A stretch of DNA of 34,741 nt, from assembly GCA_902590435.1 (NCBI GenBank), contig CACIWU010000011.1, forward strand, positions 1 through 34,741, given 5' to 3'. Source of the stretch: an uncultured SAR324 cluster bacterium. GTDB taxonomy: Bacteria > SAR324 > NAC60-12. This document shows positions 1 through 34,741 of this stretch, piece by piece. A program made the translations under genes and the position numbers. Numbering within the stretch: position 1 is the stretch's first letter; each line of letters starts with the position of its first letter. The notes beneath the pieces are model-generated. The model was given only the letters and a program-made list of their open reading frames with translations. It was not told where the DNA came from and made no database searches.

Positions 1-1014
1 TGAGCTGCCTGCAAGGGTTGTTACTACAGTGGAAAGACTAAATGAATTCCCCTGCATAGATCCTCCCATTTGCTCCACTATTGTAACATTATCTGATGAT
101 ACACTAGAAAAATTTGAGTCACCATCAATAGCATATGCTACGTATGTTCCTGTATTCAGTCCTGAGGCGCCCAAATTTGTGTTTGTATCAGCCGAACTGA
201 TTGAAACACTGTTCCATAAACTTCCCGATGCACTTGTAATACTTGAAGCACTACTAACAGATACGCTGGTGTTAACAAGATAAGCCGTTCCAGTCTCATC
301 AACTCTTACTACTGCATTTTCTGAGGTTGTTATGGTATCACTAGTTAGGGTAACAGTTGGATTTGCTACAGTAACACTGTTGGTTGAGACATCAGAAAAG
401 TTACCTGCAGCATCCACCGCATATACTTTGTATGTACCTGGAGTTAAGCCACTAGCAGGCATATTAGTATTGGTATTTGCAGATTCTATAGTTACACTAT
501 TCCATGTACTGTCAGATGCACTAGTAATATCGGTCACATTATCCACAGAAACACTTGTATTTACCATATATGCAGTACCTGTTTCAGTACTTCTTACTGA
601 TGCATTTTCTGAAATAGTTATTGTTGCAGTTGTAACACTGGCAGTTGGATCATAAACATCAACAGTAAATTCAGAAACATCAAGGGTATTACTTTCATTA
701 AGAGCCCAATCAGCAACTATAATTGTACAATCACTATACGTTGCGTCACTCAGCGTGTTAAAAGTAATTGTATTATTTCCAGAAGAAATTACAGTTGAGT
801 TTGATGAACAGGAACCTCCATAGGTAGTTGTACCATTTTCTGTAGAAGAAAATGTATAATTCGGTGTAGAATCTCTGATTGGAGATACTATTGCTGTTAC
901 CTCTGCTATAGTAGGATCAGTAAGATCCATTCCACTTTCAATTCCTTCATCTTCAGGACTATATCCACAACCGACAAAAAATATAACAAGAAATAACGTT
1001 AAAATATTTTTCAT
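1..1014 (-). CDS. Ig-like repeat lipoprotein, C-terminus cut by window edge
   Basis: This reading frame is open from an ATG at 1014-1012 to the left edge (338 codons seen), so the gene runs off the window. The N-terminus is a lipoprotein signal: a short basic start (MKN), a hydrophobic core, and FVGC with Cys16 as the probable lipidated residue; Phe at -3 is a slightly poor lipobox. Residues about 41-120 look like an Ig-like beta domain with two Cys (69, 96) that could form a disulfide. Two tandem 96-residue repeats follow (123-218 and 219-314). The last visible residues (VVTTLAGSS) resemble the lead-in to NHL beta-propeller repeats, so the missing part may be a propeller; that is inference. 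Translation is coupled to the upstream MORN gene through a TAATG overlap. The role is unknown; a surface or periplasmic-facing adhesive or structural lipoprotein is plausible. The two plus-strand open frames over this gene are antisense shadows. Confidence 0.85.
   Translation of the reverse strand, partial: MKNILTLFLVIFFVGCGYSPEDEGIESGMDLTDPTIAEVTAIVSPIRDSTPNYTFSSTENGTTTYGGSCSSNSTVISSGNNTITFNTLSDATYSDCTIIVADWALNESNTLDVSEFTVDVYDPTASVTTATITISENASVRSTETGTAYMVNTSVSVDNVTDITSASDSTWNSVTIESANTNTNMPASGLTPGTYKVYAVDAAGNFSDVSTNSVTVANPTVTLTSDTITTSENAVVRVDETGTAYLVNTSVSVSSASSITSASGSLWNSVSISSADTNTNLGASGLNTGTYVAYAIDGDSNFSSVSSDNVTIVEQMGGSMQGNSFSLSTVVTTLAGSS
73..648 (-). repeat. Two tandem 96-residue Ig-like repeats
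   Basis: Inside the lipoprotein gene, 648-361 and 360-73 encode two adjacent copies of equal length. Shared landmarks keep the same spacing: SEN at the start, then TGTAY, VNTSVSV, ITSAS, WNSV, ANTNTN or ADTNTN, ASGL, GTY, YA(V/I)D and NFS(D/S)VS. The protein copies are much closer to each other than the DNA copies, so this is an old duplication kept by selection. The order of beta-strand-like segments fits an Ig-like fold. Confidence 0.85.
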
Positions 1015-1976
1015 TAAAAATTATATCCTATTCCAAGTAGAAATGATGAACCACTTATTGAGTACTTTTTTTCTAGAGTAAAGTGTGATGTTCCATGAGT
1101 CAAAAGCTCTGTTGTATTCGTACCTTGAAATTCTTTATAATCGATACCGCTATACCTAAATCCTATAAGAGCCTCTATACCAAACCATTGCATTCCAAAT
1201 ATACCAAATATTCCATACCCAAAAACATCTTCAGTTGAATATTTAGCTTTAGAGGATTCAACAGTTATATCTCCCTTACCGTCATAAACATATGCAATAC
1301 CTGAAGTTATTGTGTAATCTTTCACAAAAAGAGTATAAGACAAATCTAAAGACGAACTGTTCATTTCATATAGAATATTTTTTGAAGAAGTATTGTTAAA
1401 AGACATTTGATTTAATCCAAGTCCATAATTTTTCCATATTAATAAGAGTGAATTATTTGAAGATGTGCTTTCTCCGGATGTCTTTCCTAAAAGAGCACGT
1501 ACTCTAAAGTTATTTTCAAAATCTGATAAATCTTTATCTTGTCCGCCCTCAATCTTTTCCCTTTTTATATTTTTACCATCAACCCATTCTTCTTCAATTA
1601 TTCCATCATTGTTATAATTTTTAACATTCCATGGTTTTCCTTCTTTAAATTCTCCCACTTTAATTCTTCCACTTTTATAGGTATAAGTACCTTGTCCATG
1701 AAGCATTCCATTTTTTAATTCTCCAACATACTCGCCATAAGAAGAATTTAATACTCCTGTACCATTTGGCTTACCATTTTTTATTTCGCCTTTATATTTC
1801 CAATGTTTTTTTTCATTCCCTTTATCCATCCAAACTAATTCACCTTTGATTCTTCTAAGAAATAAAATACCTGTTTCATTATTATCCGGAGAATCCAAAT
1901 GTAATGTGAGTCCATCCGATGCAAAAATAGGAAAACTAAGACTTAATAAAGATATGGAAATTATTAAAAACTTCAT
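1014..1976 (-). CDS. MORN-repeat protein with outer-membrane barrel-like C-terminus
   Basis: I place the start at the ATG at 1976, which begins a clean Sec signal peptide (MKFLIISISLL..., likely cut after FAS). An in-frame ATG 48 bases earlier (2024) adds a second hydrophobic stretch and is less likely. After the signal come about three MORN-type units at roughly residues 62-130 (YKGEIKNGKPNGTG, YVGELKNGMLHGQG, KVGEFKEGKPWN), which usually form a beta-hairpin ladder that mediates contacts. The second half, about residue 155 onward, is rich in alternating polar and aromatic or hydrophobic residues and ends in GYNF. A terminal Phe is the classic signal for BAM-dependent outer-membrane insertion, so a small beta-barrel is inferred. 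The stop codon overlaps the ATG of the lipoprotein gene, so the two products probably work together at the cell surface. No specific family name could be assigned. Confidence 0.75.
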   Translation of the reverse strand: MKFLIISISLLSLSFPIFASDGLTLHLDSPDNNETGILFLRRIKGELVWMDKGNEKKHWKYKGEIKNGKPNGTGVLNSSYGEYVGELKNGMLHGQGTYTYKSGRIKVGEFKEGKPWNVKNYNNDGIIEEEWVDGKNIKREKIEGGQDKDLSDFENNFRVRALLGKTSGESTSSNNSLLLIWKNYGLGLNQMSFNNTSSKNILYEMNSSSLDLSYTLFVKDYTITSGIAYVYDGKGDITVESSKAKYSTEDVFGYGIFGIFGMQWFGIEALIGFRYSGIDYKEFQGTNTTELLTHGTSHFTLEKKYSISGSSFLLGIGYNF

Positions 1977-2143
1977 TAGCATTAGATTAAAAAAAATAAG
2001 TGACAAAATCTGTGATGCTAACATAAATATATTTATTATTCAAGAAGTTAGAGAATATGGATTAATTTTATTTCCCAAAAATAAGAACTTAATTTTGAGG
2101 GAAGGAAGTAAATATTTTTTAAAAGTTTTTTACATAATCTTTT

Positions 2144-2902
2144 TTAACCTCTACCTACATAAGGCATTTTAGTTGCCATAACAGTCATAAATAAGACATT
2201 CGCATCTAAAGGTAGATTAGCCATGTGAACAACCGCATTCGCTACATTTTCAACATTCATCCGGGGCTCTACTTCAATTTTACCATTAGCCTGAATTATT
2301 CCCTCCTCCATAGAAGTAGTCATTTCTGTGGCTGCATTTCCTATATCAATCTGACCGCATGCAATATCATATGGACGCCCATCAAGAGAAGTCGAACGAG
2401 TTAAGCCGGTTATAGCATGTTTAGTTGCTGAATAAGGAGATGAAAAAGGCCTTGGAACATGAGCGGATATAGATCCGTTGTTTATGATACGTCCACCCTT
2501 GGGTTTTTGGTTTTTCATAATCTTAAATGCCTCTTGGATACATAGGAATGTACCTGTTAAATTAACATCTATAACATTTTTCCACTGTTCGTATGTTAAT
2601 TCTTCTAAAGGAATTGATGGGGCACTTATGCCTGCATTGTTAAACAATAAATCAAGTCGACCAAATCTATCTTTTGTTGTTTTAAATAATTTTTTCACGG
2701 ATTTAGGATCGCCGACATCAGTTGGAACTAGTAATGTACGTTTGTTAGGATCTTCAACCTCTTCTAAAGTTTTTTTCAAAGAATCTATATTACGACCTAC
2801 AAGTACCACAGAATAACCTTCATTCAACAAAGCCCATGTAGTACTGCGACCAATTCCACTCCCTGCTCCAGTTACAACTGCAATTTTTGAAATTGAACTC
2901 AT
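2144..2902 (-). CDS. Short-chain dehydrogenase/reductase (SDR)
   Basis: A complete 252-residue classical SDR. The Rossmann nucleotide-binding motif TGAGSGIG is at residues 11-18, NNAG at 88-91, and the active-site set is Asn114, Ser144, Tyr157 and Lys161 (YSATK). Arg37 after the second beta strand (LVGRN) suggests NADP(H) preference. After the active site it has a [11 protein letters not shown] segment, which replaces the usual PG motif and is seen in a subgroup of uncharacterised SDRs. The reaction is an NAD(P)-dependent alcohol/ketone interconversion in the cytosol; the substrate cannot be read from sequence. It lies 120 bases from the MORN gene and 51 bases from the endonuclease gene on the same strand, with no functional link evident. 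No Shine-Dalgarno sequence is visible before the ATG. Confidence 0.9.
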
Positions 2903-2953
2903 TTTTAAATTATTAAAATATTTTTTGAATTAGAGTTGTTAAAATATTTCAAT

Positions 2954-3673
2954 TCAACAACCTCTTGATACAAAGATGTTCTTATTCCCTTGAATTTTAT
3001 ATATTATTTTTTCTCTTTTACATTCCCAACTATCTACAGGATCATTAATATTCCATGTATCAAAAAGCTTTTTATTTTTTTTAGAAATTATACCTCTTCC
3101 AGGGTATGCATAATTCATATACATATACACCCTAGCAATATCTCCTCTAATTGTTTTTCTAGGTTCAATTTTTTTATTCTTTATCTCAAAATCACATTCT
3201 CCATATTTTCTATCCTCACCATTTATAATTGACATAGGGTAATTACTCCTCAGTCCATTAATTTCGCCAATCGTCGGAAATAAATTATGCATATCTGCCA
3301 ACATAAACCCAAATTTTTTGCTTATTTTTGCTGCACATTTGCGCCCCTTATATTTCTTGCCTTTTTTAGTAACACACTTTGGATGGCCATTTTTCCATTC
3401 AGAAAGGGAGTTACCAAAATCATAAGCTGGAACAACGTGTTCCCATTCTATACGATTTGCTCTTTCATTATCATTTTTCGGAATATATCCACATGAAGAA
3501 AAGTTTGGTTTCTTCAACTTAAATGAACAGCCACAATAAAAGGTAATAGCATTAGATTCATAAATCTTAAGAAGTAATTTCTTTGATTTTGAGAATGTTT
3601 TTATGCTCTTATTTTGAGGATATACATTTGAAGATATTATAATTAATAATACAAAAAATATTAAATATCTCAC
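2954..3673 (-). CDS. Secreted endonuclease I (EndA/Vvn/Dns family)
   Basis: This encodes a 239-residue non-specific nuclease of the endonuclease I family, starting with GTG at 3673; a TAA two codons upstream in frame excludes an earlier start. An N-terminal Sec signal (about residues 1-20, ending VYPQ) sends it to the periplasm or outside. The beta-beta-alpha-metal active site is visible: EWEHVVPA around Glu78/His79, then DMHNLFPTIGEING with Asn139 and RSN after it, matching the order in Vibrio Vvn. Eight cysteines (47, 49, 61, 100, 113, 160, 218, 239) would allow four disulfides as in Vvn, which keep the enzyme inactive in the cytosol. It hydrolyses DNA and usually RNA, giving nutrients from environmental nucleic acids. 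Length is typical of the family (about 210-240). Confidence 0.93.
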   Translation of the reverse strand: MRYLIFFVLLIIISSNVYPQNKSIKTFSKSKKLLLKIYESNAITFYCGCSFKLKKPNFSSCGYIPKNDNERANRIEWEHVVPAYDFGNSLSEWKNGHPKCVTKKGKKYKGRKCAAKISKKFGFMLADMHNLFPTIGEINGLRSNYPMSIINGEDRKYGECDFEIKNKKIEPRKTIRGDIARVYMYMNYAYPGRGIISKKNKKLFDTWNINDPVDSWECKREKIIYKIQGNKNIFVSRGC

Positions 3674-3799
3674 ACTTTATTTTTAAAGATTATTTAAAAT
3701 TAAAGCGAAATATACCACCAGAAATATATTTTTTCAAGAATTCGATCTAATTCAAAAAAAAATATAAATAATTTATTGTTAAATTTATAGAAAAAATTT

Positions 3800-3829
3800 T
3801 TAATAATAATTATAGTTAATTATTATTAA
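3800..3829. repeat. Perfect A/T-only inverted repeat in divergent promoter region
   Basis: The arms TTAATAATAATTA (3800-3812) and TAATTATTATTAA (3817-3829) are perfect complements around a 4-base centre. The element lies between the divergent endonuclease gene (start 3673) and phosphohexomutase gene (start 3907). With no G or C in the stem it would be a weak hairpin. It is more plausibly a DNA-bending or protein-binding palindrome, or simply chance in very AT-rich DNA. Confidence 0.55.
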
Positions 3830-3867
3830 TTAATAAAAAAATCATAAATAAAGTAAAATCGTTTGCT

Positions 3868-3888
3868 TTTAAAATCTATGATTTTAAA
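3868..3888 (+). repeat. 9-bp inverted repeat just upstream of phosphohexomutase
   Basis: The arms TTTAAAATC (3868-3876) and GATTTTAAA (3880-3888) are perfect complements with a 3-base loop, ending 18 bases before the ATG at 3907. It could be an operator or a leader hairpin of the downstream gene; no regulator binding is established. Confidence 0.45.
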
Positions 3889-3906
3889 TCGGTTAGATCA
3901 AAAATA

Positions 3907-5625
3907 ATGAATGCTCTAGAAACAGCTAAAGATTGGTCTGAAAATAAGTTCTTTGACAAGCAAACACAAATAGAAGCTAAAAGAATTTTAGAAAAAAATG
4001 ACCAAATGGAAATTGAAGATTGCTTCGCAAGTTTTCTTGAGTTTGGAACAGGGGGACTGCGAGGGATCATGGGAGTAGGTACCAATAGAATAAATCAGTA
4101 CACCATTCAAATGGTGACTGAGGGATTATCCAGAATTATTGAAAATTCATTAATTCCACCGAAAAAAAATGGTGTAGTAATTGGTTATGATAGTAGAAAC
4201 AACTCTTTTGATTTTGCAAAAAAAACTTGTGAAGTTTTATTAGCGCATGGGTTAAAAGTATATCTATTTAGAGATATTGCACCAACTCCACTTGTTTCTT
4301 GTGAAATTTTAAGAATTAGAGCAATCTGCGGAATTATTATAACAGCAAGTCATAATCCACCAGAATACAATGGATATAAAGTTTATTGGGATAATGGAGG
4401 ACAAATAGTGCCTCCCATTGATCAGCAAATAATGGATGAGGTTAAAAAGATTAAGGAATTTGATGAAGTAAAAAAAATTTCATTTGATGAAGCAAAAAAT
4501 AATAAAAACTTTTCATGGGTAGATTATGAATCTGATCAACACTATTTAGATTCAGTAAGAAGTTTGAGTCTGGGAAATAAAGAACAAAATAAAAATTTAG
4601 GTATAGTTTTTAGCCCTTTACATGGAACAGGAGGGAGATTAGTGCCAAAGCTATTAAAACTTCAAGGTTTTTTAAAGTTGAAAGAGGTCCCCGAACAAAT
4701 GAAACCTGACGGAAACTTCAGAACATTATTTTCACCAAATCCTGAGGACATCTCTTCATACACAATGTCAATAGATACTGCTAATAAAAATGATGAACTT
4801 ATTTTGGTAAACGATCCTGATGCAGATAGATTGGGAGTTATGGTTAGAGATTCAAAAAAAATCTTTCAATTTTTATCTGGTAATCAAATTGGAGTACTTC
4901 TACTGGATTATATCCTTTCCCATTTGAATTCAAAAAAGTTGTTAACAAAAAAAAGTGCTATTATAACTACATTCGTCTCTTCTCCTCTTATAAAAGTAAT
5001 TGCCAAAGATTATAAACTAGAAGTTTTAGAGGTTTTAACAGGATTTAAATGGATTAAACAAGCTGCATTAAATTACGAAAAAGAATTTGGGGGTAAATTT
5101 ATTTTTGCCATGGAAGAAAGTAATGGATATTTAATGGGAGAACATTCTGGTGATAAGGATGGTATCTGGGCTGCAATGGCTTTCGCGGAAATGAATGCAG
5201 AACTCAAACAAAATCATCTTACTCCAATTGATAAATTGGAGCAAATTTATAGAAAATACGGAGCACATTTGGACAAACTTGAAACAAAAACAATAAGGGG
5301 AAAAAGAGGCATAGAAGAGATTTCAGGAATTATCACTAAACTGAGGAATTCTCCCCCATCTATAATTGGAGGCGAAAAAGTTTTAAAAATTACAGATTTG
5401 TTAAAAAATAAAATTATATATACTGAAAAAAATTTAGTTACGAAAGGGCCCGAACTTCCGATTTCAAACGTTATTTCTTTCGAGCTTAGTAGTGGTTCCA
5501 GAATAATAGTAAGGCCATCGGGAACGGAGCCTAAAATTAAATATTATTTCAACCTATGTGGAGAAAACATTGAAACACTAAATAAAAAATTTTTACAATT
5601 GCGGAAGAGTATTATTAATAATTAA
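3907..5625 (+). CDS. Phosphoglucomutase/phosphomannomutase family (phospho-sugar mutase)
   Basis: A complete 572-residue alpha-D-phosphohexomutase, the length of the PgcA/YhxB and phosphopentomutase-like branch rather than the ~460-residue ManB/AlgC branch. Visible motifs: GTGGLRG (48-54); phosphoserine loop TASHNPP with Ser148; metal loop NDPDADR with Asp303, Asp305 and Asp307; sugar-binding loop EESNG (403-407); and the C-terminal phosphate-binding loop RPSGTEPK (536-543). It interconverts glucose-1-phosphate with glucose-6-phosphate, and/or pentose or mannose phosphates, through a 1,6-bisphosphate intermediate in the cytosol. No Shine-Dalgarno motif is seen; the start is supported by family alignment of the N-terminus and a promoter-like AT-rich upstream. 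It is probably monocistronic, since the pirin gene 107 bases downstream seems to have its own promoter. Confidence 0.93.
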   Translation: MNALETAKDWSENKFFDKQTQIEAKRILEKNDQMEIEDCFASFLEFGTGGLRGIMGVGTNRINQYTIQMVTEGLSRIIENSLIPPKKNGVVIGYDSRNNSFDFAKKTCEVLLAHGLKVYLFRDIAPTPLVSCEILRIRAICGIIITASHNPPEYNGYKVYWDNGGQIVPPIDQQIMDEVKKIKEFDEVKKISFDEAKNNKNFSWVDYESDQHYLDSVRSLSLGNKEQNKNLGIVFSPLHGTGGRLVPKLLKLQGFLKLKEVPEQMKPDGNFRTLFSPNPEDISSYTMSIDTANKNDELILVNDPDADRLGVMVRDSKKIFQFLSGNQIGVLLLDYILSHLNSKKLLTKKSAIITTFVSSPLIKVIAKDYKLEVLEVLTGFKWIKQAALNYEKEFGGKFIFAMEESNGYLMGEHSGDKDGIWAAMAFAEMNAELKQNHLTPIDKLEQIYRKYGAHLDKLETKTIRGKRGIEEISGIITKLRNSPPSIIGGEKVLKITDLLKNKIIYTEKNLVTKGPELPISNVISFELSSGSRIIVRPSGTEPKIKYYFNLCGENIETLNKKFLQLRKSIINN

Positions 5626-5720
5626 TATAATAATTTTAGATACAAACAATACTTTATCCTCAGTCATTAATGTGAGTAAGAATAATGATATTTGTTTTTA
5701 CTGATACACATTAATACTTA

Positions 5721-5726
5721 TATAAT
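5721..5726 (+). promoter_or_regulatory. Perfect -10 hexamer suggesting a leaderless pirin transcript
   Basis: TATAAT at 5721-5726 ends six bases before the ATG at 5733. With the usual spacing, transcription would begin at or next to the A of the start codon. There is no Shine-Dalgarno sequence and no good -35 (TTACTG is at the right distance but poor). A leaderless mRNA is inferred. Confidence 0.45.
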
Positions 5727-5732
5727 GAAGTT

Positions 5733-6611
5733 ATGGTAACCCAAGATAAACAATTACTAAAAGTCATTTCACCAAGGGAAAAACATTGGGTTGGGGATGG
5801 ATTTTATGTGAGTTCCATTTTTTCAATGCACTCCGAAGATTACAAGAATATTAGTCCATTTATTTTATTTGACCATGCACCACCAAAATATTTTCCTCCA
5901 ACTAAACAAAAGTTAGGGGTTGGTGAACATCCTCATCGTGGTTTTGAAACCGTTACTTTTGCCATTCGTGGAGAAGTTGAGCACCGAGACTCAAGTGGTG
6001 GGGGGGGAACAATTACCACAGGTGGTGTTCAATGGATGACTGCTGGTTCTGGATTAGTTCATGATGAATTCCATTCCACTAAATTCTCTCAAGAAGGCGG
6101 AGAATTTGAAATGATTCAACTCTGGGTAAACCTTCCATCAGATTTCAAAATGACAAACCCTAGGTATCAATCTTTTGATGAAGATGATTTTCCAATTGTA
6201 TTTAAGAATAATAACAAGTTAAATATTAAGATTATTGCTGGCAGTTTTGAATCCGTAGTATCCCCTGTGGAAACGTTCTCTTTAATCAATATTTATGAAG
6301 TAAAAAGTTTGAAAAATTCTAAATTGGAGATTACTTTACCAGAAGGTAGCAATACCTTGTTTTTTCAATTGTCAGGCAAATCATGGATTGGAAATAAAAA
6401 AATACATCAAGGATATTTGGGGATTTTCAATCGAACTGGTTCTTTAATTAAGTTAAAGATGGAAGGAAATTCTAAGGCATTAATTTTAAACGGAGACCCT
6501 ATCGATGAACCTATCTTTGCCTATGGTCCTTTTGTTATGAACACAGAAAAAGAATTGATAGAGGCTTTTCGAGATTTTCAAGAAGGTAAGATGGGTAATT
6601 TGGTTTTGTAA
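5733..6611 (+). CDS. Pirin family protein
   Basis: A 292-residue bicupin of the pirin family, close to the usual length. The N-terminal cupin carries the metal-site motif HPHRGFETVT (His66, His68) and VQWMTAGSGLVHDE (His110, Glu112), the four ligands that bind Fe or another divalent metal in pirins such as E. coli YhhW and human PIR. Several bacterial members have quercetin 2,3-dioxygenase activity in vitro, and others act as redox-sensitive cofactors; the role here is unknown. The C-terminal cupin (about 175-290) is present, including FAYGPFVMN near the end, also conserved in pirins. It stands alone between the phosphohexomutase and the tRNA, with a promoter-like TATAAT immediately upstream. 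Confidence 0.93.
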   Translation: MVTQDKQLLKVISPREKHWVGDGFYVSSIFSMHSEDYKNISPFILFDHAPPKYFPPTKQKLGVGEHPHRGFETVTFAIRGEVEHRDSSGGGGTITTGGVQWMTAGSGLVHDEFHSTKFSQEGGEFEMIQLWVNLPSDFKMTNPRYQSFDEDDFPIVFKNNNKLNIKIIAGSFESVVSPVETFSLINIYEVKSLKNSKLEITLPEGSNTLFFQLSGKSWIGNKKIHQGYLGIFNRTGSLIKLKMEGNSKALILNGDPIDEPIFAYGPFVMNTEKELIEAFRDFQEGKMGNLVL

Positions 6612-6693
6612 GCAAAAAACATCATTTTCGGTTAATCAGCTAATGTTTCATTGTTCTCCATTAATTTTCAATCCCTGTAATTCATTGAAATAT

Positions 6694-6770
6694 TGGTGGG
6701 CCAGCAGGGACTTGAACCCCGGACCGGGCGATTATGAGTCGCCAGCTCTAACCAACTGAGCTACTGGCCC
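6694..6770 (-). tRNA. tRNA with CAU anticodon (probably Ile2, else elongator Met)
   Basis: The minus strand folds as a full cloverleaf: acceptor GGGCCAG pairing with CTGGCCC, a D arm containing AGCTCAGTTGGTTAGAGCT, an anticodon stem GGCGA/TCGCC with loop CTCATAA, a T arm with GGTTCAAGTCC, discriminator A and an encoded CCA. The anticodon CAU (complement of 6734-6736) fits elongator Met or the Ile2 tRNA that TilS modifies with lysidine to read AUA. The anticodon arm CGACTCATAATCG is identical in the core to E. coli ileX, which favours Ile2. The U/G-rich initiator-type features (three G-C pairs GGG/CCC in the anticodon stem) are absent, so it is not tRNA-fMet. Identity between Ile2 and Met should be treated as open. 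Confidence 0.93.
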
Positions 6771-6812
6771 TAACCAACAGAAATATATTAACTTTCATTA
6801 AGAAAAGAAAAC
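6771..6812 (-). promoter_or_regulatory. Possible tRNA promoter
   Basis: Reading the minus strand towards the tRNA, TTGTTT is followed after about 18 bases by TAATAT, which ends about 14 bases before the mature 5' end. The spacing is reasonable but both hexamers deviate from consensus. Confidence 0.25.
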
Positions 6813-6865
6813 AAGACTTTTTATTGAAAAATTATAAATAGTTTTGAAAACAAAATTTAATATAT

Positions 6866-8686
6866 CTAATTAGGTAGTAGTGAAAATCTCATCATTGGTG
6901 AATGGCGTTTAAAAAATCTTTCAGAACAGTTTGCAAGCCTCAATAAAAGAGATTCTTCCCATGGACGCCCCATAAGCTGCATACCAACAGGTAATCCCTG
7001 AACATCATAACCTACTGGGAAAGAAATTGCTGGAAAACCTCCAATATTTGCTTCTGGAGCAAAACGCATTAATTCCGTCAAAGTTTTAAGATCTGATTCT
7101 CCGTCAATTAAAGCATCTGGAAGAATAGGTGGTGCCGTTCTAGCAGTTGAGGGTGTAACAATAGCGTCAACATTCTTAAAAATTTCATTTAAATTCCTTA
7201 TCAATTGAGAACGAAGACGCTGTGCTTTTATATAATCAGTACCAGTAAACTCTTTTGCCAGTGTTAGATTAAGTAATGTATCTAAACTAAACGGCTGACG
7301 AAAAGTTTTAAAATGTTCTTGCATTGAAGTAAGCATCTCAGTAGCAATCGTAACAAGATGAGCCACATGCGTTTCATTTAATTGAGGAATTTCTATTTCC
7401 TCTACTTTAACACCTTTAGATTTAAATGACTCCAGCATTTGCTCACAATTTTGAACAATATCTGCCGAAGCATGACTAAACCATGGAGGGAATATGCCTA
7501 ATTTAAGTCCCGATAATTCTCCATCGTTGAAATTATGCAAATCTACAGATGGTTGGTTTCTTGTGATAATTTGTTTGGAATCAGGGCCGGCTAAGAAATA
7601 ATATGCAAGTGCAGCGTCTCTAACTGTAGATGAAATAGGGCCCACCGTAGAAAGACTCCAATTAAGAGGAACACAGCCTGCTGAACTGATCCTTCCCCAA
7701 GTTGTTTTTAAACCTACGACCCCGCACAAACTGGCTGGAATTCTTATAGATCCTCCGCCATCAACACCCAGAGCAATAGGACATAGTCCTGCAGCTACTG
7801 CAGCAGCTGAACCACTTGCAGATCCTCCCGGATAGTGATCAAGATGATGTGGATTTCTTGTAGTGCCACATTTAGTATTAAGTCCTGTAACTCCAATTCC
7901 TATTTCATGCATATTTGTTTTTCCAACCATCAATGCTCCAGCAGAACGTAAACGTTTAACAACTGTCGAATCTTGTGTAGGAGATTTCTTGTTGTAGAAT
8001 TTGGTTCCCACCATTGTCGGAAAGGGAAGCATGTCTAATTCGTCTTTAACTGCTACTGGGACTCCATCCAATATTCCTTTCGATTTACCTTTTTTGTAAC
8101 GCTCTGCTGATTCTTTTGCCTGTAACATTAATTCCTTTTCATCCCAAGCAACAAAAGGCTTTAATGGTACTGCACTTTCTTCAATACTGCGTAAAATGTC
8201 CATAAAACGCATTGCAACATTTACAGGATTTGTTTTTCCTTCGAGATATGAAGAATTAAAATCTGAAGCAGTTTCAGGTTGATAAAGACTTTGTTTTTTA
8301 GGAATCTCACTTCCTGAAACAATTTCAGGTTTTAATTTTTTATCTGTCAGATCTAGAAAATGCTCGATAGATATTTTGGCTGTATTTGACGAAATTTTAC
8401 TCTCGATAGTATGTACTGGAGTCATTACAGGATCATCTTCAACTTTGCATCTACGTAATCTAGTTAGACCTCCTTGACGCAAAAGTATAGGGATTATTAA
8501 TAACCTAATCCCTGGGAATCTAATAAGAGTTACTAAGATCTTAAGTGCACGCCCTGATGTCCTCGGAAGACGAATAGATTTAAGATTATAAACAGATTTC
8601 TCTTTTTTTGGAAATAACCAAATGAAAGTTAAAATTTTTTTAAATTTTCCAGATATTGATTGAGTTATAGTAGTTTTATTTCCCAT
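6866..8686 (-). CDS. Amidase signature enzyme, FAAH-like, with hydrophobic N-terminal extension
   Basis: A 606-residue amidase signature (AS) hydrolase. The Ser-cisSer-Lys triad is visible: Lys214 in VPVAVKDEL, Ser289 in PGGSASGSAAAV, and nucleophile Ser313 in GVDGGGSIRIPAS. The GGGSIRIPAS form is closer to fatty-acid-amide-hydrolase-type members than to GatA (GSDTGGSIR). Before the AS core there are about 150 extra residues, with a basic start and a hydrophobic stretch near 48-70 (ILVTLIRFPGIRLLIIPILL). That stretch could anchor or dock the enzyme on membrane, as in FAAH. The reaction is hydrolysis of a carboxamide or ester; the substrate is unknown. It is not GatA: it is too long, lacks gatB/gatC neighbours, and differs in motif. 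It follows the kinase gene by 21 bases on the same strand, so the two are probably co-transcribed. Confidence 0.88.
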   Translation of the reverse strand: MGNKTTITQSISGKFKKILTFIWLFPKKEKSVYNLKSIRLPRTSGRALKILVTLIRFPGIRLLIIPILLRQGGLTRLRRCKVEDDPVMTPVHTIESKISSNTAKISIEHFLDLTDKKLKPEIVSGSEIPKKQSLYQPETASDFNSSYLEGKTNPVNVAMRFMDILRSIEESAVPLKPFVAWDEKELMLQAKESAERYKKGKSKGILDGVPVAVKDELDMLPFPTMVGTKFYNKKSPTQDSTVVKRLRSAGALMVGKTNMHEIGIGVTGLNTKCGTTRNPHHLDHYPGGSASGSAAAVAAGLCPIALGVDGGGSIRIPASLCGVVGLKTTWGRISSAGCVPLNWSLSTVGPISSTVRDAALAYYFLAGPDSKQIITRNQPSVDLHNFNDGELSGLKLGIFPPWFSHASADIVQNCEQMLESFKSKGVKVEEIEIPQLNETHVAHLVTIATEMLTSMQEHFKTFRQPFSLDTLLNLTLAKEFTGTDYIKAQRLRSQLIRNLNEIFKNVDAIVTPSTARTAPPILPDALIDGESDLKTLTELMRFAPEANIGGFPAISFPVGYDVQGLPVGMQLMGRPWEESLLLRLANCSERFFKRHSPMMRFSLLPN

Positions 8687-8707
8687 TTAAATTATATTTT
8701 TCACAAA

Positions 8708-9811
8708 CTAATTTGGTAATTCACATACAAATCTAGCCCCATCAGTTACATCTGGATCAATCCAAATTTTTCCTTGATGAGCTTCTACTATTTTTTTAAC
8801 CGTTGCTAAACCAAAACCATATCCTTCAACGTCATAATTCAAACGAGAACTTGTTTCAAAAACTTTATTTTGATGCTCTAACATGATACCTGGGCCATTA
8901 TCACGTATCCAAAAATTAACTGAATTATAATTTTGATCTCCACCAAATTCAATCTCAACTGGATTAAGATCCCCTCTATATTTAATTGAGTTTGAAATCA
9001 GATTTTGCCAAACTTTAAGCATTCTAATTGGATCACAAAATACTTCCGGCATTTCAGGTAATTTTGAAAAACTAACCATTCCTTCTCTTTCTGCATATTC
9101 AAAATTTTCTATTACACTTACTATAAGCCTATTCATTGATACTTCTTCTAGATTACCAATGACTTGGCCAGCTTCCGCATAATCTAGTTGGGTATTAATA
9201 AAATCAAGCATTTTTTGAAAAGTTAATGGTATTCTATCCAGAATATCTTTTAAACTTTTTTCTTCTATAATTTCAGGATGCTCTCTTTTAAGTCGATGGA
9301 GAAAAAAATTATATAAACTTGCTGCACCCACTAGGGGAGATTTTAGATCATGACTTACTGTGTGAGAAAAACTGCTCAGCTCTTGTTTTTTTTGAAACAA
9401 CTCCTTATTTAGTCTCTTAATTCTGTCTAAATCTTCTTTATTACGCAAGGCAGATTTCACACGAACCAACAAAGTAATACGATCAACTGGCTTATATATG
9501 AAATCAACAGCACCTTTATCAAAAGATTCTTCAAATGATTCCAATCCCTGTTTAGCAGTTACCATTAATATAGGAATATCTTGAAATTCAGGAATCTCTT
9601 TAATTCTTTTTGTTACTTCAATTCCGTCCATTCCTGGCATCATAATATCCATCAAAACACAATCGGGCTTCCATTCTTCTATAATTTCCAACGCTTCTTG
9701 ACCAGACAAAGCATGATAAAATTCACAATTTAATTCTCTTTTCAAGTAATCTTCAATTAATAATATGTTATCCTCAATATCGTCAACAATTAAAATTTTT
9801 CTTTTAATCAT
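8708..9811 (-). CDS. Receiver-histidine kinase hybrid
   Basis: I use the ATG at 9811, which starts MIKRKILIVDDIEDN directly at the receiver fold. The longer open frame begins with TTG at 9910 and adds an unrelated Lys/Phe-rich tail encoded by low-complexity DNA. From this start (367 residues), the N-terminal receiver has the acidic pair at VDD, phospho-acceptor Asp55 (VLMDIMMPG), Thr of VTAK and Lys of YKPVD. A coiled-coil linker leads to a HisKA domain with His154 (SHTVSHDLKSPL), then an HATPase with N box (WQNLISNSIKYRG), G1 (DNGPGI) and G2 (GYGFGLATVKKI). No transmembrane segment or sensor domain is present, so it is a cytosolic relay whose kinase is probably controlled by phosphorylation of its own receiver by another kinase. 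No output regulator is encoded nearby. Confidence 0.92.
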   Translation of the reverse strand: MIKRKILIVDDIEDNILLIEDYLKRELNCEFYHALSGQEALEIIEEWKPDCVLMDIMMPGMDGIEVTKRIKEIPEFQDIPILMVTAKQGLESFEESFDKGAVDFIYKPVDRITLLVRVKSALRNKEDLDRIKRLNKELFQKKQELSSFSHTVSHDLKSPLVGAASLYNFFLHRLKREHPEIIEEKSLKDILDRIPLTFQKMLDFINTQLDYAEAGQVIGNLEEVSMNRLIVSVIENFEYAEREGMVSFSKLPEMPEVFCDPIRMLKVWQNLISNSIKYRGDLNPVEIEFGGDQNYNSVNFWIRDNGPGIMLEHQNKVFETSSRLNYDVEGYGFGLATVKKIVEAHQGKIWIDPDVTDGARFVCELPN

Positions 9812-10031
9812 AAAGATGTTTGTTGAAAATAGAAATTTTTTGAAAAATATATTTTTAAAAAAATATTTTTTTGTAACAAAAAATGTTTTACTCTTAGGTG
9901 GCATCTGCAAAATTCGTTCTATTTTGAGAAACTTTACTAAATATATAATGTTATTTTTAAAAAAATAGTTTTATCTTTTAATCAATTTCCTATGAGGGAA
10001 TTTTAAAATCTTTCTTTCAAAAAAACATCTC

Positions 10032-10718
10032 ATGACAAAAAAAATTAAAACTTCTGTTTTGGCTCCATTGGTCTCATTAAATTATGATATTTTTCCAATA
10101 GAAGAAATAAAATTTCGTTCCCTCGAGTATTATAAAAATATGAATAATAGGAGAACAGTTCGTGATTTTTCCAAACGACTAGTACCCATTGAAATCATTG
10201 AAAACTGTATTCTTACTGCTGATACAGCTCCCAATGGCGCTAATCAACATCCATGGCATTTTGTAATTGTATCGGATCCGGATATCAAGCGCAGAATCAG
10301 AAATGCAGCTGAAAAAGAAGAAGAAAGATTTTATAACAGCAGAGCTACCAAAGAATGGCTTGAAGCCATATCCCCACTTGGAACAAATGAAAAAAAACCT
10401 TTTTTAGAAACAGCACCTTATTTGATTGTTATTTTTGCAAAAACTTATGGATTAAGTGTTAAGGGCAAAATAACTAAAAACTATTATGTCAATGAGTCTG
10501 TTGGTATTGCAACTGGATTTTTAATAAGTGCTTTACACCAATCCGGGTTAGTTTCTTTAACTCATACACCTAGTCCAATGGGATTTCTAAATAAAATCCT
10601 CAACCGACCAAAAAATGAGCGTCCTTTTTTAATTCTAGTAGTGGGATTCCCGACTAAAAGTGCAAAAGTACCTCATATAAAAAGGAAATCATTGCATGAA
10701 ATAACTTCATACTATTAA
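10032..10718 (+). CDS. Iodotyrosine-deiodinase-like nitroreductase-family flavoprotein
   Basis: A 228-residue FMN protein of the nitroreductase fold. NNRRTVRDFS (residues 38-47) and the TAPNGANQHPWHFV segment (65-78) are the FMN-binding hallmarks of the IYD/BluB branch, and SLTHTPSPMGFL (175-186) also matches the IYD subgroup. In human IYD the halotyrosine zwitterion is held by Glu157, Tyr161 and Lys182. The same residues occur here at identical spacing as Glu97, Tyr101 and Lys122, so a true deiodinase-type lid is likely. The predicted reaction is NAD(P)H-dependent reductive dehalogenation of iodo-, bromo- or chlorotyrosine. Unlike vertebrate IYD there is no N-terminal membrane anchor, so it is cytosolic. 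It stands alone, 107 bases before pepN. It could instead be a nitroreductase of other specificity. Confidence 0.85.
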   Translation: MTKKIKTSVLAPLVSLNYDIFPIEEIKFRSLEYYKNMNNRRTVRDFSKRLVPIEIIENCILTADTAPNGANQHPWHFVIVSDPDIKRRIRNAAEKEEERFYNSRATKEWLEAISPLGTNEKKPFLETAPYLIVIFAKTYGLSVKGKITKNYYVNESVGIATGFLISALHQSGLVSLTHTPSPMGFLNKILNRPKNERPFLILVVGFPTKSAKVPHIKRKSLHEITSYY

Positions 10719-10825
10719 GTAATAGGAGATGGAATTTTAATAACAATTTAATTAAGATTGTAAACTAATATTTCCAAAGTTATTATGTATTAATTTTAAA
10801 AAATATTTATAAATTAAATAATTCC

Positions 10826-13561
10826 ATGAAATACCAAACAGCTAAAACTATTTACCTGAAAGATTACACGCCTCCAAAATATTTAATAGACAAGGTAGAT
10901 TTAAAAATAGACTTGTTCGAAGAATGGAGCAATGTAAAAACAATTATTAAATTTAGAATTAATCCTTATTCTATAGAAAAGAGTGGAGACCTTAAGTTAA
11001 GTGGTCAAAATATTAAACTAAAATCTGTCTTACTGGATAAAATAAAGCTTAACAAAAATCAATATCATGTTGATGAAACACACCTAACAATTTTAAACGC
11101 ACCTAAAGAATTTGTTCTTACAACTGAAGTATCTATTCAACCTCAGAATAATACTGAACTTGAAGGACTTTATAAATCTGGATCAATATTTTGTACGCAA
11201 TGTGAGTCAGAAGGATTTCAAAAAATTACATTTTTTCTTGATCGTCCTGATGTAATGTCTCTTTATACTACTACAATTACAGCAAATTCGAAGCTTTATC
11301 CAACTTTACTCTCTAATGGGAATATGATCGATAGTGGTAATTTAAGAGATGGAAGACACTGGGTAAAATGGGAAGATCCATTTCCAAAACCTTCATATCT
11401 TTTTGCTTTGGTAGCAGGAGATTTGAAAAATATTGAAGATTCATTTAGAACATCTTCTGGAAGAAATGTTAAGTTAAAGATTTTTGTTGAATCAGAAAAT
11501 ATTAAATATTGTGATCACGCTATGAAATCACTTAAAGAATCTATGCATTGGGATGAAAAAAGATTTGGTAGGGAGTATGATCTTGATTTATTTATGATAG
11601 TGGCCGTTAATGATTTCAATATGGGAGCTATGGAGAATAAAGGACTTAATATTTTTAATTCAAAACTTATTCTTGCATCAAAAGAAACTGCTACAGACAA
11701 TGACTTTTACAATATACAAAGTGTTGTAGGACATGAATATTTTCACAATTGGTCTGGAAATCGTGTAACTTGTCGAGATTGGTTTCAACTTAGTCTAAAG
11801 GAAGGATTTACCGTTTTTCGCGATCAAGAATTCTCTTCTGACTTAAACTCAAGGGCTGTTCAACGTATCAATGATGTTGATAGGTTAAGAATGTATCAGT
11901 TCCCTGAAGATGCAGGTCCAATGAGTCACCCAATTCGTCCTGACTCTTACATGGAAATAAATAATTTCTACACAATGACCGTATATGAAAAAGGGGCTGA
12001 AGTAGTAAGAATGGTATACACTCTTCTTGGAGAAGAAGGTTTCCGTAAGGGTAGTGATCTTTATTTCAAACGTCATGATGGACAAGCTGTGACCTGTGAT
12101 AATTTTGTTACTGCAATGGAAGATGCAAATGAGGTAAATTTAAACCAATTCAAAAACTGGTACAGTCAATCAGGGACACCTGAATTACACGTAAAAGGAT
12201 CTTATGATTCTTTTAAAAAAACTTATACGATAAGTATTAGACAAACCTGTTCTGACTCTCCAGGACAAAAAGGTTTTGGAGAAAAACAAATTTTTACAGA
12301 AAGAAATTTGAAGAAAGGGGTTCATCTTGGGAACCAAAATAATAAAACACATTTTCAGAAGAAGCCTTTTCACATACCATTTGCAATTGGATTGCTAAAT
12401 CCAGACGGTGAAGATATTCCTTTAAAGAGTTCTCAGCCTTTAAAAGGTAAAAACTTTAATACGATAATTTTGAATATTCGTAATGAAAATGAAAATTTTG
12501 TTTTAGAAAACATTAAAGTTAAACCCGTTCCTTCTTTGTTAAGAGAATTTTCAGCACCAGTAAAATTAAATTTTGATTATAGTGATGAAGACTTGGCTTT
12601 TTTAATGGCAAATGATTCAGATGAGTTCAATAAATGGGAAGCTGGACAAAAACTAATGATTAGAGTAGCTTTGAAACAAATTAAACTTCTTCAAAATAAT
12701 GAACGTCTAAATTTACCTTCAGAATTGGAATATGCTTTTAAAAGTATTTTGAATCAAACTTTAGATGATAACTCTTCTCTTATGGCTCTTGCGCTTAGTT
12801 TTCCCAATGAAACATATTTGGCTGAGTTTATGGATATAATTGATGTTGAAGCAATTCATAAAGCCAGAAATTTTTTAATGACAGAAATTGCACGTAAACT
12901 CCATTCAGATTTCGAAAAAACATATTTTAAATTACAAGAACAAAATGAATTCAAAATCGATCCTATTTCGATGGGGAAACGTAGTTTGAAAAATCTGTGT
13001 CTTAGTTACTTATCAGGATTAAAAAATTTGGAAGTAAGACGCTTAGCAAAAACACAATTCGATAAAAATAATAATATGACAGATATTGTAGGTGCTCTTA
13101 GTGCTCTAACTCATATTGATTGCCCAGAAAGGGAAAAAGCTTTTAGTGAATTTGAAAAAAAGTGGGAGAATAATTCGTTAGTGATGGACAAATGGTTTTC
13201 TCTACAAGCAATATCTCAACTACCAAATACATTGGAAATTGTGAAAAAATTGACTCTTCATCCATCTTATGAAGAAAATAATCCTAATAAAATTCGATCT
13301 TTGATAAGCTCATTCTCTAGATTTAACCAACTACGATTTCATGCTTCAGATGGTTCAGGATATAAATTTATTGCGAATCAAGTCCTAAGAATTGACCCTC
13401 TAAACCCACAAACTGCGGCTAGGCTTGTTGGAGTTTTTAATGGTTGGAGAAAATTTAATAAGGAACAAAAATCAAAAATGAATGACCAGCTTCAAAGAAT
13501 TATAAAAACTCCTAAAATTTCAGGAGATGTTTTTGAAATTGTATCTAAAGCATTGAGTTAA
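10826..13561 (+). CDS. pepN: Aminopeptidase N (M1 family)
   Basis: A full-length M1 metalloaminopeptidase of 911 residues (E. coli PepN is 870). The exopeptidase motif GAMEN is at 267-271 and the zinc site HEYFH-18-E uses His303, Glu304, His307 and Glu326. The pattern VGHEYFHNWSGNRVTCRDWFQLSLKEG is typical of the bacterial PepN subfamily, and the C-terminal helical domain (about 560-911) is complete, ending in the usual arginine-rich repeats. It removes N-terminal amino acids from peptides in the cytosol. It shares the plus strand with metY 30 bases downstream, so the two may be co-transcribed, but no metabolic link is evident. Confidence 0.96.
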   Translation: MKYQTAKTIYLKDYTPPKYLIDKVDLKIDLFEEWSNVKTIIKFRINPYSIEKSGDLKLSGQNIKLKSVLLDKIKLNKNQYHVDETHLTILNAPKEFVLTTEVSIQPQNNTELEGLYKSGSIFCTQCESEGFQKITFFLDRPDVMSLYTTTITANSKLYPTLLSNGNMIDSGNLRDGRHWVKWEDPFPKPSYLFALVAGDLKNIEDSFRTSSGRNVKLKIFVESENIKYCDHAMKSLKESMHWDEKRFGREYDLDLFMIVAVNDFNMGAMENKGLNIFNSKLILASKETATDNDFYNIQSVVGHEYFHNWSGNRVTCRDWFQLSLKEGFTVFRDQEFSSDLNSRAVQRINDVDRLRMYQFPEDAGPMSHPIRPDSYMEINNFYTMTVYEKGAEVVRMVYTLLGEEGFRKGSDLYFKRHDGQAVTCDNFVTAMEDANEVNLNQFKNWYSQSGTPELHVKGSYDSFKKTYTISIRQTCSDSPGQKGFGEKQIFTERNLKKGVHLGNQNNKTHFQKKPFHIPFAIGLLNPDGEDIPLKSSQPLKGKNFNTIILNIRNENENFVLENIKVKPVPSLLREFSAPVKLNFDYSDEDLAFLMANDSDEFNKWEAGQKLMIRVALKQIKLLQNNERLNLPSELEYAFKSILNQTLDDNSSLMALALSFPNETYLAEFMDIIDVEAIHKARNFLMTEIARKLHSDFEKTYFKLQEQNEFKIDPISMGKRSLKNLCLSYLSGLKNLEVRRLAKTQFDKNNNMTDIVGALSALTHIDCPEREKAFSEFEKKWENNSLVMDKWFSLQAISQLPNTLEIVKKLTLHPSYEENNPNKIRSLISSFSRFNQLRFHASDGSGYKFIANQVLRIDPLNPQTAARLVGVFNGWRKFNKEQKSKMNDQLQRIIKTPKISGDVFEIVSKALS

Positions 13562-13591
13562 TCTCTAATTAATGGTGAGAAGGTAATTTAT

Positions 13592-14896
13592 ATGGACCCT
13601 AAATTTTACAATTTTGATACTTTAAGTCTACACGGTGGACAACGCCCAGATTCTAATACAGGTGCTCGTGCAGTACCGATTTATCAAACAACTTCTTATG
13701 TTTTCCAAAATAGTGACCATGCAGCTGCACTTTACAATTTAGAGCAAGGTGGACATATTTACAGTCGAATTTCCAATCCAACTGTTGCTGTTCTTGAAGA
13801 AAGAATAGCCGCATTAGAAGGAGGGACTGGCGCAATTGCTACAGCATCAGGACAAAGTGCATTATTCTCTACTATTGCTACATTAATGAGTCAAGGGAGC
13901 CACATCGTTTCTTCAGCTTCTCTATATGGTGGAAGTGTAAACCTTTTTAAGAATACATTACCCCGTTTTGGTATTGAAACAACTTTTGTAGACCCGCGAA
14001 AACCTGAAGAATTCAAAAAGGCAATTCGTCCAGATACTAGATTAGTTTTTGGAGAAATAATTGGTAATCCTGGACTAGAAATATTAAATGTCCCAAAGAT
14101 CTCAGAAATAGCCCACAAAGCTGGACTTCCTTTACTGATTGATGGAACTTTTAACACACCATACTTGTGTTCTGCTTTGAAATTAGGCGCAGATTTAGTC
14201 TCACATTCAGTCACAAAATGGATTGGTGGTCACGGAGTAGCTATAGGTGGAGTAGTAGTTGAAGGTGGAAGGTTTGATTGGGAAGCCGAAGGGAAATTTC
14301 CTACTCTAACAGAGCCTTATGCTGGTTTCGATGGAATAAAATTTTTTGAGGAATTTGGCACACAGGCTTTCACAATGCGAATGCGCTCAGAGATAATGCG
14401 AGATTTTGGTCCTTCAATGAGTCCACAAAATGCATTTTACATTTTACAAGGTCTAGAAACTTTACCCCTGAGAATGGAAAAACATATCAGCAATACTAAA
14501 ATTATTCTGGAATTTCTTAGAGGGAATAAAGATGTCGCATGGGTATCTCATCCAAATTTACCAGACCATCCTGATTATGATTTAGCTTCTAAAATACTAC
14601 CGAAAGGAGCAGGATCAATTATAGTTTTCGGAGTAAAAGGTGGACGCGAATCCGGATCAAAATTTATTAATTCAGTAAAACTTGCATCTCATCTAGCTAA
14701 CGTTGGTGATGCAAAAACCCTAGTAATTCATCCTGCCAGCACAACTCATGCACAAATGGATAAAGAGACCATGAAGCAAGCCGGATTGACTGAAGACATG
14801 ATCCGTCTTTCTGTAGGCTTAGAAGATATAAATGACTTAATAGAAGATTTTAAACAGGCTTTAAGAAAAGCAGGTAAAGTATTAGAAAAACAATAA
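13592..14896 (+). CDS. metY: O-acetylhomoserine aminocarboxypropyltransferase (sulfhydrylase)
   Basis: A 434-residue PLP enzyme of the Cys/Met metabolism family. The internal-aldimine lysine is Lys209 in SHSVTKWIGGHG. The N-terminal FDTLSLHGG, SRISNPTV and the insertion around GFDGIKFFEEFGTQAFTMRMRSE mark the long OAH-sulfhydrylase branch rather than cystathionine gamma-synthase. It makes homocysteine from O-acetylhomoserine and sulfide (direct sulfhydrylation), and may also act on O-acetylserine, in the cytosol. GAGAAGG lies nine bases before the ATG and serves as ribosome site. Family length is about 425-435. The alpha/beta hydrolase gene begins 18 bases after its stop; that enzyme is not a MetX (no match to the homoserine acetyltransferase motif seen), so the substrate supplier is elsewhere. 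Confidence 0.95.
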   Translation: MDPKFYNFDTLSLHGGQRPDSNTGARAVPIYQTTSYVFQNSDHAAALYNLEQGGHIYSRISNPTVAVLEERIAALEGGTGAIATASGQSALFSTIATLMSQGSHIVSSASLYGGSVNLFKNTLPRFGIETTFVDPRKPEEFKKAIRPDTRLVFGEIIGNPGLEILNVPKISEIAHKAGLPLLIDGTFNTPYLCSALKLGADLVSHSVTKWIGGHGVAIGGVVVEGGRFDWEAEGKFPTLTEPYAGFDGIKFFEEFGTQAFTMRMRSEIMRDFGPSMSPQNAFYILQGLETLPLRMEKHISNTKIILEFLRGNKDVAWVSHPNLPDHPDYDLASKILPKGAGSIIVFGVKGGRESGSKFINSVKLASHLANVGDAKTLVIHPASTTHAQMDKETMKQAGLTEDMIRLSVGLEDINDLIEDFKQALRKAGKVLEKQ

Positions 14897-14914
14897 TAGT
14901 CCTAAAACTAAAAA

Positions 14915-15742
14915 ATGATACTAAGTGTAAAAACAAAATCAGACAACCAAAACTACAATATTTTTGTTTCCACAGGTGGGAAAAAATTTAATCCAGAATT
15001 CCCGACAATCATTTTTCTGCATGGAGCAGGTATGGATCATACTGTTTGGAATTTACAATCTCGCTACTTCGCACATCGAAATTTTTCGGTTTTAGCTATA
15101 GACTTCCCTGGCAATGGGCGTTCAAATGGTAAAAGCTTAAAAAGTATTGAAGAAATGGCAGACTGGATTCCAGATGTGATTAAAAGTGTTGGAATAAAAT
15201 TAGCTATACTAGTTGGTCATTCAATGGGTGCACTGGTAGCATTGGAATGTGCCGCACGCCATAAAAAGCTTGTCAGAGGAATATGTTTAATAGGTGTTTC
15301 TGCAGAAATGCCGGTTAATGAACATTTGTTAAATGCGTCCCAAAGTGACGATCCACTAGCATATGATTTAGTAACTTCTTGGAGTCACAGTCATTTCGGT
15401 CATTTTGGTAAAACACCTGTTCCAGGCTTATCTCTGATGGGGGGAAGCATAGCTTTGATGAACTCCGTACCTAAAGGATCTTTAGGAATTGGACTGAACG
15501 CTTGCAATTCATATCAAAACGGACTAAGTGCAGCCAGAGAAGTCTGTTGCCCTACAATGTGTATTCTAGGGAATGAAGATAAAATGACACCTTCTCGAAA
15601 AGGAGAAGAAATTGCTAATGCGATCCAAGGCGCTAAAACTCATCTTATTAAAGATTGTGGACACATGATAATGCTTGAACAAGCTGATGAATGTTTACTA
15701 GCTCTTAAGGAACTATTTAAAGATATTAATATTCAGAACTAA
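14915..15742 (+). CDS. Alpha/beta hydrolase
   Basis: A complete 275-residue alpha/beta-hydrolase-fold protein. The oxyanion-hole motif FLHGAG is at 34-39, the nucleophile elbow GHSMG has Ser103, and the likely acid and base are Asp222 (NEDKMTP) and His250 (DCGHMIM), in proper order. A cap region rich in His, Ser and Gly lies at about 130-200. There is no signal peptide, so it acts in the cytosol. The substrate is unknown (ester, lactone or thioester). It follows metY closely on the same strand and its 3' end lies 16 bases from the convergent MBL gene, leaving no room for a separate long terminator. Confidence 0.9.
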   Translation: MILSVKTKSDNQNYNIFVSTGGKKFNPEFPTIIFLHGAGMDHTVWNLQSRYFAHRNFSVLAIDFPGNGRSNGKSLKSIEEMADWIPDVIKSVGIKLAILVGHSMGALVALECAARHKKLVRGICLIGVSAEMPVNEHLLNASQSDDPLAYDLVTSWSHSHFGHFGKTPVPGLSLMGGSIALMNSVPKGSLGIGLNACNSYQNGLSAAREVCCPTMCILGNEDKMTPSRKGEEIANAIQGAKTHLIKDCGHMIMLEQADECLLALKELFKDINIQN

Positions 15743-15758
15743 ATCCCCGTCTAAAAAA

Positions 15759-16643
15759 CTAACTCAATGATCCAAATTTGATCTCAAGATTTTTCCAAGA
15801 AAGTCTTTTTCTTTTTAGATCGAAAGTCATCAGATCCTCCCCAATAATGATATTACTTTTGAAATCTTGAGATACTGTATTCAAAAGTTTTTTGCGGTCA
15901 AATTTGGGTGGTGCAAAATGAGTTAGCATAAGGCAGCCTACTTTAGCTTTAGTAGCTACTTTCCCAACTTCATTGTCTAAAGTATGATATGAAGATACAT
16001 TTTTTACAGTTTGAGCTGTTCTAATACCATCAACAACAGGCATTTCATCGTGAATGAATACCTCATGTAAAAGAATATCTGCTCCTTTTGCCGCTTCTAT
16101 TAATGCTGGACAATACTTGGTGTCTCCACTAATTACTGCTTTCTCTTGATCTTCTTCAAAAATAAATCCAAATGCTTTTTTTACAGGTTGGTGAAGTACT
16201 TCTACTGTTCTTATACTTAACTTTTTGAAATTCATCAAAGTTCCATTGTCGATTTCTGTAATTTCCACTTCGAGAGCTTTGGTAGAAGGCCTTTGTTCAT
16301 GAACAATTCGCAGATTCATTTCTGTTCTCCAAAGATTCATCAGTTGCTCTACATAATTTTTAGTACCTGGTGGACCAAATATTTTTTGTGGTCTGGATCT
16401 TCCCTGATGCCAGCTCGAAATAATGAGTTGGAATAAATCGACAATATGATCAGAATGTAGATGAGTTAATAACAAAGCATCAACTTGACTACCTTGAATA
16501 CCATGCTCCTGCAAGCGCTGAGTTACACCAGAACCACAATCAATCAAGATTCTTGATCCCTCACCACAATCTATGAGAGCAGAAGGTCCATAACGATCTA
16601 TGTCTACAGAGGGACATCCGCTTCCTAAAATTGTTAATTTCAT
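15759..16643 (-). CDS. MBL-fold metallohydrolase (RNase Z/arylsulfatase-like)
   Basis: A 294-residue metallo-beta-lactamase-fold protein. The dinuclear-zinc motif THLHSDH (His61, His63, Asp65, His66), ISGDTKY with its bridging Asp, and LTHFAPP with the last His are all present. Fold order and the LGSGCPSVDIDRYGPS opening resemble RNase Z-like and arylsulfatase-like hydrolases. However, the protein lacks a recognisable RNase Z exosite, so tRNA processing is doubtful. Its gene follows the thiolase gene by 45 bases on the same strand and is likely the last gene of the paaH-paaJ operon. A role as hydrolase of a pathway metabolite is inferred from this position only. Confidence 0.87.
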   Translation of the reverse strand: MKLTILGSGCPSVDIDRYGPSALIDCGEGSRILIDCGSGVTQRLQEHGIQGSQVDALLLTHLHSDHIVDLFQLIISSWHQGRSRPQKIFGPPGTKNYVEQLMNLWRTEMNLRIVHEQRPSTKALEVEITEIDNGTLMNFKKLSIRTVEVLHQPVKKAFGFIFEEDQEKAVISGDTKYCPALIEAAKGADILLHEVFIHDEMPVVDGIRTAQTVKNVSSYHTLDNEVGKVATKAKVGCLMLTHFAPPKFDRKKLLNTVSQDFKSNIIIGEDLMTFDLKRKRLSWKNLEIKFGSLS

Positions 16644-16688
16644 TTATTAAATTAATTTATTATTTTTAAATATTAAAATAATTTCAGA

Positions 16689-17894
16689 CTATACTCTTTC
16701 AATTAAAAGAGAAATGCCTTGTCCTACTCCTACGCACATTGTGCAAAGTGCATATTGTTTTTTGCTATACTTCAATTCTAACATAGCTGATAAAACTAAA
16801 CGTGCTCCACTCATTCCAAGAGGATGTCCTAACGCAATTGCACCCCCATTAGGGTTTACTCTCTCGTCATCTTCTGCAAGCTTCAAATCACGTAATACCG
16901 CCAAAGCTTGAGCAGCAAAAGCCTCGTTTAGTTCAATAACTCCTATTTTATCTAATGAAATATTACTTAAATTGATTAATTTTTTAGTGGCAGGAACAGG
17001 ACCATAACCCATAATTCTAGGTTCAACTCCTGCAGTAGTAACTCTAACAATTCTCGCCACAGGATTAAGATTTTGTTTTTTAGCCATTTCTCCAGAAGCG
17101 ATTATAAGTGCTGCAGCTCCATCATTTAAACCTGAAGAATTTCCTGCTGTAACAGTTCCATTTTCTCTAAAGGGAGTTGGTAATTCAGCTAGTTTTTCCA
17201 AGCTTATATCAAATCTAGGATGTTCGTCTTGATTAACTTCAATTGAATTTCCTTTAACTTGCGGAATTTTTATAGCTTCAATTTCTTTTGACAATCTTCC
17301 AGATTTAATTGCTGAAATGGCTTTTTCCTGAGAACGCCAAGCAAACTTATCCTGATCCTCACGAGATATATTGAATTTTTCAGATATATTTTCAGCAGTT
17401 TCAGGCATAGAATCCACTCCGTATTGTTTTTTTAACAAAATGTTTACAAATCTCCAGCCAATAGTAGTGTCAAAGATCTCTGCATTTCTAGAAAATGCCG
17501 TATTTGCTTTACCTATTACAAAAGGAGCTCTACTCATATTCTCAACTCCACCAGCTATTACAAGATGCTGTTCTCCTGATTTAATTGATCTTGCGGCTAT
17601 GCTGATTGCATCAAGTCCCGAACCACAAAGTCGATTGACTGTTGATCCTGGAACAGTATAAGGTAATCCAGAAAGTAAAGCAGCCATCCTTGCCACATTT
17701 CTGTTATCTTCTCCCGCTTGATTGGCACATCCTAAAATAACATCATCAACGGCTTCCCAATCTACTCCATCGTTTTTACCAATTAATTTTTTAATTGGAA
17801 AAGATGCCAAATCATCAGTACGCAATTTTGACAATAAACCTCCATATCGCCCAATAGGTGTACGAATACCATCACATAAGTAAGCTTCTTCCAT
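16689..17894 (-). CDS. paaJ: 3-oxoadipyl-CoA thiolase (PaaJ/PcaF type)
   Basis: A 401-residue thiolase, exactly the length of PcaF/PaaJ. The nucleophile Cys90 is in NRLCGSG, His357 in ALGHPLGMSGARL and the second catalytic Cys387 in CTMCVGVGQG. The opening LCDGIRTPIGRYGG and the internal IFDTTIGWRFVN and YGVDSMPETAEN are hallmarks of 3-oxoadipyl-CoA thiolases rather than of acetoacetyl-CoA thiolases. It cleaves 3-oxoadipyl-CoA with CoA to succinyl-CoA and acetyl-CoA. The gene begins 14 bases after paaH, which provides the preceding oxidation. The ring-opening enzymes of phenylacetate or protocatechuate breakdown are not in this window. Some thiolases of this type also act on other 3-oxo-dicarboxylyl- or acyl-CoAs. 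Confidence 0.93.
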   Translation of the reverse strand: MEEAYLCDGIRTPIGRYGGLLSKLRTDDLASFPIKKLIGKNDGVDWEAVDDVILGCANQAGEDNRNVARMAALLSGLPYTVPGSTVNRLCGSGLDAISIAARSIKSGEQHLVIAGGVENMSRAPFVIGKANTAFSRNAEIFDTTIGWRFVNILLKKQYGVDSMPETAENISEKFNISREDQDKFAWRSQEKAISAIKSGRLSKEIEAIKIPQVKGNSIEVNQDEHPRFDISLEKLAELPTPFRENGTVTAGNSSGLNDGAAALIIASGEMAKKQNLNPVARIVRVTTAGVEPRIMGYGPVPATKKLINLSNISLDKIGVIELNEAFAAQALAVLRDLKLAEDDERVNPNGGAIALGHPLGMSGARLVLSAMLELKYSKKQYALCTMCVGVGQGISLLIERV

Positions 17895-17908
17895 AGGATT
17901 TTCTATTT

Positions 17909-19417
17909 TTAATTTTTAATTTTTTTTCCATTTAGTTTTAAGAAATGAGATTTTTTGTAACGTGTACCATATACTTTGAATAAATTATCTAGTGTTTTTG
18001 AAACTGAAGAAAACCCCCATTTTTCTGCCCACTCCAAAGGTCCTAAAGGATAGTTTAAGCCCATTCTCATAGCTATATTTACTCCTTCAGCATCTGCAAT
18101 TTTTTCCTGAACAACCATAGATGCTTCGTTGACAAGCATTGCAACTATACGGGTTATAATCATTCCTGGCACATCTTGAATTACTGATACTTCTTTATTA
18201 AAAGACTCAAAAAGACCTACAGCTTCCTGTACAAATTTTTGTGGACAATCTAATGCAGGAGCCAGTACTACCCGTTTAGTCTGCTCAAAATCTAAACATA
18301 AATCTAGTGAAATAAATTTTTTACCTATTTCACTAGAACGTTCTAAAGACGATTTACCATTTGATAATCCTACAATAGTTCCTGAAGGTAAACGAACATA
18401 CCCATTTCCGGATGAAATTTCTTTTTTTAAAGAACTATTATTTATAAGTTTTACCAACGATTCCGGTAAATTATCTGGACCTTCAATGAAAATACAAGAA
18501 GGTGCTTTGTTTTTTTTTCCATTTTCAATAAGTGCTTTTTTAGGATGTGTTCCATAACTATAGAAACCTCTTCCAGATTTTCTTCCTAAAAATCCTCTTT
18601 CTACAAGATCTTTTTGCAAATCAGATGGAGAAAATCTAGGATGAAATCCAAAATTTACCCACATCTGGTATGTAACTTCGTAATTTACATCAAGACCAAT
18701 TAAATCCATAAGTTCAAAAGGTCCCATTTTAAACCCACCACAATCCCTTATTATTGCATCACATGTTTCATAATCAGTCACATTTTCTTTTAAAACGAAC
18801 AAGGATTCACAATAAAACGGACGTGCTGCACGATTAACAATAAATCCTGGACTAGATCTAACATTAACAGGAGTTTTACCCCATTTTTCAGATAAAGTTG
18901 AAACTAATTCGGCAACAGCTTTATCAGTTTTACTGGAACTTACTATTTCAACTAACTTCATAACAGGAGCAGGATTAAAAAAGTGAATACCTACTAAACG
19001 TCCAGGATGTTTCAGTTTCCCGCTTATCATGTTCAAATCAATTGATGAGGTATTTGTAGCTAAAATTACATTTTCAGAAATTATAGATTCAAGTTCGCAA
19101 AATATATTTTGCTTAGAAGTTAAATCTTCTATTATCGACTCAATAATCAATTTGGATCGAACCAAATCATTAAGATTTTTTACAGGAGTAATATTTTCTA
19201 TAATCTTATCCATCTTTAGTGAAGAAATTTTATCTTTATCAACTAATTTTTTAAGACGATTTGTTATGTTTTTTAATGCTTCTTTAGTTTTCTTTTCAGA
19301 AATATCGAAAACCCATACGGGGTGACCGGCAGAAGCAATTGTTTGCGTAATCCCTTCACCCATTGTTCCTAGCCCAACAATAGCTATAGGGAAGTTATTT
19401 TTTCGCATATTCACCAT
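17909..19417 (-). CDS. paaH: 3-hydroxyacyl-CoA dehydrogenase, PaaH (3-hydroxyadipyl-CoA) type
   Basis: A 502-residue protein of the long, duplicated C-domain PaaH/PaaC type, not the ~280-residue short HADH. The NAD site GLGTMG is at 15-20 and the catalytic pair is His145 (GIHFFNPAP) and Glu157, with Asn195 nearby. A second 3-hydroxyacyl-CoA dehydrogenase C-terminal domain spans about 400-490 (DVPGMIITRIVAMLVNEA, NYPLGPLEWAEKWG). It oxidises 3-hydroxyadipyl-CoA to 3-oxoadipyl-CoA with NAD, feeding the adjacent thiolase. The start could be the ATG at 19417 or a second ATG three codons later. It is the first gene of the paaH-paaJ-MBL set and divergent from the DUF1185 gene. Confidence 0.92.
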   Translation of the reverse strand: MVNMRKNNFPIAIVGLGTMGEGITQTIASAGHPVWVFDISEKKTKEALKNITNRLKKLVDKDKISSLKMDKIIENITPVKNLNDLVRSKLIIESIIEDLTSKQNIFCELESIISENVILATNTSSIDLNMISGKLKHPGRLVGIHFFNPAPVMKLVEIVSSSKTDKAVAELVSTLSEKWGKTPVNVRSSPGFIVNRAARPFYCESLFVLKENVTDYETCDAIIRDCGGFKMGPFELMDLIGLDVNYEVTYQMWVNFGFHPRFSPSDLQKDLVERGFLGRKSGRGFYSYGTHPKKALIENGKKNKAPSCIFIEGPDNLPESLVKLINNSSLKKEISSGNGYVRLPSGTIVGLSNGKSSLERSSEIGKKFISLDLCLDFEQTKRVVLAPALDCPQKFVQEAVGLFESFNKEVSVIQDVPGMIITRIVAMLVNEASMVVQEKIADAEGVNIAMRMGLNYPLGPLEWAEKWGFSSVSKTLDNLFKVYGTRYKKSHFLKLNGKKIKN

Positions 19418-19626
19418 ATTCTGAGTATTAAATCAAAAAAAGAACTTAATTTTAAAATCGTTTTTTTGTAGAATCACTTTAACTTAGTGTATAAACTGAT
19501 GCAAATTTAAAAACAAACTTTGATTTTAAATTTAATAGAGCTTGAAAACTGTATGATATTAAACTAAATTGCATCTAAAATAATTTTTATAAAATAACTT
19601 TTCCCAAATATATTAAATGGAATGCA

Positions 19627-20169
19627 ATGAAGCCAATTATTAACAAAATTGTAATTCAGTTGGAAGAAATTCATAAAGAAATAGGACATAAAATAGATCC
19701 ACCATCAAGAAAAGTTACGGTTGCAGCAGTTATTAAAAATCCTTATGCTAAACAGTACATTGAGGATCTAGAAGAACTCTTCGATCTTGGTTCAGAAATT
19801 GGAGGTATTTTGGCAAAAAAAGGTGTAGATGCACTGGGTATAGAACCTTCGTCAGTTGTGAGTTATGGAAAAGGAGCAATTGTTGGATTGGATGGTGAAA
19901 TTGAACATGCAGCAGCAATATTACATCCGCGATTCGGTAAACCTGTTCGTGCCGCAGTAGAAAAAGGCGATGATATTATTCCCTCAACCAAAAAAATGGG
20001 GGGACCTGGATCTTTGCTTGTTATGCCTATAACCAATAAAGACAGCATTTGGAGTTTTGATCATATGGATGCCACAGAAATTACTATACCAGATGCACCC
20101 CGTTCTGATGAAATTCTTATAGCTGTAGCTCTCGCTGATAGTGGGAGACCTCTCGCTCGCACCAAATAG
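19627..20169 (+). CDS. DUF1185 / 'amino acid synthesis' family protein
   Basis: A 180-residue soluble protein that I recognise as the AA_synth (PF06684, DUF1185) family. Landmarks are NPYAKQYIEDL, GVDALGIEPSSVVSYGKGAIVG, HAAAILHPRFGKP and IPDAPRSDEI. The family name derives from an early genetic association and the biochemical function is not established; structures show a fold related to chorismate-mutase-like or ring-forming oligomers, as I recall. There is no signal peptide. A GGAATG stretch lies just upstream of the ATG. It is followed after 21 bases by the EthD gene, forming a two-gene unit divergent from paaH, so the pair may act in the same degradative pathway. Confidence 0.85.
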   Translation: MKPIINKIVIQLEEIHKEIGHKIDPPSRKVTVAAVIKNPYAKQYIEDLEELFDLGSEIGGILAKKGVDALGIEPSSVVSYGKGAIVGLDGEIEHAAAILHPRFGKPVRAAVEKGDDIIPSTKKMGGPGSLLVMPITNKDSIWSFDHMDATEITIPDAPRSDEILIAVALADSGRPLARTK

Positions 20170-20180
20170 TAATTAATTAT

Positions 20181-20186
20181 AGGAGG
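20181..20186 (+). promoter_or_regulatory. Strong Shine-Dalgarno of the EthD gene
   Basis: AGGAGG is followed by four A residues and the ATG at 20191. It is the best ribosome-binding site in the window, where many genes have none recognisable, and it fixes the EthD start. Confidence 0.9.
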
Positions 20187-20190
20187 AAAA

Positions 20191-20499
20191 ATGTTTAAAG
20201 CAATGATCTTACTTAAGAAGAAAGAGCAATTATCACAACGTGAATTTAGAAATTGGTGGATTGGAGAACACTCCAAACTAGCAACTCAGTTACCTGGATT
20301 AAGAAAGTTGTGTTTCAATCCGGTAAATGATGAGAATGCATTATATGACGGTGTAGCAGAACTATGGTTTGACTCTGAAAAAAGTTTTACAGAGGCATAT
20401 CAAACTGATTTAGGTAAGGCTGTTGCAGCTGATTCATTAGCGCATGTAGATCGCAGAGACCGTTTATTTGTTGAAGAAAATGTGTTATTACATTCTTAG
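20191..20499 (+). CDS. EthD-domain ferredoxin-like small protein
   Basis: A 102-residue protein of the dimeric alpha-beta barrel (EthD) family. Typical signs are an opening MFKAMILLKKKEQLSQREFRNWW, the conserved His of GEHSKLA, and a late segment D/A-x-L-A-H-V-D-R-R-D-R that usually precedes the last strand. EthD members assist ETBE and alkane oxidation operons or act as cofactor-free oxygenases or cyclases; the specific role here is unknown. It is co-transcribed with the DUF1185 gene and has the strongest ribosome-binding site in the window, which suggests it is made in higher amounts than its partner. Confidence 0.87.
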   Translation: MFKAMILLKKKEQLSQREFRNWWIGEHSKLATQLPGLRKLCFNPVNDENALYDGVAELWFDSEKSFTEAYQTDLGKAVAADSLAHVDRRDRLFVEENVLLHS

Positions 20500-20553
20500 T
20501 TTATAAAAATTAGTTTCAAATTTGGGAATTTTATAAATAGATTTTCTTTTTTT
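20500..20553 (+). terminator. Possible AT-rich intrinsic terminator after EthD
   Basis: Right after the stop, TTTATAAAAATT (20500-20511) pairs with AATTTTATAAA (20527-20537) with one bulged A, around a loop of about 15 bases. A T-rich tract (TTTTCTTTTTTT) follows four bases later at 20542-20551. The stem lacks G-C pairs, so termination strength is uncertain. Confidence 0.35.
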
Positions 20554-20599
20554 AATTTGTAAAAAGCTATCATCTGATGATTTTTAGAATATTACGGAT

Positions 20600-21052
20600 A
20601 TGATGAAAACTAAAATATTTATTTTTTTTACTAGCATTTTTTTGATATTTTCATCTAATAAGTTAGTTCCTTCTGAATCGGCAGGAATGATTAAATATAG
20701 ACAAAATGTTATGAAAGCCGCTGCTGGACATATGGGAGCAATTGTTAGCATATTAAAGAACAACTTACCTATAAGAGATCATATTTTAGAACATGCTAAT
20801 TCTTTAAATCAAATAAGTAAAATGACTATTAGTATTTTTCCTAAAGGGACAGGACTAGGAAGAACTAAAGCAAAAAATTCAATTTGGAAAAATTGGTCTA
20901 AATTTGAAAAAATATCTCAGGATTTTGTTGATGAAAGTACAAAGCTGATGGAGTTGGCCAAAAATGGAGATATTCAGGCTATTGCTAAACAAATTAGAAA
21001 AACAGGTAAAACGTGTGGTAGTTGTCATAGAAATTTCCGAAAAAGAGATTAA
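20600..21052 (+). CDS. Cytochrome c' (class II c-type cytochrome)
   Basis: A 150-residue secreted heme protein. A Sec signal with a Lys-rich start and a Phe/Ile core (about residues 1-25) targets the periplasm. A four-helix-bundle body follows, opening with IKYRQNVMKAAAGHMGAI; the Met in that first helix region and the surrounding pattern are typical. The single heme site CGSCH is at 139-143, near the C-terminus as in all cytochromes c'. These proteins have a five-coordinate heme that binds NO or CO and commonly protect against nitric oxide. The start may be either of two adjacent ATGs (20600 or 20603). It lies 214 bases ahead of a second c-type cytochrome on the same strand. Confidence 0.93.
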   Translation: MMKTKIFIFFTSIFLIFSSNKLVPSESAGMIKYRQNVMKAAAGHMGAIVSILKNNLPIRDHILEHANSLNQISKMTISIFPKGTGLGRTKAKNSIWKNWSKFEKISQDFVDESTKLMELAKNGDIQAIAKQIRKTGKTCGSCHRNFRKRD

Positions 21053-21266
21053 TTATGTTTTATTAAAAACAAATCTATTTAAATATAATTTTTAACACTC
21101 TGTTTTAGAAATTAAATTTTTTACTCAAAGTTGTTTTTAATTGCTGCTAATTTTTTCCTTTCGGCAAAAAACCTCTCCCCCAAAAATTTTAAAAACTATA
21201 AATAAAAATAGATTTTTAATAAAAATTTTTTAAATACGTAAAATAATTTATATTTTTAAATGAAGC

Positions 21267-22157
21267 ATGCTTTTTAAATTTTTGTGCCTTTTTACTTTTT
21301 TGATTATTTGCTTTAGTTTAATAATTTCAGCAGATGAAGAACAAATAAAAAAAGGGGAATATATTTTCAAAGCATCAGGAGGTTGTTCATGCCATACAAA
21401 CAAAATAAATAAAGGAAAATTTTTAGCTGGAGGACGATCTATAAAAACTCCTTTTGGTACATTTTTTAGTACAAATATAACACCAGACGTCAAAACAGGT
21501 ATTGGTAATTGGAGTGATGAAGATTTCATACGGGCTATGAAATTAGGGGTTAGTCCTGCTGGAGAACATTATTTTCCCGTATTTCCATACACATCCTTTC
21601 AACTTATTAAACGAAATGATCTTCTTGCACTTAAGGCATATATTTTTTCAATTTCTCCTGTAAATCAAAAAAATACTCCACATAAATTAATTTTACCAAT
21701 AGGAAGAAAAATACCAATGATATTTTGGAAAAAATTTGTATGGTCTTCCAAACAATACGAAAATAATCCGTTAAGAACTAAAACTTGGAATCGAGGAGCT
21801 TATCTCGTCCAATCAATTACCCATTGTGCAGAATGTCATACGCCTCGGGATTTTTTGGGTGGACTAAACTATGAAATGCATATGGCAGGATCAGTCGATG
21901 GTCCAGAAGGGGAGCTTGCACCAAACATAACGCCTGACTTAAAAACAGGTATTGGAAGTTGGAGCAAGATTGATATTAGTTATTTTTTAAAAACAGGGAT
22001 CAAACCTGACGGAGATTATACAGAAGGATTGATGAGTGAAATAATTGATTCAGGTTACCAATATTTAGTTGACGAAGATCTTAAATCAATTGCTGAATAT
22101 ATATCCACTTTTACTCCAATAGAGAATAATTTAAGGAACAATGGTACTAGTCCTTAG
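21267..22157 (+). CDS. Diheme c-type cytochrome with atypical first heme motif
   Basis: A 296-residue periplasmic protein with a signal peptide (about 1-21) and two cytochrome c domains. The second domain has a normal motif CAECH (187-191) and a candidate Met ligand in EGLMSEII near 253. In the first domain the motif reads GGCSCH (38-43), a CXCH rather than CXXCH, and the position where relatives usually have the axial Met (after FPYTSF) is Ile. The two NITPD...KTGIG.WS segments and FPVFPYTSF are typical of the diheme subunits that serve dehydrogenases as electron carriers (AdhB-like). No dehydrogenase partner gene is adjacent. The ATG at 21267 is used because the ATG seven bases earlier gives only a five-residue frame. 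Confidence 0.88.
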   Translation: MLFKFLCLFTFLIICFSLIISADEEQIKKGEYIFKASGGCSCHTNKINKGKFLAGGRSIKTPFGTFFSTNITPDVKTGIGNWSDEDFIRAMKLGVSPAGEHYFPVFPYTSFQLIKRNDLLALKAYIFSISPVNQKNTPHKLILPIGRKIPMIFWKKFVWSSKQYENNPLRTKTWNRGAYLVQSITHCAECHTPRDFLGGLNYEMHMAGSVDGPEGELAPNITPDLKTGIGSWSKIDISYFLKTGIKPDGDYTEGLMSEIIDSGYQYLVDEDLKSIAEYISTFTPIENNLRNNGTSP

Positions 22158-22506
22158 TTTTTTAAATATAAAATTGATATAAAGAAAAAATTTAGCAAGT
22201 AGGCAAATTTATTAATACTTCAAAGAAAATATTATACTAACTTCTAACAAAAAAGGACAAAACATATGGTACTAAAATGGAAAATAATTAAAACAATTCC
22301 CATAAAAGAATAATTTTCTAACTAATTTTTTTGACAACATTATAATTTTGATAGAAGGGTGATTTAATGAAGACTGGGAGAGGTATAACTTAAAAAAATA
22401 ACTTAAAAATGAATAAATTTACTGAATCCACCATATACTTACTTTATAAAAGCCATGGAACTTTTAAAGGATTATAGGAAATAAAATAATTTAAAAAGAA
22501 CTAATT
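22158..22506. other. 349-bp stretch without a supported gene
   Basis: Very AT-rich. It contains only tiny open frames on plus (15, 8 and 22 codons), none with family resemblance. The 8-codon one near 22366 has a reasonable AGGGTGA upstream but no other support. I see no repeat, tRNA or strong terminator here. It separates the plus-strand cytochrome gene from the minus-strand small protein gene, so it should hold two 3' ends. Confidence 0.6.
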
Positions 22507-22779
22507 TCAAGCTTCTTCCTGAATTGTATGAATCTCTTGCCGAAGGACATTGCCTGCTTTACCCAAACCATTTCTAGATGTATTTGCTGCATGAGGATCT
22601 ATAAAATCCATGTCCTCTTCGCCCATATCTTGCTTCAGTAAGATTTCCTGAGTCGCATCTTTAACTTTGGTAATCTTCCCGCCATGTTTTAAAAAACGTT
22701 CCATTGCTGATTCAATATCTTCATGACTAACACATGAAGACACATTTTTAGTTCTGATTTTCATCTTTATCTCATCCAT
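22507..22779 (-). CDS. Small hypothetical protein with FLxxGGKI motif
   Basis: A 90-residue cytosolic protein I do not recognise as a named family. It is highly charged, has no signal or membrane segment, and carries AMERFLKHGGKITKV at about 25-39. That helix-loop pattern (A-x-x-x-F-L-x-x-G-G-K-[VI]) also occurs in small RNA-polymerase-associated regulators such as Pseudomonas SutA, and in several uncharacterised small proteins; the resemblance is limited to this segment. An acidic stretch (GEEDMDFID) and a Gly/Asn-rich link follow. The base composition is noticeably less AT-rich than the flanking DNA, which supports real coding. A second in-frame ATG at 22764 is preceded by GGATGAG and may be the true start, giving 85 residues. 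A perfect 13-bp inverted repeat lies about 70 bases upstream. Confidence 0.7.
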   Translation of the reverse strand: MDEIKMKIRTKNVSSCVSHEDIESAMERFLKHGGKITKVKDATQEILLKQDMGEEDMDFIDPHAANTSRNGLGKAGNVLRQEIHTIQEEA

Positions 22780-22847
22780 AAGAAGTGAAAACTACTATAT
22801 CAGACTTATAATTATTACGACTTCATTGAATAATTTTTTAAATCTTC

Positions 22848-22883
22848 TCGATTATCTATTTGTTACTTTCAATAGATAATCGA
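22848..22883. repeat. Perfect 13-bp stem hairpin between glpD end and small ORF
   Basis: TCGATTATCTATT (22848-22860) and AATAGATAATCGA (22871-22883) are perfect complements around a 10-base loop. It lies 176 bases past the glpD stop and 69 bases before the small ORF's first ATG on the same strand. Neither side has a strong T tract, so it is a poor intrinsic terminator. An operator, an mRNA-stabilising stem or a small-RNA element are alternatives. Confidence 0.7.
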
Positions 22884-23059
22884 TAATTATAAAATATTAA
22901 AATACAAGAATCTTAAATATTTGAATAATTATATATAAATTCTATATTTTTGCAACAAAAAAATATCCCCCTAAATTATATTCCTTGTCAAAAAGTTAAT
23001 ATTTGTGATTGATATTTTTATAAAATATTGATTATATGAATATTTTATTATTTTTTTAA

Positions 23060-24670
23060 CTACTTTACAAAATATTCTTGCCAAGAATTTTCTGCTTTAT
23101 CTCCAAAAAGTATTTCGCAAACTTTTTTTATTTCTTCTGAGTTTTTTAATTCTTTGTGGGGAACAACTATCGCGATTTTTGAGCGACGTTTTAAAAAATC
23201 TTCTAAAGTTACTATCATTTCATTTTTAGCTGCTTCATTTAATTCACATTTTAAATAATCTGATCCTTTAATCAAAGGCTCCGCCATCTTAGGATTATCA
23301 ACAATCTTATCTAATAAGCTAATAGCTCTATCTCCGTATAGCCTCCAGAGCCGTTTTGATAAGTATTCTGAAGCCCCAAAAGTAGTTAAATCATCTAACC
23401 TCTTTAGATTAGCTTTTTTAAAAAATTCCTCCCTCACTTCATCACTTGGCTCCCCATACCACTTTTTTTTTGATTCAACGAGATTAACTCCCAACTGAGA
23501 AACCACCTTACAAATTTCTTCTCCAACATTGAGGCAGTCCGTTAGCTTACCTCCAAAAATACTAATGTGTTTCCGATCAAAATCCACATCAATTTCATGC
23601 TTCCGAGAAAGCTTTGTCCATTCATCAGTCTTATTTTCTACATCATCTGATTTTATAACCAAAGGACGTACTCCACAGCGTTCAGAAATAATGTCATTAT
23701 CTGATAATGGTTTTTTTAAATTCAGTCTTTTATTAATATTGTCCAGAACAAAACTTCTATCATCTTTATTTATTTTTGTCTCGGGCTTAGATACTCGAGT
23801 ATCAGTTGTCCCAATCATAGTACGATTTTCAAATGGAATGGCAAAAAACAAACGACCATCATCAGCAAAAAAAGTCAGTATTCTTTTTTTATCCGTAATT
23901 TTTGGAACGATTAGATGAATACCTTTTGAATATACATGACGATGTGGCGTTACCATATTTGAAAAATTATTCTGTATATCTACAAAAGGTCCACATGCGT
24001 TAATAATTAAATCGCTTTTTACTTCCAAAATTTCTCCATTTACAACATCCCTAAGTCGAGTTAGCCATAGATTTTCCTCATTTCTAGAGCTACCCAAAGA
24101 CTCCATGTAATTGATGGCTGTACAATTGTTTTCAATTGCAGAACGAATAAAGTTAAAAACAAATCTAGAATCGCCATCAAAAAGAAATGCATCAGAATAT
24201 TCAAATCCTCCCGTACTACGACTTACATTTAATACAGGCTCAATTTTTTTAATATTATTTTTAGTCAGTAATCTAGGAGGTCGTGTAAAAAAATTACCGA
24301 TCGCCCAATAAATAATAGCACCACAAAATAAAGAAAATGGATTAAATCTGAACCCTTTTTCTAAATTAGCAAAAAATCGTATTTCTTTTATCGATGAAGG
24401 ATAAGATCGGATTAACAGATTTCTAGACTTACACAATTTTCTTACTAAAGAAAATTCATAAGTTTCCAAATATTTTATTCCGCCCCAAACAAGATTTGAA
24501 GAATTTTGACTAGTAAAACCAGCAAAATCTCTCTTTTCAACCAGAGCAACTCTAGCTCCTCTAGCAGATAAAGAAGCTGCAGAAACTGCTCCGTTTATTC
24601 CTCCACCAATAATTAAAACATCAAAGTTTTTTTCAGATATTCTTTTAATATTTAAATCTCTCAAGTTCAT
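23060..24670 (-). CDS. glpD: Aerobic glycerol-3-phosphate dehydrogenase (FAD)
   Basis: I use the ATG at 24670 (536 residues); an in-frame TTG four codons upstream is a weaker alternative. The FAD-binding motif GGGINGA is at residues 22-28, followed by the substrate and flavin region TSQNSSNLVWGGIKYLE and later GTTDTRV and FGGKLTD, all typical of GlpD. It oxidises sn-glycerol-3-phosphate to dihydroxyacetone phosphate at the inner membrane and passes electrons to quinone. Length agrees with GlpD (about 500-540). It is the last gene of the same-strand organophosphate cluster, 170 bases after the phosphodiesterase gene. No glpK or glpF is nearby, so the cell is set up to use ready-made glycerol-3-phosphate rather than glycerol. 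Confidence 0.94.
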   Translation of the reverse strand: MNLRDLNIKRISEKNFDVLIIGGGINGAVSAASLSARGARVALVEKRDFAGFTSQNSSNLVWGGIKYLETYEFSLVRKLCKSRNLLIRSYPSSIKEIRFFANLEKGFRFNPFSLFCGAIIYWAIGNFFTRPPRLLTKNNIKKIEPVLNVSRSTGGFEYSDAFLFDGDSRFVFNFIRSAIENNCTAINYMESLGSSRNEENLWLTRLRDVVNGEILEVKSDLIINACGPFVDIQNNFSNMVTPHRHVYSKGIHLIVPKITDKKRILTFFADDGRLFFAIPFENRTMIGTTDTRVSKPETKINKDDRSFVLDNINKRLNLKKPLSDNDIISERCGVRPLVIKSDDVENKTDEWTKLSRKHEIDVDFDRKHISIFGGKLTDCLNVGEEICKVVSQLGVNLVESKKKWYGEPSDEVREEFFKKANLKRLDDLTTFGASEYLSKRLWRLYGDRAISLLDKIVDNPKMAEPLIKGSDYLKCELNEAAKNEMIVTLEDFLKRRSKIAIVVPHKELKNSEEIKKVCEILFGDKAENSWQEYFVK

Positions 24671-24840
24671 ATTTTTTTTCAAGTAAAAACACCTAAAACA
24701 AATTTTTTATATTTTTTATATTTAATTAATGCACTAGAAATAATTTTTTGAGGAATTTCATAAAAAAAGATTCTTTCTAATACCAAATTTAAAATTATCT
24801 TTTATTATGAATATGGAAAACTTTTTAACATTAAAATATT

Positions 24841-25668
24841 CTAATTTAATAATTCTCCACTTTCTGAATAAAAAGGATAAGGACCATCGAAATTACCAAC
24901 AAAACTTAAATGTGAGACTACATTTTTGTCCGTTTTGTTTAATTTAAATATTCTTATTGATGGAGGCTCCATAATAAACATAGGAGGACCTTCTGAAACT
25001 AAATCCAAATTAACAGAATGAGCACCATTTGGAGCAATACTTACCCCTATACCATTAATAACTGTTTCAGTTGCTCGATGAACATGACCACATGCAATAT
25101 GTTTAACTTGAGGATGTGACTTAAGAATCTCAAAAAATTCATCTGAATTTTTAAGGTTTTGATTATCCATCCCGTCAATTCCTGTTAAAAATGGATGGTG
25201 ATGCATAAATAAAAAAGTTGGTTTGCTGGAGTAAATCTTTAAATTTTCATCTAACCATCTTAGACGTTCACTACACAGTTCCCCATAATTTTTACCAGGT
25301 ACTGTAGTATCAATCCCAATTAAAGTAAAAGGTAAATTATCAATAACATAATGACAGAATTTTTCATGTCTTGGTAAATAATCATGTTTTTTAAAAAATT
25401 TAAAAATATTTTGATTATTATCATGATTACCTGGTATTAAAAACCATGGCATATCTAATAATTCAATTATTTTACTGAATGCTTCATATTCTTCTATTTG
25501 CCCTGAATCGCTAATATCTCCAGTTACAATTGTAAGATCTATTTTGGGATTAAATTTGTTGCAGTGCTCTACAACATTTTTCAGACTTGAAGCTGAATCT
25601 AAAACATTTCCATAAGCTAATCCCCCATTGGGTTTAATATGAGTATCTGTTATTTGAGCTATTAACAT
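24841..25668 (-). CDS. GpdQ-like glycerophosphodiesterase (metallophosphoesterase)
   Basis: A 275-residue calcineurin-like phosphodiesterase, nearly the same length as Enterobacter GpdQ (274). The dinuclear metal ligands fall at matching positions: Asp8 and His10 (TDTH), Asp51 (TGDIS), Asn81 (PGNHD), His156/157 (MHHHP), His195 and His197 (CGHVH). GpdQ hydrolyses glycerophosphodiesters (for example glycerophosphoethanolamine) to glycerol-3-phosphate plus an alcohol. CpdA (3',5'-cAMP phosphodiesterase) is a relative with the same motifs, but the transporter and glpD context favours a glycerophosphodiester. There is no signal peptide, so it acts in the cytosol on imported diesters. It follows the ABC ATPase gene by 11 bases with a GGA before the ATG, so it is part of that operon. 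Confidence 0.85.
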   Translation of the reverse strand: MLIAQITDTHIKPNGGLAYGNVLDSASSLKNVVEHCNKFNPKIDLTIVTGDISDSGQIEEYEAFSKIIELLDMPWFLIPGNHDNNQNIFKFFKKHDYLPRHEKFCHYVIDNLPFTLIGIDTTVPGKNYGELCSERLRWLDENLKIYSSKPTFLFMHHHPFLTGIDGMDNQNLKNSDEFFEILKSHPQVKHIACGHVHRATETVINGIGVSIAPNGAHSVNLDLVSEGPPMFIMEPPSIRIFKLNKTDKNVVSHLSFVGNFDGPYPFYSESGELLN

Positions 25669-25679
25669 TTTTTATCCAG

Positions 25680-26687
25680 CTAATTTGGTAATATTATTAA
25701 CGAGTCGACGTTAAACCTGAGATGAATTTCTGATCCAATTACATATTCTTTTTTGTATCTACCTTCTAACGACAATTGTTCCCCCGCATTATAATTTACT
25801 ATTAGACGAGTTTTTTCACCTAAAAAAAAAGACGCTTTTACAACACCTGTTAAATGACTGTATTTTTTTTCAACTATTTCTATGTCTTCAGGCCTAAATA
25901 GTAACTCCTTTCCTTCTAAGGAATCTAATTTTTTAATATCACTTCCCAAAATACGGTTAACGGTTCCTATAAAATCAGCAACAAATTCATTCTGTGGATG
26001 ATAATAAATATCCCTTGGAGTTCCAATCTGAGAAATTTTACCATCACTCATTACAACAATTCTGTCCCCAAGTGCCATTGCTTCAGACTGGTCATGAGTT
26101 ACATAAATGGCCGTAATTCCAAGACTTCTAAGTAGACTATCTATTTCAACTCTTAGTCTATCTCTTAAAATTGCATCAAGAGCGGTTAATGGTTCATCCA
26201 ACAAAAGCACTCTAGGCCTTACAGCAATAGCTCTTGCCAAAGCCACCCTTTGTCGTTGACCACCTGACAACTGATCTATTCTTCTAAGTGACAAATCATT
26301 AATATGCATCATTTCAAGCATTTCTGACACACGATCATCAATTTTATTTTTATCTAATTTCCTTACTTTTAAACCGTAGCCTATGTTTTCTTTTACATTC
26401 ATATTCGGGAACAATGCATACGATTGAAAAACCATCCCCACATTCCTTTTTTCTATCTGTAGATCAGTAACATTTTCTTTGTTAAAAATAATTTTACCAC
26501 CTTCATCTGGTTCCTCAAGACCTGCAATAATTCTCAATAAAGTTGTTTTACCACATCCAGATGGTCCTAGCAAAACTATAGTTTCTCCTCCATTTATATT
26601 AAGATTTATTTTTTCTAATGCACGAGTACCATCTTTAAAGGTTTTGCCACAAGAAATCAGCTCAATTGAAGTGGTGTCTTTTTGCAT
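25680..26687 (-). CDS. ABC importer ATPase (PotA/FbpC type)
   Basis: I place the start at the ATG at 26687 (335 residues, MQKDTTSIELISCG), because the frame's first ATG at 26747 lies inside the upstream permease gene. The nucleotide-binding domain shows Walker A GPSGCGKTT, Q-loop FQSYALFPN, signature LSGGQRQR, Walker B VLLLDEP and the switch His in VTHDQ. The C-terminal part (about 245-335) is a TOBE-like regulatory domain, as in spermidine, ferric and sugar-phosphate importers. It powers the two permeases encoded directly upstream. The DNA between the permease stop and this ATG is AT-only with no clear ribosome site. Confidence 0.9.
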   Translation of the reverse strand: MQKDTTSIELISCGKTFKDGTRALEKINLNINGGETIVLLGPSGCGKTTLLRIIAGLEEPDEGGKIIFNKENVTDLQIEKRNVGMVFQSYALFPNMNVKENIGYGLKVRKLDKNKIDDRVSEMLEMMHINDLSLRRIDQLSGGQRQRVALARAIAVRPRVLLLDEPLTALDAILRDRLRVEIDSLLRSLGITAIYVTHDQSEAMALGDRIVVMSDGKISQIGTPRDIYYHPQNEFVADFIGTVNRILGSDIKKLDSLEGKELLFRPEDIEIVEKKYSHLTGVVKASFFLGEKTRLIVNYNAGEQLSLEGRYKKEYVIGSEIHLRFNVDSLIILPN

Positions 26688-26712
26688 AAAAATTTTATAA
26701 TTTACAATTTTA

Positions 26713-27492
26713 TTAATTCTTTTCCCTTGAAAGTATTTGCATTCCAAGAAGTAGAGGAATTATCATTATGAAAAAAATCAATGTATAAGCACTTGCCACT
26801 TCTAATCTCATTGAAGCATAGCTATCAGCAAGCCCTACTGGTAGAGTTTTTGTCACGGGTGTATGTAGCATCCAAGTTAAATTGAATTCCCCAATTGATA
26901 AAGTAAAAACCATCAAAGAACCTGCTAAAATACCCGGTTTAGAATTAGGCAGTACTATAGTAAAAAACCTTGTCCAAAATGAAGCTCCTAAGCTTGCTGC
27001 ACCTTCTTCCAGCTCTTTAAAATTTGTTGAAGATAACACCGCTAATACTGATCTTACCATAAATGGTAGGGTAAAAAGAATATGCCCAACCAAAATAAAA
27101 TACCAACTTGATCTAAAGTCACGAAAACCACCGTAAATTATTATTAGTGCTAAGGCTATTGCTAAGCCTGGAACAGCGACTGGCAAAATTATAGTCTCTT
27201 CAATAAATCTCGAGATTCTCCCTCCAATTCTAGCTAAAACGTATGCTGCCGGAATACCTATAACCAATGTCGCTATTAAACAAGCAATTGCAATCATTAA
27301 TGAAAGATAGATAGTCCCTGAATACAAATCTAAGACTTCAAAAACCCATCGGAGAGTAAATCCACTTTTGATTCCAACAAAAAAATTTTGAGTTATTCCT
27401 GCAAGTACCGAAAGAAATACTGGAATTATCAAAAAAGAGCAGACAAGGAGAGTAAAAATTAACTGTATAACAAAAATTTGTTTTTTGTTCAT
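26713..27492 (-). CDS. ABC importer permease 2 (FbpB/PhnV-like)
   Basis: A 259-residue inner-membrane protein with about six transmembrane helices. The EAA loop that docks the ATPase reads EEGAASLGASFWTRFFTIVLPNSKPG (around residues 155-180, quoted only in part of its length). It belongs to the BPD_transp_1 permeases of the small-anion, ferric and polyamine type. It begins seven bases after permease 1 and is followed after 25 bases by the ATPase gene. It pairs with permease 1 to form the channel for the same substrate. Confidence 0.88.
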   Translation of the reverse strand: MNKKQIFVIQLIFTLLVCSFLIIPVFLSVLAGITQNFFVGIKSGFTLRWVFEVLDLYSGTIYLSLMIAIACLIATLVIGIPAAYVLARIGGRISRFIEETIILPVAVPGLAIALALIIIYGGFRDFRSSWYFILVGHILFTLPFMVRSVLAVLSSTNFKELEEGAASLGASFWTRFFTIVLPNSKPGILAGSLMVFTLSIGEFNLTWMLHTPVTKTLPVGLADSYASMRLEVASAYTLIFFIMIIPLLLGMQILSREKN

Positions 27493-27499
27493 CGATCAA

Positions 27500-28321
27500 T
27501 TAACCAGATACAGCTATTGTTTGACCAGATAGACTCCTGGATATGAAAAGAGCAATCCATGTCACTAAACCCAAAACAATAGATAAACTTGCTGCTCCAG
27601 CAATATTTGCATTAAGTGTAAACTCAGTATAAATTGTCATTGGAAGGACATCTATGTTTGTGGCTAATGTAAATGCAGTCCCAAACGCACCCATCGAAGT
27701 TGCAAAACAAATAGCTCCTGAAGCTATCAAACCTGGTTTTAAAGCTGGGATGATAATATCAATTACAATTCTAAAAGGAGGAGCCCCTAGAGACTTAGCT
27801 GCTTCCTCTAGCGATTTATCAAGTTTTTCAGCTGCAGCCATTATGGTTAAAATTACCCTAGGTATTGAAAAATATAAATATCCAAAAAACAATCCTAACA
27901 TAGAATATGCAAATACTGTTTTTTCGCCCAATAAGGCTTTAGTAACTAATCCTATCAATCCCTGTCGGCCAGCTAACATAATTATTAAAAAACCTATTAC
28001 GACTCCTGGGAAAGCTAGTGGGAAAGTAAGTATTGACAAAACTATTTCTTTACCTGGGAAAATATTTCTCACAAGAAATAATCCTGCTGTTGTAGAAATG
28101 ACTAATGCTGTAAACGTCACTGCAATTGAAAGTAGTAACGTGGCTAACATACTTTCAAAATGCCTAGGTGTATTAACTATAGTAAAATATGATGAGACAC
28201 CAGAATCACCACTAGCACCTACAATTGCTAATTGAACCATTGGCACTATAAAAAAAGTAACAAAAAAAATTGCTACTGGTAAAGCCAAAACAAAAAGTTT
28301 AGGATAATCGTAATATTTCAT
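27500..28321 (-). CDS. ABC importer permease 1 (FbpB/PhnU-like)
   Basis: A 273-residue inner-membrane permease with about six transmembrane segments, opening FVLALPVAIFFVTFFIVPMVQ. The EAA loop EEAAKSLGAPPFRIVIDI precedes IPALKPG, the usual ATPase contact. Its gene starts 59 bases after the binding-protein stop, and the space between holds a stem-loop. No Shine-Dalgarno is evident. It forms the heterodimeric channel with permease 2. Confidence 0.88.
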   Translation of the reverse strand: MKYYDYPKLFVLALPVAIFFVTFFIVPMVQLAIVGASGDSGVSSYFTIVNTPRHFESMLATLLLSIAVTFTALVISTTAGLFLVRNIFPGKEIVLSILTFPLAFPGVVIGFLIIMLAGRQGLIGLVTKALLGEKTVFAYSMLGLFFGYLYFSIPRVILTIMAAAEKLDKSLEEAAKSLGAPPFRIVIDIIIPALKPGLIASGAICFATSMGAFGTAFTLATNIDVLPMTIYTEFTLNANIAGAASLSIVLGLVTWIALFISRSLSGQTIAVSG

Positions 28322-28341
28322 TAATATATTAGAAAAAATAT

Positions 28342-28372
28342 ATTAAGAGGTAGCTTTAAACTACCTCTTAAT
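28342..28372 (-). terminator. Attenuating stem-loop between binding-protein and permease genes
   Basis: ATTAAGAGGTAG (28342-28353) and CTACCTCTTAAT (28361-28372) form a perfect 12-bp stem with a 7-base loop. On the transcribed (minus) strand it is followed by ATATTTTTTC, a short U tract. This is an intrinsic-terminator shape placed right after the binding-protein stop. It likely stops part of the transcripts, or protects the 5' message, giving more binding protein than permease. Confidence 0.7.
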
Positions 28373-28380
28373 TGATCAAT

Positions 28381-29394
28381 TTATCTTACTTCATTTAGAT
28401 AACGTTCTTTAAATGAATTTTGTACCGCTGCCATTTTAGCATAATCGAGTGGTTTTGATCTCGCATAGTCTGATGCTGGAAGGAACTTTGAGGCAGCTTC
28501 GCTAGACATCGCTGATGCTCTAATGGGTCTCAAAAATGCGTTCGCCCATACTTTTTGACCATCATCTGACATTATGAAATCTAAAATACTTTTTCCTTTA
28601 GCTGGATTAGGACTATTTTTGACCAAACTCATAACATAAGGAACCACTACTGTCCCTTCTTGAGGTATAACAAAAACAACATTAGCTTTATCCTTATACT
28701 TCCCTCTGTAAGCATTAAAGTCATAATCAAAAAGGATAGGTATCTCTCCAGATAATACCCTTGCATATGATGTTTGTTTAGGAACTATAGGTTTGTTTTT
28801 TGACAACTTCTTAAAATAATTAATTCCAGGATCAAAGTTATTTAGACTTCCCCCCATAGCTCTGTTGACTGCAACAGCTCCTGCATAACCTACAAATGCT
28901 GATGATGGATCTAAATATCCAATCATACCTTTATACATAGGTTTCAACAAATCTGACCATGATTGTGGAACGGGTGCACCTTCAAGAGCATCCACGTTAA
29001 CAAAAAAACCCAAAGTCCCTGAATGAATTGTAAACCATTTCCCTTGGGGATCCTTCAATCCATCCGGAATTTCATCAAAATGTCGAGGTTTGTAAGCTTC
29101 TACAACTCCTTTTTGCCCTGCTTGAATTCCAAAAGAAACTCCATAGTATGCAACATCAGCTACAGGACTATTTTTTTCTGCAAGTAGTTGTGACAGTGTT
29201 TGTCCAGAATTTTTGTTATCGTGAGGGATATCATATCCTAAATGTTTCTTTATCATTTTAAGTTGACTAGCCCAATCTGCCCATTGTGGAGGGCAATTAT
29301 AACATATTGCATCCGCCCCATATATACTCATAGATCCCACAAATATCAACACTACACTTGCTAAAGAAAATTTACTTATAATTTTTTTATACAT
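28381..29394 (-). CDS. FbpA/AfuA-type extracellular solute-binding protein
   Basis: A 337-residue periplasmic binding protein with a Sec signal (MYKKIISKFSLASVVLIFVGS..., probably cut after YGA or ADA). The mature part opens CYNCPPQWADW and contains DIPHDNKNSGQ, IHSGTLGFFVN, YLDPSSAFVGY, TSYARVLSGEIPILFDYDFNAY and VIPQEGTVVVPYVMSL. The overall pattern is that of the ferric/anion-type cluster D binding proteins that also includes hexose-phosphate AfuA and 2-aminoethylphosphonate PhnS. The ferric Tyr pair of FbpA is not evident, so iron is unlikely. Flanked by GlpQ upstream and GpdQ/GlpD downstream, an organophosphate ligand is inferred; the exact ligand is unknown. GGAG lies nine bases before the ATG. 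Confidence 0.85.
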   Translation of the reverse strand: MYKKIISKFSLASVVLIFVGSMSIYGADAICYNCPPQWADWASQLKMIKKHLGYDIPHDNKNSGQTLSQLLAEKNSPVADVAYYGVSFGIQAGQKGVVEAYKPRHFDEIPDGLKDPQGKWFTIHSGTLGFFVNVDALEGAPVPQSWSDLLKPMYKGMIGYLDPSSAFVGYAGAVAVNRAMGGSLNNFDPGINYFKKLSKNKPIVPKQTSYARVLSGEIPILFDYDFNAYRGKYKDKANVVFVIPQEGTVVVPYVMSLVKNSPNPAKGKSILDFIMSDDGQKVWANAFLRPIRASAMSSEAASKFLPASDYARSKPLDYAKMAAVQNSFKERYLNEVR

Positions 29395-29420
29395 ATAAAA
29401 ACTCCAACATTAAGATTAGA

Positions 29421-29465
29421 ATTATACACTTTTATACCCCAATAACACCTTGTCATTAAGGACAA
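29421..29465 (-). promoter_or_regulatory. Candidate promoter and small palindrome upstream of binding-protein gene
   Basis: On the minus strand a perfect TATAAT (29426-29421) stands 26 bases before the ATG. About 24 bases further upstream is the palindrome TTGTC-N6-GACAA (29450-29465). No good -35 is present at 17 bases, so an activator might be needed; the palindrome is a candidate site. It does not match the direct-repeat Pho box. It suggests that this transporter can be transcribed apart from glpQ. Confidence 0.4.
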
Positions 29466-29561
29466 TCAAATACTAATTAGAATATTTAGTATTATTTATA
29501 GTAAGCACAAAATAGATTTTTATCAAGATTGCATAGTTTTCACAAAGTTAAATTGTTTGTT

Positions 29562-30584
29562 TTATTTTTTTCCCTTTTCAACAAATTTAAAAACTTGATC
29601 TGGGAAATCAGTAAAAATTCCGTCTACTTTTAATTCATTGAAAAAAATATGGAGAAGATGATCAAATGAGTCAAAATAACTTGGGAATTTATCTGCCCTA
29701 AATGTGTACGGGTGTACCTTCAAATTTAGTTCATGTGCTCTTCGTACTATTTCGGTGAATTTTAAATCTCCTGATATATTCTTACCTGATACCACTTGTT
29801 TAATCCACGGTCCTATTCCATTAGCATATACTGATATTTCTTTAAGTCCTTTATATGTTTTTAAATAATTAAAATCAGTATCTGAAAGCCCCCATCTGTT
29901 TTCACCGATTAGCTGAGTCAGCCTAAGTTTAGTTTTATATTTTTGTCTCATTGTTATTAAAACTTCTGAATCAAATGATTGAATCCAAATAGGGTCCGAT
30001 GCTTCTCGATAATCATATCTATCTAGTATAACCAAAAGTTTATCCACAGGATTTAAATTATATTTTTGATGTGTAGCAAATCCTTTGATTTCAATATATA
30101 ATCCCATTATACGTCCATGGCTTTTTTTGAGACCTATCAACAATTTCAAAATTTCTTCCAGAGTTGGGACTTTAAAAAGACTGTATTCATTCGGGAACCT
30201 AGCTTGAAATACTTGACTAGACCCATTTTTTTTTAAACGTTCATTTACTCTTAATTTTCTTACTTCATCTAATGTAAATTCCATTGAAAAATAATTACCA
30301 TTTATATCCGAACGATCTGGAAAAATTTCTTCAACATTTGTAGTCGCATTTAGTGTTAAGTCATGCATAACAATAAGATGTCCATCTTTAGTCATAACAA
30401 CATCTAATTCAAGAAAATCTGATCCCATCGCGAAAGCTAATGCGGCACCTTCAAGAGTGTGCTCTGGCAAATAACCAGATGCTCCCCTATGAGCTATTAT
30501 TAATTTTTTTTGATTGGCAAATGATTCTAAAGGTATAGCTAATAAAATGATTAAAAAAAATATATTTAGAAAAAATTTCCGCAT
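29562..30584 (-). CDS. glpQ: Periplasmic glycerophosphodiester phosphodiesterase (GlpQ type)
   Basis: A 340-residue GDPD-family enzyme with a Sec signal (residues 1-23, ending SFA). The TIM-barrel active site shows His32-Arg33 (AHRGASG), Glu59 and Asp61 (LELDVV) and His74 (MHDLTL). The GDPD insertion with FPDRSDINGNYF and the long mature length match E. coli GlpQ (358) rather than the short cytosolic UgpQ (247). It hydrolyses glycerophospho-choline, -ethanolamine, -glycerol and similar diesters in the periplasm, giving glycerol-3-phosphate for Ugp uptake. Its gene is downstream of ugpC after 211 bases and 167 bases before the next binding-protein gene. Confidence 0.93.
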   Translation of the reverse strand: MRKFFLNIFFLIILLAIPLESFANQKKLIIAHRGASGYLPEHTLEGAALAFAMGSDFLELDVVMTKDGHLIVMHDLTLNATTNVEEIFPDRSDINGNYFSMEFTLDEVRKLRVNERLKKNGSSQVFQARFPNEYSLFKVPTLEEILKLLIGLKKSHGRIMGLYIEIKGFATHQKYNLNPVDKLLVILDRYDYREASDPIWIQSFDSEVLITMRQKYKTKLRLTQLIGENRWGLSDTDFNYLKTYKGLKEISVYANGIGPWIKQVVSGKNISGDLKFTEIVRRAHELNLKVHPYTFRADKFPSYFDSFDHLLHIFFNELKVDGIFTDFPDQVFKFVEKGKK

Positions 30585-30795
30585 TTAATTTATCAAAAAA
30601 ATATTGAAAAATTATAATAATTTAATTTTAAATTTAGAAATAAAAATAATTAGTTCCACCAATAATATTTTTTAGTTGGTAAATTCAAATTGTATTAATA
30701 ATTTTAAATTAAATAATTAAATGTTTTAGGTATATATTTATTTGAACTAGGGGAATAATTGTTTAAGTAAAATGCAAAAAAAATAACCAATTTTA

Positions 30796-31851
30796 TTAGT
30801 TTATCCTTTTGCCTGATTCTCTATTGAAAAGATGTATAACTTCTGGTGAGATACTAAAACTCATTTCCTTTTGCATATCTTTTTGATCAACTAAACCTTG
30901 AACCATGGACACAATCTTTATATCTGAGTTTTTCAAAGTACCATGCAGTATAGTACTCGCTCCGATTGGTTCTGCCATGTCAATTTGTATAATAATTTCT
31001 CCTTTTTTATCAGGTAAAAGATCTTCAGGTCTTAAACCCGCCAATACTTCTCCACTGAAATTAGTTACACATTTAAGTAATACCCCATTCTCAAGTTTAA
31101 TACTTTGCCCATCAGTGACTCCCTTTATTAAATTCATAGCAGGACTGCCAATAAATTGAGCAGAAAAAATTGTTTCAGGTTTTTGAAAAACATCAAGAGG
31201 AGATCCAATTTGTTCTGCAACTCCTTCATTCATAACTACCATTCTATCAGCTAATGTCATAGCCTCAACTTGATCATGTGTTACAAACAAAGAAGTTGTT
31301 CCCAATCTCTGTTGTAATGATTTAATTTCAAGACGCATTTGAATCCTCAATTTCGCATCCAAATTAGATAGTGGTTCGTCAAATAAAAATACTGCCGGCT
31401 TTCTAACAATAGCTCTCCCCATAGCAACTCTCTGCCTCTGACCTCCAGATAATTCCCTTGGTTTCCTCTCTAGTAACTCACCAAGCTCTAACATCTTAGC
31501 CGCTTCTTGTACCCTTTCACTAATTTCTAATTTTGGGATACCAGCTATTTTCAACCCATAAGCCATATTTTTAAAAACACTCATATGAGGATAAAGTGCA
31601 TAATTTTGGAATACCATTGCAATATTTCTATCCATTGGTTCTTTATTATTGACGTTAAGATTATCAATAAGAATTTCTCCAGAAGTAACATTTTCTAAGC
31701 CTGCTATCATTCGAAGTAAAGTTGATTTTCCACATCCCGAAGGGCCTACTATTACAATGAATTCTCCATCACTTATCTCCATGTTAATTCCATGAAGAAC
31801 CTTTGTTTTTCCAAAAGATTTTTGAATGTCCTTAATTATTAATCCAGCCAT
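30796..31851 (-). CDS. ugpC: Glycerol-3-phosphate ABC importer ATPase UgpC
   Basis: A 351-residue MalK/UgpC-type ATPase. I use the ATG at 31851, whose MAGLIIKDIQKSFG aligns with E. coli UgpC; the longer frame begins with GTG inside the ugpE end. Walker A GPSGCGKST, Q-loop FQNYALYPH, signature ELSGGQRQRVAMGRA, Walker B VFLFDEPLSNLDAK and switch VTHDQVEAMT are present, and FIGSPAMNL marks the start of the regulatory TOBE domain. It energises UgpAE uptake of sn-glycerol-3-phosphate and glycerophosphodiesters. The start lies four bases after the ugpE stop. In E. coli UgpC is also inhibited by internal phosphate through its C-terminal domain. Confidence 0.94.
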   Translation of the reverse strand: MAGLIIKDIQKSFGKTKVLHGINMEISDGEFIVIVGPSGCGKSTLLRMIAGLENVTSGEILIDNLNVNNKEPMDRNIAMVFQNYALYPHMSVFKNMAYGLKIAGIPKLEISERVQEAAKMLELGELLERKPRELSGGQRQRVAMGRAIVRKPAVFLFDEPLSNLDAKLRIQMRLEIKSLQQRLGTTSLFVTHDQVEAMTLADRMVVMNEGVAEQIGSPLDVFQKPETIFSAQFIGSPAMNLIKGVTDGQSIKLENGVLLKCVTNFSGEVLAGLRPEDLLPDKKGEIIIQIDMAEPIGASTILHGTLKNSDIKIVSMVQGLVDQKDMQKEMSFSISPEVIHLFNRESGKRIN

Positions 31852-31855
31852 AATA

Positions 31856-32713
31856 TCATTTTTCACTATCTGTTAAGCCTCGGATAAATAGCTTTTGCAT
31901 AGAAACAACAACTATAATCGGAGGCAACATTGCCATTATTGAAGCAGCCATAACTACTGGCCACGGTGTAACATCATCCTGACCTCCTATCATCTGTTCT
32001 ACACCCATTATTACAGTATTCATTGATGTATCAGTTGTCATTAGAAGTGGCCAAAGGAACTGATTCCATCCATAAATAAACATTATAATAAATAGAGCTG
32101 CTATGTTCGTACGACTTATAGGGATCAAAATATCAATAAAAAAACGCATCGGTTTGGCTCCGTCGATCCTTGCAGCTTCAATTATTTCATCAGGTACTGT
32201 CATAAAAAATTGTCTAAAAAGAAAGGTTGCTGTTGCAGAGGCTATAAGAGGGAATATTAATCCAGAATAAGTATTCAGTAAACCAAAACTAGCAACAACT
32301 TCGTATGTGGGAAGGATTCTTACTTCTACAGGTAACATTAAGGTTAGGAATATTAACCAGAAAAAAATATTTTTCGCAGGGAATCTAAAAAATACTATAG
32401 CAAATGCTGATGTAAATGAAATAGCTATTTTACCCACGGCAATACCTATTGCAACTATAGAAGTATTTAACAACATCCTAGCAACTGAGGCAGATGTTTG
32501 ACCACTATCTCCTTTAATTAAGGCTCTACTATAATTTTCTACCAACTTATCACCAGGCCATAATGGCATAGGCGGATGAATTACCTCTTCATTTGTAACA
32601 GTAGAAGCTACAAAGGCCAGCCAAAGAGGAAAAAACAAAATCAAAACACCTGATGTAAGGCCTGCATGAGTTAGCCAGTAACTAATTCCTTTTTTTTCAA
32701 CCATTCCAGACAT
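31856..32713 (-). CDS. ugpE: Glycerol-3-phosphate ABC importer permease UgpE
   Basis: A 285-residue permease with six transmembrane helices, closely matching UgpE (281 in E. coli), including TLMLPVEVRI, PLIASATATFLFRQFFM and the exact C-terminal RGLTDSEK pattern. The EAA loop is IIEAARIDGAKPMRFFIDIL followed by IPISRTN. It pairs with UgpA to form the channel. Its ATG overlaps the ugpA stop (TAATG), so translation is coupled, giving equal subunit amounts. The N-terminal 15 residues are hydrophilic and cytosolic. Confidence 0.95.
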   Translation of the reverse strand: MSGMVEKKGISYWLTHAGLTSGVLILFFPLWLAFVASTVTNEEVIHPPMPLWPGDKLVENYSRALIKGDSGQTSASVARMLLNTSIVAIGIAVGKIAISFTSAFAIVFFRFPAKNIFFWLIFLTLMLPVEVRILPTYEVVASFGLLNTYSGLIFPLIASATATFLFRQFFMTVPDEIIEAARIDGAKPMRFFIDILIPISRTNIAALFIIMFIYGWNQFLWPLLMTTDTSMNTVIMGVEQMIGGQDDVTPWPVVMAASIMAMLPPIIVVVSMQKLFIRGLTDSEK

Positions 32714-33594
32714 TAATAATGAACCCTTTTCTCTACAAATTTAAATTGTAAAATAGTCAAAATACCAACAATAACTAGTAAAATAACTGACTGTGCTGCA
32801 GATGATCCAAGATCAAGACCTACAAAACCATCTGAATAAACTTTATAAACTAGGATAGTTGTCGATTGACCAGGTCCACCTTTAGTTATAGTATGAATAA
32901 CGCCAAAGGTATCAAAAAAAGCATATACGATATTCATTACAACTAAGAAAAAAGTAATGGGAGACAAAAGTGGAAATACAATCGTTAAAAAACGCCTCCA
33001 AAAACGAGCGCCATCGATAGCAGCGGCTTCAATAATTGATTTTGGAATAGCTTGCAACCCAGCCAAAAAAAATAAAAAATTGTAACTCACTCTACTCCAA
33101 GTAGAAACAATAACTACCAACCCCATCGCTTCATTATGATTTAAAAGATGATTCCAATCATAGCCCATTAATCCGAGATACCACGAAATTAGCCCGGTTC
33201 GAGTATCAAATAAAAACATCCAAAGTATTCCCGCAATAGCTGGCGCAACAGCGTATGGCCAAATCAATAGTGTTTTATAAATTCCTGCTCCCTTTATTAA
33301 ACGATCTGCAAGAACTGCAAGAAAAAGTGCTAATCCCATTGAAAAAAAAGTTACCAGGACTGAAAATATAGCTGTTGTATAAAAGCTTTCTTTATAATAT
33401 GGGTCAGAGAAAAGGAATTCAAAATTTGCTAAACCTACAAATTTTGTATTTAAACCAAATGGATCTGGATTGAAAAGAGACCACCAAATTGCTGTGCCCG
33501 CAGGATAAAAAAAGAATACTGCAGTTATAAATAATTGGGGTGCTATGAGGAGAACGGGTAAAAACCAACCCTTAAAATGTACTCTTTTTTCCAT
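32713..33594 (-). CDS. ugpA: Glycerol-3-phosphate ABC importer permease UgpA
   Basis: A 293-residue permease starting at the ATG at 33594; the frame also includes a TTG one codon upstream. It has six transmembrane segments, and the opening KGWFLPVLLIAPQLFITAVF and the IWWSLFNPDPFGLNTKFVGL segment are typical of UgpA. The EAA loop IIEAAAIDGARFWRRFLTIV is followed by FPLLSP. Late segments DTFGVIHTITKGGPGQST and LVYKVYSDGFVGLDLGS also match. It forms the channel with UgpE, whose start codon overlaps its stop. A stem-loop lies between ugpB and this gene. Confidence 0.95.
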   Translation of the reverse strand: MEKRVHFKGWFLPVLLIAPQLFITAVFFFYPAGTAIWWSLFNPDPFGLNTKFVGLANFEFLFSDPYYKESFYTTAIFSVLVTFFSMGLALFLAVLADRLIKGAGIYKTLLIWPYAVAPAIAGILWMFLFDTRTGLISWYLGLMGYDWNHLLNHNEAMGLVVIVSTWSRVSYNFLFFLAGLQAIPKSIIEAAAIDGARFWRRFLTIVFPLLSPITFFLVVMNIVYAFFDTFGVIHTITKGGPGQSTTILVYKVYSDGFVGLDLGSSAAQSVILLVIVGILTILQFKFVEKRVHY

Positions 33595-33610
33595 CAAAAA
33601 CTATAAATTA

Positions 33611-33641
33611 TTTGTGGAGGAGTTTTTGATTCCCCCACAAA
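33611..33641 (-). terminator. Stem-loop between ugpB and ugpA
   Basis: TTTGTGGAGGA (33611-33621) pairs with TCCCCCACAAA (33631-33641): 11 pairs, one of them G-U in the RNA, with a 9-base loop. It begins nine bases after the ugpB stop. A short T run (GTTTTTG) occurs on the transcribed strand about eight bases after the stem. The position is like the stem-loop after the other binding-protein gene; partial termination or mRNA protection would give UgpB excess. Confidence 0.65.
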
Positions 33642-33649
33642 AATAATAA

Positions 33650-34741
33650 CTAGCGGTTAGAAGATTCAAATCTTCGAAGTAAAACATTTCCTCTCTTAAC
33701 AGCACTATCAAGCGCTGATTTTGCAGTCTTTTTTCCACTCCAAACATTTTCTAATTCTTCATCAATCATCCCACGAATTTGATCGAAAGATCCAAGCCTA
33801 AGTCCTTTTGATACTGAAGTTGGTGATTTACGGGTCATTTGGATTCCAGCAATATCTGTCCCAGGATTTGAATCGTAAAAACCTGATTCTTTAGTTTTTT
33901 GACTCGCAACCATAGTAACTGGCAAGTAACCCGTATTTTGATGCCATGCTGACTGGATTACTGGCGATGAAAGAAAACTGAGGAAGGCTGCAACACCTTT
34001 ATATTCTTTTGAACTGTGTCCAGACAAAACCCATAACGAAGATCCTCCAATAATAGTATTTTGAGGTGCACCTTTAACTCCTTCCCAATATGGTAGATGT
34101 CTTATTTCAAAATCAAACTTTGCATTTTTCTTAATACCAGCATAACCAGCAGATGATTCTGTGTAAAGAGCACATTCTCCTGCTCGAAAGGCATTACCTC
34201 CCTCATTCCTTCTACCGGAATAAATAAATTTTCCTTCCTTAGCCCAATCACCCATAGCCTGTACGTGTTTTACTTGAACTGGTCCGTTAAATACTAATTC
34301 AGTATCCATTCCTGCAAATCCATTCTCTTTTGAAGCAAACGCAACATTGTGATATGCCGATAAGTTCTCTAAATGGACCCAACTTTGCCAAGCCGTAGTC
34401 AAGGGACACTTGTTACCAGAAGACTTTAATTTATCAAGAGCTACTCCGACTTTTTGCCAAGTTGATAAGTCCATATCTGGATTCAATCCAGCTTTTTTAA
34501 ATGCATCCCTATTGACCCATAAAACTGGTGTCGAGGAATTATAAGGCATAGAAAGCATTTCTCCTGATGTGGTAGTATAGTATCCTTTTACAGGACCAAT
34601 AAAACCATCTGGATCAAATCTTACGCCTGCTTCTGACATTACCTCATACATTGGTTTTATTGCTCCTTTGGCAGCCATCATTGATGCGGTCCCAACCTCA
34701 AAAACCATTAAAATATGAGGATGCTTTCGCGCTCTAAAAGC
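33650..34741 (-). CDS. ugpB: Glycerol-3-phosphate binding protein UgpB, N-terminus beyond window edge
   Basis: The frame stays open to the right edge (363 residues and a stop). The ATG at 34708 is internal, because the codons before it (AFRARKHPHIL, then MVFEVGTASMM) continue the alignment with E. coli UgpB. About 70 residues, including the signal peptide, are missing. Visible UgpB features include KGAIKPMYEVM, YYTTTSGEMLSMPYNSSTPVLWVN, CPLTTAWQSWVHLENLSAYHN and GGSSLWVLSGHSSKEYKG. This periplasmic protein binds sn-glycerol-3-phosphate and glycerophosphocholine and delivers them to UgpAE. It is the first visible gene of the operon ugpB-A-E-C-glpQ. Any promoter or Pho box lies outside the window. 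Confidence 0.94.
   Translation of the reverse strand, partial: AFRARKHPHILMVFEVGTASMMAAKGAIKPMYEVMSEAGVRFDPDGFIGPVKGYYTTTSGEMLSMPYNSSTPVLWVNRDAFKKAGLNPDMDLSTWQKVGVALDKLKSSGNKCPLTTAWQSWVHLENLSAYHNVAFASKENGFAGMDTELVFNGPVQVKHVQAMGDWAKEGKFIYSGRRNEGGNAFRAGECALYTESSAGYAGIKKNAKFDFEIRHLPYWEGVKGAPQNTIIGGSSLWVLSGHSSKEYKGVAAFLSFLSSPVIQSAWHQNTGYLPVTMVASQKTKESGFYDSNPGTDIAGIQMTRKSPTSVSKGLRLGSFDQIRGMIDEELENVWSGKKTAKSALDSAVKRGNVLLRRFESSNR

Follow-up and report, generated by a model that had tools for sequence, protein, structure and literature searches.

Import of an intact sugar phosphodiester, followed by cleavage inside the cell by a dedicated phosphodiesterase, is known from the agrocinopine (Acc) system of Agrobacterium, whose binding protein is of the Opp/Dpp type and belongs to SBP_bac_5. 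In the xanthosan system of Xanthomonas a sugar phosphodiester is likewise imported whole and cut inside by a dedicated phosphodiesterase; the transporter, XanT, is a TonB-dependent outer-membrane protein, and the enzyme, XanP, is a 2H phosphoesterase (PMC12807533). Marine organophosphate uptake involves GpxB (PhnD-type, TC 3.A.1.9) and UgpB (CUT1-type), which bind glycerol phosphates, i.e. phosphomonoesters (PMC12718374). Among the proteins of the SBP_bac_6 superfamily, AfuABC and VcA0625 handle hexose-6-phosphate, and P5PA is an importer of PLP (PMC8427247). In AfuA the phosphate is held by S37 and T150, and the sugar by H205, D206 and E229; no phosphodiesterase is mentioned in the AfuABC paper (PMC4546632).

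The locus described here is a five-gene cassette in a 34,741-nucleotide contig of an uncultured SAR324 cluster bacterium (the window, meaning the whole of this stretch). With AfuABC, VcA0625 and P5PA it has the SBP_bac_6 superfamily and the importer architecture in common. It differs from Acc in that its substrate-binding protein (SBP) has no SBP_bac_5 match (Pfam assigns it to SBP_bac_6/8/11/1), and its parts are unrelated to XanT and XanP. With GpxB and UgpB, importers of glycerol-1/3-phosphate, it would share organophosphate uptake, but these take monoesters and belong to other families; identity of the SBP with GpxB was rejected, PhnD-type and SBP_bac_6 proteins being set apart by family assignment (PMC12718374, Pfam). 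Import of an intact compound with subsequent cleavage is thus a kind of system already known, whereas the pairing of this SBP family with this enzyme has apparently not been described. No paper on the operon was found in an open-access search lacking most subscription journals, which is a weak sign of novelty. The preliminary description had spoken of a possible new organophosphate transport system; it appears to be undescribed, but it belongs to a widespread family whose genes are annotated in public genomes, if only generically, as ABC transporter and phosphodiesterase.

Organization of the cassette

Five intact, co-directional genes were confirmed at 29394-24841 of the minus strand in the order SBP, permease, permease, ATPase and metallophosphodiesterase (PDE), separated by gaps of 59, 7, 25 and 11 nt (Table 1). 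Walker A (GPSGCGKTT), signature (LSGGQRQR) and Walker B (VLLLDEP) motifs were read from the ATPase sequence. The mechanically called ORF of the ATPase begins with TTG 26747, within the permease gene, and ATG 26687 is most likely the start. The cassette is placed between ugp-glpQ and a glpD-like gene, and GC is uniformly low throughout the window. The N-terminus of UgpB is cut off by the contig end (the match covers positions 89-438 of the 439 of the profile), and the match of the GlpD-like protein to PRK12266 (250 bits) is below the cut-off of 360.

Table 1. Features of the cassette and its surroundings, in the direction of transcription
Feature	Position	Strand	Description
ugpC, ugpE, ugpA, ugpB (context)	30796..34708	-	NF008653 517 bits and NF008211 474 bits, both above cut-off
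glpQ glycerophosphodiesterase (context, 5' of cassette)	29562..30584	-	signal peptide; NF008354 327.5 bits, cut-off 254
Periplasmic substrate-binding protein (SBP)	28381..29394	-	337 aa, signal peptide; SBP_bac_6 PF13343 6.3e-41; FbpA/AfuA/PhnS superfamily
Terminator-like hairpin	28342..28372	-	14-bp stem and T-run, in the 59-nt SBP-permease 1 gap
Permease 1	27500..28321	-	EAA loop EEAAKSLGAPPFRIVIDIIIPALKPG; BPD_transp_1 PF00528 1.2e-14; 54-77% in orthologous loci
Permease 2	26713..27492	-	EAA loop EEGAASLGASFWTRFFTIVLPNSKPG; BPD_transp_1 PF00528 1.9e-15; in orthologous loci
ATPase	25680..26687	-	ABC_tran PF00005 7e-39 and TOBE_2 PF08402
Class III metallophosphodiesterase, GpdQ-like (PDE)	24841..25668	-	275 aa, no signal peptide; Metallophos PF00149 3e-20
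GlpD-like glycerol-3-phosphate dehydrogenase gene (context, 3' of PDE)	23060..24682	-	158-base gap to PDE; DAO 4.6e-33

The hairpin behind the SBP gene has a fold z of -5.3, which was equalled by 0 of 200 shuffles, and the same gap is folded (z<-2, from simple letter shuffles) in 49 of 78 orthologous loci. Structure of this kind usually accompanies attenuated read-through or processing of the mRNA after a highly expressed binding-protein gene. The hairpin suggests attenuation or mRNA processing/stabilisation after the SBP gene rather than separate units, and because so strong a terminator-like structure occupies the gap, SBP and permeases are probably expressed unequally. The genes had been described as packed into one transcription unit; the packing (gaps of 7-59 bases) was found as stated, but the single unit has to be qualified by the hairpin.

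Distribution and conservation

In a scan that covered 84,980 species genomes and took the SBP as the basis of identity, 80 loci (SBP identity 64-84%) were found, in Alpha-, Beta- and Gammaproteobacteria, Desulfobacterota, SAR324 and Rokubacteria. By tblastn the SBP-permease 1-permease 2-ATPase order was preserved in 74 loci, and among loci with enough sequence the PDE was present in 66 of 71 and a gene for a LacI-type regulator lay directly upstream in 64 of 73. The identical six-gene order occurs in annotated records of Ruegeria TM1040, Agrobacterium and Roseovarius. The cassette is therefore widespread and not peculiar to the window's genome, and, given the order kept in 74 loci and the frequency of the PDE, it is more than a chance association. 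In the plasmid collection identities fall sharply, from about 62% to 40%, and the window-type cassettes thus form a discrete family.

Five of the 71 loci are devoid of the PDE. In L056 and L061 metF-like genes stand instead and in L080 an amidase-like gene (all judged by eye), in L059 a xylose-isomerase-like TIM barrel is in place, and in L063 the stretch is partly masked. Among more distant relatives (28-40%), those of Sinorhizobium, Mycetohabitans and Tistrella have no phosphoesterase beside the importer. The absence of the PDE from loci with room for it, and from some of these relatives, speaks against import of a diester.

No LacI-like gene was found within the window, and a search for a shared LacI-operator palindrome upstream of the SBP gene found none. 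Clustering of the flanking genes revealed no widespread conserved partner besides LacI and PDE. A gene for a HAD-IIB phosphatase follows 3 nt after the PDE gene in Marinobacterium, Oceanimonas and Oceanisphaera, and in Roseovarius the cassette lies directly behind pstSCAB-phoU-phoB. Among the loci compared, ugp/glpQ/glpD surroundings were found in the window's genome only; one close locus of the same genus (GlpQ 67%, UgpC 82%) runs out at a contig edge.

Within the window's phylum (SAR324), a small one, the cassette was present in 3 of 52 genomes. In a tree of 75 rows the window copy clusters with alphaproteobacterial copies (SH-aLRT 98), another member of the window's family is placed elsewhere among the Alphaproteobacteria, and a class-level SAR324 relative groups with the copies of Desulfobacterota. 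A single SAR324 clade was ruled out (AU p 7.8e-6). These placements suggest, as the simplest reading, separate horizontal acquisitions by SAR324 bacteria, with MAG binning errors possible for single rows.

Fold and pocket of the binding protein

Foldseek, run with an AF2 model of the SBP built from 81 sequences (pLDDT 91.9), returned 5t1p of Campylobacter jejuni (ligand identity not given) as the top match, followed by VcA0625 and AfuA. At 29% identity 5t1p is also the closest solved SBP, and the closest functionally characterised solved relatives are the glucose-6-phosphate (G6P) binders VcA0625 and AfuA and the PLP binder P5PA.

The ferric ligands of FbpA are H9, E57, Y195 and Y196. In an alignment whose FbpA sequence was checked against 1d9v, these residues fall on P36, G85, F226 and N227 of the SBP; none of the four is conserved, in agreement with the earlier remark that ferric ligands were not evident, and G85, F226 and N227 do not vary among 81 orthologues. 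An importer of ferric iron or a ferric complex, as implied by the generic superfamily annotation and by the FbpA/HitA-like fold, has in view of these replacements a negligible probability.

Comparison with AfuA gave one conserved ligand position in five. The phosphate-side S37 is kept as S63, whereas T150 and the sugar-ring ligands H205, D206 and E229 are replaced by V168, N227, A228 and V251. The conserved serine, and the binding of G6P or PLP by the nearest characterised relatives, would fit an AfuA-like importer of a phosphomonoester such as a sugar phosphate, with the PDE as an accessory enzyme for some other cytosolic substrate. We consider such a function very unlikely: the remaining four positions differ, import of a monoester would require no PDE, but nearly all loci keep the enzyme, and sister importers stand beside other phosphoesterases (see below).

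Two putative pocket motifs are common to the SBP family and its sister clades. The first, W-x-[DNG]-[WY], sits where FbpA has the H9 loop; it was compared with FbpA only, the AfuA, P5PA and PhnS sequences being cut at that place. The second, [WY]-D-[FY]-N, sits where FbpA has Y195-Y196 and AfuA has H205, and by sequence comparison it is absent from AfuA, P5PA, PhnS and FbpA. Rhizobium-type relatives have the first motif and carry YEND instead of the second. Judging from aligned positions, for which local shifts of 1-2 residues are possible, the two motifs would line the pocket, and the ligand is probably contacted from the start of the S63 helix, the W38/W41 loop and the D225-F226-N227 loop.

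The best NCBIfam matches of the SBP and the ATPase are PhnS-type and PhnT2-type models, which could point to an importer of 2-aminoethylphosphonate or another phosphonate. This is highly improbable, as the scores are far under the cut-offs (the SBP reaches 108 and 96 where 310 and 395 are required, the ATPase 352 where 458 is) and no recurrent phosphonate-cleaving gene was seen beside the cassette. The UgpC model scored 314 with the ATPase (cut-off 432), true ugp genes adjoining the cassette, and the UgpB model gave no match with the SBP. Ferric, AfuA-type and PhnS-type identities were thus rejected on ligand residues and NCBIfam cut-offs.

The phosphodiesterase

Among solved structures, GpdQ (4.6e-30; ~29% identity), the glycerophosphodiesterase of Enterobacter/Klebsiella, is the closest to the PDE. 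Assignment to the GpdQ-like class III enzymes was based on the binuclear metal ligands D8, H10, D50, N80, H156, H195 and H197; all seven are present in the PDE, as D8, H10, D51, N81, H156, H195 and H197, and are invariant in 71 orthologues. Y19, H82 and M167-D168 are as in GpdQ, and a C-terminal GP(W/Y/H) extension is shared. In contrast, R198, invariant in the orthologues, is absent from GpdQ (which has S at this position) and from Rv0805, and the PDE, unlike GpdQ, is encoded with its own importer. The catalytic motif begins at residue 8, leaving no place for a signal peptide; the enzyme would therefore act on its substrate after import. The closest NCBIfam models are SpdA (156 bits, cut-off 400) and CpdA (125 bits, cut-off 225), and both scores are below the cut-off. 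Class III enzymes of the GpdQ-type fold hydrolyse cyclic nucleotides too.

Sister importers and their phosphoesterases

Sister SBP clades with both pocket motifs are co-encoded with phosphoesterases unrelated to the PDE, in examples chosen among plasmid records and from a small number of genomes rather than from a systematic sample. A plasmid-borne, PA3250-like cluster of P. aeruginosa contains a HAD phosphatase and a type I phosphodiesterase (PF01663) of the AP superfamily, unrelated to GpdQ. Like the window family, this cluster and 5t1p have W-A-[DN]-W and [WY]-D-F-N; the regulator of the cluster is GntR/UTRA, whereas that of the window-type cassettes is LacI. PF01663 was found with the E. 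faecium importer as well, PF01663 and Metallophos are both present in Pantoea, and the Halopenitus importer is accompanied by a HAD protein and a calcineurin-type metallophosphoesterase without BLAST match to the window PDE. In a relative from the window's genus, a 36%-identical PDE follows 24 nt after an unrelated Opp/Dpp-type importer. The recurrent combination of importer and unrelated phosphodiesterase is what an imported diester predicts.

The diester could be of the nucleotide type (a 2',3'-cyclic nucleotide, a dinucleotide, or a nucleotide-sugar or ADP-ribose-like compound) rather than a lipid headgroup diester. SpdA, the closest NCBIfam model of the PDE, is a 2',3'-cyclic nucleotide phosphodiesterase, the P. 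aeruginosa sister enzyme belongs to the nucleotide pyrophosphatase family, SLOG-family and NUDIX genes adjoin the Rhizobium relative, and the LacI gene of one locus (L007) found its best matches, none reaching the cut-off, in the CytR, RbsR and PurR models. All these scores are, however, at family level, the closest solved enzyme is GpdQ, the window neighbours are glycerol-phosphate genes, and no recurrent nucleosidase or nucleotidase was seen among the genes flanking the window-type cassette. A nucleotide-type substrate is thus unlikely.

Tentatively, the FbpA-fold superclade with W-x-[DNG]-[WY] and [WY]-D-[FY]-N, which spans proteobacteria, firmicutes and haloarchaea, may as a whole serve the import of intact organophosphate diesters, the cytosolic phosphodiesterase (GpdQ-type, type I/NPP-type or other calcineurin-type) being a different one in each branch, recruited from an unrelated source.

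Proposed function

We think it probable that the cassette encodes a binding-protein-dependent ABC importer whose dedicated substrate is an intact organophosphate diester, together with the cytosolic hydrolase of that diester. That the substrate is a diester of some chemistry, whether under this explanation or under the nucleotide-type one, is very likely. This class has the best support because the PDE is cytosolic and accompanies the importer in nearly all relatives, and because the sister importers have unrelated phosphoesterases at their side; as a statement on the substrate class, the earlier proposal that an intact phosphodiester is imported is supported. The sequences themselves show which genes are present, their order and conservation, the catalytic ligands, the lack of a signal peptide on the PDE and the loss of the ferric and AfuA ligands; from these we infer that a substrate is transported, that it is a diester, in which direction the pathway runs and that it is induced. 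The periplasmic SBP would capture the diester, the two permeases and the ATPase would carry it into the cell, and the GpdQ-like binuclear PDE would cleave it to a phosphomonoester and an alcohol. The monoester would then enter central metabolism, the next gene being GlpD-like in the window and a HAD phosphatase gene in some gammaproteobacteria. In most species the LacI-type regulator, whose gene is missing in the window, probably makes the module substrate-inducible.

Within the importer-hydrolase explanation a glycerophosphodiester is tentatively preferred as the specific substrate, because the window neighbours are glycerol-phosphate genes, although among the loci compared only this one has such surroundings. 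The window's periplasmic GlpQ would compete for glycerophosphodiesters. Since this enzyme, having a signal peptide, would already cut them in the periplasm, the earlier suggestion that the cassette takes up a substrate which Ugp handles badly finds no support. LacI control and the families of the sister enzymes are compatible with sugar- or nucleotide-type diesters too.

Should intact phosphodiesters be what the module takes up, marine and soil bacteria would have in it a defined route for the use of dissolved organic phosphorus and of lipid-headgroup carbon. A large part of the FbpA/AfuA superfamily, for the most part unassigned, would then also gain a substrate class; the P. aeruginosa cluster belongs to this part, and C. 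jejuni 5t1p possibly does. If the proposal for the superclade is true, the superclade would represent a general, unrecognised route of organic-phosphorus and carbon use, in which the compound is imported first and cut inside, beside the known route in which it is cut outside and the product is imported.

Neighbours and counterparts of the cassette

On the Roseovarius sp. Pro17 plasmid the cassette is immediately preceded, on the same strand, by pstSCAB-phoU-phoB, and in three gammaproteobacteria a HAD-IIB phosphatase of the sucrose-phosphatase-like subfamily starts 3 nt beyond the phosphodiesterase (PDE) gene. The place of the PDE is taken by a xylose-isomerase-like TIM barrel in one deltaproteobacterial locus, and by a methylenetetrahydrofolate-reductase-like gene (identified by eye), downstream of the ATPase gene, in two related alphaproteobacteria (loci L056 and L061). 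The sister importer operons of P. aeruginosa and E. faecium, apparently uncharacterised so far, both include an AP-superfamily type I phosphodiesterase, with an additional HAD phosphatase in P. aeruginosa. The window's UgpB is truncated by the end of the contig and is missing ~88 N-terminal residues.

Features of the window, its genome and related loci
Feature	Position	Source
UgpB, partial	33650-34708	window
Second class III PDE	G000:C45:4733-5497	window's genome, outside window
Opp/Dpp-type ABC importer + class III PDE	L121:682-7852	same-genus relative
LacI-SBP-P-P-ATP-PDE cassette behind pstSCAB-phoU-phoB	L103:649-12441	Roseovarius sp. Pro17 plasmid
HAD-IIB phosphatase	L041:14625-15431, L042:14630-15457, L049:14633-15448	three gammaproteobacteria
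Xylose-isomerase-like TIM barrel (AP_endonuc_2 family)	L059:5581-6399	deltaproteobacterial locus
Sister importer operon, P. aeruginosa	L095:4790-11059	plasmid-borne piece with minCDE
Sister importer operon, E. faecium	L096:5830-10413	

A second class III PDE is encoded elsewhere in the window's genome (32% identical to the cassette PDE), and another in a same-genus relative (36%), where its gene begins 24 nt past those of an Opp/Dpp-type importer (SBP_bac_5, two permeases, two ATPases). The latter is a second importer-PDE pairing, with an importer unrelated to the window's, and is reminiscent of agrocinopine uptake.
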